Of a stretch of DNA of 64,000 nucleotides, positions 1-64,000 are shown piece after piece. Origin of the DNA: Aeromicrobium sp. Root236 (GTDB lineage Bacteria > Actinomycetota > Actinomycetes > Propionibacteriales > Nocardioidaceae); NCBI RefSeq assembly GCF_001428805.1, contig NZ_LMIS01000001.1, forward strand, positions 2,220,976 through 2,284,975. Direction: 5' to 3'. Below the pieces are notes generated by a model that searched no databases, was not told the DNA's origin, and was given only the letters and a program-made list of their open reading frames with translations. Each line of letters opens with the position of its first letter. Positions within the stretch are counted from its first letter, which is position 1. A program made the translations under genes and the position numbers.

Positions 1-763
1 AGTAGGGGAAGCCCTTGTCGGGCTTGCCGGGGTTGATGACGTCGAGGCCCCACCGCTGGAAGTCGAGCAGCTCGGGCGCGTACTTCGGGTTGGCGACGTA
101 GAGCACGTCGTCCGCGGGCGACACCGCCAGCGCCGTCAAGCCGGGCTTGGCCGCGACGGCCTTCTTGAACGCCTCCTTGGCCGACTCGAACGCCTTCCTG
201 TCGGCGGCGATCTTGGGATCGTCGACGTCAGCGCCGAGTGACGCGGCGAGCTTCTCGTAGCCCTGCGCGAGGGTCTCGATCGAGTCACCCTGCGCGACTC
301 CGACGACGGGAGCGAGGTCGAGGAGCTTCTTGCTCGACGCCTTCACCCCGGACTCCATGCCACTGTAGGCCTTCTCGGCCGGCCACCAGTCCGCGACGAT
401 CAGGTCCGGCTTGAGCGAGGCAGCCTTCTCCACGTCGATGACGCCCCAGGTCTGGCCCAGGATCGTGATGCCCGACAGGTCGAGGCCCTTGAGGTTGGGG
501 TCGTCCTTGATCTTGGTGTTCGTGTAGATGCCGACCGGCTTGATGCCGAACGAGATCAGCGCCGCGGCCTCGGCGCCGCTCGCGATGATCCGCCTGGGGG
601 TCTTGTCGAGCTTGACGGTCTTGCCGTTGCCGGAGACGAAGGACCAGGGTCCGCTGCTCTTGGCACCCTCGTCGGACGGCGCGCTGGTGCCGCAACCGGC
701 GAGGACGGTGGCTGCCAGCAGAGCGGCGAGCGCTCCGCCGGCCACACGACGTACGTAGGACAC
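1..763 (-). CDS. Iron-siderophore ABC transporter substrate-binding lipoprotein, C-terminus cut by window edge
   Basis: FecB/BtuF-type periplasmic binding protein that would capture a ferric siderophore outside the membrane and hand it to an ABC permease. The start is a GTG at 761-763 with GAAAGG 7 nt upstream. The first residues form a signal peptide ending in a lipobox (L21-A-G-C24), so it should be a lipid-anchored protein. The body has the expected sequence style of the family (for example RRIIASGAEAAALI and DLIVADWWPAEKAY). 254 codons are visible and the frame runs open off the left edge. An IdeR/DtxR-like box lies 40 bp upstream, which supports an iron role. The ligand is unknown. Confidence 0.85.
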   Translation of the reverse strand, partial: MSYVRRVAGGALAALLAATVLAGCGTSAPSDEGAKSSGPWSFVSGNGKTVKLDKTPRRIIASGAEAAALISFGIKPVGIYTNTKIKDDPNLKGLDLSGITILGQTWGVIDVEKAASLKPDLIVADWWPAEKAYSGMESGVKASSKKLLDLAPVVGVAQGDSIETLAQGYEKLAASLGADVDDPKIAADRKAFESAKEAFKKAVAAKPGLTALAVSPADDVLYVANPKYAPELLDFQRWGLDVINPGKPDKGFPY

Positions 764-802
764 GGATCAGCCTTTCGTCAGGGCAACTCAGTGCACCCTA
801 AC

Positions 803-821
803 TTAGGCATGGCTAACCTCG
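803..821 (-). promoter_or_regulatory. IdeR/DtxR-type iron box
   Basis: TTAGGCATGGCTAACCTCG matches the 19-bp DtxR/IdeR consensus (TTAGGTTAGGCTAACCTAA) at 14 of 19 positions, including both TTAGG and GGCTAACCT arms. It lies 40 bp upstream of the GTG of the siderophore-binding lipoprotein, where iron-loaded repressor would block transcription. Binding is inferred from the family consensus. Confidence 0.75.
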
Positions 822-847
822 CTACGTGGGTCAGGTCACGCGCGGGG

Positions 848-1690
848 TCAGTCCTGCGAACGCTGACGGAAGGCCTTGAGCGCCAGCGGTGCGAACACTG
901 CGGTGAGGATGATCGGCCAGATGATCGATACCTCGACGGCGTGCTGCAACGGCCAGGCGGCGCTGTCGGGCGCCTGCGGCGCATTGCCCCACAGCTCGCG
1001 AGTCGCCTGCGTGAGCGCCGAGACCGGGTTCCACTCCGCGACGACCCGCAGCACGGTGGGCATCTTGCCGGTCGGGGCGAACGTGTTGGCCACGAAGGTC
1101 AGCGGGAACATCACGGTGAACATGAAGCCTTGCACCGCCTCGACGGTGCGCATCAGCGAGCCGATCCAGATGCCGAGCCAGATCATCGCGAACCCGAACA
1201 GCAGCAGGAGGAGGTAGGCGAGAACACCGTCGACGATGCCGTCGCGGATGCGCCAGCCGATCAGCAGGCCGGTCAGCGACATCACGGTGATGCCGATGCT
1301 GGAATGGATCAGGCTGGAGATCGAGCGGCCGACCAGGACGGACGATCGCGAGATCGGCAAGGACTTGAACCGATCGACTATGCCCTTGGACAGGTCGTTG
1401 GAGATGCCCATGGCCGTGATCGCGGACGAGAACACGATCGTCTGCACGATGATGCCTGGCAGGAGGAACTCGCGGTAGTTGCCGTCACCAGGGACCGAGA
1501 TCGCCCCGCCGAACACGAACGCGAACAGCAGGACGAACATCACGGGCTGGATCGTGACGTCGAGCAGCATCTCGGGCATCCGCTTGATGTGGATCAGGTT
1601 GCGCCAGACGACGGTGGCAGAGGACCGGGCCAGGGTGGGCGGCGTGACGATCGGTCGCTCAACCGGGTGGGGCAGCGGTGCGGTGGTCAT
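848..1690 (-). CDS. ABC-2 type multidrug exporter permease, DrrB-like
   Basis: Membrane half of a daunorubicin-resistance-type (DrrAB) ABC exporter, 280 aa. About six hydrophobic segments are visible, beginning at IQPVMFVLLFAFVFGG and ending with SIIWPIILTAVFAPLAL. The loop SNDLSKGIVDRFKSLPISR is typical of ABC-2 permeases. The ATG overlaps the stop of the ATPase gene by 4 bp (ATGA), so both subunits should be translated together. The substrate cannot be told from sequence; DrrB-like pumps move hydrophobic drugs or lipids outward. Confidence 0.85.
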   Translation of the reverse strand: MTTAPLPHPVERPIVTPPTLARSSATVVWRNLIHIKRMPEMLLDVTIQPVMFVLLFAFVFGGAISVPGDGNYREFLLPGIIVQTIVFSSAITAMGISNDLSKGIVDRFKSLPISRSSVLVGRSISSLIHSSIGITVMSLTGLLIGWRIRDGIVDGVLAYLLLLLFGFAMIWLGIWIGSLMRTVEAVQGFMFTVMFPLTFVANTFAPTGKMPTVLRVVAEWNPVSALTQATRELWGNAPQAPDSAAWPLQHAVEVSIIWPIILTAVFAPLALKAFRQRSQD

Positions 1691-2667
1691 ACGGTGGCCT
1701 CTTCCATCTCGTCATCCAGGTCTGAGTCCTCGGCACGATGGCCGGTGAGGTGCAGGAACACGTCGTCGAGGCTCGGCCGCTTGAGCCCGAGGTCGTCGAC
1801 CTCCAACCCGCTGGCTGCGAACGCGTCCCCGATGCGGGACATGTCGCGCAGGCCCGCGGCCTTGGCCGTGAGCCGGCGGGCGCCGCGATCGACGTGGACC
1901 TCCGAGGAGTGATCTCGCATCAGGGCCTCGGCCTTGTCCAGATCGGCGCCGTGGGTGAGGGTCAGGACCACGGCGGCCTCTCCGGCCTGGTCCTTGAGCT
2001 GGGTCGGCGTGCCCGAGGCGATGACCTTGCCCTTGTCGATCACGATGATCTCGTCGGCCAGCTGGTCGGCCTCCTCGAGGTACTGCGTGGTCAGGACCAG
2101 TGTCGTGCCGTCGCGCACGAGCTCGCGCAGCACCTCCCACAGCTCGGTGCGGCTGCGAGGGTCGAGACCCGTCGTCGGTTCGTCAAGGAACAGGACGGGC
2201 GGTGCGGCGATCAGCGACACGGCGAGGTCGAGACGTCGCCGCATGCCCCCGGAGTAGGTCTTGGCCGGCCGGTCGCCGGCCTCCTCGAGCGAGAACCGGC
2301 GGAGCAGATCATGGCTGGTCGCCGCGACGTAGTCCTTGGGCAGACCGTAGAGCCGGCCGATCAGGCGGAGGTTCTCACGACCCGTGAGGTGCTCGTCGAC
2401 CGTCGCGGCCTGGCCGGTGAGGCCCATGCTGCGGCGCACGGCGTCGGGCTCGGTGACGATGTCGTGACCCGCGACGCGGCCCGTGCCGCTGGTCGGGATG
2501 CTCAGGGTCGTGAGCATGCGGACGGTCGTGGTCTTGCCGGCGCCGTTGGGCCCGAGGATGCCGAGGACGGACCCTTCGGGCACGACGAAGCTGACTCCGT
2601 CGACGGCCTTGTTGTCACCGAAGTGCTTGACCAGGTCGATGGCTTCCACGGCCAGGGGGCGGCTCAT
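1687..2667 (-). CDS. ABC exporter ATP-binding protein, DrrA-like
   Basis: ATPase subunit of the exporter, 326 aa. Walker A is GPNGAGKTT at about residues 39-47, signature YSGGM at 137-141, and Walker B VLFLDEPTTGLD near 157-168. The switch region reads TTQYLEEADQLAD, with Gln in place of the usual His, as in DrrA proteins. A C-terminal extension of roughly 100 residues ends HLTGHRAEDSDLDDEM and fits the DrrA C-terminal regulatory domain. RBS GAGGAA precedes the ATG. It is first of a two-gene operon, and its upstream region carries two small inverted repeats but no neighbouring regulator gene. Confidence 0.9.
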   Translation of the reverse strand: MSRPLAVEAIDLVKHFGDNKAVDGVSFVVPEGSVLGILGPNGAGKTTTVRMLTTLSIPTSGTGRVAGHDIVTEPDAVRRSMGLTGQAATVDEHLTGRENLRLIGRLYGLPKDYVAATSHDLLRRFSLEEAGDRPAKTYSGGMRRRLDLAVSLIAAPPVLFLDEPTTGLDPRSRTELWEVLRELVRDGTTLVLTTQYLEEADQLADEIIVIDKGKVIASGTPTQLKDQAGEAAVVLTLTHGADLDKAEALMRDHSSEVHVDRGARRLTAKAAGLRDMSRIGDAFAASGLEVDDLGLKRPSLDDVFLHLTGHRAEDSDLDDEMEEATV

Positions 2668-2696
2668 GCTGTTCCTCTTCTCACCAAACGAATGTC

Positions 2697-2737
2697 TTCC
2701 TAAAAGGAATACCAGACCTTACTGACAGAAACGTCAG
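2697..2737 (-). promoter_or_regulatory. Candidate operators upstream of drrAB-like genes
   Basis: Two inverted repeats lie in the 157-bp gap upstream of the ATPase: TTCCT-AAA-AGGAA at 2697-2709 and CTGAC-agaaac-GTCAG at 2722-2737. Both have the size of TetR- or MarR-type half-site pairs. No candidate regulator is encoded nearby, so the regulator is unknown. Confidence 0.4.
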
Positions 2738-2777
2738 CGTGTCACGTCCGGTTGCACGCGGAAACGGAACGAAAAAA

Positions 2778-2809
2778 CGAGCGCCCCGGTCGGATGACCG
2801 GGGCGCTCG
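2778..2809 (-). terminator. Intrinsic terminator of the thiolase-fadB operon
   Basis: Perfect 14-bp stem (2778-2791 with 2796-2809) around a GGAT/ATCC loop. On the minus strand it is followed by a run of six T, and it sits 15 bp after the fadB stop. Confidence 0.9.
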
Positions 2810-2824
2810 AAAAGGCTGCGTCAC

Positions 2825-5026
2825 CTACGCAAAACGCTCACCGTTCTTGGCCTTGTCGAGCAGCAGCGCCGGGGGCTCGAACCGCTCGCCGTACTTCGCG
2901 GCGAGCTCCTGCGCACGCTCCGTGAACGCCTCGACGCCGATGCGGCCGTCGGGCGCCTCGTAGCCATTGATGTACTGCAGCGCGCCACCCAGCACGGGCG
3001 GGAAGCCGATGCCGAAGATCGAGCCGATGTTGGCGTCCGCGACCGTGCGCAGCACGCCCTCCTCGAGGCAGCGCACCGTGTCGAGCGACATGACGAACAC
3101 CAGGCGGTCCTTGAGGTCCTGGAAGTCCGGCTGCTCGGCGGCGACCGGGAAGTGCTCCGCCAGCCCGGGCCACAGGCCCGTGCGCTTGCCGTTGTCGTCG
3201 TAGTCGAAGAAGCCCTTGCCGACGAGCTTGCTCGTGCGGCCGAGCTCGATCATCGTGTCGATGACGTCCTCGGAGCCCGTGCGGACCCACGTGCCGCCCT
3301 CGTCCTCGACGGCCTTCTGAGAGGCGACGCGGATCTTCTTCATCAGCTCGAGGTTGAGCTCGTCGCTGATCTGGATCGGGCCCGTCGGGAAGCCCGACTG
3401 GGTGGCGGCACGGTCGATCGACACCGGGTTGACGCCCTCGGCGAGCATGCCGAGGCCCTCGTTGATGTAGTGACCGATGACGCGGCTCGTGAAGAACCCG
3501 CGGCTGTCGTTGACCACGATCGGCGTCTTCTTGATCGCCTGGACGTAGTCGAGGGCGTTCGCGATCGTCTTGTCGTTGGTCTTGGCGCCGGCGATGATCT
3601 CGACCAGCGGCATCTTGTCGACCGGCGAGAAGAAGTGGATGCCGATGAAGTCCTCGGGACGCGTGACGCCCTCGGCGAGACCCGTGATCGGCAGCGTCGA
3701 CGTGTTGGAGCCGAGCAGGGCATCGGCGTCGACGACGGGCTCGAGCTCGGCGAACACCGAGTGCTTGAGCTCGACCGACTCGAAGACGGCCTCGACAACG
3801 AGGTCGCAGCCCTTGAGGTCGGCGTAGTCCGCGGTCGGCGTGATGCGGGCGAGGAACGCGTCCTTCTTCTCCTGCGTGATGCGACCCTTCTCGAGCTGCT
3901 TGTCGAGCAGCTTCTCGCTGTAGGACTTGCCCTTCTCCGCGGCCTCGAGGCTGACGTCCTTAAGGACGACCTCGATGCCGGCCTTGGCCGAGACGTACGC
4001 GATGCCGGCGCCCATCATGCCGGCGCCGAGCACGGCGACCTTGGTGAACTTCCGCGGCTCGACGCCCGCGGGGCGGGAGCCGCCGGCGTTGATCGCGTTG
4101 AGGTCGAAGAAGAACGCCTGCGTCATGTTCTTGAACTGCTGGCCGACGAGGAGCTCGACGAGGTAGCGCGACTCGATGCGCGACGCGGTGTCGAAGTCGA
4201 CCTGCGCGCCCTCGATCGCGGCGCTCATGATGTTGCGTGGCGCCTTGTAGGCAGCACCCTTGATCTGCTTGCGCAGCGTCGCGGGGAACGCCGGCAGGAA
4301 CGCGGCGAGCTTGGGGCTCGACGGCACGCCGCCAGGCATGCGGTAGCCCTTGCGGTCCCACGGCTGCGTCGCAGCCTCCTCGTTGCCGGCGTTGGCCTCG
4401 ATCCACGCCGTCGCGGCGGGGATCAGCTCGTCCTGGGTCGCGACGACCTCGTCGACCAGACCCTTGTCCTTGGCCTGCGCCGGCTTCATGCGCGGACCCT
4501 GGAGCAGGACGCCCATCAGCGCGTCCTGGATGCCGAACATGCGGACCGTGCGCGTGACGCCGCCGCCACCGGGCAGCAGGCCGAGCGTGACCTCGGGGAG
4601 GCCGAGCTCGTAGCCACCGTCGACGGCGATGCGGTGGTGCGTCGCCAGGGTGATCTCGAGGCCACCGCCGAGGGCGGCGCCGTTGATCGCCGCGACGACC
4701 GGCTTGCCGATCGTCTCGAGCTTGCGGAGCGTGGCCTTGATGCTCTCGACGTGGTCGAACAGCTGCTGCGCGTCCTCGGGCTTGGCCTGCGTCATGAGCC
4801 GGAGGTCGCCGCCGGCGAAGAAGGTCTTCTTCGCCGAGGAGACGATGGCGCCCTTGATCTGCTCGGGGTTGGCGGCGATGTCGGCGGCGAGCTTGTCGAC
4901 GGCCGCGGCCATCGAGTCGGCGTACGCCTGGTTCATCGTGTTGGCGCTCTGGCTCGGGTCGTCGAGGATCAGGTGGGCGATCCCGTCGACGAGCTCGTAG
5001 CGGACGGCTTCAGTGGTGCTGGTCAT
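2825..5026 (-). CDS. fadB: Fatty-acid oxidation multifunctional protein: enoyl-CoA hydratase / 3-hydroxyacyl-CoA dehydrogenase
   Basis: Catalyses the hydration and NAD-dependent dehydrogenation steps of beta-oxidation, 733 aa as expected for the fused FadB/FadJ class. Residues 1 to about 200 are crotonase-like: oxyanion-hole segments KKTFFAGGDLRLM and NGAALGGGLEIT, and the two catalytic glutamates in GGGLEI and GLPEVTLG. The dehydrogenase domain starts at the Rossmann motif VAVLGAGMMGAGIA near residue 330, carries the catalytic His in FIGIHFFSPVDKMP, and ends with C-terminal domains containing NDSRGFFTSRVIGHYI. It follows the thiolase gene by 19 bp and precedes a strong terminator, so the two form an operon. 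Confidence 0.93.
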   Translation of the reverse strand: MTSTTEAVRYELVDGIAHLILDDPSQSANTMNQAYADSMAAAVDKLAADIAANPEQIKGAIVSSAKKTFFAGGDLRLMTQAKPEDAQQLFDHVESIKATLRKLETIGKPVVAAINGAALGGGLEITLATHHRIAVDGGYELGLPEVTLGLLPGGGGVTRTVRMFGIQDALMGVLLQGPRMKPAQAKDKGLVDEVVATQDELIPAATAWIEANAGNEEAATQPWDRKGYRMPGGVPSSPKLAAFLPAFPATLRKQIKGAAYKAPRNIMSAAIEGAQVDFDTASRIESRYLVELLVGQQFKNMTQAFFFDLNAINAGGSRPAGVEPRKFTKVAVLGAGMMGAGIAYVSAKAGIEVVLKDVSLEAAEKGKSYSEKLLDKQLEKGRITQEKKDAFLARITPTADYADLKGCDLVVEAVFESVELKHSVFAELEPVVDADALLGSNTSTLPITGLAEGVTRPEDFIGIHFFSPVDKMPLVEIIAGAKTNDKTIANALDYVQAIKKTPIVVNDSRGFFTSRVIGHYINEGLGMLAEGVNPVSIDRAATQSGFPTGPIQISDELNLELMKKIRVASQKAVEDEGGTWVRTGSEDVIDTMIELGRTSKLVGKGFFDYDDNGKRTGLWPGLAEHFPVAAEQPDFQDLKDRLVFVMSLDTVRCLEEGVLRTVADANIGSIFGIGFPPVLGGALQYINGYEAPDGRIGVEAFTERAQELAAKYGERFEPPALLLDKAKNGERFA

Positions 5027-5045
5027 ATGGAGGTCCTAGTCCGTT

Positions 5046-6257
5046 TCAGATTCGTTCGACGACGGTCGCGATGCCCATGCCGCCGCCGACGCAGAGCGTG
5101 GCGAGGCCGTAGCGCAGGTCGCGGCGCTCGAGCTCGTCGATGAGGGTGCCGAGGATCATGGCGCCGGTCGCGCCGAGGGGGTGGCCCATCGCGATCGAGC
5201 CGCCGTTGACGTTGGTGCGCTCGTGCGGGAAGTCGAGGTCCTTCATGAGGCGCATCGCGACGGCGGCGAACGCCTCGTTGATCTCGAGCAGGTCGATGTC
5301 GTCGACCGTGAGGCCGGCCTTGTCGAGCGCCTTGCGGCACGCCGGCGCGGGGCCGGTGAGCATGATCGTCGGGTCGGCGCCGGAGACGGCGGCCGACACG
5401 ATGCGGGCTCGCGGGGTGAGGCCGTGGCGCTTGCCCGCAGCCTCGCTGCCGATCGCGACGAGCGCGGCGCCGTCGACGATGCCCGACGAGTTGCCGGCGT
5501 GGTGGACGTGGTTGATGCGCTCGATGTCGTGGTACTTCTCGAGCGCGACCGAGTCGAAGCCGCCCATGTCGCCGATGCCGGCGAACGAGGCGGGCAGGCC
5601 GGCGAGGCTCTCGACAGTCGTGCCCTCACGGACGAACTCGTCGTGGTCGAGGATCGTCAGGCCGTTGGGGTCCTTGACGGGGATGACCGACTTGGCGAAG
5701 TAGCCGTTGGCGATCGCCTTGGCGGCACGCGCCTGCGACTCGGCGGCGAACGTGTCGACGTCCGTACGGCTGTACCCCTCGATCGTCGCGATGAGGTCGG
5801 CGCCGATGCCCTGGGGCACGAAGTCGGTGTCGAACGCGGTGCGCGGGTCCATGGCCCAGGCGCCACCGTCGGAGCCCATGGGCACGCGGCTCATCGACTC
5901 GACGCCACCGGCGAGGATCAGGTCCTCCCAGCCGGAGCGGATGCGGCCGGCGGCCTGGTTGACGGCCTCGAGGCCCGAGGCGCAGAAGCGGTTGAGCTGC
6001 ACACCGGCGACGGTGTCGGGCAGGCCGGCGTTGAGCGCGGCGGTCTTGGCGATGTCGCCACCCTGGTCGCCGACGGGCGACACGACGCCGAGCACCACGT
6101 CGTCGACGCCGTTGGGGTCCAGCGAGGGATTGCGCTTCTGGATCTCCTCGATCAGGCCGGTGATCAGCGAGATCGGCTTGACCTCGTGCAGTGATCCGGT
6201 CTTCTTGCCGCGCCCTCGCGGGGTGCGGATGGCGTCGTAGACGTAGGCCTCGGTCAT
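5046..6257 (-). CDS. fadA: Acetyl-CoA C-acyltransferase (3-ketoacyl-CoA thiolase)
   Basis: Cleaves 3-ketoacyl-CoA to acetyl-CoA and a shortened acyl-CoA, 403 aa. The acylated cysteine is C92 in NRFCASG; the catalytic histidine is in [14 protein letters not shown] and the second cysteine in [13 protein letters not shown] start at the ATG giving [17 protein letters not shown], because this is the normal thiolase N-terminus and GAGGA lies 6 nt upstream; a longer in-frame opening would run back across the operator. It is first gene of the fadAB operon, with the shared palindromic operator 60 bp upstream. Confidence 0.93.
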
Positions 6258-6316
6258 AACTGGGTCCTCGCAGAATTCAGGTGAAAGACGTGTCGGCTGA
6301 AGCGACAACCTCGATT

Positions 6317-6335
6317 GTGACACCAGCACTGTCAA
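6317..6335. promoter_or_regulatory. Imperfect copy of a 19-bp palindromic operator between thiolase and MerR genes
   Basis: GTGACACCAGCACTGTCAA matches 15 of 19 bases of the perfect palindrome at 9501-9519, and the match extends leftward over CGATT. It lies midway between the divergent thiolase and MerR starts (60 and 62 bp away). A shared site at both catabolic promoters suggests one regulator; the MerR gene beside it is the first candidate. Confidence 0.65.
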
Positions 6336-6397
6336 AGTTCCAGACGCGCTTCTGTGGGCCGCGTCACGTGCAGCCGGCGTGGCATAGTCTCTGCACC

Positions 6398-7123
6398 ATG
6401 AGCGCCGCACCCGCCGAGACGATGAGCGTCGAGCAGCTCGCCTCCCGCGTCGGCATGACCGTGCGGACCGTGCGTTTCTACGCCGGCCGTGGGCTGATCC
6501 CGCCGCCGCGCCGCGAGGGGCGCAACGGCTACTACGGCCCCGACCACCTCGCCCGCCTCGAGCTCGTGCGCGAGCTGCAGGCCCATGGCTTCACGCTCTC
6601 GGCGATCGAGGGCTACCTCGAGAACATCCCCGCAGGGGCGACGCCCGAGCAGGTCGCGCTGCACCGCACGCTGCTCGCGCCGTGGATGGCCGACCGTCCC
6701 GAGGAGCTGAACCGCGAGGCCCTCGAGCTGCGGGCCGGTCGCGAGCTCGACGACCATGCGCTCGAGATGCTGATCGCCCTCGGCGTGCTCGAGCCGACGC
6801 CGACCGAGGACGTCTTCCGGGTCGCGCCCGCGCACCTCGCCGTCGGCATCCAGTTCATCGAGACCGACATGCCGATCGAGGTCGCGCACGCCTCCCGCCG
6901 CATCTTCGACGCCGCCGGCAAGGCCGTGGCCGAGGAGATCACCGAGGTGTTCCGCACCCTGTGGTGGCCGCAGCTGCGCGACTCAGGGCGTACGGCCGAG
7001 GACATCACCGCCTTGGTCGAGCGCTTCAAGCCGCTGACGATCCAGGCGCTCGTCACGGCGTACGAGACCGCGGTCGACGAGGCCAAGCGCGAGACGATCC
7101 GCAGGCGCACCGAAGGCAGCTGA
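6398..7123 (+). CDS. MerR family transcriptional regulator
   Basis: DNA-binding regulator of 241 aa. The N-terminal winged helix-turn-helix reads [20 protein letters not shown] followed by the wing REGRNGYYG, diagnostic for MerR. The long C-terminal part (about 170 residues) has no metal-binding cysteines and would be a ligand-sensing or dimer domain. I start at ATG 6398, because the codons upstream of it do not look coding; a second ATG at 6422 is possible. It is divergent from the thiolase gene and faces the acyl-CoA dehydrogenase gene. Its position suggests control of lipid degradation, possibly with an acyl-CoA ligand, which is inference. Confidence 0.85.
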
Positions 7124-7126
7124 CCA

Positions 7127-7180
7127 CCGAGGTGGTTGATGTGCGGAGGCCGTCCGCGGCCGAAGCCTCGAAACCACCGA
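7127..7180. repeat. REP-like palindromic intergenic repeat
   Basis: Imperfect inverted repeat with outer arms GGTGGTT (7131-7137) and AACCACC (7172-7178) and inner GGAGGC / GCCTC arms. It lies between convergent genes and may serve as their terminator. I recall repeats with such AACCACC ends as common in intergenic DNA of related actinobacteria. Confidence 0.5.
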
Positions 7181-7185
7181 GCGCT

Positions 7186-8328
7186 CTACAGCCCCATCGT
7201 GCGGCCGATGATCTCCTTCATGATCTCGGTCGTGCCGCCGTAGATCGTCTGGATCCGGCTGTCCGTGTACGCCTTGGAGATCGGGTACTCGGTCATGTAG
7301 CCGTAGCCGCCGTGCAGCTGCAGGCACTTGGCCGCGGCCTTGTTCTGCAGCTCCGTGGTCCACCACTTGCCCATCGCGGCTTCCTCGATCGTCAGCTCGC
7401 CCCTGCTCAACGCGACGATGCTCTTGTCGACGAACGCCTGACCGATCTGCATCTCGGTCTCGAGCTCGGCGAGCACGAAGCGGGAGTTCTGGAACGAGCC
7501 GATGGGCTTGCCGAACGCCTTGCGCTCCTTGACGTAGTCCAGCGTCATGTCGAGGATCGCGCGGGTCGCCGCCATCGCGCCGACCGAGATCGCGAGGCGC
7601 TCCTGCGGCAGCTTCTCCATCAGGTAGATGAAGCCCTTGCCCTCCTCGCCCAGCAGGTTGGTGACAGGTACGCGGACGTTGTCGAAGAAGAGCTCGGCGG
7701 TGTCCTGCGCCTTGAGCCCCATCTTGTCGAGGTTGCGGCCGCGCTCGAAGCCCTCCATGCCGCGCTCGAGGACGATCAGGGAGACGCCCATCGCGCCGGC
7801 CTCGGGGTCGGTCTTGACCGCCACGATGACGAGGTCGGAGAGGATGCCGTTCGAGATGAACGTCTTGGCGCCGTTGACGACGTAGTGGTCGCCGTCGCGC
7901 ACCGCGGTCGTCTGGATGTTCTGCAGGTCCGAGCCCGTGCCCGGCTCGGTCATCGCGATCGCCGTGATCATCTCGCCGCTGCAGAACTTCGGCAGCCAAC
8001 GCTGCTTCTGCTCCTCCGTCGCGTACGACATCAGGTAGCCCGAGACGAGGTCGGTGTGCAGCACGAAGCCGACGCCGCTGGCGCCGATGCGGATGATCTC
8101 CTCGTCGAGCACGGCGTTGAAGCGGAAGTCGTTCATGCCGCCACCGCCGTACTCCTCGGGCATCATGAAGCCCAGCAGGCCCAGCTCGCCGGCCTTGGTC
8201 CAGAGCTCGCGCGGGACGATGCCGTCCTTCTCCCACTGGTCGTGGTGCGGCGCGATCTCCTTCTCGCAGAATGTACGGACCGTCTCGCGGAACGCGTCGT
8301 GGTCGGCCTCGAAGATCTCTCGCTTCAT
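7186..8328 (-). CDS. Acyl-CoA dehydrogenase
   Basis: FAD enzyme introducing the 2,3 double bond into an acyl-CoA, 380 aa, full length for the family. The FAD/substrate-binding loop AIAMTEPGTGSDL, the stretch NGAKTFISNG, and the C-terminal TIYGGTTEIMKEIIGR with the catalytic Glu are all present. The ATG (MKREIFEADHDAFRETV) has GAGGAAG upstream; the longer open frame is not family-like. It starts 13 bp after the racemase stop, so both are cotranscribed under the palindrome at 9501. With the racemase it fits oxidation of 2-methyl-branched or sterol side-chain acyl-CoA, inferred from pairing. Confidence 0.92.
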   Translation of the reverse strand: MKREIFEADHDAFRETVRTFCEKEIAPHHDQWEKDGIVPRELWTKAGELGLLGFMMPEEYGGGGMNDFRFNAVLDEEIIRIGASGVGFVLHTDLVSGYLMSYATEEQKQRWLPKFCSGEMITAIAMTEPGTGSDLQNIQTTAVRDGDHYVVNGAKTFISNGILSDLVIVAVKTDPEAGAMGVSLIVLERGMEGFERGRNLDKMGLKAQDTAELFFDNVRVPVTNLLGEEGKGFIYLMEKLPQERLAISVGAMAATRAILDMTLDYVKERKAFGKPIGSFQNSRFVLAELETEMQIGQAFVDKSIVALSRGELTIEEAAMGKWWTTELQNKAAAKCLQLHGGYGYMTEYPISKAYTDSRIQTIYGGTTEIMKEIIGRTMGL

Positions 8329-8341
8329 GTCTTCCTCTGTC

Positions 8342-9490
8342 TCAGTCGGCTTGTACGGCGACGCCGTCGGCGATGAGGCCGTCGACGTCGGTGATGCCCC
8401 AGGCGGCAAGCGCCTCGGCAGTGTTGGCCCCCGGCTTGGCCGGCGGGGTGGTCAGGGTCGTGGGGGTCCCGGAGAAGCGGGGCGCCGGCGCGGGCTGGGT
8501 GACGCCACCTTCGTCGACGTACGTCCCGCGGGCGGCGTTGTGCGGGTGCTGCGCCGCCTCGTGCATGGGGATGACGGGGGCGACGCACGCGTCCGTGCCG
8601 TCGAACAGCTCGGTCCACTCCGCCTGCGTCCTGGCCGCGAACGTCTCGGCGAGGACCTTGCGCAGCTCGGGCCACTGGCCCAGGTCGTTGCGGTCGGGCG
8701 GGTCCTCGAGACCGAGGATCTCGATGAGGACCTCGTAGAACCGCGGCTCGAGGGCGCCCACCGACATCCATCGGCCGTCGGACGTCTCGTAGACGTCGTA
8801 GTAGGGCGAGCCCGTGTCGAGCAGGTTGGTGCCGCGCTCGGTCGTCCAGAGGCCTGCCGCCTGCATCGACAGCTGCATGGCCAGCAGGTGGGCAGCGCCG
8901 TCGGTGATCGCCGCGTCGACGACCTGCCCCTCGCCCGACGTACGCGCATGCGTCAGCGCGGCGAGGACTCCGGTGACGAGGTACATCGACCCACCGGCGA
9001 AGTCACCCAGCAGGTTGAGCGGGATCTGCGGTGGTCCCCCCGCGCGGCCGATGGGGTCCAGCGCGCCCGCGACGGAGATGTAGTTGACGTCGTGGCCGGC
9101 GGTCTGCGACAGCGGACCGTCCTGGCCCCAGCCGGTGATGCGCCCGTAGACGAGCTGGGGATTGCGGGCGTGGCAGGCCTCCGGGCCGATGCCGAGGCGC
9201 TCGGTGACGCCGGGCCGGAATCCCTCGATCAGGATGTCGGCCTGCTCGACCAGGTCCAGCACGACCTCGACGGCGCGCGGATCCTTGAGGTTGAGCGCGA
9301 CCGACGGGCGGCCGCGGCTGAGCACGTCCTGCGCGGTCGGCACCACCAGCCCGGCGCCACCGGGCCGGTCGATGCGGATGACGTCGGCGCCGAGGTCGGC
9401 GAGCAGCATGCCGGCGAACGGTCCGGGACCGATGCCGACGAGCTCGACGACACGTACGCCCTGCAGGGGTCCGGATCGAGTGGTGGTCAC
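8342..9490 (-). CDS. CaiB/BaiF family, alpha-methylacyl-CoA racemase-like
   Basis: 382 aa protein starting at GTG 9488-9490 (VTTTRSGPLQGVRVVELVG). It keeps the residues known from mycobacterial alpha-methylacyl-CoA racemase: His in GHDVNYIS, Asp in LLGDFAGGSM and Glu in LEPRFYEV. This favours epimerisation of 2-methylacyl-CoA over CoA transfer. The reaction is needed because downstream acyl-CoA dehydrogenases accept only the 2S form, and a dehydrogenase gene follows at once. A perfect 19-bp palindrome lies 10 bp upstream of the start. Some other CaiB-family CoA-transferase remains possible. Confidence 0.85.
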   Translation of the reverse strand: MTTTRSGPLQGVRVVELVGIGPGPFAGMLLADLGADVIRIDRPGGAGLVVPTAQDVLSRGRPSVALNLKDPRAVEVVLDLVEQADILIEGFRPGVTERLGIGPEACHARNPQLVYGRITGWGQDGPLSQTAGHDVNYISVAGALDPIGRAGGPPQIPLNLLGDFAGGSMYLVTGVLAALTHARTSGEGQVVDAAITDGAAHLLAMQLSMQAAGLWTTERGTNLLDTGSPYYDVYETSDGRWMSVGALEPRFYEVLIEILGLEDPPDRNDLGQWPELRKVLAETFAARTQAEWTELFDGTDACVAPVIPMHEAAQHPHNAARGTYVDEGGVTQPAPAPRFSGTPTTLTTPPAKPGANTAEALAAWGITDVDGLIADGVAVQAD

Positions 9491-9500
9491 GACGCCGATT

Positions 9501-9519
9501 GTGACAGTGGCACTGTCAC
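9501..9519. promoter_or_regulatory. Perfect 19-bp palindromic operator of the lipid-catabolic regulon
   Basis: GTGACAGTGGCACTGTCAC is a perfect 9-1-9 palindrome between the divergent racemase and alpha/beta hydrolase genes. A variant with the same left flank (CGATT) stands before the thiolase gene at 6317-6335. Being 10 bp from the racemase start, it would act as a repressor site for that operon. Confidence 0.7.
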
Positions 9520-9540
9520 GGTTGCAAGTGACCCCCGTTA

Positions 9541-9555
9541 CATACCGGAGGTATG
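9541..9555. promoter_or_regulatory. Second inverted repeat in the racemase/hydrolase intergenic region
   Basis: CATACC-GGA-GGTATG is a perfect inverted repeat 45 bp upstream of the hydrolase ATG. It differs from the 9501 palindrome, so a second regulator of the hydrolase gene is possible. Confidence 0.35.
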
Positions 9556-9599
9556 GGTATGTGTCATCATCGATGTCACGTTCGTGAAAGGACTGCCGC

Positions 9600-10412
9600 A
9601 TGACGACTCGCCTCGCGTACACCCGCAAGGGCACCGGTGAACCCCTCCTGCTGATCCACGGCATCGGGCACCGGCGACAGGCCTGGGACCCGGTGCTCGA
9701 CCGGCTCGCCGAGTCGTACGACGTCATCGCCATCGACCTGGCCGGGTTCGGCGAGTCCGAGCCCTATCCGGCCGGCACGGCGTACAACATGGACAACGCG
9801 TGCCGCATCATCGGCGAGAACCTCGAGGAGTGGGGCGTCTCCGAGCCACACGTCGTCGGCAACTCGCTCGGCGGCGCGATCGCGCTCGAGATGGGTGCGC
9901 GTGGCATGGCCCGCTCGGTCACCGCTCTCAGCCCTGCCGGTTTCTTCCGCAACATCGGCGACCGCCTCGTCGCGCTCTTCGCCCTGATCCTGCTCAAGCT
10001 GTCGTCGTACCTGCCGCTCGCGGTCGTCCGGCCCGCGCTGCGCAGCGCCCGCGCCCGCACGCTGATCGGGCGGACGCTGTACGTGCACGGCGAGCGGATC
10101 TCGCCGGAGGACTTCGTCGGCGACGCGCTCGCGCTGCGCAACGGCCCGGCGTTCTTCCCGACGTTCCGGGCAGGGTTCACCTACGGGTTCACCAGCCGGG
10201 TCGACGTGCCGACGACGATCGCCTGGGCCACGCGCGACCAGGTGCTGGTCTACGGCCAGTCCGGTCTCGCCCAGGAGCGCCTGCCCGAGGCGCGCCACGT
10301 CGCGTTGCCGCACTGCGGCCACGTGCCGATGGTCGACGACCCGGAGCTGATCGTGCGGGTCATCGACAACACCGTCGCCGAGGCGTCGGAGTCCAAGGAG
10401 CAGGCCGCCTAA
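9600..10412 (+). CDS. Alpha/beta-fold hydrolase
   Basis: Serine hydrolase of 270 aa. The oxyanion segment LLLIHGIGHR, nucleophile elbow VGNSLGGA, an acid in WATRDQVLV and the histidine in LPHCGHVPMVDDPE give a complete triad in the right order, with a cap domain at about residues 125-195. RBS GAAAGGA precedes the ATG. It is divergent from the racemase operon across the palindromic operator, so it may release acyl groups for that pathway as an esterase or thioesterase. The substrate is not visible in the sequence. Confidence 0.85.
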   Translation: MTTRLAYTRKGTGEPLLLIHGIGHRRQAWDPVLDRLAESYDVIAIDLAGFGESEPYPAGTAYNMDNACRIIGENLEEWGVSEPHVVGNSLGGAIALEMGARGMARSVTALSPAGFFRNIGDRLVALFALILLKLSSYLPLAVVRPALRSARARTLIGRTLYVHGERISPEDFVGDALALRNGPAFFPTFRAGFTYGFTSRVDVPTTIAWATRDQVLVYGQSGLAQERLPEARHVALPHCGHVPMVDDPELIVRVIDNTVAEASESKEQAA

Positions 10413-10428
10413 CCTGCCTCGGCAACGT

Positions 10429-10494
10429 CCTTTCGACAGGCTCAAGGAGCGGCACTCGCGATCTAGCCCACCGCCCCTTGAGCTTGTCGAAAGG
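10429..10494. repeat. Paired 19-bp palindromic repeats (CCTTTCGACARGCTCAAGG family)
   Basis: Two inverted copies, 10429-10447 and 10476-10494, differ at one base and can pair as a long hairpin with a 28-nt loop. Related single copies sit inside the next gene (10847) and inside the gene at 15470. As an intergenic hairpin it may end the hydrolase transcript. Confidence 0.7.
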
Positions 10495-10532
10495 CCCGAA
10501 ATAGCAGAAGGCCCCAGGGCGTTCTTCATCGT

Positions 10533-11606
10533 GTGGAGATCTACGACTCGGTGGTGATCGGCGGCGGGCAGGCGGGCCTGTCCTCGTCGTACCACCTGAA
10601 GAAGCGCGGGATCTCGCACGTCCTGCTCGACGCCAACCCGGGCCCCGGTGGCGCGTGGCAGCACCGGTGGGACGCGCTGACGATGAGCGACGTCCACCGC
10701 GTCTCGGACCTCCCGGACGACCCGATCCCCGACGCCGCTGAGACCGAGCGCGCCAACGCGTTCGTGCCGGCGTACTTCGCGGACTACGAGCGTATGCACG
10801 AGCTGCCGGTCATCCGTCCGGTCCAGGTGCGGTCGGTGAGCGACGACCCTTCGACGAGCTCAGGGACCCCGTTGCTTCGCATCGAGGCCGATCAGGGCAC
10901 GTGGCTCAGCCGTACGCTCGTCAACGCGACCGGCACGTGGACACGTCCCTTCATCCCGTACTACCCGGGCGCCGAGACGTTCGCCGGCGAGCAGCTGCAC
11001 ACCGTCGACTACCCCGGTCGCGAGCACTTCCGCGGCAAGCGAGTCCTCGTCGTGGGCGGCGGCGCATCGGCGGTCCAGTTCCTCGGCGCGCTGCGGCCCC
11101 TCACCGACACGCTCTGGGTGACCCGCCGCGAGCCGGTCTGGCGCAACGACGAGTTCACCCCGGAGATCGGCCGTGAGGTGGTGGCCCGGGTCGAGAAGCG
11201 CGTACGCCAGGGGCTTCCCCCGCGCAGCGTCGTGAGCGTGACCGGTCTGATGCTCCGGCCGCAGGAGCGCGAGGCCGAGCGCCTCGGCGCGTACGAGCGG
11301 CGGCCGATGTTCAGCCGGATCGAGCCGTCGGGTGTGCGGTGGGCCGATGGGACGTTCGAGCAGGTCGACGTGATCCTCTGGGCGACCGGGTTCCGTCCGG
11401 CGATCGAGCACCTGGGACCGTTGCACCTGCGCAGCCCGCGGGGCGGCATCCAGCTCGACGGCACGACGGCAGTCGCCGATCCGCGTGTGCAGATGGTCGG
11501 CTACGGGCCCTCTGCCAGCACGATCGGCGCCAACCGGGCCGGGCGTACGGCCGCGCGTGGCGTCGCGAACTGGCTGGCGTCAGAAGCTGTCGGCGAGCTG
11601 GCCTGA
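10533..11606 (+). CDS. Flavin-containing monooxygenase-like NAD(P)/FAD oxidoreductase
   Basis: 357 aa flavoprotein with an FAD-binding GGGQAGLSSSYHL near residues 9-21 and a second dinucleotide site VLVVGGGASAVQFLG near residues 171-185, followed by the family segment ILWATGFRPAIEHLG. This is the layout of single-component FMO/CzcO-type oxidoreductases; the substrate is unknown. The start is a GTG with no clear RBS. Residues DPSTSSGT near 107-114 come from an in-frame 19-bp repeat copy, so this loop is probably an insertion. The last 27 bp overlap the convergent YciI gene. Confidence 0.82.
   Translation: MEIYDSVVIGGGQAGLSSSYHLKKRGISHVLLDANPGPGGAWQHRWDALTMSDVHRVSDLPDDPIPDAAETERANAFVPAYFADYERMHELPVIRPVQVRSVSDDPSTSSGTPLLRIEADQGTWLSRTLVNATGTWTRPFIPYYPGAETFAGEQLHTVDYPGREHFRGKRVLVVGGGASAVQFLGALRPLTDTLWVTRREPVWRNDEFTPEIGREVVARVEKRVRQGLPPRSVVSVTGLMLRPQEREAERLGAYERRPMFSRIEPSGVRWADGTFEQVDVILWATGFRPAIEHLGPLHLRSPRGGIQLDGTTAVADPRVQMVGYGPSASTIGANRAGRTAARGVANWLASEAVGELA
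10847..10865. repeat. 19-bp repeat copy inside the monooxygenase gene
   Basis: CCCTTCGACGAGCTCAGGG belongs to the same family as 10429-10494 and is read in frame as part of DPSTSSGT. It breaks a region between the two dinucleotide-binding domains, where a loop is tolerated. Confidence 0.65.
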
Positions 11607-11873
11607 CACCGGCTGCCACTCGCGCACGGTCCGCTCCTCGACCAGCCCTTCGAGCATGAACGGGTCGTTGGCCGAGAGCTCGAGCGCTCCGGCCTCGTCG
11701 TCGGCGATGAAGATCAGCAGCGCGCCACCACGCTCGCCACCGACGTACGGGCCGGAGACCGCGAGGCGGCCCTGCTCGGTCAGCTGCCGCAGGTAGTCGC
11801 GGTGCGTCGGTCGCACCTGGTCACGGCGGGCGTCCTCGTCGGTGTAGCGGTAGATCGTCGCAAAGTAGGCCAT
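11580..11873 (-). CDS. YciI family protein
   Basis: 97 aa ferredoxin-like-fold protein of the YciI/DGPF type. It starts at the ATG giving MAYFATIYRYTDED, keeps a histidine at THRDYL, and has the typical GPYVGGERGGALLIF and NDPFMLEGL segments, where the Asp is the proposed active residue of the family. The longer upstream frame is not family-like. Its 3' end overlaps the monooxygenase gene tail-to-tail by 27 bp. The biochemical role of YciI proteins is poorly known. Confidence 0.82.
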   Translation of the reverse strand: MAYFATIYRYTDEDARRDQVRPTHRDYLRQLTEQGRLAVSGPYVGGERGGALLIFIADDEAGALELSANDPFMLEGLVEERTVREWQPVSGQLADSF

Positions 11874-11919
11874 GCCGCCAAGCGTACGACCGGCGCCCGT
11901 TGGCGAGCTCTGCGACAAA

Positions 11920-11954
11920 CGGCTGGGGCTCCTCACGTGAAGGAGCCCCAGCCG
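11920..11954 (-). terminator. Hairpin terminator after the lipoprotein gene
   Basis: Perfect 14-bp GC-rich stem with a 7-nt loop (CGGCTGGGGCTCCT and its complement) ends 16 bp after the stop of the minus-strand lipoprotein gene. A short TTTG follows in that direction. Confidence 0.75.
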
Positions 11955-11969
11955 CGTCGGTGCTGAAGG

Positions 11970-12659
11970 TCAGGAACCGGCAGCGAGCTTGTTCAGGTCG
12001 ACGACCTCGTCGGACGAAGGCGCCTCGACCGAGTCGACCTTGTCGTACGTGAAGTTGATCGTGCCCTCGCCGTCCTCGGTCGTGACGATGCTGATCGGCT
12101 TCCCGTCCTTCTTGTCGACGTAGAGCGTGCCCTTCTTGGACTTGAGCGAGACGCAGTCGACGCCGTTGACCTTCTTCTCCTTGCCCTTGGTGATCTTCCC
12201 CTCGGGCTTCAGGAGGTCGTCGACGAACTCGTCCTTGGAGACGAAGCTGCCGATCTCGGCGAAGCTCTGGTTGTTGTCATCGATCAGCACCCACTTGCCC
12301 GCGATCGCGTCCAGCATGGCGTTCGGCGCGCCGGCTGACTCGAAGAACGACTTGTCGGCCTTGAAGTAGGACTTGCCGTCGGCCTTGATCACCTCGAGCT
12401 TCATGCCGTTGAACTCGACGTTGCCCGACGCCGACGCGCCCGCGAACGACATGTCGACCTCGATGTCCGAGCTGGAGCCTTCTTCCTTGCCCTTGCCCTT
12501 CACGGTGAGGTTGTCCTGCTTGTCGAGCTGCTTCTTGGCCTTCGCGAGGATCTTGTTGGCGGACAGATCGGCAACGCCGTCGTCGCTGCCTGATCCGCAT
12601 CCGACGAGGACGAAGGCCGAGACGACCAAGAGGCCGACGATGCGTATACGTGTGGTCAT
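11970..12659 (-). CDS. LppX/LprG-like lipoprotein
   Basis: 229 aa exported lipoprotein with signal peptide and lipobox LVGC (Cys21), then a Gly/Ser linker. The mature part is Lys/Asp-rich, with alternating beta-strand-like segments (KLEVIKADGKSYFKADKS, KWVLIDDNN, GTLYVDKKDGKPISIV). This resembles the LppX_LprAFG lipid-binding fold of actinobacteria; I rate that as likely but not certain. It would sit on the outer face of the membrane. It is a single gene with its own terminator. Confidence 0.7.
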   Translation of the reverse strand: MTTRIRIVGLLVVSAFVLVGCGSGSDDGVADLSANKILAKAKKQLDKQDNLTVKGKGKEEGSSSDIEVDMSFAGASASGNVEFNGMKLEVIKADGKSYFKADKSFFESAGAPNAMLDAIAGKWVLIDDNNQSFAEIGSFVSKDEFVDDLLKPEGKITKGKEKKVNGVDCVSLKSKKGTLYVDKKDGKPISIVTTEDGEGTINFTYDKVDSVEAPSSDEVVDLNKLAAGS

Positions 12660-12730
12660 GGATGATCTCCTGAGGCGCCGGCGCTCCCCTGCTGGCCACC
12701 GGCTGACGAATGGTCACAGCCTCTCGTGAA

Positions 12731-14149
12731 TCACCCTGCGACGCCACTTGATCTTGGTCTCACGACGGCGTTCGCCAGGCTGACCCCGACGGCGATCGTG
12801 GCGGCGACCAGCGGGACGAGCAGCGCGGCGCGGTAGTCGTCGAGCGTGTACGTCGCACCGTCCGCGACCGCGACGAGGACGGCGGAGACCACCGCGAGGC
12901 CGACCGCGCCGCCGATCTGGAACGACGTGTAGAGGAGCCCGCCGGCGAGGCCGTGCTCGGAGTCGTCGACCCCGTCCGTCGCGGCGATCGCGAGCGTTCC
13001 GTAGGCGAGGGTGAACGCGAAGCCCATCGCGACGAGGCTGGGGAGCATCGCGAAGTACGACCAGTCGGCGGTCATCGGCAGGAACAGGGCGAAGGCGAGG
13101 AACTGTGCGCCGACACCTGCCGCGAGAACCGGAGCGTGCCCGAACCGCGTGACCAGCCAGGGGGTCAGCGTCGGTGCCAGGATGCCGTCAATCGCCATGA
13201 TGACGAGGGTCAGGCTCGTCTCGAGCGTCGACCAGCCGCGCAGCTCCTGGAGATAGAGCACCACGACGAACTGGAAGCTGAAGAACGCACCCATGAACAG
13301 CAGTCCTACCGCGTTCACTCGCACGACCGTCCCCGTACGGAGGATGCCGAGTCGTACCAGCGGCTCCGGCGTCCGGCGCTCGATCCACACGAACGAGGCC
13401 AGCGCGGCCACCGCTGCGAGCCCCGTCGCGGCCGTCGTGACCAGGGAGCTGTGCGAGGCTCGCTCGAGCGTGTAGACGAGCAGCAGCAAACCGGCGGCCA
13501 GGGCCGCTGCACCGCCCAGGTCGAGCTCGCGGACCCGCCTGCGCACCGCGACGGAGTCCACCGGGACGAGCCGGAGTGCGGCCGCCAGGATCAATCCCGA
13601 CATGATGACCGGGGCGAAGAAGACCCAGCGCCAGTCGGCCAGAGTCAAGAAGCCACCCATGACGAGTCCCAGGCTGAACCCGGCTGCGCCCGCCGCGCCG
13701 TAGATCAAGAGTGCCTTCTCGCGGGCGGCGCCCTCGGCGTATGTGGTCGTGATGATCGACAGGCCGGCGGGCGTCATGAACGCGGCCGCCACACCCGTGA
13801 CGAAGCGTGCCACGACGAGCATCCAGGACTCGGTGGCCAGACCGCCGACTCCGGAGAACACGACGAAGACCGCGAGCGAGATCAGGAACATCCGTCGCCG
13901 TCCCAGCAGGTCGGCGGCGCGACCACCGAGGAGGAGGAACCCGCCGTAGCCCAGGACGTACGCACTCATGACCCACTGCAGGCCGCCGGCGCTCAGGTCG
14001 AACTCGGCGCCGATCGACGGCAGGGCGACCGCGAGCATCGCGATGTCGGCGCCCTCGAGGAACAGCGCACCGCTCAGGACGAGCAGCAGGCCGAGGCCTC
14101 GCGCGTCGAGGCGCTTGATCTCCTCGGCCGGTCGGACTGACGTGGTCAT
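12731..14149 (-). CDS. MFS drug efflux transporter, DHA2 type (14 TM)
   Basis: 472 aa proton-coupled exporter of the EmrB/QacA family. Alternating hydrophobic segments fill the protein, with the motif GGRAADLLGRRRMF between TM2 and TM3 (motif A) and AFMTPAGLSIITTTY further on. I use the ATG giving MTTSVRPAEEIKRL, with AAGGGG upstream. The gene is divergent from a HxlR-type regulator, and an inverted repeat lies between them, which is the usual arrangement of an inducible efflux pump. The substrate is unknown. Confidence 0.88.
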   Translation of the reverse strand: MTTSVRPAEEIKRLDARGLGLLLVLSGALFLEGADIAMLAVALPSIGAEFDLSAGGLQWVMSAYVLGYGGFLLLGGRAADLLGRRRMFLISLAVFVVFSGVGGLATESWMLVVARFVTGVAAAFMTPAGLSIITTTYAEGAAREKALLIYGAAGAAGFSLGLVMGGFLTLADWRWVFFAPVIMSGLILAAALRLVPVDSVAVRRRVRELDLGGAAALAAGLLLLVYTLERASHSSLVTTAATGLAAVAALASFVWIERRTPEPLVRLGILRTGTVVRVNAVGLLFMGAFFSFQFVVVLYLQELRGWSTLETSLTLVIMAIDGILAPTLTPWLVTRFGHAPVLAAGVGAQFLAFALFLPMTADWSYFAMLPSLVAMGFAFTLAYGTLAIAATDGVDDSEHGLAGGLLYTSFQIGGAVGLAVVSAVLVAVADGATYTLDDYRAALLVPLVAATIAVGVSLANAVVRPRSSGVAG

Positions 14150-14164
14150 GAAATCCCCTTCGTG

Positions 14165-14179
14165 GTTACCTCTTGTAAC
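14165..14179. promoter_or_regulatory. Candidate HxlR operator
   Basis: GTTAC-CTCTT-GTAAC is a perfect inverted repeat between the divergent MFS and HxlR genes. It lies 16 bp upstream of the MFS start codon, a repressing position. Confidence 0.55.
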
Positions 14180-14209
14180 TGACCCCATCTTGCGTGACCA
14201 TCGGGAACT

Positions 14210-14644
14210 ATGGAAGAAGGCACTTCAACGTCACCCGGTTCCTGCGACGTAACCGGCGAGACCGACGCGCTCCAGTGGGACACCCGCGAGGGCTGCGAGG
14301 TCAGGCAGATCCTCGACCGTATCGCCGACAAGTGGTCGCTCATGGTGATCTCACTGCTCGGGCACCGGACGCTGCGGTTCACCGAGCTCAAGCGCGAGAT
14401 CGACGGTGTCAGCCAGCGCATGCTGACCGTGACGCTGCGCCACCTCGAACGTGACGGGCTGATCGAGCGCACGGTCCACCCGGTCGTCCCACCGCGCGTC
14501 GACTACGCCCTGACGGACCTCGGCTGCGGACTCATCGAGACGATCCAGACGCTCGTCCGGTGGACCGAGGGCAACCAGGAAGCCATCATCCGCGCCCGGC
14601 TCGCGTTCGACCAGCGACAGAACGAGGGTGCCCCGGTCTCATAG
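14210..14644 (+). CDS. HxlR family transcriptional regulator
   Basis: 144 aa winged-helix regulator. The HxlR core reads VRQILDRIADKWSLMVISLL, then RFTELKREIDGVSQRMLTVTLRHLERDGLIER, and PPRVDYALTDLG, all at family-typical spacing. A Cys sits just before the core (REGCEVRQ), as in redox- or electrophile-sensing members. It is divergent from the DHA2 exporter and probably controls it. Confidence 0.88.
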   Translation: MEEGTSTSPGSCDVTGETDALQWDTREGCEVRQILDRIADKWSLMVISLLGHRTLRFTELKREIDGVSQRMLTVTLRHLERDGLIERTVHPVVPPRVDYALTDLGCGLIETIQTLVRWTEGNQEAIIRARLAFDQRQNEGAPVS

Positions 14645-14671
14645 GCAACCTGTTGCATTGCAACTCGTTGC
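14645..14671. promoter_or_regulatory. Overlapping GCAAC/GTTGC palindromes before the PadR gene
   Basis: Four alternating half-sites GCAAC, GTTGC, GCAAC, GTTGC occur at 14645-14670, including the perfect palindrome GTTGC-ATT-GCAAC at 14652-14664. They begin directly after the HxlR stop and end 18 bp before the PadR ATG, fitting autoregulation. Confidence 0.6.
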
Positions 14672-14688
14672 ATAGTACGGTCGCCGGC

Positions 14689-15228
14689 ATGGCGCTCGAG
14701 CACGCGATCCTGGTGTCCCTCGCGGAGAAGTCCGCGTCGGGCTACGACCTCGCACGCCGCTTCGACGCCTCGATCGGTCACTTCTGGAAGGCCAGCCACC
14801 AGCAGATCTACAAGGTGCTGGGCCGCATGGAGGCCGACAAGTGGGTCGAGGCCCACCTCGTCGAGCAGTCGGGGCGGCCGGACAAGAAGGTGTACGCCAT
14901 CACCGGCGAAGGCCGTGACGAGCTCCGGCGCTGGTCGTCGATGCCGACGCCGATCGAGGCACCGCGCAGCGAGATCGCGGTCAAGGTCAGAGGGCTGCGC
15001 TTCGGCGATCGTGACGCGGTGCTCTCGGACGTACGCACCCGGCGCCAGGCACACGTCGCACAGCTCGCCTACTACGAGGCCAGCGCAGCGAAGCACTATC
15101 CCGATCCGCCGGCGGTCGCCGAGGACGAGCTCGGCGCCTACCTCGTCCTGCGCGCCGGCATCATGCAGGAGCAGACCGGCATCGCGTGGTGCGACGAGAT
15201 CCTTCAGGCGTTCGGGACGGACCGATGA
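14689..15228 (+). CDS. PadR family transcriptional regulator
   Basis: 179 aa regulator starting MALEHAILVSLAEKSASGYDLARRF, the classical PadR N-terminus. The recognition part is HFWKASHQQIYKVLGRME and the wing VEQSGRPDKKVYAITGEGRDEL. A C-terminal helical dimer domain (Vir_C type) follows from about residue 90. The ATG at 14689 is preferred because the upstream frame runs back through the palindromic operator. Its 3' end overlaps the convergent SCO4848-like gene by 25 bp. No target besides itself is evident. Confidence 0.88.
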   Translation: MALEHAILVSLAEKSASGYDLARRFDASIGHFWKASHQQIYKVLGRMEADKWVEAHLVEQSGRPDKKVYAITGEGRDELRRWSSMPTPIEAPRSEIAVKVRGLRFGDRDAVLSDVRTRRQAHVAQLAYYEASAAKHYPDPPAVAEDELGAYLVLRAGIMQEQTGIAWCDEILQAFGTDR

Positions 15229-15443
15229 GCACGTACGCCGACCAGCAGCACGCCCAGGCCGATCACGATCGCCGTCGTGATCAGCACGGCATGCACCCAG
15301 AAGAACGCCGTCGGGGCACTGTGCCAGTGCTCGCCGTCCCACGCGCGGTCGTCGTCGACGATCGCCTTGGCGAACCGCGGCCAGATCACGATGTTGAACA
15401 CGCCCGCGACGATCAGGAACCTGGCTGCCAGCTTGGAGATCAC
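15204..15443 (-). CDS. SCO4848-like small membrane protein
   Basis: 79 aa protein with two hydrophobic segments (FLIVAGVFNIVIW and FFWVHAVLITTAIVIGLGVLLVGV) flanking a hydrophilic loop. WPRF near the end of the first segment and PTAFFWVHAVL match what I recall of the actinobacterial SCO4848 family. Function unknown. The start is a GTG at 15441-15443. It ends inside the PadR gene, and its start is only 26 bp from the divergent SnoaL-like gene. Confidence 0.65.
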   Translation of the reverse strand: MISKLAARFLIVAGVFNIVIWPRFAKAIVDDDRAWDGEHWHSAPTAFFWVHAVLITTAIVIGLGVLLVGVRAHRSVPNA

Positions 15444-15469
15444 GTCGCCATCCCATCACAGGAGTCCCA

Positions 15470-17919
<2,450 letters not shown>

Positions 17920-17928
17920 GTGGCGGTG

Positions 17929-18052
17929 GCGGTTTACCAAGAGGTCAGGGCAAACTGCCACGTCCGACGAGACACCTCAAGGCAAACCGCCACTCCTCAA
18001 GGTGCGCGCGCCCTGAGGAGTGGCACCTTGCCCTGACCTCTTGGTAAACCGC
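17929..18052 (+). repeat. MITE-like element with perfect 25-bp terminal inverted repeats, copy 1
   Basis: The 124-bp element starts 9 bp after the fadH stop. Its ends, 17929-17953 (GCGGTTTACCAAGAGG...) and 18028-18052, are perfect 25-bp inverted repeats. An internal stem pairs CCACTCCTCA (17990-17999) with TGAGGAGTGG (18014-18023). There is no open frame of note and no clear target duplication. A second copy in the opposite orientation lies at 49864-49977. It resembles a non-autonomous transposable element or a large REP unit, and may also end the fadH transcript. Confidence 0.85.
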
Positions 18053-18115
18053 ACCGATGGAGCTGGAGGCGGCAAAACGACGCCGCCACGGCTGCCTGAC
18101 CGGCAGACTCGTCCT

Positions 18116-18571
18116 ATGGGCGATCGACCAAGGAACTGGCGTGGCTGGATCACGGCAGCGCGGGTTGCGCTCTCCGCTCTCGTGGCGTGGCTGGTCTACG
18201 TGCTCCTTGACGACATCGCGAGCCTGACTGGCCAGACATGTCTGGTCGTCGGCGGCGCCCTGGCCCTCGTCGCCATGTGGCACAGATGGCGTCCAGACCC
18301 CGAACCGTCGGTCCGTGACGAGACCACGCCCAAGCTCCGCGTCAGGTCCTGGCAGCACCACGTCGCAGGGGTCCTCTTCGGCACGCCGCTGCTCGCCATC
18401 GACTCCGTCCAACGCCTTCAGGGTCACGAGGTCGGAGCGCGACCGTGGTGGGCAGGCGTGATCGAGGCGATCACCTGGAGCGCAATCGTGGCGTACACCC
18501 TCGTCGACCTCTACCAGCACCGGGACGCCCGCGCGGAGCAGCGCAAGGAGGAGTGGGCTCCCTGGGGCTGA
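18116..18571 (+). CDS. Hypothetical membrane protein
   Basis: 151 aa protein with about four hydrophobic segments (ALSALVAWLVYVLLDDI, LVVGGALALVAMWHRW, HVAGVLFGTPLLAI, VIEAITWSAIVAYTLVDLYQ) and a charged C-terminus (QHRDARAEQRKEEW). I do not recognise the family. I start at ATG 18116 (MGDRPRNWRGW), since any longer frame begins inside the repeat element. It stands alone between the element and a convergent response-regulator gene. It is probably real given the consistent membrane topology. Confidence 0.6.
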   Translation: MGDRPRNWRGWITAARVALSALVAWLVYVLLDDIASLTGQTCLVVGGALALVAMWHRWRPDPEPSVRDETTPKLRVRSWQHHVAGVLFGTPLLAIDSVQRLQGHEVGARPWWAGVIEAITWSAIVAYTLVDLYQHRDARAEQRKEEWAPWG

Positions 18572-18584
18572 TGGCGGTTCGGCT

Positions 18585-19253
18585 CTAGCTGTCGGCGCGT
18601 ACCAGACCGGTCTGGTACGCGATGACGACGAGCTGCGCGCGGTCGCGGGCGTGCAGCTTCGTCATGGCCCTCTGCACGTGGGCGCGCACCGTGAACGGGC
18701 TGAGGAACTCCCGCTCCGCAATCTCTGAGTTGGACAGACCCGTCGCGACCAGCGCCACCATCTCGCGTTCGCGGGGAGTGAGCTCGGCCAACTGCTCAGG
18801 CGGCTGCGCCGGTGCATCGTCGGGCGAGGCCAGGAACCGCGCCACCAGCGCTCGGGTCGCGGTGGGCGAGAGCAGGGTCTCGCCGTCGGCGATCGTACGG
18901 ACTGCAGCCAGCAGGTCGGCGGCGCCGATGCCCTTGCCGATGAAACCGCTGGCTCCCGCGCGCAGCGCCTGAGCGACGTGTTCATCGGTCTCGTACGTCG
19001 TGAGGATCAGGATGCGGCTGGCGTGCAGCTCCGGGTCGGCGCAGATCTCCGACGTCGCAGCGAGGCCGTCCATCTCGGGCATGCGGATGTCCATGATGAC
19101 CACGTCGGGCCGCAGCTCGCGGGTGAGCTTCACGGCCTCCTTGCCGTCGCCGGCCTCACCGACGACCGTGATGTCGTCACCGGTGTCGAGCAGGGTCCGG
19201 AAGGCTTCGCGAAGCAAGGCCTGGTCGTCGGCGAGCAGCACCCGGAGCGTCAT
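18585..19253 (-). CDS. NarL/LuxR-type response regulator
   Basis: 222 aa regulator. The receiver domain begins LRVLLADDQALLREAF and carries the phosphorylated Asp in RPDVVIMDIRMPEMDG (near residue 54), Thr in ILTTYETDEHV and Lys in GKGIGAADLL. The LuxR-type helix-turn-helix is LTPREREMVALVATGLSNSEIAEREFLS. Its ATG overlaps the stop of the histidine kinase gene (ATGA). It is last of a three-gene operon MMPL - kinase - regulator. Confidence 0.92.
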   Translation of the reverse strand: MTLRVLLADDQALLREAFRTLLDTGDDITVVGEAGDGKEAVKLTRELRPDVVIMDIRMPEMDGLAATSEICADPELHASRILILTTYETDEHVAQALRAGASGFIGKGIGAADLLAAVRTIADGETLLSPTATRALVARFLASPDDAPAQPPEQLAELTPREREMVALVATGLSNSEIAEREFLSPFTVRAHVQRAMTKLHARDRAQLVVIAYQTGLVRADS

Positions 19254-20473
19254 CGATCATCACCAGCTTCTCCGGCATCGGCCCGCGAGGACTCCTTGAC
19301 CGGTGGCAGGGGGAGCTCGGCGAAGACGCGGAACCCGCCGTCGGCCCGACGGCCCGCCGACAGCGTGCCCCCCACCGCGGTGGCGCGCTCGCGCATGCCC
19401 ATCAGGCCGTAGCCGGGTGCCCGCCCCGACGCCGCGGCAGCAGTTGTCCCGTCGTCGTCGATCGTGATGGTCACCCGGTCCCGGCTCCAGGCAAGGCCCA
19501 CCCGTGCGGTGCCGGTCCCGGCATGCTTGGTCACGTTGGTCAACGCCTCCTGGATGATGCGGTACGCGGTGAGGTCGACCCCGGGTGGCAGGGGCCTGGC
19601 CCCGCCCTCCTGGTGCAGCGCCACGTCGAGACCGGCACGGCGAAACGACTCGAGCAGGGGTGCGAGTCGGGACAACCCGGGCGCCGGCTCGACCGGCTCG
19701 GCCGTGTCATCGGCCTGACGCAGCAGACCCACCGTCGCCCGCAGGTCGTCGAGCGCGTTGCCGGTGGTCTCGATGAGCTGGTCCAGGTTCCTGCGGGTCT
19801 GCTCCGGCCGGGTGTCGAAGAGGTGCGCGGCGACCGTGGCCTGTGCGCTGGCCAGCGTGATCTGGTGCGCCACCACGTCGTGCAGCTCGCGGGCGATGCG
19901 CAATCGCTCCTCGGCGACCCTCCGCTGAGCCTCGCTGTCACGGCTCTCCTCTGCGCGATGCGCCCGCTCCTCGACGGCGGCGAGGTAGGCCCGCCGGTTC
20001 TGCGTCGAGTGACCCAGCACGCCCGCCACCAAGGGGAACGCGGCGACGACCGCCAGCCGGCTCCCGTCCTGCCACGAGAGGTTGCCGAACAGGGCCGTCG
20101 AGGCGACCAGCAACGCTGAGGAGGTGGCCAGGGCCGCGGCCGTCACCCGCCTTTCGAGGCGTACGGAGAGCACATAGGCGCTGATCACGGCGGGCGCCAC
20201 GATGAGAGGCGTCAGGAGCAGGTCGAGCGGTGCGACCAGCATGCCGCACCCCGTCGTGACAGCCAGCGTCCACAGGGGTGCGCGATGCCGCATCAGCAGT
20301 GCCGCACTCGACACGGCGGCGATGACGTACGCGGCGGCGGGCGGCCAGGTCACCGTGTCGTTGACGCGGAGCCCACCGCCTGCCGCGCACAGCGCGAAGG
20401 CCGTCGCGACGATCGCTCCCTCACGCCACCACGTGTGCCGCGGTCGCGCGGGGGAGCCACCTGCGTCGGTCAT
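19250..20473 (-). CDS. Sensor histidine kinase (HisKA_3 class)
   Basis: 407 aa membrane kinase, partner of the following response regulator. About five hydrophobic segments occupy residues 20-160. The dimerisation/phosphoacceptor motif is ERLRIARELHDVVAHQITLASAQA, and the ATPase N-box is AYRIIQEALTNVTKHAG with GLMGMRERATAVGG further on. The correct start is the ATG at 20471-20473, which overlaps the MMPL stop; a much longer open frame upstream is the antisense or out-of-frame reading of the MMPL gene. The signal is unknown; no extracellular domain of size is present, so sensing within the membrane is likely. Confidence 0.9.
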   Translation of the reverse strand: MTDAGGSPARPRHTWWREGAIVATAFALCAAGGGLRVNDTVTWPPAAAYVIAAVSSAALLMRHRAPLWTLAVTTGCGMLVAPLDLLLTPLIVAPAVISAYVLSVRLERRVTAAALATSSALLVASTALFGNLSWQDGSRLAVVAAFPLVAGVLGHSTQNRRAYLAAVEERAHRAEESRDSEAQRRVAEERLRIARELHDVVAHQITLASAQATVAAHLFDTRPEQTRRNLDQLIETTGNALDDLRATVGLLRQADDTAEPVEPAPGLSRLAPLLESFRRAGLDVALHQEGGARPLPPGVDLTAYRIIQEALTNVTKHAGTGTARVGLAWSRDRVTITIDDDGTTAAAASGRAPGYGLMGMRERATAVGGTLSAGRRADGGFRVFAELPLPPVKESSRADAGEAGDDR

Positions 20474-22677
20474 GGCCGGCCGGCACCCGCCGGCACGGTC
20501 GTGGGCTCCGCGGTATGCCCGCGTAGCGCCTCGCCCTCGATGTCGACGTTCGGCAGCACGCGGTTCAGGATACGCGGCATCCACCACGCTCGGTGCCCCA
20601 GAAGTGCCATGACCGCGGGGGCGATCGCCATGCGTACGACGAACGCATCGAACGCGACGGCGGAGGCCAGGCCGACGCCCATCGTCTGGATCGTGGGGTT
20701 GTGCAGGCCGATGAACCCGGCGAACACACTGACCATGATGATCGCCGCCGCGGCCACCACCCGGCCACTGTGCCGGAACCCCTCGATGATGGCGTCGTCC
20801 GGTGAGGCACCGTGGGCGTACGCCTCCCGGACACGGGTGAAGAGGAAGACCTCGTAGTCCATGGCCAGGCCGAAGACGATGCCGATGATGAGGATCGGCA
20901 TCAACGACATGACGGGCCCGGTCTGGTCGATGCCTATCAGGTCGGCTCCCCATCCCCACTGGAAGACCGCGACCAACGTGCCGAACGCGGCGCCCACCGA
21001 CAGCAGGAAGCCGAGGGCCGCCTTGAGCGGCACCAGGATCGAGCGGAAGACGACCATCAACAGGACGAAGGCCAGTCCGATGACGACGCTGAGGTAGGGC
21101 AGGAGGGCATCGGCCATCGCCTCGGAGATGTCGATGTTGAGGGCCGTGTTGCCCGTCACCGCGATGTCGGCGCCAGTGTCCGCCTCGACACCTGCGGCAT
21201 CACTGCGGATCTCCTTGACCAGGTCCTTGGTCTCCGTGCTGGTCGGCGAGGTCGTGGGGACTGCCGTGATGACGGCCGTGTCCTTTGCCTCGTTGAGCAC
21301 CGGCTCGTCGACCGACGCGATGCCGTCCTCGGCCCGCAGGCTGTCGACGACCTGGTCCACGGCACCTTCAGGAGCCACGGACCTGGACACATCAACGACC
21401 ACCGTCAACGGGCCGTTGAAGCCGGGGCCGAACCCGTCCGACAGCAGGTCGTACGCCTGCCGCTGCGTCGTCTCCACAGGCTTGGACTCGTCGCCAGGCA
21501 GGCCCAGCTCGAGGCTCAGCGCCGGCAGGGCGACCGCGCCCAGACCCAGCCCGGCGACCAGCAGCACCGCCGCGGGCCGCCGCAGAACGAACCGCGCCCA
21601 GCGTGCCCCCAGACCAGGGCGAGCAGCCCTGACCGACTCGGGGTGGCGAAGAGCCTTGCGGGACGCGCGGGACAGGACCCGCCGACCGAAGAGCCCGAAC
21701 AACGCCGGGACCAGGGTCAGCGCGACGAGCACGGCGAGCGCCACCGCCCCTGCGCCGCCCAGGCCCATCTTGGTGAGCTCCGGGATGCCGACGACGCCGA
21801 GCCCGACAAGGGCGATCATGACCATCGCGCCGGCGAACACCACCGCGGATCCCGCCGTGCCGACGGCCAGTCCGGCGGCCTCCTCGGGCTCGACCCCTCG
21901 GCCACGTTCCTCGCGATAGCGGGTCGTGATGAAGAGGGCATAGTCGATGCCGACAGCGAGCCCCAGCATCAGCGACAGTATGGCGACCGTGGACGTGAGT
22001 CCCAGTGCGACCGACAGCGCCGAGATCAGGCCGAACGAGATGGCCACCCCGGTGAACGCGCTCATCAGCGACAGACCGGCCGCGACCAACGAGCCGAGCG
22101 TGAGGATCAGCACGACGGCCGCGATCGCGACGCCGATCATCTCGGTCGTACCGCCCGGCGACACCTCCGCGTCCAGAACGGATCCGCCGATCTCCGCCGT
22201 CAGCCCTGCGTCCCGGGCCTGCGCGGATGCGTCCTCGAGCGCCTTCTTCGTCGAGCCGGTCAGGTCGACGGCGGCCTCGGTGTACGTGATCGTCGAGTAG
22301 GCGGTCGTCCCGTCATCGCTGATGGCCTCCGTCTCGAACGGGTCGGTGGCCTCGGCCACCTGCTTGCCGTCGGCCACGGAGCCGATCGCGTCCTCGATGG
22401 CGGCCTTGTTGTCCGTCGCGGTCACCTGCTGACCGTCGGGGGCCCGGAAGACCAAGCGGGCATCGGCACCTTGGGAGTTGCTCTGGGGGAAGCGCTGGTC
22501 CAGCAGGTCGAACGCCTTCTGCGACTCGGTACCGGGCATGGAGATGTCCTCCTCCTCGCCCGCCGGCGCGGTGACTCCGGCCAGCACGGCGAGGACCACC
22601 GCCCCCAGCCACAGACCACCGACAAGGCGGCGTCGGCGGAAGGACCACCGCCCGATCCGGTAGAGAATTGTTGCCAC
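20470..22677 (-). CDS. MMPL family RND transporter
   Basis: 735 aa, twelve-TM exporter of the MmpL class, which move lipids or drugs outward using the proton gradient. N- and C-terminal halves repeat: each has one TM, an extracellular loop, then a five-TM bundle (for example GLAVGIDYALFITTRYREERGRG and GLAMDYEVFLFTRVREAYAHG, the paired MMPL signatures). I prefer the GTG at 22675-22677 (MATILYRIGRWSFRRRR) because GGAG lies 8 nt upstream; an earlier GTG at 22695 is possible. It leads an operon with the kinase and response regulator, which suggests that the two-component system senses or controls this exporter. Confidence 0.9.
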   Translation of the reverse strand: MATILYRIGRWSFRRRRLVGGLWLGAVVLAVLAGVTAPAGEEEDISMPGTESQKAFDLLDQRFPQSNSQGADARLVFRAPDGQQVTATDNKAAIEDAIGSVADGKQVAEATDPFETEAISDDGTTAYSTITYTEAAVDLTGSTKKALEDASAQARDAGLTAEIGGSVLDAEVSPGGTTEMIGVAIAAVVLILTLGSLVAAGLSLMSAFTGVAISFGLISALSVALGLTSTVAILSLMLGLAVGIDYALFITTRYREERGRGVEPEEAAGLAVGTAGSAVVFAGAMVMIALVGLGVVGIPELTKMGLGGAGAVALAVLVALTLVPALFGLFGRRVLSRASRKALRHPESVRAARPGLGARWARFVLRRPAAVLLVAGLGLGAVALPALSLELGLPGDESKPVETTQRQAYDLLSDGFGPGFNGPLTVVVDVSRSVAPEGAVDQVVDSLRAEDGIASVDEPVLNEAKDTAVITAVPTTSPTSTETKDLVKEIRSDAAGVEADTGADIAVTGNTALNIDISEAMADALLPYLSVVIGLAFVLLMVVFRSILVPLKAALGFLLSVGAAFGTLVAVFQWGWGADLIGIDQTGPVMSLMPILIIGIVFGLAMDYEVFLFTRVREAYAHGASPDDAIIEGFRHSGRVVAAAAIIMVSVFAGFIGLHNPTIQTMGVGLASAVAFDAFVVRMAIAPAVMALLGHRAWWMPRILNRVLPNVDIEGEALRGHTAEPTTVPAGAGRP

Positions 22678-22818
22678 TTCGATCACTCCAGTCACTGCTC
22701 GACGAGGGAAATTGCGCGGGATGTCACGCGTCTTCCACCGTGCCGTTCAGCGACCGGCTGGACATCGTCCCTCGTCACCGACTTGGCATGGTGCGTCGGG
22801 ACCAGCCAGCCACGCGCC

Positions 22819-22836
22819 CTGGTGCGTACGCACCAG
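22819..22836. promoter_or_regulatory. 18-bp perfect palindrome between divergent MMPL and MFS genes
   Basis: CTGGTGCGTACGCACCAG is fully symmetric. A related half (GGACGCACC) follows at about 22851 and GGTGCGTCGGGACC precedes it. It lies 40 bp upstream of the MFS start, in operator position. The regulator is not evident. Confidence 0.5.
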
Positions 22837-22875
22837 AGGGAATGGTTGCCGGACGCACCGGGTTGAACCATTGAC

Positions 22876-24315
22876 GTGACGACTCCTGCACCCACGCGCG
22901 CCTCGGTCGGACTCCGGTCCGAGCGTGGCCCGGTGCTGCTGGGCGTCATGCTGTCGGTCGCCCTCGTGGCGATCGACGCGACGATCCTGGCGACCGCCGT
23001 GCCGTCCGTCGTCGAGGACCTCGGCGGGTTCTCACAGTTCCCGTGGCTGTTCTCGATCTACCTGCTCGCGCAGGCGATCTCGGTCCCGTTGTACGGCAAG
23101 TTCTCCGACATCATCGGGCGCAAGCCCGTCATGCTGCTGGGCATCGCCCTGTTCCTCCTCGGCTCCGTGCTCTGCGGTGCTGCGTGGAGCATGCCGTCCC
23201 TGATCGTCTTCCGAGCCGTCCAGGGCCTCGGCGCCGGAGCCGTCCTGCCGATGAGCATGACGATCATCGGCGACCTGTACTCGATCGCCGAGCGGTCGAA
23301 GGTGCAGGGCTATGTCGCCAGCGTGTGGGGTGTCTCGTCGGTCGTCGGCCCGACCCTCGGCGGGGTGTTCTCCGACTACCTGTCGTGGCGCTGGATCTTC
23401 TTCGTCAACGTCCCCATCGCTATCGCCGCCGCGCTGATGCTGGCGCGCCGGTTCAGCGAGGACGTCACGCGCACGCACCACCGCATCGACTACGCCGGCG
23501 CGATCACCCTCGCGATCGGCGGGTCGTTGCTGATCCTCGGCCTGCTCGAGGGCGGCGTCGAGTGGTCCTGGGACTCGACGACCAGCATCTCGGTGCTCGC
23601 CACGGCCGCCGTGCTGCTTACCGGGTTCGTGCTGATCGAACGCCGGGCCGCGGAGCCGATCCTGCCGCTGTGGGTCTTCAGGCGCAGGGTCCTGGTCGGC
23701 GCGAACGCGTCGAGCCTGGTCGTCGGCGTGCTGCTGATCGGGCTGACCTCGTACGTCCCGCTGTACGCCCAAGGCGTGCTTGGCACCAACGCCCTGGTCG
23801 GCGGGTTCGTTGTTGCAGCGATGACGATCGGCTGGCCGATCTCGGCCGCGATCGCCGGGCGCTTCTACCTCCGCGTCGGGTTCCGCGACACGGCGTTCAT
23901 GGGATCGGCATTCGTCGTCGCCGGAGCCGCTCTGCTGGTGCTCGTCACCGGCGACAGCTCGATCTACTTCCTCGGTGCCGCCTGCTTCGTCATCGGTGTC
24001 GGCCTCGGCTTCATCGCCTCGCCGATCCTGGTCGCCGCACAGTCCTCCGTCGACTGGACGACCCGCGGCGTCGTCACCGGCACCACGATGTTCGCCCGTT
24101 CGGTGGGCAGCGCGCTCGGCATCGCGGTCTTCGGCGCCATCGCCAACGCCGCGGTGGCCCGCCGAGTCGGCGGGTCGCACCCCGACCTGGAGCACCTGCC
24201 CGCCCGCATCCTGGAGCCGTCGATCCACGAGGTCTACCTCGGAGCCGGCGTCGCCGCACTCGTCATGATCGGCGCGATCGCCCTTCTGCCGCGCCGCGTC
24301 GCCACCGTCGACTGA
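22876..24315 (+). CDS. MFS multidrug transporter, DHA2 (EmrB/QacA) type
   Basis: 479 aa exporter with about 14 hydrophobic segments. The motif-A loop GKFSDIIGRKPVML follows TM2, TM1 contains the DHA2-typical VALVAIDATILATAVPSVVEDL, and the motif C-like stretch VSSVVGPTLGGVFSDYLSWRWIFFVN is clear. The start is a GTG without an obvious RBS, so a leaderless transcript is possible. Divergent from the MMPL operon, with the palindrome between them. Substrate unknown. Confidence 0.88.
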   Translation: MTTPAPTRASVGLRSERGPVLLGVMLSVALVAIDATILATAVPSVVEDLGGFSQFPWLFSIYLLAQAISVPLYGKFSDIIGRKPVMLLGIALFLLGSVLCGAAWSMPSLIVFRAVQGLGAGAVLPMSMTIIGDLYSIAERSKVQGYVASVWGVSSVVGPTLGGVFSDYLSWRWIFFVNVPIAIAAALMLARRFSEDVTRTHHRIDYAGAITLAIGGSLLILGLLEGGVEWSWDSTTSISVLATAAVLLTGFVLIERRAAEPILPLWVFRRRVLVGANASSLVVGVLLIGLTSYVPLYAQGVLGTNALVGGFVVAAMTIGWPISAAIAGRFYLRVGFRDTAFMGSAFVVAGAALLVLVTGDSSIYFLGAACFVIGVGLGFIASPILVAAQSSVDWTTRGVVTGTTMFARSVGSALGIAVFGAIANAAVARRVGGSHPDLEHLPARILEPSIHEVYLGAGVAALVMIGAIALLPRRVATVD

Positions 24316-24361
24316 CGCCAAAAGTCCACGACCACCGGTTCGTACGCGCTAGCGTTCCCGC

Positions 24362-24793
24362 GTGAGCATGCCGCCGGAACCCCCGCTTCCTCCGTTCGGC
24401 ACGCCACCACCGGCGTACGGCTACGTACCGCCGTACCCGGCACCCAGCGGCCCGCCGCAGCCCGACACCTCTGGGCGTACGGTCGACCGCGCGCTGTCCT
24501 GGTTGCTGTTCGCGGTGCAGGTCCTCGGCGCCGGCGTCATGGTCATCGTCTCGATCTTTGCCGTCTTCATCGACGCCTACTGCAACGAAGGCAGCACCGA
24601 ATCGTGTGCCAACGACAATGCCGGTGACCTGTTGATCGGGTATTGGATCGCGTTGGTCGTTCTTCTCGTGGCCACCCTCATCGCCCTGATCGTGGCGACG
24701 TCGACCAAGCGGCAGTTGTGGCCGTGGGCCGTCGGCGGCTTCGGCCTGAGTGCCGTGGCGACCGTCGTGTTCTTCGCCGCCTTGGCCGGCTGA
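24362..24793 (+). CDS. Proline-rich small membrane protein
   Basis: 143 aa protein with a cytoplasmic-type proline/tyrosine-rich head (MSMPPEPPLPPFGTPPPA and YVPPYPAP) followed by three hydrophobic segments (WLLFAVQVLGAGVMVIVSIF, YWIALVVLLVATLIALIVA, AVGGFGLSAVATVVFFAALA). A loop between the first two holds two cysteines (DAYCNEGSTESCAND) that could form a disulfide. The start is GTG 24362 or ATG 24368. The proline-rich-head plus TM design is common in actinobacteria; function unknown. Confidence 0.7.
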   Translation: MSMPPEPPLPPFGTPPPAYGYVPPYPAPSGPPQPDTSGRTVDRALSWLLFAVQVLGAGVMVIVSIFAVFIDAYCNEGSTESCANDNAGDLLIGYWIALVVLLVATLIALIVATSTKRQLWPWAVGGFGLSAVATVVFFAALAG

Positions 24794-24809
24794 ACGACAT
24801 ACTGGCCCG

Positions 24810-25334
24810 GTGAGCACCCGCATCATCCTGCTGCGCGCCGTCAACGTCGGCGGCACCCAGCTGCCGATGGCGGACCTGCGCGAGATCGCGACCGAGCTCG
24901 GCGCCACCGAGGTCCAGACCTACATCGCGTCAGGCAACCTCATCGCCGACGTGCCCGGCAAGGGCGCCGACTTCGACCGGGCGCTGGAGCAGGCGATCGA
25001 GAAGCGCTACGGCTGGTTCCGCGAGGTCATCTCCCGCACGCCGGCCCAGGTGCGCAAGGCACTCGACGCGCACCCCTTCGAGGTCGCCGAGCCGAAGTAC
25101 TCGTACGTCTCCTTCCTCGCCGGCAAGCCGACCGCCGAGGCGATCGCGAAGGCCGAGACGTACGACACCGGCGACGATCAGTGGCGGGTCATCGGCACTG
25201 AGCTGCACATCCGCTATGCCAACGGCGCCGGACGGCCGGAGATGAAGACCGACTCGGTGATGCGCGCGCTCAAGGTGCCCGGCACCGCCCGCAACCTCAA
25301 CACCGTCAAGAAGCTCATCGAGCTGGCCTGCTGA
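24810..25334 (+). CDS. DUF1697 family protein
   Basis: 174 aa protein with the DUF1697 opening RIILLRAVNVGGTQLPMADLREI, then IASGNLIAD and the C-terminal RNLNTVKKLIEL, which closely follow the family pattern. Start GTG 24810; the upstream frame overlaps the preceding gene and is not conserved-looking. The family is cytosolic and uncharacterised. It ends 46 bp before a convergent small gene, with a hairpin between. Confidence 0.85.
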   Translation: MSTRIILLRAVNVGGTQLPMADLREIATELGATEVQTYIASGNLIADVPGKGADFDRALEQAIEKRYGWFREVISRTPAQVRKALDAHPFEVAEPKYSYVSFLAGKPTAEAIAKAETYDTGDDQWRVIGTELHIRYANGAGRPEMKTDSVMRALKVPGTARNLNTVKKLIELAC

Positions 25335-25345
25335 CACAAAGGGGC

Positions 25346-25373
25346 GGGGCCGCCGCCCGAAGGCGACGACCCC
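25346..25373 (-). terminator. Hairpin between DUF1697 and the DUF6131-like gene
   Basis: GGGGTCGTCGCC-TTCG-GGCGGCGGCCCC on the minus strand pairs fully if two G-U wobbles are allowed, which favours function on the minus-strand RNA. CCCCTTTG follows. On the plus strand the same positions are C-A mismatches. Confidence 0.6.
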
Positions 25374-25379
25374 GTCTTG

Positions 25380-25535
25380 TCAGTAGAAGTGTCTTCGACC
25401 GCCGATGCCGCGGTCCATCGATCCAAGCAGCCACAGGACCGCCCCGACCACGATCAAGATGATGCCGATCGTGTACAGGATGGACACGTTGAGCACTGCT
25501 CCCAGGATCAAGAGGATGACTCCGAGAATGATCAC
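25380..25535 (-). CDS. DUF6131-like 51-aa membrane protein
   Basis: A small gene in the gap after DUF1697. Start GTG 25533-25535 with AGGAAG 5 nt upstream. The product opens VIILGVILLILGAVLNVSIL, has a second hydrophobic stretch IGIILIVVGAVLWLLGS, and ends DRGIGGRRHFY. Two TM helices with a GGRRHxY tail match what I recall of the DUF6131 family, which is widespread in actinobacteria and often stress-associated. Function unknown. Confidence 0.75.
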   Translation of the reverse strand: MIILGVILLILGAVLNVSILYTIGIILIVVGAVLWLLGSMDRGIGGRRHFY

Positions 25536-25724
25536 AGCAGCTTCCTATCTCCCCCCGGCCGGCGGACGCCGACCCGTTTCATCTCGGGAACTACCCGCCG
25601 TCCGACTTTTGAAGCGTCAGACAGGTTCTCGCGCTCCGGAACCTGCGCAAGGCTTCGAAAGATGGGCTTGCGATTGCAGGCTGTCCCGTCGGGTACAGCC
25701 GCCCCGAGGGGGACAGGAGACCGC

Positions 25725-26303
25725 ATGGGCCAGCTGATCTTCGCGTACTGCCTGGCGGCATTCTTCGCCCTTCCGCCGCTCCTGCCGGCGAAGCGGCTGG
25801 AGCGGCAATGGCGGGAGGCGACCGACTCACAGCTCAGGGACCTGCGACGCATGGCCGAGTCCCGATGGGGGTTCTACCTGCTCGGGACCTGGTCCTTCCT
25901 GAGCGCCGTCGGAGCCACCTTCGCCGTCGCGCGCGGCCATGCGATCGGGTGGGCCTGGTACGGCGTCGCTGCTCTGTACGCGCTCGGAGTGTTCAGCCTC
26001 CGCCGCCATCAGCAGCGGCTGCTGCGGCTGGTCGGTGACCGCGGACGAGTCGAGAGGCCCGAGCGCTACCAGAGACGCGCCGCGAAATCCGTTCGATTCG
26101 TCGCCGTCGGGGTCACCGGCTACATCGGCATGCACGTCGTCGACTACGCCTATCCGCACCAACCGCCCGACTGGTCCGTGGCGGTCCGGGGCGTCTTCGC
26201 GATCGTGTTCACGGTTGGTGCGATTGGCTTCCTCGTCATCCGGGCACGCATGTACTGGTCCGGCGACGACCTCACGCCTGCCGATCGCGAGAGGCCGCGT
26301 TGA
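25725..26303 (+). CDS. Hypothetical membrane protein
   Basis: 192 aa protein with about five hydrophobic segments (LIFAYCLAAFFALPPLLP, FYLLGTWSFLSAVGATFAVA, WAWYGVAALYALGVFSL, FVAVGVTGYIGMHVVDY, AIVFTVGAIGFLVI) and a basic loop rich in Arg (RRHQQRLLRLVGDRGRVERP). ATG 25725 has AGGAGA upstream. I do not recognise the family. It starts 189 bp after the small DUF6131-like gene, in a gap with no other visible feature, and 21 bp before the sirtuin gene. Confidence 0.6.
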   Translation: MGQLIFAYCLAAFFALPPLLPAKRLERQWREATDSQLRDLRRMAESRWGFYLLGTWSFLSAVGATFAVARGHAIGWAWYGVAALYALGVFSLRRHQQRLLRLVGDRGRVERPERYQRRAAKSVRFVAVGVTGYIGMHVVDYAYPHQPPDWSVAVRGVFAIVFTVGAIGFLVIRARMYWSGDDLTPADRERPR

Positions 26304-26324
26304 CCGCCGAGTCATACTTGGCCC

Positions 26325-27128
26325 ATGAGCACGGTCCACGAGGTCCTCGGCGATCGCCGCTGGCTCGTCCTCACGGGCGCGGGGGTGTCGACCGACTCCG
26401 GGATTCCCGACTACCGCGGCCCGGGCTCGCCGGTACGGACGCCGATGACCTACCAGGACTTCGTGCGTACGCCCGTAGGTCGGCAGCGCTACTGGGCACG
26501 CGCCCACGTCGGCTGGAGCCGCATGCGGGGAGCGCAGCCGAACGCGACCCACCACGCACTGGCAGACCTCGAGCGGCAGGGCAGGCTGACCGGCCTGATC
26601 ACCCAGAACGTCGACGGGCTGCACGAGCGGGCCGGCCATCGCGACCTCATCGACCTGCACGGCCGCATCGACCGGGTCATCTGCCTGCAGTGCCGCGAGC
26701 TGACGCCGCGAGCCGACCTGCACGCCCGGCTCTCGTTGCTCAACCCCGGCTACGAGTCGCGCGTCGGCGAGGTGGCACCGGACGGTGACGTCGTGCTCGA
26801 CGACACGGCGGACTTCCGCGTCGCGGAGTGTCGTACGTGCGGCGGCGACCTCAAGCCCGACGTCGTCTTCTTCGGGGAGAACGTGCCGAAGGACCGGGTC
26901 GAGCGCAGCTACGCCCTGGTCGGCGAGGCCGAGGCGCTCGTCGTGCTCGGCTCCTCGCTGCAGGTGATGTCCGGGTTGCGTTTCGTACGCGCAGCCCACA
27001 AGCGCGGCATCCCGATCGCGATCATCAACCGCGGCACGACGCGCGGCGACGACCTCGCCACGGTCAAGCTCGAGGCGGGCTGCGCCGAGACCCTCGCAGC
27101 GCTGACCGGCACGGCAGCGCCGGCCTGA
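26325..27128 (+). CDS. Sir2-family NAD-dependent protein deacylase (sirtuin)
   Basis: 267 aa enzyme removing acyl groups from lysines with NAD consumption. NAD-binding motif GAGVSTDSGIPDYRG, ribose/nicotinamide motif TQNVDGLHERAGH and catalytic His in LHGRIDRV are present. Four zinc cysteines form two pairs, CLQC and CRTC, separated by a long linker. GSSLQVMSGLRFVRAA and IINRGTTRGDD complete the Rossmann part. Residues YxxR typical of the desuccinylase class are not obvious, so deacetylation is the default assumption. Single gene, closed by a hairpin. Confidence 0.9.
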   Translation: MSTVHEVLGDRRWLVLTGAGVSTDSGIPDYRGPGSPVRTPMTYQDFVRTPVGRQRYWARAHVGWSRMRGAQPNATHHALADLERQGRLTGLITQNVDGLHERAGHRDLIDLHGRIDRVICLQCRELTPRADLHARLSLLNPGYESRVGEVAPDGDVVLDDTADFRVAECRTCGGDLKPDVVFFGENVPKDRVERSYALVGEAEALVVLGSSLQVMSGLRFVRAAHKRGIPIAIINRGTTRGDDLATVKLEAGCAETLAALTGTAAPA

Positions 27129-27135
27129 CCACGAG

Positions 27136-27178
27136 AAGGTGCGCACCCCGAGGGAGGAAGTCCCGGGATGCGCACCTT
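27136..27178. terminator. Bidirectional terminator between sirtuin and sugar operon
   Basis: Outer stem AAGGTGCGCA (27136-27145) with TGCGCACCTT (27169-27178) and inner GAGGGA/TCCCGGG pairing, placed between two convergent stops. It should end the eight-gene sugar operon. Confidence 0.75.
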
Positions 27179-27189
27179 GACCACGCGGG

Positions 27190-28170
27190 TCAGCAGGACG
27201 ACTTGTAGACCGCCTTGCCGCCTTCACCATCGAGGTTGTCCTTCGTGATGATGGTGAAGCCCGTCTGGATCTTCTTCTCGGTGGACTTGCCGTCGAGCGC
27301 GGCCATGGCCTGCTCGACGCCGTCCTGGCCGATCGTGCCCGGCTGCTGGGCGACGAGCGCCTGGACCGTGCCGTCCTGGAGAGCCTTGACCTGGTCGGGG
27401 CCGGCGTCGAAGCCGACGATCTTGACCTGGTCACCCTTGTCGGCCTGACGGACGCCGGTCGCGGTGCCCTCGGCGGCGAACAGGTTCGTCGCGAAGACGC
27501 CGACGATGTCGGGATCCTTCTGCAGCGCCGCCGTCACGAGCTTGGCTGCGGTCGCCGGCTCGTTGTGGCTGTACTGGACGCCCAGGTAGTTGAACGACGA
27601 GTCAGCCTCGGCGGCATCCTTGAAGCCCTTGACGCGAGCGTCAACCGTCGAGACGCCGGGGTCGGTCGAGATGACCAGCACCTTGCCGCCGTTGGGGTTG
27701 AGCTGCTTGATCGCGTCGAACGCCGCCTTGCCGCCACCGACGTTGTCCGACGAGATCTCGGAGACCGCGAACGACGGGTCGTTGACGGTGGTGTCGACGA
27801 GCACGACCTTGATGCCGGCCTTGGCGGCGGCCTTCAGCGGGGCCTCCATCGCAGACACGTCGGTCGGCGCCACGAGGATCGCGTCGGGCTTGCTGGCCAC
27901 GACGGAGTCGACGATCGGCTTCTGCAGCGTCGGGTCGAACTTCTGCGGACCCTGCACCTCGACCTTGGCTCCGGCCGTCTTGGCCGCGGCCTCGATGCCG
28001 CACTGCATCGTGATGTAGAACTGATCGCCGGCGACGCCCTGGATGAAGGCGATCTTCTTCTCGCCTCCACCTCCTCCGCCGCCATCGCTGGAGCCGCCGC
28101 ATGCAGCGAGCGACGAACCCAGGACCAGGACTGACGCACCAACGGCCAATCCTCGTGTGAATCGACTCAT
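27190..28170 (-). CDS. Sugar ABC transporter substrate-binding lipoprotein (RbsB/FrcB-like)
   Basis: 326 aa exported sugar-binding protein of the ribose/fructose class. The signal peptide ends at lipobox LAAC, then a Gly-rich linker. Family segments include PDAILVAPTDVSAMEAPLK, GGKVLVISTDPGVSTVDARVKG, VGVFATNLFAAEGTATGVRQA and VKIVGFDAGPDQVKAL. ATG 28168-28170 overlaps the permease stop and has AAGGAG 8 nt upstream, a stronger RBS than its neighbours. It is the last gene of the operon, just before the terminator, whereas binding-protein genes usually come first. The ligand is most likely a hexose. Confidence 0.88.
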   Translation of the reverse strand: MSRFTRGLAVGASVLVLGSSLAACGGSSDGGGGGGGEKKIAFIQGVAGDQFYITMQCGIEAAAKTAGAKVEVQGPQKFDPTLQKPIVDSVVASKPDAILVAPTDVSAMEAPLKAAAKAGIKVVLVDTTVNDPSFAVSEISSDNVGGGKAAFDAIKQLNPNGGKVLVISTDPGVSTVDARVKGFKDAAEADSSFNYLGVQYSHNEPATAAKLVTAALQKDPDIVGVFATNLFAAEGTATGVRQADKGDQVKIVGFDAGPDQVKALQDGTVQALVAQQPGTIGQDGVEQAMAALDGKSTEKKIQTGFTIITKDNLDGEGGKAVYKSSC

Positions 28171-29255
28171 CTTGTTACTCCTTGCTCCTCGGGTGAGGAT
28201 TTTTTGGGGCTCCACAGCTGGAGCAGTGGGGATCTGTTCCGACCGCCGCGCTGGGCCGCGGCCCGACGCACCTGGTCGACGTACACGGCGGCGATGAGTA
28301 CGGCACCGACCGCGACCTGCTGCCAGAACGGCTGCACGCCGACGATCACGAAGCCGTTCTGCAGCACCGCGGGGATGAACAACCCCACGACGGTGCCGAA
28401 GATCGTGCCGATCCCCCCGAACAGGGACGTCCCGCCGATGACGACCGCGGCGATGACGTTGAGGTTGGTCTGCGTCTGCCCGGCGATCGCGGTGGTGTTG
28501 AACTGCGCGAGCGACAAGATGCCGGCGACACCGGCGAGCAGCCCCGACAGGGCGTAGACCTTGATGAGGTGCCGGTCGACCTCGAGGCCGACCCGACGAG
28601 CGGCCTCCTCGTTGGAGCCGACGGCGAACGTGAAGCGGCCGAAGCGGGTGCCGTGCAGGACGATGCCGCCGACCACGACGAACAGCAGCGCGATGACGGT
28701 CAGCGTCGGCACCTGGCCGAACACGTTGCCGTAGCCGATCTTGTCCTGCATGATCGTCGGCACCTCGCGGATGTCGACGCCCTTGGTGATGATCTGCGCA
28801 GCACCCAGCGCCATGCCGAGCGTGCCCAGCGTGACGATCAGCGGCGGGATCTTGGCCTTGGCGATCAGCACGCCGTTGAACAGGCCCCAGGCCAGACCGG
28901 ACAGCACCGAGGCGACCACCCCGTACGCCGCGGTGCCCCAGCCGTCACCGCCCTCCCAGAGCATGACCTTGGCACCGATCACGCCGGAGAACACCATGAC
29001 CGAGCCGATCGACAGGTCGATGCCCGAGGTGATGATGACGAACGTCATCCCGACGCCGAGGATCGCGAGGATCGCGGCGTTCTGCGCGATGAGGCGCATG
29101 TTGCCGACGGTCGCGAACGTGTCGGGCGCGCGTACGGCGAACACGATCCAGATCGCGATCAGCACCAACAGGATCTGGAACGCCTGCATCTTGACGATGC
29201 GGCTGACGAGGTTGTCGTTCTCCGACGACTCGACGGCTACTCCTGCCACGGTCAT
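28167..29255 (-). CDS. Sugar ABC transporter permease (RbsC/FrcC-like)
   Basis: 362 aa membrane protein with about ten hydrophobic segments. The permease signature GGTSLFGGIGTIFGTVVGLFI and GMTFVIITSGIDLSIGSVMV are hallmarks of the RbsC class. An N-terminal extension of about 25 residues precedes the first TM. ATG overlaps the ATPase stop (ATGA) and its own stop overlaps the binding-protein ATG. Together these form a Frc/Rbs-type importer. Confidence 0.9.
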   Translation of the reverse strand: MTVAGVAVESSENDNLVSRIVKMQAFQILLVLIAIWIVFAVRAPDTFATVGNMRLIAQNAAILAILGVGMTFVIITSGIDLSIGSVMVFSGVIGAKVMLWEGGDGWGTAAYGVVASVLSGLAWGLFNGVLIAKAKIPPLIVTLGTLGMALGAAQIITKGVDIREVPTIMQDKIGYGNVFGQVPTLTVIALLFVVVGGIVLHGTRFGRFTFAVGSNEEAARRVGLEVDRHLIKVYALSGLLAGVAGILSLAQFNTTAIAGQTQTNLNVIAAVVIGGTSLFGGIGTIFGTVVGLFIPAVLQNGFVIVGVQPFWQQVAVGAVLIAAVYVDQVRRAAAQRGGRNRSPLLQLWSPKKSSPEEQGVTR

Positions 29256-30016
29256 GCGCTCTTCACCTCTTCCATGACGCCGGTCATGGCGCCCACCAGC
29301 TGCTCCATCGACGTCTCGTTGGCCTTGTACGTGGCGACCCGCTTGCCGAGCCGCAGCACCTGCACCCGGTCCGCGACCTCCATGACGTGCGGCATCGAGT
29401 GGCTGATGAAGATCACCGCGACACCGTGGTCCCGAACGCGGCGGATCGTGTCGAGCACGTTGGCCGTCTGGCGCACGCCGAGGGCCGCGGTCGGCTCGTC
29501 GAGGAACACGACCTTGCTAGCCCAGTGCACGGCACGGGCGATCGCGATGGCCTGGCGCTGTCCGCCCGACATCGAGCCGACCGGCGCCGTGAGGCTTCTG
29601 ACGGTCGCGCCGAGCTTGTCGAACGACGCCCGGGCCTCGGCGCGCATCGCCTTGTTGTCCATGAAGCCGAGCTTCCCGACGAGGCCGGGACGCATGAGCT
29701 CGCGACCGAGGAACATGTTCTGTGCCGGATCGAGGTGCGGCGCGAGCGCGAGGTCCTGGTAGACCGTCTCGATGCCGAGCTCGCTGGCCTTCATCGGGGT
29801 GTCGATGACCTGCGGGTGGCCCTCGTAGAGGATCTCGCCGGAGTCGACGGCCAGGTTGCCCGAGAGCGCCTTGACCAAGGTCGACTTGCCGGCACCGTTG
29901 TCGCCGATCAGCGCGACGACCTCACCGGCGTGGATGTCGAAGTCCGCGCCGTCCAGCGCGGTCACCTGCCCGAACTGCCGGGTCAGGCCGCGAGCCTCCA
30001 GGATCGGGGTGCTCAT
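29252..30016 (-). CDS. Sugar ABC transporter ATP-binding protein, single-domain (FrcA-like)
   Basis: 254 aa ATPase with one nucleotide-binding domain: Walker A GDNGAGKST, signature MSGGQRQAIAIARAV, Walker B VVFLDEPTAALG, H-loop IFISHSMPHV. RbsA-type proteins carry two such domains in about 500 aa; the single-domain form matches FrcA of the fructose/mannose/ribose transporter FrcBCA, so a homodimer is expected. Overlaps the aldolase stop and the permease start by 4 bp each. Confidence 0.9.
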   Translation of the reverse strand: MSTPILEARGLTRQFGQVTALDGADFDIHAGEVVALIGDNGAGKSTLVKALSGNLAVDSGEILYEGHPQVIDTPMKASELGIETVYQDLALAPHLDPAQNMFLGRELMRPGLVGKLGFMDNKAMRAEARASFDKLGATVRSLTAPVGSMSGGQRQAIAIARAVHWASKVVFLDEPTAALGVRQTANVLDTIRRVRDHGVAVIFISHSMPHVMEVADRVQVLRLGKRVATYKANETSMEQLVGAMTGVMEEVKSA

Positions 30017-30930
30017 GAGGGCCGCACCTCCGTCCACGGACGGGCCCGCCCGTCCATCGCGGACACGAGGCCGTCGAGGCGGCGGCGCCCTTCGGACTCC
30101 AGGAACGTACGTCGTTGGGTCGAGTCCATGCCGACCGTCTCCTTCCACACCGAGCGCCCGGCGATGAATCCGGACGCGCCACCCTCGTCGCACGACACCT
30201 TCAGCACGTCGGCGAACTCGTCGAAGCCGACGCCGGCCGACAGCACTGCCCACGGACTCTTGATCGAGTCGGCGAGCCTGCGGCAGGCCTCGGGGCTGCC
30301 GGGATACTCCAGCTTCAGCAGGTCGGGCTCGAGCGCGTCGAGCGCCACCGCGGCCTCGATGATCGCCGCCGACCGCTGCTCGGGGCTGAGCGGCGCCTCG
30401 CCAGGCAGGGGGTAGATGAGGTTCTCGATGACCGACGGCGCGCCGCTCCCCCGGCAGTCGGCGATGACGTCGGTGATGACCGCGATCGCCTCAGCCGTGA
30501 GGTCGGGCTCGCCGGGCGCGACGGGGCGGTCGGCGCGTACCTGGATCAGGAACTTCACCGCGTGCCCGCCGAGGCTGTGCACCCACGCGGCGTTGAGCTC
30601 TGGATCCCGTGAGGCGCGGGGTTCGCCGTTGTAGTTGCCGCGCGAGGACGGCTCCGCGGCCACCAGCACGCCGAACGCCGGGTCGTCGAGCCGGCTCAGG
30701 GCCGGGGTGCCGAACGTCGGGTCCAGCAGGAACCCGCTCGCCGACCCGTTGAGGCTCGCGAGCAGATCAGCCTTGTAGTCGATCAGGTCGTCGTCGCTCG
30801 GGTCGTCGATGCCGACCGCGGCGTACATGCGCTTGAGCGTGTTGCGTTGGTCCATCGCGAGCACGGCGAACGTGCCCTCAGGCGTCGCGATGTCGTGGAG
30901 CGACGTCTGGCTGGTGATCGACTGGGACAT
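30013..30930 (-). CDS. LacD-like class I aldolase (tagatose-1,6-bisphosphate aldolase family)
   Basis: 305 aa TIM-barrel aldolase. It has the LacD-type start FAVLAMDQRNTLKRM, the VKFLIQVRAD strand, and the Schiff-base lysine in LLKLEYPGSPEA, followed by VLSAGVGFDEF and GFIAGRSVWKETV. The family cleaves ketose bisphosphates or sulfofructose phosphate to C3 units. It sits between a FGGY kinase (3 bp gap) and the ABC genes. A second, more divergent LacD-like gene is at 35422. The exact substrate is unknown; tagatose- or fructose-type phosphates are likely. Confidence 0.85.
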   Translation of the reverse strand: MSQSITSQTSLHDIATPEGTFAVLAMDQRNTLKRMYAAVGIDDPSDDDLIDYKADLLASLNGSASGFLLDPTFGTPALSRLDDPAFGVLVAAEPSSRGNYNGEPRASRDPELNAAWVHSLGGHAVKFLIQVRADRPVAPGEPDLTAEAIAVITDVIADCRGSGAPSVIENLIYPLPGEAPLSPEQRSAAIIEAAVALDALEPDLLKLEYPGSPEACRRLADSIKSPWAVLSAGVGFDEFADVLKVSCDEGGASGFIAGRSVWKETVGMDSTQRRTFLESEGRRRLDGLVSAMDGRARPWTEVRPS

Positions 30931-30933
30931 GGA

Positions 30934-32286
30934 TTACCTCGCTGTGGTTTCTTGATGACGGGTCTGGCGGGTGAAGGCGACGAAGTCGGTCGCCTCCTGG
31001 GCCGCGAAGGCACCGACGAGCGCCGCGCCAACGGCGGTGTCCTCGGAGCGCGGCGAGAAGGTGGGGTGCGGCAGCACGGCACGGCGGGCGGCCTGCACGG
31101 AGAGCATCTGCGACCAGCCGCCGGACACGATGCTGCTGCTCGCCGGCGCGACCACCTCGTCCATCAGCTCGAGGATCCGTTCGACCTCACGGTCGGCATG
31201 CGCCAGCGTGGCGGCGAACAGGTGTGCGGGGCTGAGCCCGTCGACGTCGGCGGTGAGGGCCAGGACGCCGTCGTTGTTGCGGGCGCCCGTCACCTCCAGG
31301 ATCCGGTCGGCACCCGGCGGCAGCGCCATGACCGCGCGGTCGAGCGCCTCGCGGCCGGCCGCGTCGTTGACGCCGACGAGCTGCAGGACGCGACGCAGCA
31401 GCAGCCCGGTCTTGACCCCGGCGAGCATGACGCCGTGGCCGGCGACCATGTGGCGTACGACGTTGAGCCCCGAGGCGGCGAGCTGCGTGCGGGTCGGCGC
31501 GTCGAGCAGGTCGGACAGTGGGCGTACGAGTGCCTCGGCGGTGCCCATCGAGTCGTAGAGCTGGTCCTCGTCGACCACGCCAGCGGCGACCGTGGCGACG
31601 AGGTGGTCGTGCCCGGCGACCGACAGGGTCGCGCCGGTGCGTGCGTGGCGACCCCACGACGACCCGGCGGTGCGGATCTCGGGGACGAATCCGGCGGGCA
31701 CGCCCAAGACGTCGAGCGCCCAGGGCCACACCGTCGCGCTCTCCTGGTCGAGCAGTCCGGTACGGGCGATGAGCGAGACCTCGGCGGCGACGTCACCGCC
31801 GAGCTGGTGCACGACGAACTCCGGCACGCTCAGCCAGCGATGCCCGACGAGGTCGACGCCACGACCCCGCAGGTGCAGCAGCTTGGCGACCGAGGCGAGC
31901 GGGCTGACCGGCAGGCCCGTGACCCCGGGGAACGCAGCCTGGAAGTCGGCCGGTGTCGCGTCGATCTCGGCACCGCCGCGCGGGTCGAACCATGCGATGA
32001 TCGGCGCCCCGGCGGAGCCGTCGGCAGCCAGCAGCACGCCGGCCTCGGCCATGCCGGAGACGCCGATGCCGTCGATCGTCGCGTCGGTGGCGGCGATCAG
32101 GTCGTCGAGGAGGTCGTGCACGAGTCCGGTCAGGACGACGGGCGAGAGCTCTGCGGTCCCACCACGGCCCGCCTCCCACGGTGTCGCCCGCCGGCACTCG
32201 TGCACGACGGATCCCTCGGGCGTGCACGCCACGGCCTTGACCCAGGTGCTGCCGATGTCGATGCCGATGCTGAGCTGGTCAGGCAT
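30934..32286 (-). CDS. FGGY family carbohydrate kinase
   Basis: 450 aa sugar kinase of the xylulokinase/gluconokinase fold. The N-terminal phosphate motif is GIDIGSTWVKAVACTPEG; a catalytic-type Asp is in WFDPRGG; the C-terminal ATP site is IVSGGWSQMLSVQAARRAV. I use the ATG giving MPDQLSIGIDIGS; codons before it overlap the isomerase gene, which it enters by 8 bp. The FGGY fold does not fix the sugar. It would phosphorylate the sugar imported by the operon's ABC transporter, before isomerisation and the PfkB and aldolase steps. Confidence 0.85.
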   Translation of the reverse strand: MPDQLSIGIDIGSTWVKAVACTPEGSVVHECRRATPWEAGRGGTAELSPVVLTGLVHDLLDDLIAATDATIDGIGVSGMAEAGVLLAADGSAGAPIIAWFDPRGGAEIDATPADFQAAFPGVTGLPVSPLASVAKLLHLRGRGVDLVGHRWLSVPEFVVHQLGGDVAAEVSLIARTGLLDQESATVWPWALDVLGVPAGFVPEIRTAGSSWGRHARTGATLSVAGHDHLVATVAAGVVDEDQLYDSMGTAEALVRPLSDLLDAPTRTQLAASGLNVVRHMVAGHGVMLAGVKTGLLLRRVLQLVGVNDAAGREALDRAVMALPPGADRILEVTGARNNDGVLALTADVDGLSPAHLFAATLAHADREVERILELMDEVVAPASSSIVSGGWSQMLSVQAARRAVLPHPTFSPRSEDTAVGAALVGAFAAQEATDFVAFTRQTRHQETTAR

Positions 32287-33295
32287 GCGAGCCCTCCCAT
32301 CCGGCTGCGGGACGGGCAACCAAAATCCGGGCGTCGCCCTCGGGCCGCCACTCGCCGAAGGCAGCGGGTACGGCCAGCACGTCGCCGGGAGCGACGTCGA
32401 TCGCGCCGTCACCCAGCAACCGGGCGTGGCCGGAGAGCACCACGACGGCGGCGAACCCGGCGGCGATGGTCTCCCGTACGCCCCCGCAGGCCAGGTCGAG
32501 GCGGAAGAACGCGTCGCTCTCCGACGGCAGCAGCGGCAGGACCGTGTCGTGATAGCCGCCGAGGTCGGTGTGCACGATCAGTGACGACAGGCGCTCGGCC
32601 GACATCTGTCCGGTGTCGACCGCCATCATCGCGACCTCGAAGCCGAGGCCGAGGTGCGACTCCTCGCGGGTCGAGGTGGTCAGTGACCACTCGAGGACGA
32701 TCGAGAAGTCGGTCGGCTCCTGCACCTCGGCGACGAACGTGCCCTCGCCGATCGCGTGGGGCGTTCCGGCCGGGACGAGGATGCCGTCACCGCGGCGTAC
32801 GGCGACGCGGTGCAGGCGCGACAGCATCCATTCGCTGTCCTGCGCGTCGCGTGCCGCGGCGAGGTCAGCCGGGTCGACGGCGTCCTTCCAGCCGAGGTAG
32901 ACCGCACCGTCGCCGGTCGCGTCGAGCACGAGCCACGCCTCGGTCTTGCCGTGCGCACAGTCCAGGTGCTGCCTCGCGAAGCTGCGGTCCGGATGGGCGT
33001 GGACCGGCAGTCTCTGCCCGGCGTCCAGCAGCTTCACGAGCAGCCCGGTGTCCGGGCTCGCCTCGGGCGCGCCCAGCCAGCTCTTGGGATCGGCGGCCAC
33101 GAGGTCGCGCAGCAGGTCGCCCTCGACGGTCGACGCGAGGCCGATGCGGGACTCGCCGGCGCGGGCCACCGTCGAGGCGATCCACTCCTCGGGCTGGTGT
33201 GCCGAGGTCGTGGCGATGCCCCGCAGCGCGGCGATCTTGGCGCCGCCGGCATAGAAGTGGTCGATGAGGTTGGGGCGCAGCAGTGTCGGCTTCAT
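32279..33295 (-). CDS. manA: Type I mannose-6-phosphate isomerase-like protein
   Basis: 338 aa cupin enzyme interconverting an aldose-6-phosphate and a ketose-6-phosphate. Metal ligands are visible: Gln/His in LPVHAHPDRSFARQH, Glu in HGKTEAWLVLD, and His in GTPHAIGEGTFVAEVQEPTDFS. It is shorter than classical ManA (about 390 aa) and resembles the Firmicutes-type short form. It stands between LacI and FGGY kinase genes with overlaps at both ends, so it serves this pathway and is perhaps not the housekeeping ManA. Confidence 0.82.
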   Translation of the reverse strand: MKPTLLRPNLIDHFYAGGAKIAALRGIATTSAHQPEEWIASTVARAGESRIGLASTVEGDLLRDLVAADPKSWLGAPEASPDTGLLVKLLDAGQRLPVHAHPDRSFARQHLDCAHGKTEAWLVLDATGDGAVYLGWKDAVDPADLAAARDAQDSEWMLSRLHRVAVRRGDGILVPAGTPHAIGEGTFVAEVQEPTDFSIVLEWSLTTSTREESHLGLGFEVAMMAVDTGQMSAERLSSLIVHTDLGGYHDTVLPLLPSESDAFFRLDLACGGVRETIAAGFAAVVVLSGHARLLGDGAIDVAPGDVLAVPAAFGEWRPEGDARILVARPAAGWEGSHA

Positions 33296-34326
33296 GGCGC
33301 CACCTCGCCGGAGCCGCGTTCGACGATGTCCGTGTCGACGATGATCGTGCGCGGCTCGTCCTCGGGGATCTCCACCGAGGGGTCCTTGCGGCGCAGCTTC
33401 TTGGCCTCCAGGTGCGTCAGCACCCGCTCGATCGCCGCGACGCCGATGGCCTCCGGGTCCTGGTTGACGTACGTCACGGCGGGCCGCAGGGTCTTGGCCA
33501 GCGGGAAGTCACCGAAGCTGATGAACGCGACGTCGGCCCGCTCCGCGGTGTGCAGCGCGTGCGCGACACCGACCGCAGCACGGGGGTTGGCGGCGAAGAT
33601 CGCCGTCGGCTGGTCGTCCTCCGCGAGCATCTCGGCGACCACGTCGGCCGCGTCGACGTCGACCGTCGGGCCGGGTCGCACCCACTCCGGGCGTACGGCG
33701 ATGCCTGCGGCCGCGAGGCTCTCCTCGTAGCCGGTGAGACGGGCGACGGTGGTCGGGAATCGCGCATCGCTGCCGACGAACGCGATCTTGCGGTGTCCGT
33801 GCGCCAGCAGGTGGTCGATCGCCCGCCGGGTGATGCCGCGATCGTCGACGGCCACCACGTCGAAGCCCTCGATCTCGATCGAGCGGTCGATCAGCACGAT
33901 GGGGAACGACTTCCGATAGGGCTCGAGGTACGCATGGGAGCCGCTGACCGGCGCGAGGATCAGGGCCTCGACCCGCTGCATCGCCATGCGCTCGACCTGC
34001 CGGCGCTCGCGCTCGGGCGTGAAGCCCGTGCTGCCGAAGATGACGTTGAGCCCCGCCTCGAGGGCGCGCGCCTCGACAGCGTGGGTCAGCGACGCGAAGA
34101 AGGGGTCGGCGATCGTGTCGATGATGACGCCGACGGTGTCGCCCGAGCCCATCTTGAGCGAGCGGGCGAACGAGTTGGGCACGTACTGCAGCTCGGCGAC
34201 GGCGGCGAGCACCCGGTCGCGCACGTCCGGTCGTACGGTCGTCGTGCCGTTGACGACGCGCGACACCGTCTTGATCGAGACGCCGGCGAGCGCCGCGACC
34301 TCGTGCAGGGTGGCCGGCTTCGTCAT
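33292..34326 (-). CDS. LacI family transcriptional regulator
   Basis: 344 aa repressor. The headpiece TLHEVAALAGVSIKTVSRVVNG with RVLAAVAELQYVPNSFARSL is a complete LacI HTH and hinge. The effector domain shows VGVIIDTIADPFFASL, LIDRSIEIEGFDVVAVDDRGI and the C-terminal strand FISFGDF. Its gene lies second in the operon, overlapping PfkB and isomerase genes, so it is autoregulated. The two CAACGTTG palindromes in the divergent promoter region (35350-35393) are its probable operators; the inducer is probably a sugar or sugar phosphate. Confidence 0.9.
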   Translation of the reverse strand: MTKPATLHEVAALAGVSIKTVSRVVNGTTTVRPDVRDRVLAAVAELQYVPNSFARSLKMGSGDTVGVIIDTIADPFFASLTHAVEARALEAGLNVIFGSTGFTPERERRQVERMAMQRVEALILAPVSGSHAYLEPYRKSFPIVLIDRSIEIEGFDVVAVDDRGITRRAIDHLLAHGHRKIAFVGSDARFPTTVARLTGYEESLAAAGIAVRPEWVRPGPTVDVDAADVVAEMLAEDDQPTAIFAANPRAAVGVAHALHTAERADVAFISFGDFPLAKTLRPAVTYVNQDPEAIGVAAIERVLTHLEAKKLRRKDPSVEIPEDEPRTIIVDTDIVERGSGEVAP

Positions 34327-35279
34327 GCCTTCGCCTCCGCCTGGGTCAGCTCGGCGACCCGGCGCGGATCGACCCGGCCGGCGCCGGGCACCTCGACGGC
34401 GGCGCTCGCCACGGTCACGCCGTACTCGATCGCCGGCAGCCAGTCGAGCCCGCGACCGAGGCCGACGGCGACCCCGGCAGCGAACGAGTCACCGGCACCG
34501 ATGGGGTTGACCACGCTGACCCGAGGTGCGGCGATCCACGTCGTCGATCCCTCGACCGCGGCGCACACGCCATGCCCGCCAGCCGTGACGACAGCGCGCT
34601 GGGCTCCGCGGCTCACCAAGCCCGTCGCGGCCGCCGACGCGCGCTGGCGCACCTCGTCGATCGGCACCGTCTCGGCCTCGACCGGCTCGGTGACGACGCC
34701 CGACACGATGCCCTCGGCCTCGGCGAGGTTGGGGGTCACGAGGTCGGGGCCGTACGGCAGCGACCCGAGCAGCGCGTCGCGGGCGGCGTCGACGATCGTC
34801 GGCGCACCGTGACTGCGGGCCAGCTCGACGAGTCGTCCGTACGTCGAGGTGGGCAGTCCCGGAGGGAGGCTGCCCGAGCACACGAGCGGGCCGCCGGCGG
34901 CGGGAAGTCGTACGTCGATCTCGGCGAGCAGGTGGTCGAGGTCGGCGTCGGTCATCAGCGGTCCCGGCTCGTTGAGCACCGTGGCCCGGCCGGACTGCTC
35001 GAGGATGATCGTGGCGGAGCGAACCTCGCCGGCGACCGGCACGGCATGCATCGTGATCCCCTCGCCGGCGATGAGCTCCAGCAGCCTGGCGCCGTCACCG
35101 TCGGCCACGAGACCGACCAGCTCGGCGGGCGTCCCGAGATCGCTCGCCGTACGCACGACGTTGACGCCCTTGCCGCCGGCCGTGACCCTCACGTCGTACG
35201 GCCGGCTGACCGTGCCCGCCTCGAACGAGTCGACCGCGACGGTGCGATCGAAGCAGAGGTTCGGGTTGACGACGAGCAC
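34323..35279 (-). CDS. PfkB family hexose kinase (1-phosphofructokinase / tagatose-6-P kinase class)
   Basis: 318 aa ribokinase-fold kinase starting at GTG 35277-35279 (VLVVNPNLCFDRT), with AAGGAG 8 nt upstream; the longer frame runs into the operators. Motifs: VTAGGKGVNVVRTASDLG (substrate side) and the C-terminal GAGDSFAAGVAVGL with the catalytic Asp. Its opening resembles LacC/FruK, whose products are substrates of LacD-type aldolases. It leads the eight-gene operon. It would make the bisphosphate cleaved by the aldolases of the locus. Confidence 0.87.
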   Translation of the reverse strand: MLVVNPNLCFDRTVAVDSFEAGTVSRPYDVRVTAGGKGVNVVRTASDLGTPAELVGLVADGDGARLLELIAGEGITMHAVPVAGEVRSATIILEQSGRATVLNEPGPLMTDADLDHLLAEIDVRLPAAGGPLVCSGSLPPGLPTSTYGRLVELARSHGAPTIVDAARDALLGSLPYGPDLVTPNLAEAEGIVSGVVTEPVEAETVPIDEVRQRASAAATGLVSRGAQRAVVTAGGHGVCAAVEGSTTWIAAPRVSVVNPIGAGDSFAAGVAVGLGRGLDWLPAIEYGVTVASAAVEVPGAGRVDPRRVAELTQAEAKA

Positions 35280-35349
35280 GTGTCGGTCTCCTTGGCGTGT
35301 GACGTGGACCACGTTCGGGCCCTGTGAGGCCCTATACTGAACCCCGAAA

Positions 35350-35393
35350 GACAACGTTGTCCAGTGTCTGGCCGAAAAATTGGCAACGTTGTC
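35350..35393. promoter_or_regulatory. Two LacI-type operators in the divergent sugar promoter region
   Basis: The perfect palindrome GACAACGTTGTC is at 35350-35361, and a second site with core CAACGTTG is at 35384-35391 (flanks GG and TC). Centres are 32 bp apart, about three helical turns, so bound repressors would face the same side. A -10-like TATACT (35333-35338) lies just upstream on the plus strand. The region separates PfkB and aldolase starts and should control both units. Confidence 0.8.
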
Positions 35394-35421
35394 TTTGGAA
35401 TCCGACGAGTCAGGAGCGCAT

Positions 35422-36435
35422 GTGACCAGCCCAGCCACCCCGTCAGCACCCGGACCGCAATCCCTTGGAATGCTGCGCAGAATCCAGCGCATGAGTGACG
35501 CCGACGGCTACATCCGGGTCGCGGCGATCGACCACCCGGAGAACTACGTCGCGTTGTTCGACCCCGACCTCAGCAAGGTCGGCTTCGACGAGGTCGTCGA
35601 CTCCAAGCTCGAGCTCATCCGGGGCATGGCGCCGCACTGCTCGGCGGTCCTCGTCGACCCGGTGTGGTCGTTCGGCCAGGGCGTGCTGACCGGGTCGATC
35701 CCGGGCGGCGTCGGCATCATCTCCGGCCTCGAGCAGCTGGCCTACTCACCGGCCGGGTTCGGCACCGAGACCGTCGTACGTCCGCACTGGACCGTTCCGG
35801 TGCTGGCCCGGCTGGGTGCCGACGGGGCCAAGCTGGTGGTGTTCTACCGCGAGGAGCACACCGACATCGTCGCGACGCAGCACGAGCTCGTCCGCGGCGT
35901 CGTGGCGCAGTGCCGCGAGCACGAGGTCCCGTTGATCGTCGAGCCGCTCTGGTATCCGCTCGAGGGGGAGTCGCTCGACGATCCCGCCGTGCGGGCCGCC
36001 CGCGTCGAGGCCATCATCTCGTCGGCGGCGACGTTCACCGAGCTGGGCGCCGACATCATGAAGGTCGAGTTCCCGGGCTACGTCGGCACGCCCGAAGGCG
36101 AGGCCGAGGCGGCCGAGGCGTGCGCCCGGCTCGACGCCGCGGTCGACGTGCCCTGGGTCCTGCTGTCGGCGTCGGCGACGTTCGACCAGTTCGCGGTGCA
36201 GCTCCGCATCGCTGCCGAGGCCGGAGCCTGCGGGTTCATGGCCGGCCGAGCGATCTGGGGTGACGGTGTCGGTCGCCACGATGCCGAGACCCGCGCACGC
36301 GGCGTACGCACTGCGGCGGAGCGGCTCGACACCCTGGCCGACGTCCTGCGTACGCACGCCCGGCCGTGGCGCGAGCCGGTCAGCGTGAGCGAAGCCGTCG
36401 AGGCGTTGCCTGCCGACTGGCACGAGGCGTACTGA
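35422..36435 (+). CDS. Second LacD-like class I aldolase
   Basis: 337 aa barrel protein related to LacD. It opens after a short Pro-rich head with GYIRVAAIDHPENY in place of the usual ALAFDQR, has GAKLVVFYREEH and IVEPLWYPLEGE, and keeps the Schiff-base lysine context DIMKVEFPGYVG, followed by VLLSASATFDQF and GFMAGRAIWGDGV. GTG 35422 has AGGAG 6 nt upstream; the frame before it crosses the operator. It is distinct from the aldolase at 30013, so it probably acts on another stereoisomer or another step. Divergent from the sugar operon and followed by a kinase gene 3 bp later. Confidence 0.82.
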   Translation: MTSPATPSAPGPQSLGMLRRIQRMSDADGYIRVAAIDHPENYVALFDPDLSKVGFDEVVDSKLELIRGMAPHCSAVLVDPVWSFGQGVLTGSIPGGVGIISGLEQLAYSPAGFGTETVVRPHWTVPVLARLGADGAKLVVFYREEHTDIVATQHELVRGVVAQCREHEVPLIVEPLWYPLEGESLDDPAVRAARVEAIISSAATFTELGADIMKVEFPGYVGTPEGEAEAAEACARLDAAVDVPWVLLSASATFDQFAVQLRIAAEAGACGFMAGRAIWGDGVGRHDAETRARGVRTAAERLDTLADVLRTHARPWREPVSVSEAVEALPADWHEAY

Positions 36436-36438
36436 GCC

Positions 36439-36951
36439 ATGACCGTCTGGTGCGTCGCCGGCGCGGCGGGGAGCGGCAAGAGCACGCTCGGCCGTCAGCT
36501 CGCGATCGCCGTGGGTGCCACGCTGCTGGACCTCGACACGATCACGAACCCATTGCTCGACGCGATCGGTGAACGGCTCGCACCCGGGGGCCACTGGAAC
36601 GACGACGGCCTGCGCGACCTGGTCCGGCCGGCCCGGTACGCCTGCTTGCTCGCGGCCGCTCGAGACCAGCGGGACACCGGGCGCGACCTCGTGCTGGTCG
36701 CCCCCTTCACGACGGAGCTCTCCGGCGGCGCGGAGTGGGTGGCGCTCTGCGAAGCCATCGCATCCGCCGAGCCGCGAGTCGTGTGGCTCTACGCCAGCCC
36801 GGAGCTGCTCGAGGAGCGCCTCGCCGCACGGGCCGAGGTCCGGGACGCCGGCCGGCCGATCAAGAACCCGTCCGCACCGGTCGTGCCCCACGTCCGGGTC
36901 GACGCGTCATTGCCGCTGGAACGGCAGGTGGAACTGGTCATCACGGGTTAG
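36439..36951 (+). CDS. Small P-loop kinase (gluconokinase/shikimate-kinase-like)
   Basis: 170 aa AAA-type small-molecule kinase. Walker A is AGAAGSGKSTLGRQLA at residues 7-22, followed by LDLDTITNPLLD (Walker B-like Asp pair of the gluconokinase class) and a lid-like RLAARAEVRDAGRPIKN. It follows the second aldolase by 3 bp and belongs to the LacI-controlled locus. Its substrate is probably a sugar or sugar acid; the family is too broad to say more. Confidence 0.75.
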   Translation: MTVWCVAGAAGSGKSTLGRQLAIAVGATLLDLDTITNPLLDAIGERLAPGGHWNDDGLRDLVRPARYACLLAAARDQRDTGRDLVLVAPFTTELSGGAEWVALCEAIASAEPRVVWLYASPELLEERLAARAEVRDAGRPIKNPSAPVVPHVRVDASLPLERQVELVITG

Positions 36952-37024
36952 CGACAAATGCGAGCGGCTGTCGCGTCCGTGTCCTACTCTGACAACGATC
37001 GGTCCATCACGTATCGGAGGACTC

Positions 37025-37627
37025 ATGACCACTCCCACCGCTGCCGGATATCCCGCGACGTTCACGTTCGACCCGCCCGACAAGATCGCGCGCTGGCGGA
37101 TCGTCGGCAATGTCGTCCTCGCCATCCCGCACCTGATCATCGCGTACGTTCTCGGCATCGTGGCCGAGATCCTGGCCTTCGTCGCCTGGCTCACCGGCGT
37201 CTTCACCGCGAAGGTCCCCGAGGGCATCCTCGGCGTCATCGCGATGTGCCTTCGCTACAACACGCGCGCCCAGGTCTTTGCCTCGTTCCTCAAGGAGGAG
37301 TACCCGCCGTTCACGTTCGCCACGACGCTCGCCGACCCCGGCGATGATCCCCGCGTCCGGGTCGACTACCAGTCCGAGACCGACGGCCGGAACCGCCTGA
37401 CGATCTTCTTCCGGCTCCTGTTGGCCATCCCGCACTTCCTCGTGCTGATCGTCCTCGGCATCGCGGCCTTCTTCGTGTACCTCATCGCCTGGTTCGCGGT
37501 CCTGTTCACCGGCAGGTGGCCGAACGGCCTGCGCAACTTCGTCGTAGGCCTCACGCGGTGGACCACACGGCTCAACGCCTACATGTACCTGCTGACCGAC
37601 GCGTACCCGCCGTTCAGCTTCGAGTAG
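37025..37627 (+). CDS. DUF4389 family membrane protein
   Basis: 200 aa protein with two repeated halves, each with two TM segments: RWRIVGNVVLAIPHLIIAYV / LAFVAWLTGVFTAKVPEG and RLTIFFRLLLAIPHFLVLIV / LIAWFAVLFTGRWPNGL. The IPH motifs and the pairs EYPPFTF and AYPPFSFE match the DUF4389 pattern. ATG 37025 with GGAGG upstream; the longer frame in the same phase crosses the kinase gene and is not real. Function unknown. A strong hairpin follows. Confidence 0.85.
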   Translation: MTTPTAAGYPATFTFDPPDKIARWRIVGNVVLAIPHLIIAYVLGIVAEILAFVAWLTGVFTAKVPEGILGVIAMCLRYNTRAQVFASFLKEEYPPFTFATTLADPGDDPRVRVDYQSETDGRNRLTIFFRLLLAIPHFLVLIVLGIAAFFVYLIAWFAVLFTGRWPNGLRNFVVGLTRWTTRLNAYMYLLTDAYPPFSFE

Positions 37628-37638
37628 CCGTAAAACAC

Positions 37639-37673
37639 GAACGCCCCGATCCGCATCGCGGATCGGGGCGTTC
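37639..37673. terminator. Bidirectional terminator between DUF4389 and RDD genes
   Basis: Perfect 16-bp stem from 37639-37654 to 37658-37673 (GAACGCCCCGATCCGC) with an ATC loop. Minus-strand reading continues GTGTTTTACGG and plus-strand reading begins TTCT, so it may serve both convergent genes. Confidence 0.85.
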
Positions 37674-37681
37674 TGCGTGTG

Positions 37682-38128
37682 TCAGCCGAGGACCTTGTTG
37701 GGGTCGTGCAGCACGACGGTGCTCGCAATGAGGTCGGGCAGCGACCGGCGATCCGGACGCGTCAGGAACAGGATGAACGACACCAGCAGCGTGATGACCG
37801 ACAGGATTCCCTGCGCGATGCCACCGACGATGTTGCGCAGTGCCATCGTGCCGAACGTGGCGGTCTGGCGCTGCTCGGGACGGTAGACCTTCATGCCCAG
37901 CACCTGCAGCGCAGGCGACGTGCCCTTGCCCCACACGATCAGGCCCCAGATGATGTAGCCGATGCCGAGGGTGACGACCGCGAGGGGAATCGCAAGGAAG
38001 TACGCCCCGATGCGACGGCCGTGCGAGGCCAGCTCGACCCCGTCGGGCAGCACGAGGCCACTGGCCTGATCGAGGTGGAACCCGGCGCCGACAGGCTGCG
38101 CTCCGGGCGGGAAGTTGGGGTCGGTCAT
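37682..38128 (-). CDS. RDD family membrane protein
   Basis: 148 aa protein. The RDD core starts with ELASHGRRIGAYFLAIPLAVV (the second conserved part, R-R in place of RRxxAxxxD), then GIGYIIWGLIVWGKGTSPALQVLGMKVYR and RNIVGGIAQGILSVITLLVSFILF, ending in RRSLPDLIASTVVLHD. Three to four TM segments. A glycine/proline head precedes them. Role in transport is suspected for the family, unproven. Confidence 0.82.
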   Translation of the reverse strand: MTDPNFPPGAQPVGAGFHLDQASGLVLPDGVELASHGRRIGAYFLAIPLAVVTLGIGYIIWGLIVWGKGTSPALQVLGMKVYRPEQRQTATFGTMALRNIVGGIAQGILSVITLLVSFILFLTRPDRRSLPDLIASTVVLHDPNKVLG

Positions 38129-38228
38129 GCGGTGTCCTTAACGTTTGGTGGGCAGGCCGAGCCCAACCTACCGACATCGAGACCGCGGCGGGTGGTTTCC
38201 CACCCGAAACATGACACCGCGTCTTGGA

Positions 38229-39485
38229 TCAGCTGAGCTGGCGCAGGCGCACGGTCTCGGGCAGGCCCGCGAGCTCCTTGAGCACGTCGGGTCCGACCTC
38301 CGCAGCGACGTCCGTGAGCACGTAGCCGAGCTCGCCGCGCGTCGACAGCGACTGCGCCTCGATGTTGACCTCGTGCTCGCCGAGCAGGCCGTTGATCGTG
38401 GCCAGCACGCCGGGGTGGTTGCGGTGCACCAGGGCGAGCCGGTGCTTGGTCGCATCCGACGGCAGGTTGATCTCCGGCAGGTTGACGCTGAGCGAGGTGC
38501 CGCCGACCGAGGCGTACGAACGCAGCTTCGACGCGACGAAGCGGCCGATGTCCTGCTGCGCCTCCTCGGTCGACCCGCCGACGTGCGGCGTGAGGATCAC
38601 GTTGGGCAGGCCACGCAGGTCGGACTCGAACGGGTCGCCCTGACGCTTGGGCTCGACCGGGAACACGTCGAGCGCGGCGCCGGCGATGTGGCCCGACTCG
38701 ATGTGCTCGCGCAGCGCCGCGGTGTCGACGGCGATGCCGCGCGACAGGTTGAGGAACAGCGAGCGCGGCTTCATCTGCGCCATCTCCTCGGCGCCGAACA
38801 GGCCGGCGTTGCCGGGGCGGCCGTCCACGTGCAGCGTGACGACGTCCGAGGTCTGCAACAGCTCCTCGATCGTCGAGCAGCGCTTGGCGTTGCCGAGGGC
38901 GAGCTTGTCGTCGATGTCGTAGAAGACGACCTTGAAGCCCAGCGCCTCGGCGATGACCGACAGCTGGCTGCCGATGTTGCCGTAACCGACGATGCCGAGC
39001 GTACGGCCGCGGACCTCGTGGCTGCCGGCGGCCGACTTGTTCCAGACACCGTTGTGCATGTCGGTCGACTTCTCGTGCAGGCGCCGGGCCAGCGAGATGA
39101 TCTCGGCGATCGCGAGCTCCACGACGCTGCGGGTGTTGGAGTAGGGCGCGTTGAACACGGCGATGCCCCGCTCGGTGGCGGCCTTGAGGTCGATCTGGTT
39201 GGTGCCGATGCAGAACGCGCCGATCGCGATCAGGTCGGGGGCGGCGTCGAGGACCTTCTCGGTGATGTAGGTCGTCGAGCGGATCCCGAGCAGGTGCACG
39301 CCCTGGATCGCCTCGATCAACTCGTCCTCGCCGAGCGCGCCGTCGCGGGTCTCGACCTGGTAGCCCTTGCCACGCAGGAAGTCCGCCCCGTCGACGTGGA
39401 TGTTCTCCAGCAGCAGGACGCGTACGTCCTCGTCGCCCAGCAGCGACGTGGGGAAGGGGTCAGTGGTCGTCATGGTCATCATCAT
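38229..39485 (-). CDS. serA: D-3-phosphoglycerate dehydrogenase, short ACT type
   Basis: First enzyme of serine biosynthesis, oxidising 3-phosphoglycerate with NAD, 418 aa. Rossmann motif RTLGIVGYGNIGSQLSVIAE; catalytic Arg in LNLSRGIAVD, Glu in HIAGAALDVFPVEP, His in LTPHVGGSTEEAQ. A single ACT domain begins near HRLALVHRNHPGVLATINGLL. The length is that of E. coli SerA; many actinobacteria instead carry the longer form with an extra ASB domain. RBS GGAGG lies 8 nt before the ATG. A ZTP-riboswitch-like leader precedes it, tying serine supply to one-carbon status. Confidence 0.92.
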   Translation of the reverse strand: MMMTMTTTDPFPTSLLGDEDVRVLLLENIHVDGADFLRGKGYQVETRDGALGEDELIEAIQGVHLLGIRSTTYITEKVLDAAPDLIAIGAFCIGTNQIDLKAATERGIAVFNAPYSNTRSVVELAIAEIISLARRLHEKSTDMHNGVWNKSAAGSHEVRGRTLGIVGYGNIGSQLSVIAEALGFKVVFYDIDDKLALGNAKRCSTIEELLQTSDVVTLHVDGRPGNAGLFGAEEMAQMKPRSLFLNLSRGIAVDTAALREHIESGHIAGAALDVFPVEPKRQGDPFESDLRGLPNVILTPHVGGSTEEAQQDIGRFVASKLRSYASVGGTSLSVNLPEINLPSDATKHRLALVHRNHPGVLATINGLLGEHEVNIEAQSLSTRGELGYVLTDVAAEVGPDVLKELAGLPETVRLRQLS

Positions 39486-39499
39486 CTCGGTTGCCTCCA

Positions 39500-39519
39500 G
39501 TCAGCAATGCACGGCTGAC
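39500..39519 (-). promoter_or_regulatory. Hairpin next to the serA Shine-Dalgarno
   Basis: On the minus strand GTCAGC pairs with GCTGAC around an 8-nt loop, and the stem ends one base before GGAGG (39494-39498). It fits an expression platform that controls RBS access downstream of the riboswitch aptamer. Confidence 0.55.
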
Positions 39520-39521
39520 GT

Positions 39522-39606
39522 GGGGCCCAGGCGAACGGTCCCGATGTCCGGTTTCTGCAGTCGCTCCCCGGTGGTACCCACCTCAACGCCAGTCGCGACC
39601 GACTGC
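39522..39606 (-). ncRNA. ZTP (pfl) riboswitch upstream of serA
   Basis: Read on the minus strand, the leader has the conserved pieces of the pfl/ZTP aptamer in order: P1 arm GCAGTCG (39600-39606), GACTGGCG, a GGTGG/CCACC hairpin, CCACCGGGGAGCGAC (39560-39574), the P1 partner CGACTGC, a linker with a CCGG hairpin, and CGCCTGGGC (39525-39533). These match the class consensus as I remember it. A -10-like TAGACT at 39611-39616 puts the transcript start at the aptamer edge. It would sense the purine alarmone ZMP/ZTP, which rises when 10-formyl-THF is short. Confidence 0.85.
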
Positions 39607-39660
39607 GACGAGTCTACCGTGCGGCCCACACCCCTTCGCCAACATGGACATCTGTTGAGA

Positions 39661-39900
39661 TCGGCTCACAGCCGGGCGGGGTCGAACCGCATCGTCGCGC
39701 GTACGACCTGGGTCACCGCCACCTCAGCGCGGTGGGCTGGGTCGAACCGCATCGTCGCGCGTACGACCTGAGGCACCGCCACCGCAGCGCGGTGGGCTGG
39801 GTCGAACCGCATCGTCGCGCGTACGACCTAAGGCACCGCCACCGCAGCGCGGTGGGCTGGGTCGAACCGCATCGTCGCGCGTACGACCTAAGGCACCGCC
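39661..39900. repeat. Four tandem copies of a 60-bp unit
   Basis: Units start at 39661, 39721, 39781 and 39841. The last two are identical, the second differs from them at two positions and the first is most diverged. Each contains GGTCG and CGACC arms 19 nt apart that can pair, and a GCGGTGG/CCACCGC pairing across unit borders. The last unit abuts the stop of the nucleoside hydrolase gene. Because 60 is a multiple of 3, open frames cross the array, but they lack a start signal and have no recognisable product. Confidence 0.95.
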
Positions 39901-40821
39901 TCACAGCTGAGCCAGCGACTCGCGCACGAGGTCGAAGAACCGGTCCGCGTCGGCGTCGACCGCGACCTGGACCTCGCCTGTCCCGAGGGTGATGTCGGTA
40001 CGCCCTCGGGTGGGCGAGTCGCCGGTGTGGACCCGGACCGTCGCGGCTGAGAGCGTGACCAGCGTCGGGTCCACGAGGTAGGCGATGGTGAGCGCGTCGT
40101 GCACAGGTGCTGCGGCGCGGCCGTTCATCGCGGGCAGCGTGCGATAGCTCGCGATGCGCTGCTCGATGAACCCGGCTGCGACGGACGCAGCACGCCCGAG
40201 CGGGCGCAGCGTCGCGCGCTGCTCGGACGTGACGATCGCGCGATACGTCGCGTCGAGCGGCACCAGGACGAGCCGCTCGAACCCGGCATCCAGCACCAGC
40301 TGCGCTGCCTCCGGGTCGTAGCCGACATTCGTCTCCACGTCGGGCAGCGAGCCGCCGCGCTCGATGACGCCGCCCATCACCACGAGCTCGTCGATCGCCT
40401 CGACGAACGACGGGTCGGCGGCGATCGCGGCTGCGACGTTGGACAGCGACCCGGTCGGCACGAGGGTGAACGGCTCGGTGGCCGCCCGGGCCGTCTCGAC
40501 GAGCCACTCGACCGCGTCCTGGGCCTCGACCTGCTGGGTGGGCGGTGGCAAGGGAAGGGTGTCCGGCTCGGCGCTGCCGCGAGGCGCCGGTACGCCCGGC
40601 GGTGGGTCGACCGGTGCGCCGCGCCCGGCGTACACGGGGACGTCCGTGCGACCGATCAGGTCGAGGACACGACGTGAGTTGTCAGCGGTGTGCTCGACCG
40701 CATGGTTGCCCCAGACGGCGGTGACCGCCACGAGGTCGAGCTCCGGCCTGGCGGCCGCCAGCATGATGGCGATCGCGTCGTCGGTCCCCGTGTCGCAGTC
40801 GAGGACCACCCGGCGCGCCAC
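39901..40821 (-). CDS. Nucleoside hydrolase (IunH family)
   Basis: 306 aa enzyme cleaving the N-glycosidic bond of ribonucleosides to base and ribose. It opens with the calcium/ribose motif VVLDCDTGTDDAIAIMLA, has GAVWGNHAVE-like VTAVWGNHAVEHTADN, LVVMGGVIERGG with NVGYDPEAAQ, and the active-site histidine region AAPVHDALTIAYLVDP. GTG 40819-40821 is the probable start, 2 nt after the thioesterase stop. An unusual Pro-rich insert follows GRGAPVDPPPGVP. Its 3' end adjoins the tandem repeat array. The preferred nucleoside is not predictable. Confidence 0.85.
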   Translation of the reverse strand: MARRVVLDCDTGTDDAIAIMLAAARPELDLVAVTAVWGNHAVEHTADNSRRVLDLIGRTDVPVYAGRGAPVDPPPGVPAPRGSAEPDTLPLPPPTQQVEAQDAVEWLVETARAATEPFTLVPTGSLSNVAAAIAADPSFVEAIDELVVMGGVIERGGSLPDVETNVGYDPEAAQLVLDAGFERLVLVPLDATYRAIVTSEQRATLRPLGRAASVAAGFIEQRIASYRTLPAMNGRAAAPVHDALTIAYLVDPTLVTLSAATVRVHTGDSPTRGRTDITLGTGEVQVAVDADADRFFDLVRESLAQL

Positions 40822-40823
40822 GG

Positions 40824-41255
40824 TCAGCCCTGCGGGAGCGATCCGGTGAACCGGGCCAGCGCCTCGGGCGGCATCTGTTGGTCCAGGTTGGCGAGGCGCA
40901 CCTGGCCCTGGGCGATGAGCCGGCCGTCCTGGTCGACCGAGTCGAGGTGCCACAGCTGCTGGCTGCGACCGCGATGGATCGGGGTCGCGGTGACCGTGAT
41001 GGTGTCGCCCACCTTGGCCTGTCGGAGGAAGTCCGTCGAGTTGTTGGTGCCGACCACGATGCCCTTGTCGCCGAGCCACACCTGACCGGCGATGCTGGCG
41101 GTCGACTCGTGCACCGCGCAGTAGACGCCGCCGTGGGGGATGCCGAACGGCTGCAGGTGGTGCTCGCCGATCGTGAAGCGTACGACGACCTTGTCGGCGG
41201 TCGCCTCGAGGTGCTCGACGCCGAGCACGCCGTCCAGGCCGGGGATCTGAGTCAT
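40824..41255 (-). CDS. Hotdog-fold thioesterase (PaaI/YdiI type)
   Basis: 143 aa acyl-CoA thioesterase-like protein. The central helix FGIPHGGVYCAVHESTASIAGQ carries the HGG motif and the catalytic-type Glu/Ser region of YdiI-like enzymes; VVGTNNSTDFLRQAKVGDTITVTATPIHRGRSQQLW is the typical hotdog strand set. It follows DUF4396 by 15 bp and precedes the hydrolase by 2 nt, so it may be transcribed from the copper operon promoter. The substrate is unknown. Confidence 0.87.
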   Translation of the reverse strand: MTQIPGLDGVLGVEHLEATADKVVVRFTIGEHHLQPFGIPHGGVYCAVHESTASIAGQVWLGDKGIVVGTNNSTDFLRQAKVGDTITVTATPIHRGRSQQLWHLDSVDQDGRLIAQGQVRLANLDQQMPPEALARFTGSLPQG

Positions 41256-41270
41256 GCGTTCGAGGGTAGG

Positions 41271-41756
41271 TCAGTGGTAGTCGTGCATGACCGCATGGCC
41301 CTTGCCGCGGCCGATCAGCCAGCGGTTGACCGGCACGGTGACGACGAACGCCACGACGAGGGAGAACGCGAGGCTGGCCCAGAACAGGAGACTCGCGAGC
41401 CCGGCGTCCATCGCACCGGGCACCGTGACGATCACGGTGTTGTCGATGAGCTCCATCGTCAGGATCGACAGCGTGTCGGCGGCGAGCGCGACCTTGAACG
41501 CACCGGCGAACGGGATGCCCGCAGCCAGCACCGGCCGGATCGTCAGCGAATAGCCGAAGAGGAACGCCAGGACGATCGACAGGATGATCGTGGTGACGTT
41601 GTGCAGGCCGAACGCCGTGCCGATGACCATGCCGAGGACCTCGCCGATCGCACAGCCGGTGAGGCAGTGGACCGTCGCGGAGATCGCGCTCATCGTGAGC
41701 GCCCGGCCGGTCATTGCCATGTCGTGGTGCTCGTGGTGGTGCTCGTGCTCGGTCAT
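41271..41756 (-). CDS. DUF4396 family membrane protein, His-rich N-terminus
   Basis: 161 aa protein. The head [15 protein letters not shown] is a strong metal-ligand cluster; four hydrophobic segments follow ([35 protein letters not shown]-type, [17 protein letters not shown]). [14 protein letters not shown] and [15 protein letters not shown] are typical of DUF4396. Its ATG overlaps the copA stop (ATGA). The position and histidines suggest a copper-related membrane role, but the family has no proven function. Confidence 0.82.
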
Positions 41757-44011
41757 GACGCTCCTGAGGAGTTGCGGGTCTTGAAGCCTCGGAGCCGCAG
41801 GCTGTTGGAGACGACGAACACCGACGAGAACGCCATCGCGGCGCCGGCCAGCATGGGATTGAGCAGGCCGGCGGCGGCCAAGGGGATGCCGACGACGTTG
41901 TAGGCGAATGCCCAGAACAGGTTGCCCTTGATCGTGCCGAGTGTCCGGCGCGACAGCCGGATCGCATCGGGCACGGCGAGCAGGTCACCGCGTACGAGCG
42001 TCAGGTCCGCCGCCTCGATCGCCGCGTCGGTGCCGGTGCCCATGGCCAGGCCGAGGTCGGACTGTGCGAGCGCGGCCGCGTCGTTGACGCCGTCGCCGAC
42101 CATCGCGACGGTGCGGCCCTCGGCCTGGAGCCTGCGGACGACGTCGACCTTGTCGCCGGGACGCACCTCGGCGTGGACCTCGTCGATGCCGACCGCGGCC
42201 GCCACGCTGCGGGCGGCGCGCTCGTTGTCGCCGGTCAGCAGCACGGGACGCAGCCCGAGCTCACGGATCTGGCGCACGGCCTCGGCGCTCGACTCCTTGA
42301 CCGTGTCGGCGACGACCAGGACCCCGCGGACCGCGCCGTCCCAGCCGATGACGACGGGCGTACGTCCTTGGGCCTCCGCGTCAGCCTTGGGGCCGACGAG
42401 ATCGGCGGGCAGGTGCTGCGACCAGTCGGCGAGGAACGCCTCACGGCCGACCACGACCGCGAGACCGTCGACGACGCCCTGGACCCCGAGCCCCTCGGTG
42501 TTGCTGAAGCCCTCGACCGACGGCAGGTCACCCACCTCGGCGCGAGCCGCCTCGGCGATCGCGCGGGCGATGGGGTGCTCGGACGCGTCCTCGAGCGCGC
42601 CGGCGATGCGGAGCACCTCGGCACGGTCCTCGCCCTCGGCGACGATCACCTCGTGCAGCGTCATCCGGCCGGTCGTCACGGTGCCGGTCTTGTCGAGCAC
42701 CACGGTGTCGATCGTCCGGGTCGACTCGAGCACCTCGGGACCCTTGATCAGGATGCCGAGCTGAGCGCCTCGCCCGGTGCCGACCATCAACGCCGTGGGC
42801 GTCGCCAGGCCCAGGGCGCACGGGCAGGCGATGATCAGCACGGCGGCCGCCGCGGTGAACGCCGCCGAAGCACCCTCGCCGGTGCCGAGCCAGAACCCGA
42901 GCGTGCCGACGGCCAGCGCGATCACGATCGGGACGAAGATGCCCGAGATCGAGTCCGCGAGCCGCTGCGCCTGGGCCTTGCCGCTCTGCGCGTCCTCGAC
43001 CATGCGCGCCATCTGTGCGAGCTGCGTCTCGGCGCCGACGCGGGTCGCCCGCACGGTCAGCCGGCCACTCGTGTTGACCGTGCCGCCGACGACGTCGTCA
43101 CCGGCCACGACCTCGGAGGGCACCGACTCACCGGTGACCATCGACGCGTCGACCGCGGACGTGCCGTCCTCGATCACGCCGTCCGTGGCGATCTTCTCTC
43201 CGGGGCGTACGACGAACAGGTCGCCGACGTGCAGGTCGTCGGTCGGGATGCGCACCTCGACCCCGTCTCGTACGACCGACACCTCTTTGGCGCCGAGCGC
43301 GAGCAACGCGCGCAGCGCCGATCCGGCCCGGCGCTTGGAGCGGGCCTCGAAGTAGCGTCCCGCCAGGATGAACGTCGTGACGCCGGCGGCGGCCTCGAAG
43401 TAGATGTTGCCGCTGCCGTCCATGCGCGAGATCGTCAGCTCGAACGGGTGCTTCATGCCGGGCTCGCCGGCCGTGCCCCAGAACAACGCGTAGATCGACC
43501 AGCCGAAGGCGGCCAGCGTGCCGACCGAGATCAGCGTGTCCATCGTCGCCGCGCCGTGGCGCAGGTTGGTCCAGGCCGCGACGTGGAACGGCAGCGCGCC
43601 CCACACGACGACGGGTGCCGCCAAGGTCAGCGACAGCCACTGCCAGCTGGTGAACTGCAGCGCAGGGATCATCGCCATCGCGATGACCGGCACGGTCAGG
43701 ACGATCGAGACCAGCAGCCGGGTGAGCAGGGGCCGTGACGGGTCGTCGTCGACCTCCGGCTCGTCGGCCTGGGGCGGTTGCGGGAGCTGGGCCGTGTAGC
43801 CGGCCTTCTCGACCTCGGCGATCAGCAGTGCCGGGTCGATCGGTCCCGAGGCGTCGACCCGTGCCTTCTCGGTCGCGTAGTTGACCGACGCCGTCACGCC
43901 GTCGAGCTTGTTGAGCCGCTTCTCGATGCGCATCGCGCACGACGCGCAGGTCATGCCGCCGATCGTCAGGTCGATGCGGTCGGCCGTGGGGCCCTGGTCG
44001 GTGAGTGCCAT
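41753..44011 (-). CDS. copA: Copper-translocating P1B-type ATPase
   Basis: 752 aa Cu(I) exporter. One N-terminal HMA domain with GGMTCASC, actuator loop [12 protein letters not shown]6 metal site [13 protein letters not shown], phosphorylation motif [21 protein letters not shown], and hinge [11 protein letters not shown]. The last TMs carry the Cu-class residues [15 protein letters not shown] and [16 protein letters not shown] start at the ATG giving [15 protein letters not shown]; a longer frame in the same phase overlaps the upstream gene and is not HMA-like. Part of the CsoR-controlled operon. Confidence 0.95.
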
Positions 44012-44012
44012 G

Positions 44013-44957
44013 TCAGTGCTCGTGCTCGGAGTCGGTGTCGGAGTGGTCGTCGGTGCCCGTGGCCGCGCCGGCCCGGCCGGCCTCGACGGTGAACTCGGCC
44101 GTACGCACGACGCCGCCGTGCTTGAAGTCGAGGTAGAGCCGGTAGCGGCCCTCGGACGGGAAGCTCGCGTAGAACGTGATGCCCGGGCCGGGCTCGGTCC
44201 GGCCGTCGCCTGGCTCGCCATCGGGGTGGACGTGGAGGTACGCCAGGTCGCCGTCACGCAGCGCGACCAGGTGGCCGTACGCGGCGAGGTAGGGCTGCAG
44301 GTCCGTGACGGGTTCGCCGTCCTTCGCGACGTTCAACGTCAGCTTCGAGTCCTCGCCGGCCACGGCATCGCCCTCGAGCGTCACGGTGTAGTCGCCGACC
44401 GTGTCGGTCCACGACGGCGCCGGCAGCGGCTTGGGCGTGGCGTTGCCGGCGACCGTCAGGTCGGCCCCGAGCGTCACCGCGGGGTCCTTGCCGGCCGGGT
44501 CGAAGTCGGCGAACGTGCGCCACTGGCCCGCGTCGAGCGCCAGCCTCGCGGTCCACGTGCCGTGCTCGTCGAGCGTGGGGTGGACGTGCTGGAAGCCCGA
44601 CAGGTCGCGCCTGGCGGCGATGAAGTGCAGCTTCTTGTCGTGCGAGATCGCGTAGTCGGTCACCGGCTTGCCGTCGGGCCCGAGGACCCGGAACGTCACG
44701 ATGGCGTCAGGGGCCGGTTGCTGCGTGGGGTCGTCGAGCACGAGGCGATAGCCGTTCTGCGCGACCTGGAGGCCGCCGGGCGGCTCGTCGCCACCCTCGG
44801 ACATGCCCGCCATGTCGTTCATCGCGTCGTCGTCGCCGTGCTCCATCGCGGCGGGCTCGGAGTCGACCGGGCCGACGGCGTTGCCGATCGCCGCCGCGGC
44901 GCCGAACACGACGCACAGCCCGGCGACGAACACGCCGACCTTGACCCCGGTGTTCAT
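44013..44957 (-). CDS. Membrane-anchored copper-binding protein (Met/His-rich)
   Basis: 314 aa exported protein with an N-terminal membrane anchor ([19 protein letters not shown]). A Met/His/Asp stretch ([17 protein letters not shown]) follows, then two similar beta-rich halves, each holding a HVHP motif (GFQHVHPTL and YLHVHPDGE), and a His/Asp tail ([12 protein letters not shown]). Such proteins recur in actinobacterial copper operons; Cu binding outside the membrane is inferred from the ligands and from its place between copZ and copA. Its start overlaps the copZ stop. Confidence 0.75.
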
Positions 44958-45160
44958 GACAACGAGTAGCCGGCCTCGGCGACGGCCTCGCGTACGGCAT
45001 CGTCGGCCACGGGCTCGGCCTCGGTCGTGACGGTCAGGGCTCCGGTCGCGAGGTCGACGCTGAGGTCCTGGACGCCGGGGATCGCGCCGACCTCTTCGCT
45101 GACCGAGCGGACGCAGTGCTCGCAGGTCATGCCGACGACGGTGTAGGTGCTGGTGGTCAT
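44954..45160 (-). CDS. copZ: Copper chaperone, HMA domain
   Basis: 68 aa ferredoxin-like metallochaperone carrying copper to CopA. The Cu site is GMTCEHC near residues 9-15, followed by VRSVSEEVGAIPGVQDLSVDL and the C-terminal AVAEAGYSL. It lies 24 bp downstream of csoR and overlaps the next gene by ATGA. Confidence 0.93.
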   Translation of the reverse strand: MTTSTYTVVGMTCEHCVRSVSEEVGAIPGVQDLSVDLATGALTVTTEAEPVADDAVREAVAEAGYSLS

Positions 45161-45184
45161 GGTGGTTCCTCTCGTGGTGTTCGG

Positions 45185-45487
45185 TCAGCTGCGGACGAGG
45201 CGCGCGATGGCGTCGGAGGCCTCGCGGATCTTGGCGTCCGACTCGGCGCCGCCCGCTCGGGCGGCGTCGACGACACAGTGGCTCAGGTGGTCGTCGAGCA
45301 GGCCCAGCGAGACGGACTGGAGAGCCTTCGTCATCGCCGAGACCTGGGTCAGGATGTCGATGCAGTACTGGTCCTCCTCGACCATGCGCTGCAAGCCGCG
45401 CGCCTGCCCCTCGATGCGGCGGAGCCGCTTGAGGTAGTCGGCCTTCTTGTCGTCGTAGCCGCGTGCTTCGTGGTCGTGCGCCATCAT
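45185..45487 (-). CDS. csoR: Copper-sensing repressor CsoR
   Basis: 100 aa all-helical DUF156 repressor. The Cu(I) ligands are present in order: Cys in DQYCIDILTQ, His and Cys in HLSHCVVDA (C-H-C pattern of true CsoR). The basic helix RRIEGQARGLQRMVEED is conserved. GAGGAG precedes the ATG. Two CsoR boxes stand 15 and 51 bp upstream of the start. It leads the copper operon and should release DNA when loaded with Cu(I). Confidence 0.93.
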   Translation of the reverse strand: MMAHDHEARGYDDKKADYLKRLRRIEGQARGLQRMVEEDQYCIDILTQVSAMTKALQSVSLGLLDDHLSHCVVDAARAGGAESDAKIREASDAIARLVRS

Positions 45488-45501
45488 GGACTCCTCATCG
45501 G

Positions 45502-45552
45502 TACCCCTGGGGGGTATGTCTTCGTGTCCTGACCATATACCCCTAGGGGGTA
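45502..45552 (-). promoter_or_regulatory. Two CsoR operator boxes
   Basis: TACCCCTGGGGGGTA (45502-45516) and TACCCCTAGGGGGTA (45538-45552) are G-tract palindromes typical of CsoR sites; the second extends to a 17-bp perfect-type ATACC...GGTAT. Centres are 36 bp apart. Both lie directly upstream of csoR. Confidence 0.9.
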
Positions 45553-45698
45553 TGACGCAAGAGCGCCCCGGACGTACGCATGTCTCGTGGACGTGCGGGT
45601 AGTCCTGACGTGTCGGCGACGTTGAGCAGACAGCGTGCTGACAACGATGCCCCGCCCCGAGTCAGTCAGGGTGGGGCATCAGCTCGGGTGGCGGCGGT

Positions 45699-46328
45699 TC
45701 AGGCAGACGTGCGCTCGGCAACGCTCGGCTGGAGCGCGCCGACCCTCTGGGCCAGGCCGTCGAGCCAGGTGCCGAGGTGGCGGCGGTACCAGCCGCGGCC
45801 GGTCCACTTCTCGGGGTCGGCGAAGCCGGGGATCGCATGGTCCGGGACATCGGCGCGGGACTCGATGGACCTGAGGCGCTCGGCCTCGATCGACGAGGTG
45901 AGCACCAGGGTCCGCACGAACTCGATGGCGGCCGTGGCGTCGACGACGTCGAGCCCTTCGCGTTGCAGGGACTCGATGTGCGGCGTGACCATCTCGAGGA
46001 ATCCCGGTGACACGTTGCGCGACCGCAGCGCCGTGAGGTCGTATCCCGGGTGCTGCCCGCAGATGGTCCAGAACATCTCACCGAGCTGCTCGAGGTGCTC
46101 GCGCCACGGCAGGTCCACGCCCGGCCAGGGTGCGGTCCTGGCGATGCGGTCCATGACCTGGACGACGAGGTCCTCGCGGTCGGTGACGTAGCGATAGAGA
46201 CCCGAGTGGACGACGCCGAGCCGGGCCGCGATCGACGGCATGCTGAACGAGTCGAGCCCCTCGGCCAGCACCGAGTCGATGATCTGGTCGACGGTCAATG
46301 TCCGTGGCCTGCCGGGCTTCGCGTTCAT
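45699..46328 (-). CDS. TetR family transcriptional regulator
   Basis: 209 aa regulator with an N-terminal HTH: RTLTVDQIIDSVLAEGLDSFSMPSIAARLGVVHSGLYRYVTDREDLV, where the SMPSIAARLGV...LYRYV pattern is clear. The C-terminal ligand domain is not diagnostic (GHPGYDLTALRSRNVSPGF). Single gene; the plausible divergent partner is not adjacent. The 143-bp stretch between csoR boxes and its 3' end holds nothing that I recognise. Confidence 0.85.
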   Translation of the reverse strand: MNAKPGRPRTLTVDQIIDSVLAEGLDSFSMPSIAARLGVVHSGLYRYVTDREDLVVQVMDRIARTAPWPGVDLPWREHLEQLGEMFWTICGQHPGYDLTALRSRNVSPGFLEMVTPHIESLQREGLDVVDATAAIEFVRTLVLTSSIEAERLRSIESRADVPDHAIPGFADPEKWTGRGWYRRHLGTWLDGLAQRVGALQPSVAERTSA

Positions 46329-46423
46329 CCTTGAAGGCTACGCGTCAACGCTGATGTCGCATGACGAATGACACGAATAGAGCCGAAGGTCCTAGGGCTG
46401 ATGAACCACTCGAACCAGACGCA

Positions 46424-46439
46424 TCATCCGAACGGATGA
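46424..46439. terminator. Small palindrome after the epimerase gene
   Basis: TCATCCG-AA-CGGATGA directly follows the stop of the minus-strand gene at 46441. It is short, lacks a T run and may be only a weak terminator. Confidence 0.3.
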
Positions 46440-46440
46440 C

Positions 46441-47421
46441 TCAGGCCCGCAGCTCCGCAATGAGCTCAAGCTCGGCCGGCCGGCTCAGGCCCGCCCGCCG
46501 CTCGCGGTCGAGACCTCTCGCGCGTTCGTCCTCGAGGGTCGCGCGAAGGGTCTCGGACAGCGGACGCCGCTCCAGTCCGTACGCCAACGCGCGGGTGTCG
46601 TCCATCAGCCCCATGCCGTGATGGCTGGCCGGCAGCCACAGCGGCAGCGATCGCGGGCCCATCCACTCCTCGACGTCGTGCTCGCGCAACCACGCCTCGC
46701 TCGCGAGGACCTGGTCGCCCATGAAGCCGGCGACCTCCGCCGACAGGGCGACGAGCTCACCCACGGTCGTACGCTCACCCGCCGCGTGCACCGTGCCGGT
46801 CGCCCCGGTCTCGGCGCAGGTCACGATCCAAGTGGCCAGGTCACGTACGTCGATGACCTGCATCGGCTGGTCGGCCACGGCCGGCACCAGCACCGGCTCG
46901 TCGCCGGCGAGGGCGAAACGGGCGGCGTAGTGGCCGAGCCGGTCCGAGCGGTCGCCTGGTCCGCCGATCAGCCCGACCCGCACGATCAGGTGGCGGCGCA
47001 GGTGTCGTACGGCCTGCTCGCACGCGACCTTGCCCTCGCCGTACTGCTCGGGCTCGGCCACCTCCCCGTCGAGCGGCTCGAGCACCGGCGACTCCTCGGT
47101 CAACGGTCCGCTCTGGTCGGCGTACACCGAACCCGTCGAGACGAGCGTCCAGTGCGTCGCGTCCGAGCCGAGTGCGCTGACCGCCGAGCGCACCTGGCCG
47201 GGCTGACGGGACACGTCGATCACGCTGTCCCACCCCCGGCCACGGACCTCGTCGTACGCCTGAGGGTCCGAGCGGTCGGCCCGGACGAGCGTCGCGCCCG
47301 TGGGCACGTCACCGGACTCACCACGCGCCAGGCACGTGACGTCATGGCCGCGGGCGATCGCGTCACGCGCGATCTGGCCGCCGACCCAGGAGGTGCCGCC
47401 GAGGACGAGTACGGTGCTCAT
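46441..47421 (-). CDS. NAD-dependent epimerase/dehydratase family protein
   Basis: 326 aa extended short-chain dehydrogenase-like protein. The Rossmann motif VLVLGGTSWVGGQIARDA at residues 4-21 and the segment WTLVSTGSVYAD (in place of the YxxxK serine region) are visible, with GEGKVACEQAV supplying a lysine. The catalytic Tyr appears as QYGEGK. The WVGG form of the nucleotide motif and the sequence style are those of atypical reductases with sugar or flavonoid-like substrates. Substrate unknown. Single gene. Confidence 0.8.
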   Translation of the reverse strand: MSTVLVLGGTSWVGGQIARDAIARGHDVTCLARGESGDVPTGATLVRADRSDPQAYDEVRGRGWDSVIDVSRQPGQVRSAVSALGSDATHWTLVSTGSVYADQSGPLTEESPVLEPLDGEVAEPEQYGEGKVACEQAVRHLRRHLIVRVGLIGGPGDRSDRLGHYAARFALAGDEPVLVPAVADQPMQVIDVRDLATWIVTCAETGATGTVHAAGERTTVGELVALSAEVAGFMGDQVLASEAWLREHDVEEWMGPRSLPLWLPASHHGMGLMDDTRALAYGLERRPLSETLRATLEDERARGLDRERRAGLSRPAELELIAELRA

Positions 47422-47538
47422 CCCGTCAATCAACCATGCCGTCCGGCGCCACGACAGGCCTGTTCACTGCCGGCAGAACAGCTCTGAGCAGACGCCGGCG
47501 GACCGGCGGATCTGCGCACGAGGCATAGCATTCAAGGC

Positions 47539-47850
47539 ATGGCCTCCGAACACCTCCTCACCGTCACCGGCACCGTCTTCATCCGCGAACGCATCGCCGT
47601 GCCGCCCGGCGCCGTCGCGACGGTCAAGCTCGTCGACACCGAGGGCGAGGTGCTGGCAGCCACCGCGATCGACGCCCCGGGCGTACCGGCGGAGTTCGTC
47701 CTCACAGCCGATCCGACCCTGGTCGCCGCTCCCGACGCACTGCTGATCTGGGCCATGCTGCGCACGGAGGTCGGCGTGTGGGGCACGACCGACCTCGTGC
47801 CGGTCGAGGGTGACTCCACGGCGGTCATGCTCACCAAGATCGACGAATGA
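47539..47850 (+). CDS. YbaY/YscW-domain protein
   Basis: 103 aa protein of one beta-sandwich domain: VTGTVFIRERIAVPPGAVATVKLVDTEGEVLA followed by PAEFVLTADPTLV and LLIWAMLRTEVGVWGTTDL. This is the YbaY/YscW pattern, usually found on lipoproteins, here without a signal peptide or lipobox, so cytosolic. Its stop overlaps the ABC exporter ATG by 4 bp. Function unknown; the link to the transporter is suggested by translational coupling. Confidence 0.78.
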   Translation: MASEHLLTVTGTVFIRERIAVPPGAVATVKLVDTEGEVLAATAIDAPGVPAEFVLTADPTLVAAPDALLIWAMLRTEVGVWGTTDLVPVEGDSTAVMLTKIDE

Positions 47851-49856
47851 CGGACGGAGGGGGCCGGCCCGGCGGACCGGCCGTCAGCCACATCCCCGAC
47901 GAGGAGCTCGGCTCGGGACCACCGATCCTCGGTCGCATCGCGCGGATGCTGCGGCCCTACCGGGTCAAGATGATGTACGTCGCGGTGGCCGTGGTCACCG
48001 CGGCGGCGTTGACGTCCGTCGCTCCGTTCTTCACCAAGGCGGTGTTCGACAAGGCGTTGTTCCCGAGCGACGGCAGCGGTGTCGACCTCGGCCTGCTGGG
48101 CTGGCTCGTCGGCGCCCTGTGCCTCATCCCGGTCGTGACCGCGGTCATCGGCATCGCCCAGAACTGGCTGACCTCGACGATCGGCAACTCGGCGATGGCC
48201 GACCTGCGCAGCGACCTGTTCGCGCACCTGCAGAAGATGGAGCTCGCGTTCTTCACGGCGACCAAGACCGGCGCGATCCAGTCGCGCCTGGCCAACGACG
48301 TCGCCGGCGTACGCACGGTGCTGACCGACACCGCGACCTCGATCCTGCAGAACAGCGTCACCGTCATCGCCGCGTTCGTGTCGATGGTGATCCTGTCCTG
48401 GCAGCTGACCGTGCTGACGGTGATCGTCATGCCCCTCTTCGTGTGGATCCAGCTGCAGGTCGGCAAGCGGCGCCAGCGGCTCGCTCGCAAGACCCAGGAG
48501 TCGCTGTCGGAGATGACGGCGATCACCGAGGAGGCGCTCAGCGTCTCGGGCATCCTGCTGTCCAAGGTGTTCAACCGCGCCGACTCCGAGGTCGAGCGCT
48601 ATCGCGAGGCCAACCGCAACCAGACCCGGCTCCAGGTCGAGCAGGCCATGACCGGACGGACGTTCTTCGCGACCGTGCAGACGTTCTTCGCGATCACGCC
48701 GGCCCTGATCTATCTCGTCTCGGGCTACATGCTCAGCGGCGGCACCGCGTTGACCGCTGGCACGCTCGTCGCGTTCACGACGCTCCAGGCACGCCTCCAG
48801 ATGCCGTTGCTCCAGCTCATGCGGGTCTCCCTCGACGTGCAGACGTCGCTGGCGCTGTTCCGCCGGCTGTTCGAGTACCTCGACCTCGAGCCGGCGATCA
48901 CCGAGCGGCCGGGTGCCGTGGCACTCAAGCCCGAGGACGTGCGCGGCGAGATCGAGTTCCGCGACGTGCACTTCCGCTATCCGGAGCCCCGCGCGCTCTC
49001 GGGCGGGACGACGGGTGACCGGTTCGGCGAGAGCGGCGTGCGCATCGACCGCACGGAACCGGCACCGGAGCAGGGCTGGGCCCTCGACGGGGTCTCGTTG
49101 CGGGTCGCCCCGGGCCAGCTCGCCGCGATCGTCGGTCCGTCGGGCTCCGGCAAGACCACCATGACGTACCTGATCCCGCGGTTCTACGACGTCACCACCG
49201 GCGCGGTCCTGATCGACGGCACCGACGTGCGCGACCTCACGATGGGCTCGGTCGCCGAGGCGGTGGGCATGGTCACCCAGGAGCCCTACCTCTTCCACGG
49301 CACGATCCGCGACAACATCGCGTACGCCAAGCCCGACGCCACCGCCGACGAGATCGAGCAGGCCGCCCGCGATGCCAACATCCACGACCGGATCCTGTCG
49401 TTCGCCGACGGTTACGAGACCATCACCGGCGAGCGCGGCTACCGGCTCAGCGGCGGCGAGAAGCAGCGGCTCGCGATCGCCCGCGTCCTGCTGATGGACC
49501 CGCGGATCCTGATCCTCGACGAGGCGACGTCGGCGCTCGACACCGAGACCGAGCGACTCGTGCAGGACGCGCTGGAGCGGGCGACCCACAACCGTACGAC
49601 GATCGCGATCGCGCACCGGCTCTCCACGATCCACAACGCCGACGTCATCTTCGGGCTCGAGGAGGGCAAGCTCGTCGAGCAGGGCACCCACGACGAGCTG
49701 CTCGCGCTGGGCGGGCTCTACTCGCGCCTGTACGTCGAGCAGTTCGGCTCGGGCCAGATCGAGGCGCGGTTCACCGACGGCGTGCGGTTCACCAGCGGCG
49801 AGACCTACTGCGACAAGCCCGGCGCCGACGACCGCCGCGCCGACGTGTCGTTCTAG
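47847..49856 (+). CDS. ABC exporter with fused membrane and ATPase domains
   Basis: 669 aa half-transporter of the MsbA/MdlB type, working as a dimer. Six TM helices occupy residues 40-340 (for example MMYVAVAVVTAAALTSVAPFF). ATPase: Walker A GPSGSGKTTMTYLI, Q-loop MVTQEPYLFH, signature LSGGEKQRLAIAR, Walker B ILILDEATSALD, H-loop AHRLST. An insert of about 30 residues rich in Gly/Arg/Glu (LSGGTTGDRFGESGVR) separates the first two ATPase strands (VHFRYPEPRA and WALDGVSLRV), which normally follow each other closely. Substrate unknown. A MITE-like element begins 7 bp after its stop. Confidence 0.88.
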   Translation: MTDGGGRPGGPAVSHIPDEELGSGPPILGRIARMLRPYRVKMMYVAVAVVTAAALTSVAPFFTKAVFDKALFPSDGSGVDLGLLGWLVGALCLIPVVTAVIGIAQNWLTSTIGNSAMADLRSDLFAHLQKMELAFFTATKTGAIQSRLANDVAGVRTVLTDTATSILQNSVTVIAAFVSMVILSWQLTVLTVIVMPLFVWIQLQVGKRRQRLARKTQESLSEMTAITEEALSVSGILLSKVFNRADSEVERYREANRNQTRLQVEQAMTGRTFFATVQTFFAITPALIYLVSGYMLSGGTALTAGTLVAFTTLQARLQMPLLQLMRVSLDVQTSLALFRRLFEYLDLEPAITERPGAVALKPEDVRGEIEFRDVHFRYPEPRALSGGTTGDRFGESGVRIDRTEPAPEQGWALDGVSLRVAPGQLAAIVGPSGSGKTTMTYLIPRFYDVTTGAVLIDGTDVRDLTMGSVAEAVGMVTQEPYLFHGTIRDNIAYAKPDATADEIEQAARDANIHDRILSFADGYETITGERGYRLSGGEKQRLAIARVLLMDPRILILDEATSALDTETERLVQDALERATHNRTTIAIAHRLSTIHNADVIFGLEEGKLVEQGTHDELLALGGLYSRLYVEQFGSGQIEARFTDGVRFTSGETYCDKPGADDRRADVSF

Positions 49857-49863
49857 CTCGCTG

Positions 49864-49977
49864 GCGGTTTACCAAGAGGTCACGGCAAAGTGCCACTCCT
49901 CAAGGGGCGTGCACCTTGAGGAGTGGCGGTTTGCCCTGAGGAGCGGCGCAGCTTGCCCTGACCTCTTGGTAAACCGT
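49864..49977 (-). repeat. MITE-like element, copy 2 (opposite orientation)
   Basis: 114-bp element with ends 49864-49888 and 49953-49977, each one base different from the copy-1 25-bp repeat. An internal 13-bp stem pairs CCACTCCTCAAGG (49893-49905) with CCTTGAGGAGTGG (49914-49926). Its reverse complement aligns along its whole length with copy 1 at 17929-18052, with about 10 bp fewer. The last base is the first base of the stop triplet of the lipoprotein gene on the minus strand. Confidence 0.85.
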
Positions 49978-50642
49978 CACCGTGCGGCGAGGGCTCGCTT
50001 TTGGGCAGATGCCAGCGCGGAGGTCACGGCCGCCTCGACCGCCTTGGTCTTCTTGAGGTTCGGCACCGAGAAGATCAGCGACGTCATCTCGCCGGAGGTG
50101 CACATCTGGGCGGAGATCCCCGACTCAGCCGAGCTGATCGGGACGAGCGCGATCGTCGTCGTGGCGCCCTTGGCGGCGCCGCCGATCGCGGCCAGCGTCG
50201 TGAACGCGTCACAGGCCTGCTCGTTGGTGAACGACGAGGCGCCGGACAACAGCTTCTTGGCGCGGGCGAGCTCCTTCTTGTCCGTCGCCGTCTTGACGTC
50301 ACCTGACGACTCGAGCTGCTTGACGACATCGGGCAGCGTCTTGGCCCACTCCTGCGCGGGCAGCGTCGTGACCTGGATCAGCGCGGTGCTGGCCTGCCAG
50401 CGGCACTGGCTGCTGACGGCCGTGCCGTTCGTCGCCACCACGGTGTCGACGGGCGTACCCGCGAGCTTCCGGCGCTCACCGGCGGTCAGGAACGAGCACG
50501 CCGGCTCCTTCGGGTCGACCGTCGGCTGCGCCGTCGCGGACGCGGAGGGCTCGGGATCGGCGGCCTTGCCGTCGCTCCCGCCGCTGCACGCTGCAAGAGT
50601 CAGGCCGGCGACCCCCGCGAGCATCGCCGCACGCAGCCTCAC
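49977..50642 (-). CDS. Secreted lipoprotein (DUF3558-like)
   Basis: 221 aa exported lipoprotein with lipobox LAAC (Cys19) and a Ser/Pro/Ala linker. The mature domain has paired cysteines (PACSFLT, SQCRW, QACDAF, QMCTSG), consistent with two disulfides, and SFLTAGERRKLAG followed by SQCRW resembles DUF3558-type lipoproteins. Its ATG overlaps the dehydrogenase stop (ATGA), an odd pairing for a secreted protein. The stop codon coincides with the end of the MITE-like element, so the element may have reset the C-terminus. Confidence 0.72.
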   Translation of the reverse strand: MRLRAAMLAGVAGLTLAACSGGSDGKAADPEPSASATAQPTVDPKEPACSFLTAGERRKLAGTPVDTVVATNGTAVSSQCRWQASTALIQVTTLPAQEWAKTLPDVVKQLESSGDVKTATDKKELARAKKLLSGASSFTNEQACDAFTTLAAIGGAAKGATTTIALVPISSAESGISAQMCTSGEMTSLIFSVPNLKKTKAVEAAVTSALASAQKRALAAR

Positions 50643-52102
50643 AGGGCGATGCCGACGTACTTGGTCTCGAGGTACTCCTCGATGCCCTCCGCGCCACCCT
50701 CGCGACCGAAGCCTGACGCCTTGACCCCGCCGAACGGAGCCGCCGGGTTGGAGACGATGCCCTGGTTGAGGCCGACCATGCCGGTCTCGAGGCCCTCGTA
50801 GACCCGCACGGCACGCGAGAGGTCGGACGTGAACGCGTACGCGACGAGGCCGAACTCGGTGTCGTTGGCCATGCGTAACGCGTCGGCCTCCTCGGTGAAC
50901 GTGAAGATCGGGGCGACCGGGCCGAAGATCTCCTCCTTGGCGAGCCGGGCCTCGAGCGGTACGTCCGAGAGCACGGTCGGCGAGTAGTAGTAGCCCTCGC
51001 CGTCCGGTGCGGAGCCGCCGGTCAGCACCGTGGCGCCCTTGCCGACCGCGTCGTCGACGAGCTCGGCGACCTTGTCGCGCTGCTTGGCCTCGACCAAGGG
51101 CCCGACATCGACGCCGTCCTCGGTGCCGCGCCCGACCGACAGCGCCTGCATCTTGTCGGTGAGCTTGGCGCCGAACTCCTCGGCGACCGACTCGTGCACG
51201 ATGAACCGGTTGGCGGCCGTGCAGGCTTCACCGATGTTGCGCATCTTGGCGAGCATCGCGCCCTCGACGGCCTTGTCGATGTCGGCGTCGTCGAACACCA
51301 GGAACGGCGCGTTCCCGCCGAGCTCCATCGATACCCGCAGCAGTCCCTCGGCACTCTGCTCGACGAGGGTGCGGCCGACCTCGGTCGAGCCGGTGAACGT
51401 CAGCTTGCGCAGCCGCGGGTCACGGATCAGCGGCTCCATGACCTTGCCGGTGCTCTTGGTCGTGACGACGTTGAGCACTCCGTCGGGCAGCCCGGCCTCG
51501 CTGAGGATGTCGGCGAGGCGCAGCATCGACAACGGCGTCAGCGCGGCCGGCTTGACCACCATGGTGCAGCCCGCGGCGATCGCCGGGCCGATCTTGCGCG
51601 TGCCCATCGCCAGCGGGAAGTTCCACGGCGTGATCATGAGGCACGGGCCGACCGGCTGCTTGAGCGTCAGCAGGCGGGTCGCGCCGTTGGGGGCAACCGA
51701 GTAGCGGCCCGAGATGCGCACGGCCTCCTCGGAGAACCAGCGGAAGAACTCCGAGCCGTACGCGATCTCGGCCTTGGCCTCCTTGATCGGCTTGCCCATC
51801 TCGAGCGTCATCAGGAGGGCCAGCTCGTCGGCGCGCTCGGTGATGATCTCGAACGCCTTGCGGAGGATCTCGCCGCGATCGCGCGGAGCGGTCGCCGCCC
51901 AGTCGGCCTGTGCCGCGACGGCGGCGTCGAGTGCTGCCGTGCCGTCGGCGACGCTCGCATCGGCTACCTCGACGAGGATCTTGCCGTTCGAGGGGTCCTC
52001 CACCGCGAACGTCTTGTCACCCTCGGCGGCACGCCACTTGCCGCCGATGAACAGCTGCGGATGGACCGCGGCGACGACTTCCTTCTCGCGTGACTCAGTC
52101 AT
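50639..52102 (-). CDS. gabD: NAD(P)-dependent succinate-semialdehyde dehydrogenase-like aldehyde dehydrogenase
   Basis: 487 aa ALDH. Catalytic Cys in NIGEACTAANRFIVHE, Glu in VSMELGGNAPFLVFDD, cofactor motif TFTGSTEVGRTLVEQ and TPWNFPLAMGTRKI. The C-terminal GFGREGGAEGIEEYLETKYVGI is typical of the GabD subfamily (4-aminobutyrate/succinate-semialdehyde route). I start at ATG 52100-52102 (MTESREKEVV); an upstream ATG at 52133-52135 would add MSERSERTNNG, which looks like a common repeated sequence and not a domain. Followed by the lipoprotein gene with a 4-bp overlap. Confidence 0.85.
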   Translation of the reverse strand: MTESREKEVVAAVHPQLFIGGKWRAAEGDKTFAVEDPSNGKILVEVADASVADGTAALDAAVAAQADWAATAPRDRGEILRKAFEIITERADELALLMTLEMGKPIKEAKAEIAYGSEFFRWFSEEAVRISGRYSVAPNGATRLLTLKQPVGPCLMITPWNFPLAMGTRKIGPAIAAGCTMVVKPAALTPLSMLRLADILSEAGLPDGVLNVVTTKSTGKVMEPLIRDPRLRKLTFTGSTEVGRTLVEQSAEGLLRVSMELGGNAPFLVFDDADIDKAVEGAMLAKMRNIGEACTAANRFIVHESVAEEFGAKLTDKMQALSVGRGTEDGVDVGPLVEAKQRDKVAELVDDAVGKGATVLTGGSAPDGEGYYYSPTVLSDVPLEARLAKEEIFGPVAPIFTFTEEADALRMANDTEFGLVAYAFTSDLSRAVRVYEGLETGMVGLNQGIVSNPAAPFGGVKASGFGREGGAEGIEEYLETKYVGIAL

Positions 52103-52172
52103 GCCATTGTTGGTTCGCTCGCTGCGCTCGCTCATGCCGTCCAGCGTAGGACGGTGGTCCAGCGGGCGCCGC

Positions 52173-52835
52173 TCAAGCCGGCGTACGGCGGGCGCGCACC
52201 TTGTGGACGACGAACCACGCAACGGCGGCGACGACCGCGACCACCAGGGCGTACTTGAGGTAGTTGCCGTACTTCTCGACGCTCTCCCAGTTGTTGCCGA
52301 GCTGATAGCCCGCGCTGATCCAGATGGTGTTCCAGATGAGGCTGCCGGCGGTCGTGTAGATCAGGAAGCGCGAGACCGACATCTTCTCGACGCCGGCAGG
52401 GATCGACACCAGGCTGCGGATCGCCGGCACCATCCGGCCGAAGAACACCGCTGCGGCGTCGTTGCGGGCGAACCAGGCGACGCCCTTGTCGATGTCGCGG
52501 GCCGTCACCAGCGGGATCTTGGCGAGCACGTGACGCGTACGCTCCAGGCCGAACACGCGCGAGATCCAGTAGAGGATCATGGCCCCGCCGACCGAGCCGA
52601 TGGTGGCCGCGACGATGACCGCGACCAGGCCGAAGTCGCCCCTTTTGGCGCTGAACCCCGCCAACGGCAGCGCCACCTCACTCGGCAGGAACGGCAGGAT
52701 CGTCTCGATCGCGAGGACCAGCCCGACGCCCAGCAGACCGATCGAGCCCATGATGTCGGCGACCAGACCGGCGAGGCCGGAGTCGGGGACGCTCGACGCT
52801 TCGGTGGCGAGGGCGGTCAGTAAGGTCACGGGCAT
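52173..52835 (-). CDS. DedA family membrane protein
   Basis: 220 aa protein of the DedA/SNARE-associated superfamily (lipid flippase-type). Conserved motifs: ETILPFLPSEVALPLAG and the arginine motif FFGRMVPAIRSLVSIPAGVEKM, then the C-terminal TMs (TTAGSLIWNTIWISAGYQLG). The correct start is around MPVTLLTALATEASS (ATG 52833-52835); the long frame upstream is antisense to the next gene. That ATG overlaps the divergent ATG of the neighbouring gene within the four bases CATG, so at least one of the two may start further in. Confidence 0.88.
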   Translation of the reverse strand: MPVTLLTALATEASSVPDSGLAGLVADIMGSIGLLGVGLVLAIETILPFLPSEVALPLAGFSAKRGDFGLVAVIVAATIGSVGGAMILYWISRVFGLERTRHVLAKIPLVTARDIDKGVAWFARNDAAAVFFGRMVPAIRSLVSIPAGVEKMSVSRFLIYTTAGSLIWNTIWISAGYQLGNNWESVEKYGNYLKYALVVAVVAAVAWFVVHKVRARRTPA

Positions 52836-54339
52836 GAGCGTATCCGCCAGGCTCAATCCGTACGTGCTCGTCGGCGGCCTCGTCGGTGTGGCGTTGGTCG
52901 CGGGCGCATTCGCGTACGCGGACGACGACGGTGACCCGCTCGACCGCGCCGCTCCTTCGGCGACGCGGATCCACACCCCGACGAAGTCGCTCGACGTCAT
53001 CGCGTCGGCGACGCCGGCCCGTTCCGCGCTGGGCGTCTCCCGGCGGCTGTACGACTCGGCGCCTGTCGCGGTGCTCGTTGAACGGCATGACCGGCGAGCC
53101 CTGACGGTCGCCATCACGTCGGCGACGACGCTGGGCGTGCCCGTCCTGCTCGACGACCGCGGCGCACCGGCCGAGCTCAAGCGTCTCGGCGCCCGGAAGG
53201 TGCTGACGTTCGGCGCGACCCGTGACGTCGACGGCGCCCAGGCGGTGCCGCTCGAACCCGCCAAGGCAGCCGATGCGATCGCCGCGCTGCGCGGCGCGGG
53301 CACCCCCCACGCACGTCAGCTGGACGCGATCGTCGTGACCCGCTCCCGCACGGCGAACGCCGCCGCCGTGGCGACGGCCCGCAATGCCGGTGCCGAGGTG
53401 CTGCAGGTCTCGAGCGGCGACCCACGGCGTTCACCCGCCGCGGCCAAGGTCCTCGCGGCCCGGCCGAGGACGCCGGTCATCGCGCTCGGCCGGCCCTTCG
53501 TCCGCAACCTCGCCTACACGCTCAAGGTCGTACGCTCGCACATCGTCCAGCCGACCGGCGGCTACCTCGCGCTGCCCGGCAAGCACTACACCGCGATGTA
53601 CGGCTATCCCGGCGCACCGTCCCTCGGAGTGCTCGGCGAGCAGGGCGTCAAGGCGTCGATCGCCCGCGTCAAGCACCTGGCCCGCAAGTACCGGCGGGTC
53701 AGCAAGGCCGAGTTCGTTCCCACGTTCGAGATCATCGCCACCGTCGCGTCGGGCAGCGCCGGCAAGGACAAGGACTACTCGCAGGAGGCGTCGATCAAGA
53801 CCCTCACGCCATTGGTCGATGCCGCCGAGAAGGCCGGCGTCTACGTGATCCTCGACCTGCAGCCCGGGCGTACGAACTTCCTGGTCCAGGCCCGCCGCTA
53901 CCGGTCGCTGCTGGAGCGTCCGCACGTCGGCCTGGCGCTCGATCCCGAGTGGCGACTCAAGAAGAAGCAGAAGCACCTGCGCCAGATCGGCTCGGTCAAG
54001 GTCGCGGAGATCAACCGGGTCAGCGACTGGCTGGCGCAGCTCACCCGCCGCAAGGGACTGCCGCAGAAGATCTTCGTGCTGCACCAGTTCTCGCTGTCGA
54101 TGATCAAGCACCGCAGCCGCCTCGAGACCGGGCACGCCGAGCTCGCCACCGTGATCCACGTCGACGGCTCCGGCCCGCAAGGCGCCAAGCGCGGCACGTG
54201 GCGGACCCTCCGTCACCACGCGCCGGACGGGGTGTTCTGGGGCTGGAAGAACTTCGTCGACGAGGACCCCCACATGTTGACCGCCAAGGAGACGTGGCGC
54301 CGGGTCAAGCCGCACCCGTCACTCATCTCGTACCAGTGA
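52834..54339 (+). CDS. Unknown exported protein, two-domain
   Basis: 501 aa protein with an N-terminal hydrophobic anchor (VLVGGLVGVALVAGAFAYA) and no lipobox. Residues of about 45-230 repeat short alpha/beta units with ARSALGVSRRLYDSAPVAVL and KVLTFGATRDVDG, reminiscent of cell-wall-binding repeat 2 domains. The C-terminal half (GGYLALPGKHYTAMYGYP, YVILDLQPGRTNFLVQARRY, VGLALDPEWRLKKKQ, KIFVLHQFSLSM, TVIHVDGSGPQ) looks like a barrel with acidic strand ends, as in glycoside hydrolases. I do not recognise a named family. Probably envelope-located. Its ATG overlaps the divergent dedA ATG. Confidence 0.7.
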   Translation: MSVSARLNPYVLVGGLVGVALVAGAFAYADDDGDPLDRAAPSATRIHTPTKSLDVIASATPARSALGVSRRLYDSAPVAVLVERHDRRALTVAITSATTLGVPVLLDDRGAPAELKRLGARKVLTFGATRDVDGAQAVPLEPAKAADAIAALRGAGTPHARQLDAIVVTRSRTANAAAVATARNAGAEVLQVSSGDPRRSPAAAKVLAARPRTPVIALGRPFVRNLAYTLKVVRSHIVQPTGGYLALPGKHYTAMYGYPGAPSLGVLGEQGVKASIARVKHLARKYRRVSKAEFVPTFEIIATVASGSAGKDKDYSQEASIKTLTPLVDAAEKAGVYVILDLQPGRTNFLVQARRYRSLLERPHVGLALDPEWRLKKKQKHLRQIGSVKVAEINRVSDWLAQLTRRKGLPQKIFVLHQFSLSMIKHRSRLETGHAELATVIHVDGSGPQGAKRGTWRTLRHHAPDGVFWGWKNFVDEDPHMLTAKETWRRVKPHPSLISYQ

Positions 54340-54346
54340 CTTGACC

Positions 54347-54361
54347 TTGACGTAGCGTCAA
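54347..54361 (+). promoter_or_regulatory. MerR-type inverted repeat before the MFS gene
   Basis: TTGACG-TAG-CGTCAA is a perfect inverted repeat, immediately preceded by TTGACC (54341-54346), a -35-like box. The neighbouring MerR gene is the natural candidate to bind here. Confidence 0.55.
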
Positions 54362-54364
54362 CGT

Positions 54365-54378
54365 CCGACCATGGTCGG
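54365..54378. promoter_or_regulatory. 14-bp palindrome adjoining the MFS start codon
   Basis: CCGACCATGGTCGG is perfectly symmetric and ends at the base before the ATG of the MFS gene. It could be an operator or a 5' hairpin of the mRNA; it includes an out-of-frame ATG. Confidence 0.4.
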
Positions 54379-55590
54379 ATGACTGCCTCTCCTCGTGCCG
54401 TGCCGCTGTACGTCGGCGGCGCCGCACTGTCCCTGTTCGGCAACTCCGCCATCTCGATCGTCCTGCCCTGGCTCGTGCTGACCACGACCGGCAGCCTCTC
54501 CTCCGCCGGCCTGATCGCCGCGGTGTCGGCGGTCGCGTCGGTGCCCGCGACGTTCACCGCCGGCCGCCTGATCGACCGGGTCGGCGGCCGCAACGTCGCC
54601 GTGCTCGCCGACCTCGGCAGCGCCGCGTCCGTGCTGGGGCTGATCGTCGTCGACGCGACGGTCGGCCTGTCGATCCCGTGGTTCATGGTGCTGGGCGTCG
54701 CCGGCGCGGTGTTCGACGTGCCCGGGATGACCGCGCGCCAGTCGATGATGGCCGGGGTGTCCACCGTCTCGGGCACCTCGGTCGACAAGATCGCCGGGCT
54801 CTACCAGAGCGGGTTCTCGCTGGCCCTCCTCGGCGGTCCCGCGCTGGCCGGTGTGCTCCTGGGGGTGCTCGACCCCATCGAGGTGGTGTGGCTGACCGCC
54901 GCGTGCTCGGCCGGCGCCGCCGCCGCGACCGCGCTCGTGCCGGTCCAGGGTCGCGCCGCGAACCCGGGCCCCAGCCTGTCCGGCGGCGCGCTCGCGGTGA
55001 TCCGCCGCTCACCCGCGCTGCGGACGATGGTGATCATCGCGTTCACGACGAGCCTCATCACCCCGCCGATCATCAGCCTCCTGCTGCCGGGTCACTTCAA
55101 CCGGATCGACGAGCCCGACCAGCTCGGGCTGTGCATGTCGGCGTTCGCGATCGGCCTGCTCGGCGCGTCGCTCCTTTACGCCCGCATCGCGCAGGCCTCG
55201 CGGAGGACCGCGTACGTCACGGCGATCGTCGCTCTCACGATCGGCCGTTGGCTGATCGCCCCGCTCGACGAGTTCTGGATGATCGCCGCCGGCATGCTGG
55301 CGATGGGTGCAGGTGCCGGTCTGTTCGGCCCGATCTGGAACGTCTATGTCGCGACGCGCGTGCCCGATGCCGTACGTGGGCGCGTGCTCAGCCTGATGAT
55401 GGTGCTCGGCCTGGTCGCCGGTCCGCTCGGGCTGGGGCTCATGGCCCTGATCCTTCGCGGCGGTGACCTGAGGCTCGGCGGCCTCCTGGTCGCGGGGTGC
55501 TGGACGCTCATCGCGGCGTACGCGATCCTCAGCCCGGGCGCCCGGACGCTGACCGAGTCCGAGCCCGAGCCCGTGGCCCAGAGCGGATGA
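54379..55590 (+). CDS. MFS transporter (12 TM, DHA3/enterobactin-exporter-like)
   Basis: 403 aa transporter with about twelve hydrophobic segments. The opening VPLYVGGAALSLFGNSAISIVLPWLVL and motif A-like AGRLIDRVGGRNVAVLADLG are typical of macrolide/siderophore-type exporters (DHA3). The MerR gene follows by 10 bp in the same direction, so the pair forms an inducible efflux unit. Substrate unknown. Confidence 0.85.
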   Translation: MTASPRAVPLYVGGAALSLFGNSAISIVLPWLVLTTTGSLSSAGLIAAVSAVASVPATFTAGRLIDRVGGRNVAVLADLGSAASVLGLIVVDATVGLSIPWFMVLGVAGAVFDVPGMTARQSMMAGVSTVSGTSVDKIAGLYQSGFSLALLGGPALAGVLLGVLDPIEVVWLTAACSAGAAAATALVPVQGRAANPGPSLSGGALAVIRRSPALRTMVIIAFTTSLITPPIISLLLPGHFNRIDEPDQLGLCMSAFAIGLLGASLLYARIAQASRRTAYVTAIVALTIGRWLIAPLDEFWMIAAGMLAMGAGAGLFGPIWNVYVATRVPDAVRGRVLSLMMVLGLVAGPLGLGLMALILRGGDLRLGGLLVAGCWTLIAAYAILSPGARTLTESEPEPVAQSG

Positions 55591-55600
55591 GTCCGGCACG

Positions 55601-56377
55601 ATGGACGACATGCTCCAGATCGGCCAGCTCGCTGAGTACGTCGGCGTCACGACCCGGACGGTGCGCTTCTACCACCAGCGCGGGCTGCTGCCCGAACCTG
55701 AGCGCAACGCGTCGGGCTATCGCTCGTACGGCGCCGACGCGGTGCTCCGGCTCACCCGCATCGTGACGTTGGCGTCCGCGGGCGTGCCGCTGTCGCGCAT
55801 CCAGGACCTGCTCGAGGCCTCTGACGAGACCTTCGCCGCCGAGCTCGTCGAGATCGACGCGGACCTTCGCGACCGCATCCGCCGGCTGCAGGACGACCGG
55901 GCGCGGCTCGCGGACCTGCGCGCCGGCGACGGGCTGGTGCTGCCCGACGTCCTCGCCCGGCTCATCGAGCACCTGAGGTCGGCGGGCGTCGAGAAGGCGG
56001 CGGCCGATCACTACCGCGACGTCTGGATCCTCATCCATGCGCTGTACGCCGACAAGCTCGAACGCTGGTTGAAGGAGTCGGTCGCCATGTTCGAGGACCC
56101 GGGCTATCGGCAGAACCTCGTGCGTACGTTCGAGGTCGCGCACCTGCCGCCGGACGCTCCCGAGGTCGCGCAGCTCGCGTCGGACACCGTCGACTGGATC
56201 ATCGCGAACCGCGACACCCAGGACAGCACGTGGCTGCTGCAGAGCAGCCTCGACGACCCGTTGGCCAACGAGCTGCTGCAGACCCAGTGGGCCAACCACC
56301 CCGCGTGGCTCAAGCTCGGCGAGCTGGTCGCCGCCGGCTTGCGTGAGCGCGGCATCGAGGTGCCCGGCCAGGCCTGA
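55601..56377 (+). CDS. MerR family transcriptional regulator
   Basis: 258 aa regulator. The HTH is MLQIGQLAEYVGVTTRTVRFYHQRGLLPEPERNASGYRSYG, a full MerR signature, followed by the dimerisation helix RIQDLLEASDETFAAEL...RLQDDRARLADLRAG. The C-terminal 130 residues are helical, resembling a TipAS- or drug-sensing domain, without cysteines. Start ATG 55601 or 55610. Cotranscribed with the MFS gene; its likely site is TTGACG-TAG-CGTCAA at 54347. Its stop lies 2 bp from the convergent ZIP gene stop. Confidence 0.88.
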   Translation: MDDMLQIGQLAEYVGVTTRTVRFYHQRGLLPEPERNASGYRSYGADAVLRLTRIVTLASAGVPLSRIQDLLEASDETFAAELVEIDADLRDRIRRLQDDRARLADLRAGDGLVLPDVLARLIEHLRSAGVEKAAADHYRDVWILIHALYADKLERWLKESVAMFEDPGYRQNLVRTFEVAHLPPDAPEVAQLASDTVDWIIANRDTQDSTWLLQSSLDDPLANELLQTQWANHPAWLKLGELVAAGLRERGIEVPGQA

Positions 56378-56379
56378 GG

Positions 56380-57132
56380 TCAGCCGGCGCGCTCGACGGC
56401 GAACGAGACCATGAATCCGATCGTCGCGATGAGCCCCGTGTAGATGTGCGTACGTTCGAAGGCCTCCGGGATCATCGTGTCGGCGATCATCGCGAGGATC
56501 GCGCCGGCCGCCACCGCCGTGATCGCGGCGATCGTGACCGGACTCGCGTCCTGCAGCAGCAGGCACCCCAGCAGACCCGCGAGCCCACTGGCCACCGCGA
56601 TCCCGCCCCAGACACCGAAGACGTACGTGGCGCTCCGGCCGCTGCGCTTCATGCCGGCCGCGCTGGACAGGCCCTCCGGGAGGTTGGAGATGAAGATCGC
56701 GACCAGCACCGGCACGCCCACGCCGTTGCCACCGAGGAGCGACAGCCCCAGCACGATCGACTCGGGTATGCCGTCGAGCAGCGCGCCGATCGCGATGGCC
56801 GCGCCGCTGCCCTGCTGGTCCGCCTCGGAGGGTTGCTGGTCCTCGGAACGCTTGCGGTGGCGCGCACCTCGACGAGCCAGCGCGACATTGGCGAGGACGT
56901 AGACGACGGCGCCGCCCAGGAAGCCGAGCACGGTCGGGGTCAGGCCGCCAGTCGACTCCGCCTCGTCGACGAGGTCGAAGGCCAGGGCTGAGATCAGGAC
57001 GCCGGAGCCGAACGCCATGACGCTGGCCACCACGAGGCGCGGGATGCGCAGGTTCCACGCCAGGGCAGCGCCGACGACGAGGGCGCCGCCGGCGAACGTC
57101 CCCCAGAGTCCGGCCTGCAACCAGATCGGCAC
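56380..57132 (-). CDS. ZIP family divalent metal transporter
   Basis: 250 aa membrane protein with eight expected TM segments. The metal site is built from TM4 GALLDGIPESIVLGLSLL and TM5 FISNLPEGLSSAAGM; the usual His of TM4 (HNxPE) is replaced by Asp (DGIPES), as seen in GufA/ZIP relatives. A cytosolic loop with HRKRSEDQQPSEADQQ separates TM3 and TM4. The start is a GTG at 57130-57132. Metal could be zinc, iron or manganese. No Zur or other box is evident upstream. Confidence 0.82.
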   Translation of the reverse strand: MPIWLQAGLWGTFAGGALVVGAALAWNLRIPRLVVASVMAFGSGVLISALAFDLVDEAESTGGLTPTVLGFLGGAVVYVLANVALARRGARHRKRSEDQQPSEADQQGSGAAIAIGALLDGIPESIVLGLSLLGGNGVGVPVLVAIFISNLPEGLSSAAGMKRSGRSATYVFGVWGGIAVASGLAGLLGCLLLQDASPVTIAAITAVAAGAILAMIADTMIPEAFERTHIYTGLIATIGFMVSFAVERAG

Positions 57133-57223
57133 CCGCGGCTCCCTCCGTCAGCGGGCCCAGCTCGGTGCGAACCCTCCTGCCGACGCTATCGGCGGAAGCC
57201 GCACGCGGCCACCGCAAGCCGAC

Positions 57224-57880
57224 TCAGCGCGAGAGCTCGGCCTGCTGCACGAGCAGGGCGACCTGTACCCGGTTGGTGACGTGCAGCTTCTCGAAGAGCC
57301 GTGACACGTACGCCTTGATGGTGGCGGTGCTCAAGTAGGTCAGCCCGGCGATCTCCGAGTTCGAGAGGCCGTCGCCCAGGGCCAGGGCGATGGTCCGTTC
57401 GCGGTCCGTGAGCGTCGCCAGCCGTGACCGGGCGATGTCGCGCGCTCCCGTGTCCTGGAGCGCACCGGCGAGGTCCATCAACCGACGCGTGACCGTCGGG
57501 GAGAGCAACGGCTCACCACCCGCGACCGTCTCGATGGCACGGACGATCTCTGCGGGTGGGGTGTCCTTGAGCAGGAAGCCCGCGGCGCCGGCGGCCAGCG
57601 CAGCCAGGATGTCGGCGTCGGCGTCGAACGTCGTGAGCACGATGACCTCAGGCGCGTCGGCCAGCTCACGGAGCATGCGCGTCGCCTGGATCCCGCCGAC
57701 CCGCGCCATCCGGAGGTCCATCAGCACGACGTCCGGGCGCAACCTCGTGACGGCGTCGATGACCTCGTCACCGTCGCTGGCCTCGCCGAGCACCTCGATG
57801 CCGTTCGCGGCGCGCAGCATGAACGCGAGCCCGCTGCGCACGAGGGCGTCGTCGTCGACGATGACGACTCCGACGGTCAT
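57224..57880 (-). CDS. NarL/LuxR-type response regulator
   Basis: 218 aa regulator: receiver VGVVIVDDDALVRSGLAFML with phospho-Asp in RPDVVLMDLRMARVGG, Thr in VIVLTTFDADAD, Lys in FLLKDTPPAEIVRAI; the C-terminal HTH is LTDRERTIALALGDGLSNSEIAGLTYLSTATIKAYVSRLFEKL. ATG at 57878-57880 overlaps the kinase stop. It forms a two-gene operon with the kinase; no transport gene is attached, unlike the system at 18585. Confidence 0.92.
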   Translation of the reverse strand: MTVGVVIVDDDALVRSGLAFMLRAANGIEVLGEASDGDEVIDAVTRLRPDVVLMDLRMARVGGIQATRMLRELADAPEVIVLTTFDADADILAALAAGAAGFLLKDTPPAEIVRAIETVAGGEPLLSPTVTRRLMDLAGALQDTGARDIARSRLATLTDRERTIALALGDGLSNSEIAGLTYLSTATIKAYVSRLFEKLHVTNRVQVALLVQQAELSR

Positions 57881-59043
57881 GCCGGACCTTGGGCGGCGGC
57901 GTACGGCATCCATGCGTGCACCTGGAAACCGTGGTCGTCGGTCCGTCGGAAGTCGACGCGGCCACCCGCCAGCGCCACGCGTTCGCGGAGCCCGGCGAGA
58001 CCGGTGCCGGACCCGGGCGGGGCTGCGGGCACCGGCACCGTGGGCGACGGCTGGTTCCGGATCGACACGTCGACACCGTCGCCCACCTCGTGCACCTCGA
58101 CTCGTACGTGGGCCTGCGGGGCGTGCTTGCGTACGTTGGTCAGCGCCTCCTGGACGACGCGGTAGATCGTCCGGCCGGTCGACGCCGGGTCGTTCCCGAC
58201 ATGCTCCAGCGCTCGCGGCGAGATCTCGCAGGAGACGTCGAGGCCGGCGGACGTGGACTCGGCCACGAGCGACGGCAGGTCGGCCAGCGTCGGCTGCGGG
58301 CGCTGCGAGTCCGGCGTCGACTCGCGGAGCAGGTCGATGACCTCGCGCAGCTCGTTGAGAGCCTCGTGGGTGTTGCTGCGGATGATGCCGGCCGTGGCGG
58401 TGACCTCCTCGGTCGTGGCGCCCTGATGGAACTCCAGGGCTCCGGCGTGAACGGCCAGGAGCGAGAGCCGGTGAGCCAGGACGTCGTGCATCTCGCGCGC
58501 GATGCGCTGGCGTTCCGCCCGCCGGGCGGCAGCGGCGCGCTCGGTGGCGGCCTGCTCGGCCTCGCGGAGCCGGCGCCGCATCGAGTCGAGGAGCTGCCGA
58601 CGTGCGCGGACAAACATCCCCCACCCGGTGACCGCGAACGTCGCCAGGACGCCGACGAAGATGCTGCGCTCCTCGTGCGGCACCGGATAGAGCGCGAGGG
58701 CCGGCATGATGCTGACGGCCGCGAGCATGCTGATCCCGACCGCCGTCCGCCAGCTGCGGTGCTCGGCCACGGTGAAGGCGCAGATCAGTCCGACGCCACC
58801 GGCCACCGTCGAGACCACCCCGACCGCGATGGCCACGACCGCGAACACCACTGGGTGGCTGCGGCGCCAGATCCAGATCCCGGCGATGCACACCGCACCG
58901 AGGGCGATGTCGACGACCTGCAGGGCGACGGGGCGATCGTGCGAGCCGTAGAGCACGTTCTGCTCGCTGGTCAGGCCCACCGCCAGCGCGGCGACCGCCA
59001 TGGCGGTGTTGACCGCCAGGTCCCGCCCCCTCGAGGTGTCCAC
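57877..59043 (-). CDS. Sensor histidine kinase (HisKA_3 class)
   Basis: 388 aa kinase with four to five N-terminal TM segments (residues 10-150) and the motif RQRIAREMHDVLAHRLSLLAVHAGAL, then YRVVQEALTNVRKHAPQAHV and GTGLAGLRERVALAGGRV of the ATPase domain. The start is a GTG at 59041-59043. This is the actinobacterial NarX-like class with small extracellular loops, similar to envelope-stress kinases. Overlaps its response regulator by ATGA. The 155 bp upstream show direct TACCG repeats but no clear operator. Confidence 0.9.
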   Translation of the reverse strand: MDTSRGRDLAVNTAMAVAALAVGLTSEQNVLYGSHDRPVALQVVDIALGAVCIAGIWIWRRSHPVVFAVVAIAVGVVSTVAGGVGLICAFTVAEHRSWRTAVGISMLAAVSIMPALALYPVPHEERSIFVGVLATFAVTGWGMFVRARRQLLDSMRRRLREAEQAATERAAAARRAERQRIAREMHDVLAHRLSLLAVHAGALEFHQGATTEEVTATAGIIRSNTHEALNELREVIDLLRESTPDSQRPQPTLADLPSLVAESTSAGLDVSCEISPRALEHVGNDPASTGRTIYRVVQEALTNVRKHAPQAHVRVEVHEVGDGVDVSIRNQPSPTVPVPAAPPGSGTGLAGLRERVALAGGRVDFRRTDDHGFQVHAWMPYAAAQGPA

Positions 59044-59198
59044 CGCACCAACTTAAGGGCGTCAGCGGCCGGAGCACAGGAGTCTCGCGGATCATCGACC
59101 AAAGTCGGTACCGGGCGCGGCAAACCGATACCGATGGACCGCCAGGAGGCACCGGTTGGCCGCAGCGGGTGCCGGTCTCGTGCCGCCACGCTCACGTC

Positions 59199-59852
59199 AT
59201 GACCACTACATATCCGTCCTCCGTCAGCGTCGCCGATCGCAAGATCAGCGGCATCTGCGCAACCCTCGTCGGCGCCTTGTCGCTCGTGATGGTGCCTCTC
59301 TACTTCGTCTACTCCGGGCCACCGCCGGCCGACAACGTGCTCAGCCGCAACCTGATCACGGTCGCGGTGTTCACCGTCTTCCTGATCTTCACGACCGCCC
59401 TGCGTCGCGTGCTCGGTGGCAGCCTCGCCAGTGACATCGCCTCGACGGCCGGTCTCGTGTACGCCGCGATGACCCTCGTCGCCGCCTCGCTGGAGACCGG
59501 CGTCGCGCTCCAGTACCCCGACGGGTCCAAGGACCCCACGATCGACGGGCCGCTCGCCAACGGCATGGCCCTCCTGCACGGCCCGATCGCCCGCGCGCTT
59601 GTCGTCACGTTCCTGATCGCCCTGGCGATCGAGGTCCACCGCAGCGGCGTGCTGCCGAGCTGGGTCCGCACCGGTTCGGTCGTGCTCGCCGTCGTCAACC
59701 TGGCGTTCGTGCCGTCGCTGTTCTTCGGGATGGACCCGGAGAACTTCTACGCCGCCAACGGCTGGGGCAGCACGGCCAGCGTCGGCATGGTCAACATGCT
59801 CTGGATCGGCGCCATCGGCGTCGCCCTGCTGCGTGGCCAGGGCAGGAAGTGA
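59199..59852 (+). CDS. Hypothetical membrane protein, about six TM
   Basis: 217 aa protein with hydrophobic segments at ISGICATLVGALSLVMVPLYFV, NLITVAVFTVFLIFTTAL, AGLVYAAMTLVAASLE, ALVVTFLIALAIEV, SVVLAVVNLAFVPSLFF and VNMLWIGAIGVALLRG. ATG 59199 is chosen over an in-frame start 30 bp upstream. I do not recognise the family with certainty (it resembles DUF4386-type proteins). Divergent from the kinase operon, so it could be its target. It overlaps the next small gene by ATG-type coupling (GTGA). Confidence 0.65.
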   Translation: MTTTYPSSVSVADRKISGICATLVGALSLVMVPLYFVYSGPPPADNVLSRNLITVAVFTVFLIFTTALRRVLGGSLASDIASTAGLVYAAMTLVAASLETGVALQYPDGSKDPTIDGPLANGMALLHGPIARALVVTFLIALAIEVHRSGVLPSWVRTGSVVLAVVNLAFVPSLFFGMDPENFYAANGWGSTASVGMVNMLWIGAIGVALLRGQGRK

Positions 59853-60061
59853 TCGCGGTGCGCAACGCAGACGAGTGGGAAGGCATCGTCGTGAAGAAGT
59901 CCCGCGGGCTCCTGGACGGCTCCAACATGTACCGGCGCCTCACGATCCGCCTCGTCGACGGCAGCACGACCAAGGTCCGCGTCGACCGTCAGCTGTGGAA
60001 CGCGTTGACCGAGGGCGACCTCGTCACCAAGGCAGCCGGCGAGGACCCGGTCAAGCACTGA
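59849..60061 (+). CDS. Small conserved-looking cytosolic protein (70 aa)
   Basis: 70 aa protein starting at GTG 59849, overlapping the previous stop. It is a single beta-rich domain: WEGIVVKKSRGLLDGSNMYR, LTIRLVDGSTTKVRVDRQLW, ALTEGDLVTKAAGEDPVK. No cysteines, no TM. It resembles small actinobacterial DUF proteins with an SH3-like barrel (DUF7489 by memory). Function unknown. Confidence 0.65.
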   Translation: MIAVRNADEWEGIVVKKSRGLLDGSNMYRRLTIRLVDGSTTKVRVDRQLWNALTEGDLVTKAAGEDPVKH

Positions 60062-60089
60062 GCACCCCAACACGTACGAAGGAGACACC

Positions 60090-60698
60090 ATGAGCACGAC
60101 TCTCACCGTCGACTACTTCTGCAGCGTCGATGGCTACGGCATGGCCGAAGGCTGGCCGGGCTACTGGGGCAAGGAAGGCCCCGAGGTCATCGAGGACCGC
60201 GTACGGACGTTCGCGCAGGACCAGGTCCTGGTCTTCGGGGCCACGACGTTCCGCCAGTTCAGCAAGTTCGTCACCATGTTCGACGAGCCCTACTACGACA
60301 GCCTCAACGAGCTGCCGAAGATCGTGTTCTCCAGCACGCTGGAGGAGCCGCTCGAGTGGCAGAACTCGACGGTCATCAACGAGGACGCCGTCACCGCGAT
60401 CGAGCGGCTGAAGCGCACGACGGACGTGCCGATGCGGTCGCACGGCAGCATCTCGCTGAACCGCGTCCTGCTCGCCGCCGGGCTCGTCGACCGGATCGAG
60501 ATCCTCATGTTCCCCGCTGTTTCAGGCCGGGCCGGACGCGCTGCGCTCCTGCACGACGGGGCCGAGCTCGACCTGGAGCTCGTCGAGTCGACCGTGCTCG
60601 ACGGTCAGACTCACAAGCTCGTCTACACGCCGCGCCTGCACGGTGAGGTGCCGGTCGGCGCCGGACCGCAGGTGCGGCAGGGGCGACTGGCTCGATGA
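60090..60698 (+). CDS. Dihydrofolate reductase-family (RibD C-terminal) protein
   Basis: 202 aa protein of the DHFR/RibD-C fold. It opens with TLTVDYFCSVDGYGMAEGWPGYWG, has LVFGATTFRQFSKF, LPKIVFSSTLEEPLEW and the nucleotide segment MRSHGSISLNRVLLAAGLVDRIEILMFPAVSGRAGRA. This is the DHFR-like class of NADPH reductases common in actinobacteria, not the classical FolA. RBS AAGGAG precedes the ATG. Substrate unknown. Confidence 0.85.
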   Translation: MSTTLTVDYFCSVDGYGMAEGWPGYWGKEGPEVIEDRVRTFAQDQVLVFGATTFRQFSKFVTMFDEPYYDSLNELPKIVFSSTLEEPLEWQNSTVINEDAVTAIERLKRTTDVPMRSHGSISLNRVLLAAGLVDRIEILMFPAVSGRAGRAALLHDGAELDLELVESTVLDGQTHKLVYTPRLHGEVPVGAGPQVRQGRLAR

Positions 60699-60826
60699 AG
60701 ACTCCCTGAGATTGTTCGAGATCAGCGCTGCTCGGCGTGTGTCCTCCCGGGTGTCGACCTACCGTCGGAAGGGAGACCCCCGGGACGACGCCGTCCCGGA
60801 CGGCCTGCCGAGAGAGGTGGGATCGC

Positions 60827-62617
60827 ATGAGCCTGATCGAGGACTACGCCATGATCGGCGACCTCCAGACCGCGGCGCTGGTCGGCCGCGACGGATCCAT
60901 CGACTGGCTCTGCCTCCCGGCGTTCGACTCTCCCGCGTGCTTCGCCTCCCTGCTGGGCGGAGCGGACGCCGGGTTCTGGCGGATCGCACCGGCCGGGGCG
61001 GGCGACTGCACCGAGCGCGCCTATCGCGAGGACACCTTGATCCTGGAGTCCGTCTGGCACACCGAGGGCGGCAGCGTGCGGTTGATCGACACGATGCCGC
61101 CCCGCGGTCAGGCCGCCGACATCGTCCGCATCGTCGAGGGCATCAGCGGATCGGTGACGATGGAGATGGCACTGCGACTGCGCTTCGACTACGGCAGCAT
61201 CGTGCCGTGGATGCGCCACCTGGACGGGATGTTGGCCGCCGTTGCCGGCCCGGACTCCGCGTGGCTCAAGACCCCGGTCACGCTCGTCGGCAAGGATCTC
61301 ACGACGTATGCAGAGTTCACCGTGTCGGAGGGCGAGCGGGTGCCGTTCGTGCTGACCTATCACCCGTCGCACGAGACCAGGCCGCGGACCGCTGATCCCG
61401 AGACGGCCCTGCGGGACACCGAGAGCTACTGGAAGCGGTGGATCGGGCAGGCGACCAAGGCGCCCGACGACGACGCCGTCCGACGCTCCCTGATCGTGCT
61501 GAAGGCACTCACGTACGCACCGACCGGCGGCATCGTGGCCGCCGCGACCACCTCGCTGCCCGAACAGCTGGGCGGGTCCCGCAACTGGGACTACCGGTTC
61601 TGCTGGCTGCGCGACGCCACGTTCGTGCTCGAGGCGCTCCTTACGGCCGGCTACGTCGACGAGGCGCAGGCCTGGAGAGGGTGGCTGCTTCGCGCGATCG
61701 CCGGCAACCCCGACAAGCTGCAGATCATGTACGCCTTGGACGGCCGTCGCCGGCTGCCCGAGGCCACGCTGGACTGGCTCGAGGGCTACGAGGGCTCTCA
61801 GCCGGTGCGCACCGGGAATGCCGCAGCCGAGCAGTTCCAGCTCGACGTCTGGGGTGAGGTGCTCGACGCGCTGCACCTGTCGCGCGAAGCGGGGATCGCC
61901 TCAGAGGAGGCGGCCTGGGACCTGCAGGTGGCGCTGATCGAGTTCCTCGAGCAGCACTGGGCCGATCCCGACAACGGCCTGTGGGAGGTGCGCGGGCCGC
62001 GCCAGCACTTCGTGCACTCCAAGGTGATGGCGTGGGTCGGCCTGGATCGCGCTGTCCAGGCCGTTGAGCGATTCGGCCTCGACGGCCCGGTCGACAGGTG
62101 GCGTGCGGTGCGCCAGGAGATCCACGACGAGGTCTGCGCGAAGGGATTCGACCAGGATCGAGGCACGTTCACCCAGTTCTACGGCTCGAAGGGGCTCGAC
62201 GCAGCGCTGCTGCTGATCCCCCGGGTCGGCTTCCTCCCCTGGGACGACCCGCGGGTGGTCGGCACGGTCGACGCGGTCCAGAAGGAGCTGCTCCGTGACG
62301 GGTTCCTCCTGCGCTACGACACCGCCGCCGACGGCAACGTCGACGGGCTCGGCGGTGAGGAGGCGACGTTCATCGCGTGCACGTTCTGGCTGGTCGACGC
62401 CCTCGGCGGTATCGGTCGTACATCGGAGGCACGCGCCCTGTTCGCCCGCCTGCTGCAGCTCCGGAACGATGTCGGCCTGCTGAGTGAGGAGTACGACGTC
62501 ACGGTCAAGCGGCAGGTCGGCAACACCCCGCAGGCCTACAGCCACGTCGGCCTGATCAACGCCGCCACGCGGCTCGACTCCGCGGAGTCTCCACGCGACA
62601 CGGAAGGGACATCATGA
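60827..62617 (+). CDS. Glycoside hydrolase family 15 (trehalase/glucoamylase-like)
   Basis: 596 aa inverting alpha-glucosidase, releasing glucose from trehalose or from maltodextrin ends. The family opening LIEDYAMIGDLQTAALVGRDGSIDWLCLP and an N-terminal beta-sandwich lead to the (alpha/alpha)6 barrel. Catalytic-acid region is NWDYRFCWLRDATFVLEALL, with the catalytic Glu pair region EGYEGS and LLSEEYDV. No signal peptide, so cytosolic; actinobacterial GH15 of this type include trehalases. ATG 60827 with GAGAGG upstream. The next gene, a glucose dehydrogenase, starts within its stop (ATGA). Confidence 0.88.
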   Translation: MSLIEDYAMIGDLQTAALVGRDGSIDWLCLPAFDSPACFASLLGGADAGFWRIAPAGAGDCTERAYREDTLILESVWHTEGGSVRLIDTMPPRGQAADIVRIVEGISGSVTMEMALRLRFDYGSIVPWMRHLDGMLAAVAGPDSAWLKTPVTLVGKDLTTYAEFTVSEGERVPFVLTYHPSHETRPRTADPETALRDTESYWKRWIGQATKAPDDDAVRRSLIVLKALTYAPTGGIVAAATTSLPEQLGGSRNWDYRFCWLRDATFVLEALLTAGYVDEAQAWRGWLLRAIAGNPDKLQIMYALDGRRRLPEATLDWLEGYEGSQPVRTGNAAAEQFQLDVWGEVLDALHLSREAGIASEEAAWDLQVALIEFLEQHWADPDNGLWEVRGPRQHFVHSKVMAWVGLDRAVQAVERFGLDGPVDRWRAVRQEIHDEVCAKGFDQDRGTFTQFYGSKGLDAALLLIPRVGFLPWDDPRVVGTVDAVQKELLRDGFLLRYDTAADGNVDGLGGEEATFIACTFWLVDALGGIGRTSEARALFARLLQLRNDVGLLSEEYDVTVKRQVGNTPQAYSHVGLINAATRLDSAESPRDTEGTS

Positions 62618-63672
62618 AGGCACTCACGGTCACGCCGGGGAAGGCTCAGTCGCTGCGGGTCGACGACGTTCCGGAGCCCGACCCCCGGCCGGACGATCTC
62701 CTGGTCGACGGCATCGCCATCGGCATCTGCGGGACGGATCACGAGATCGTCCACGGCGACTACGGATGGTCGCCGCCTGGCCGCGACCGGCTCGTCATCG
62801 GGCACGAGTCGCTGGGCCGCGTGCGCGAGGCACCCGCGTCGAGCGGCTTCGCCGAGGGTGACCTGGTCGTCGGGGTGGTCCGCCGGCCCGACCCCGAGCC
62901 GTGCGGCGCCTGTGCGCACGGTCAGTTCGACATGTGCCGCAACGGCCAGTACACCGAGCGGGGCATCAAGCAGATCGACGGGTACGGGAGCGAGAGGTGG
63001 CGGGTCGAGGCCGACTACGCGGTCAAGCTCGATCCGGCGCTGGAGGACGTCGGCATGCTGCTGGAGCCGACATCGGTCGTCGCCAAGGCCTGGGACCAGA
63101 TCGACAAGGTCGGCTCACGGTCGTGGTTCGAGCCACGCACCGTCCTGGTCACCGGGGCCGGGCCGATCGGCCTCCTCGCCGGCATGATCGGCGTCCAGCG
63201 CGGGCTCGACGTGCATCTGCTCGACCGGGTGACCTCGGGACCGAAGCCGTCGATCATCGACGACCTCGGCGCGACGTACCACTCCGACGAGATCGGCGCG
63301 GTCGCCGAGAAGCTCTCGCCCGACATCATCATCGAGGCCACCGGCGTTGCCGAGCTGGTCGTCGGCGCCATGGCGGGCACGGCGGGCTACGGCATCGTGT
63401 GCCTCACCGGGGTCTCCTCGGGCAAGCATGCGATCCCGGTCAAGGCCGCGGACCTCAATCGCGAGATGGTGCTGGAGAACGATGCCGTCATCGGCTCGGT
63501 CAACGCAAATCTCGGCCACTACCGTGCGGCTGCGGACGCGCTCGCAGCCGCCGACCCCGCCTGGTTGAGCCGTCTCATCAGCCGGCGGCTCACGCTCGAC
63601 GAGATCAGCGGTGACTTCGATCGTCGCGACGACGACGTCAAGGTCGTGGTCGACCTTGCGGGGACCCGCTGA
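62614..63672 (+). CDS. Zinc-dependent glucose 1-dehydrogenase
   Basis: 352 aa medium-chain dehydrogenase that oxidises glucose to gluconolactone with NAD(P). Catalytic zinc ligands in GICGTDHEIVHGDYGW and GHESLGRV; structural-zinc-type cysteines PCGACAHGQFDMC; NAD motif VLVTGAGPIGLLAGMIG. GTERGIKQIDGYG-like text (TERGIKQIDGYGSERW) matches the glucose-dehydrogenase subgroup. One structural Cys of the usual four is less clear. Its overlap with the GH15 gene implies direct use of the released glucose. Confidence 0.87.
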   Translation: MKALTVTPGKAQSLRVDDVPEPDPRPDDLLVDGIAIGICGTDHEIVHGDYGWSPPGRDRLVIGHESLGRVREAPASSGFAEGDLVVGVVRRPDPEPCGACAHGQFDMCRNGQYTERGIKQIDGYGSERWRVEADYAVKLDPALEDVGMLLEPTSVVAKAWDQIDKVGSRSWFEPRTVLVTGAGPIGLLAGMIGVQRGLDVHLLDRVTSGPKPSIIDDLGATYHSDEIGAVAEKLSPDIIIEATGVAELVVGAMAGTAGYGIVCLTGVSSGKHAIPVKAADLNREMVLENDAVIGSVNANLGHYRAAADALAAADPAWLSRLISRRLTLDEISGDFDRRDDDVKVVVDLAGTR

Positions 63673-64000
63673 TGTCCACCGCCGCAGCCAGGGCCGTCCC
63701 GGGCGAACGTCCGCGCGTCGTGATCGTGGGTGGCGGGTTCGGCGGGATGCAGGTGGCCAAGGGGCTGCGTGACGCCGACGCGGAGGTGGTGGTCGTCGAC
63801 CGGGTCAACCACCACCTGTTCCAGCCGCTGCTCTACCAGGTCTCGACGGCGCTCCTGTCCCCAGGAGACATCGCCCCGGCGTTGCGCACGGTGCTCGCGC
63901 GTCAGGACAACACACGCGTCGTCCTCGGCGAGGTCACGGACATCGACCCCGACGCCTCGACCGTGACCCTGACCGGGCCTGACGAGGTGGATCGCACCAT
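63672..64000 (+). CDS. Type II NADH dehydrogenase-like FAD oxidoreductase (partial)
   Basis: 109 codons are visible before the window ends. The FAD motif RVVIVGGGFGGMQVAKGLRD at residues 15-34 and the NDH-2 stretch VDRVNHHLFQPLLYQVSTALLSP are diagnostic. The enzyme would pass electrons from NADH to quinone without proton pumping. The ATG shares its A with the previous stop (TGATG), so it belongs to the GH15 - glucose dehydrogenase unit and could regenerate the cofactor used there. Confidence 0.85.
   Translation, partial: MSTAAARAVPGERPRVVIVGGGFGGMQVAKGLRDADAEVVVVDRVNHHLFQPLLYQVSTALLSPGDIAPALRTVLARQDNTRVVLGEVTDIDPDASTVTLTGPDEVDRT

Follow-up and report, generated by a model that had tools for sequence, protein, structure and literature searches.

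A ZTP riboswitch aptamer in the serA leader of Aeromicrobium and its probable translational expression platform

Results

The serA locus and its upstream region

The whole stretch of DNA analysed in this study, hereafter the window, spans 64 kb of an Aeromicrobium genome and carries on its minus strand a serA gene (38229..39485) encoding a short-type D-3-phosphoglycerate dehydrogenase of 418 aa (NF008759). The protein scored 604.8 bits against the short-type model NF008759 (cut-off 404), whereas its score against the long-type model TIGR01327, 272.5 bits, was below the cut-off of 454. This is the sole close SerA encoded in the genome, the next match being 37% identical; a second close SerA was ruled out, given that the other four matches were 27-37% identical. 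Among the matches listed, the best named relative was that of Aeromicrobium sp. 9AM, with 99% identity. A preliminary description of this DNA had assigned serA to the short type, which is correct, and had regarded this type as less usual for actinobacteria. The latter statement is weaker, as the best 80 relatives listed span many actinobacterial genera, a sample that does not measure how frequent the short type is in actinobacteria.

A -10-like box had also been described at the edge of the leader element, and the sequence TAGACT is indeed found at 39616-39611 on the minus strand. All 48 serA-type leaders, including L009, have a TAnnnT box no more than 40 nt ahead of the GCGACTGG block, and in 47 of them the box ends 8-26 nt from it. 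Further upstream, TAnnnT was found in 10 of 528 windows of 28 nt, a background whose window size differs from that of the leader test. With TAGACT at this position, the transcript would start close to where the aptamer and its P1 helix have their edge. A two-box sigma-70 scan gave no site, and a -35 element is therefore not supported.

The interval that separates the serA promoter from the preceding gene, which by eye is nucleoside-hydrolase-like, contains a 60-bp tandem repeat (39674-39900) of 3.8 copies with 97% matches. A genome search with the repeat gave 10 matches, three in the array and seven elsewhere with 72-83% identity, some of them side by side. By eye, about two copies are present in the close relative L118, and none in L119 and L122. 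The array looks like an expanding intergenic repeat, and the repeat is perhaps hairpin-forming.

The aptamer and its helices

In a covariance-model search of the window, the ZMP/ZTP riboswitch family RF01750 matched positions 39606-39518 of the minus strand with 49.7 bits, above the gathering score of 39. The match spans the full model (1-86 of 86), has an E-value of 4.2e-05 for 64 kb searched against 4227 families, and kept its score in a separate 3.5-kb search. The preliminary description had proposed a ZTP aptamer here from a series of conserved blocks and had named this very search as the check to be made; the order, strand and place of these blocks were all borne out by the match. The serA leader thus carries a genuine ZTP-class element, which is confirmed. 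RF01750 matches nowhere else in the 3.92 Mb genome, and a model built from 33 serA-type relatives revealed no second element in the genome, all other matches having at most 18.4 bits (E >1.5). No glycine riboswitch was found at the gathering threshold in the 64-kb window.

The helices P1, P2 and P3 are all present on the minus strand, together with the conserved blocks GACUGGCG, CCACC..GGGAGC and CCGnnCGCCUGGG. In the Rfam register, P1 consists of seven pairs between CGGTCGC (39595..39601) and GCGACTG (39558..39564). P2 is the hairpin GGTGG gta CCACC (39570..39582), as placed by the alignment of 33 relatives. P3 pairs GGGACC with GGCCCC around the conserved loop GTTCGCCTG (39522..39542), as given by the covariance-model match, by folding and by the alignment. 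The aptamer ends 33 nt before the serA start, which places it, as expected for the class, in the 5' leader of a one-carbon-type gene. With regard to P3, A39539 and C39525 are unpaired in the window and form an A-C mismatch where the Rfam consensus has a G-C pair. The A in place of G is constant in the 46 sampled serA-type leaders and also occurs in 12 of 45 sampled glyA-type ZTP leaders.

In the alignment of 33 serA-type aptamers, 42 of 93 columns were invariant, conserved blocks included. The Rfam register of P1 (CGGUCGC/GCGACUG) was paired in 87.0% of the cells, with double changes at five of the seven pairs. The covariation score of P1-P3 was 0.224 versus 0.089 +- 0.012 for shuffles, none of 500 being as high, and it dropped to 0.10 or less when the partners were slid. 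Double changes occur at six of the P1-P3 pairs, a count that 32 of 500 shuffles also reached. The pairs of P2 never vary among the relatives, so that covariation speaks neither for nor against this helix. The closing stem originally described, GCAGTCG/CGACTGC, needs correction: it is the one chosen by the energy model for the single sequence of the window, but in the 33 relatives it was paired in 47.6% of the cells versus 43.0 +- 2.3% for shuffles (15 of 500 as high), and this register is unsupported by covariation.

The predicted expression platform

Downstream of P3, the hairpin GTCAGC-cgtgcatt-GCTGAC (39500..39519, minus strand; 39519-39514 paired with 39505-39500) adjoins the Shine-Dalgarno sequence GGAGG (39494..39498, minus strand). 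A hairpin touching the Shine-Dalgarno had been noted before; it stops right beside GGAGG, and it is predicted to be extended by a strand of P3. In the minimum-energy fold of the leader, taken as the ligand-free state, GGAGG is predicted to pair with C39525-C39522 of P3, with A39496 bulged, as the outer part of the hairpin of which GTCAGC/GCTGAC is the inner part. This extended hairpin and P3 are mutually exclusive in the predicted fold, and the 3' strand of P3 (39527-39522, minus strand) is the proposed switching strand.

In 39 distinct serA-type leaders, the ligand-bound state was imitated by forcing P3, leaving tertiary energy aside, and a sequence pattern was used to locate the Shine-Dalgarno. 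Averaged over the leaders, its probability of being unpaired was 0.28 without P3 enforced and 0.54 with it; predicted accessibility rose in 36 of the 39 leaders, and by about 0.1 or more in 32. Spacers were then shuffled with P3 and the Shine-Dalgarno kept in place. The mean gain of 0.26 compares with 0.09 +- 0.03 for shuffled spacers, and pairing between the Shine-Dalgarno and the P3 strand, 0.54, with 0.20 +- 0.03; none of 40 shuffled sets reached either value. Ligand-free accessibility alone was 0.28 versus 0.32 +- 0.03, with two of 40 sets as low. The whole 137-nt leader was no more stable than its shuffled versions (z -0.47), 60 of 200 of which folded as well.

Immediately next to GGAGG lies a base pair (39521-39499 in the window) that could be scored in 40 of the 46 Aeromicrobium leaders; 22 of these have A-U, 18 have G-C, and in none is the pair broken. 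Three changes on the serA tree suffice to account for this exchange, which is therefore suggestive rather than significant; the well-supported independent pairs number one with 40 rows and two with 31 rows. An alternative pairing, CCTCCG/CGGAGG, was found in L125. In the Mumia group (g21), release is predicted in one of five distinct leaders, and the other four do not fit. Direct pairing between the Shine-Dalgarno and P3 was close to zero in g6, in g9 and in all five Mumia-group leaders except L148, which had 0.30.

Discussion

Proposed mechanism and alternatives

We consider it likely that serA is controlled by a ZTP (ZMP) riboswitch in its leader, working as a translational ON switch. The ligand and the ON direction are most likely those of the class, as described in PMC2864571, PMC7266159 and PMC9481103, and control is probably exerted at translation, as suggested by the predicted strand competition. 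Without ligand, the GTCAGC/GCTGAC hairpin would grow outward, its Shine-Dalgarno side invading P3 and pairing with the 3' strand GGCCCC, which would hide GGAGG. When 10-formyl-THF is short, ZMP/ZTP would rise, bind the aptamer and lock P1-P3; P3 would then keep its own strand, the short hairpin alone would remain, and GGAGG would be free, allowing SerA to be made. The extra serine may feed the glyA-dependent one-carbon supply. The one-carbon logic put forward in the preliminary description, in which ZMP/ZTP is sensed before serA, fits the class.

A switch controlling transcription, by means of a U-less or Rho-dependent terminator and with the post-aptamer hairpin as the terminator, is an unlikely alternative. 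Actinobacterial terminators often lack U-runs, which counts in its favour. Many pfl RNAs are overlapped by terminators, according to PMC2864571, and the well-studied ZTP case is transcriptional (PMC10085676). The leader scan, which covers only U-run terminators and not U-less or Rho-dependent ones, gave no intrinsic-terminator-like site, and an intrinsic terminator overlapping P3 was rejected on this ground. Transcriptional control is also at odds with the hairpin stopping at the Shine-Dalgarno, with its predicted extension covering this sequence, and with the covarying pair located there.

Much less probable is a real aptamer that acts as an OFF switch in this leader or has lost its function. 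An OFF switch has been predicted elsewhere for ZTP, in the moeA tandem (PMC9481103), and the A-C mismatch in P3 departs from the G-C pair of the consensus. This A is, however, shared with the glyA-type leaders mentioned above, the invariant alignment columns and the covarying P1 speak for a maintained element, and forcing P3 raises rather than lowers the predicted accessibility of the Shine-Dalgarno in nearly all leaders. Nothing was found in favour of a chance resemblance or a different structured leader, the probability of which is negligible in view of an RF01750 match that is above the cut-off, sole in the genome, conserved across the family and covarying.

Known systems

The ZTP riboswitch class was reportedly defined by Kim et al. 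in 2015, and the serA finding leaves its definition unchanged. In PMC9481103, ZTP and glycine aptamers of Bacillus and Oceanobacillus are described in tandem upstream of the gene whose product begins the route from 3-phosphoglycerate to serine, with a one-carbon logic identical to that of the preliminary description. The Aeromicrobium leader resembles this system in that a ZTP aptamer lies ahead of the gene for the first reaction of serine synthesis and an ON response is predicted, and differs from it in that a single aptamer is present rather than one paired with a glycine riboswitch. That paper contains none of the words Actinobacteria, Streptomyces and Nocardioides. With regard to the platform, displacement of P3 is a published mechanism for a transcriptional ZTP switch: in the Clostridium beijerinckii pfl riboswitch, the expression platform invades the 3' strand of P3, as is predicted here (PMC10085676). 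The product in that case is an intrinsic terminator, whereas here it would be a hairpin covering the Shine-Dalgarno. Whole ZTP riboswitches have also been modelled by covariation, from examples that bear a terminator (PMC13273304).

No report of an actinobacterial association between ZTP and serA was found in the literature searched, but one may already be listed in Kim et al. 2015. The class is known, as is a first serine step under ZTP control (in Bacillus), and what is added is the clade-bound association with serA and, probably, a translational platform.

Distribution and possible reassignment of the switch

In a survey of the family whose filters lose some weak matches, RF01750 was found in 234 of 294 genomes. 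For Aeromicrobium, the survey lists 47 genomes that have a match and two that lack one, the latter being 82-83% complete. Each of the 46 Aeromicrobium loci that could be read has serA downstream; the 47th, L009, is unreadable downstream, its sequence ending 13 nt past the aptamer. The same gene follows in each of the 11 loci read in the sister genus groups g6, g9, g15, g18 and g21 (Mumia). By comparison, purH is downstream in the 22 loci first read from groups g5, g7, g12 and g23 without exception, and the single loci read from g13 and g4 precede folD and glyA, respectively. Extra ZTP copies in g7 genomes also precede other genes, and in one genome of Aeromicrobium (G083) purH is preceded by a second match (L237), whose 34.5 bits fall short of the cut-off.

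In a draw across the class that also took in members of the family, RF01750 matched in 178 of 393 genomes. The 68 loci outside the family, a sample that favours high scores and in which genes were labelled from short motifs, comprised 45 glyA, 11 folD, 7 purH, 4 AICAR-transformylase-like and 1 unread, and no serA. The serA-type elements share the aptamer class and the one-carbon/purine theme of the glyA/folD/purH-type riboswitches of Actinomycetes and differ from those outside the family in their target. Starting from serA instead, a ZTP element was found before the gene in eight of the best 80 named loci, seven titled Aeromicrobium and one Mumia xiangluensis; three further matches (E 0.46-0.57) were at chance level, and two loci without a match, L045 and L075, hold less than 125 nt upstream. 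The location before serA in the Aeromicrobium lineage is the sole unusual part, the sensor itself being ordinary.

At the purH gene of the window genome, no ZTP remnant was seen. When the locus was searched with the model unfiltered, the purH strand gave at best 7.5 bits, and the best match on either strand, with 18.1 bits, was on the opposite one. The stop of the upstream frame, which by eye is purN-like, and the start of purH share the sequence ATGA, which leaves no room for a leader. It is somewhat more likely than not that the ZTP switch has been reassigned within the family; the Aeromicrobium/Mumia side would carry it before serA and, if the purH copy of its relatives is ancestral, would mostly have given that copy up. 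At the sensitivity of RF01750, the ZTP riboswitch regulon of the window genome would then be serine synthesis alone, and the alarmone for formyl-folate shortage would act, via riboswitches, only by making the one-carbon donor, through strand exchange between the Shine-Dalgarno and P3.

Together with the sister genera, the 46 Aeromicrobium loci form a compact natural series in which one riboswitch class is joined to a different gene of one pathway, and which should be useful for studying the rewiring of riboswitch regulons. The probable short platform may help to show how strand exchange in P3 could drive translation instead of termination, and under the model serA of Aeromicrobium should be induced by folate antagonists.

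Several less typical loci were encountered among the relatives. In two g7 genomes, RF01750 matches at the cut-off (L234 and L235; 39.3 and 39.0 bits) lie just upstream of a membrane-protein-like ORF of 403-414 aa, transporter-like by eye, which is an unusual ZTP target. Their P2 has GGCCGG..CCGGC in place of GGTGG..CCACC, a variant also present in L236, before an AICAR-transformylase-like gene. Two further elements precede ORFs named by eye as metallophosphoesterase-like (L233, 42.6 bits) and pyridoxal-phosphate-enzyme-like (L229, 42.2 bits).
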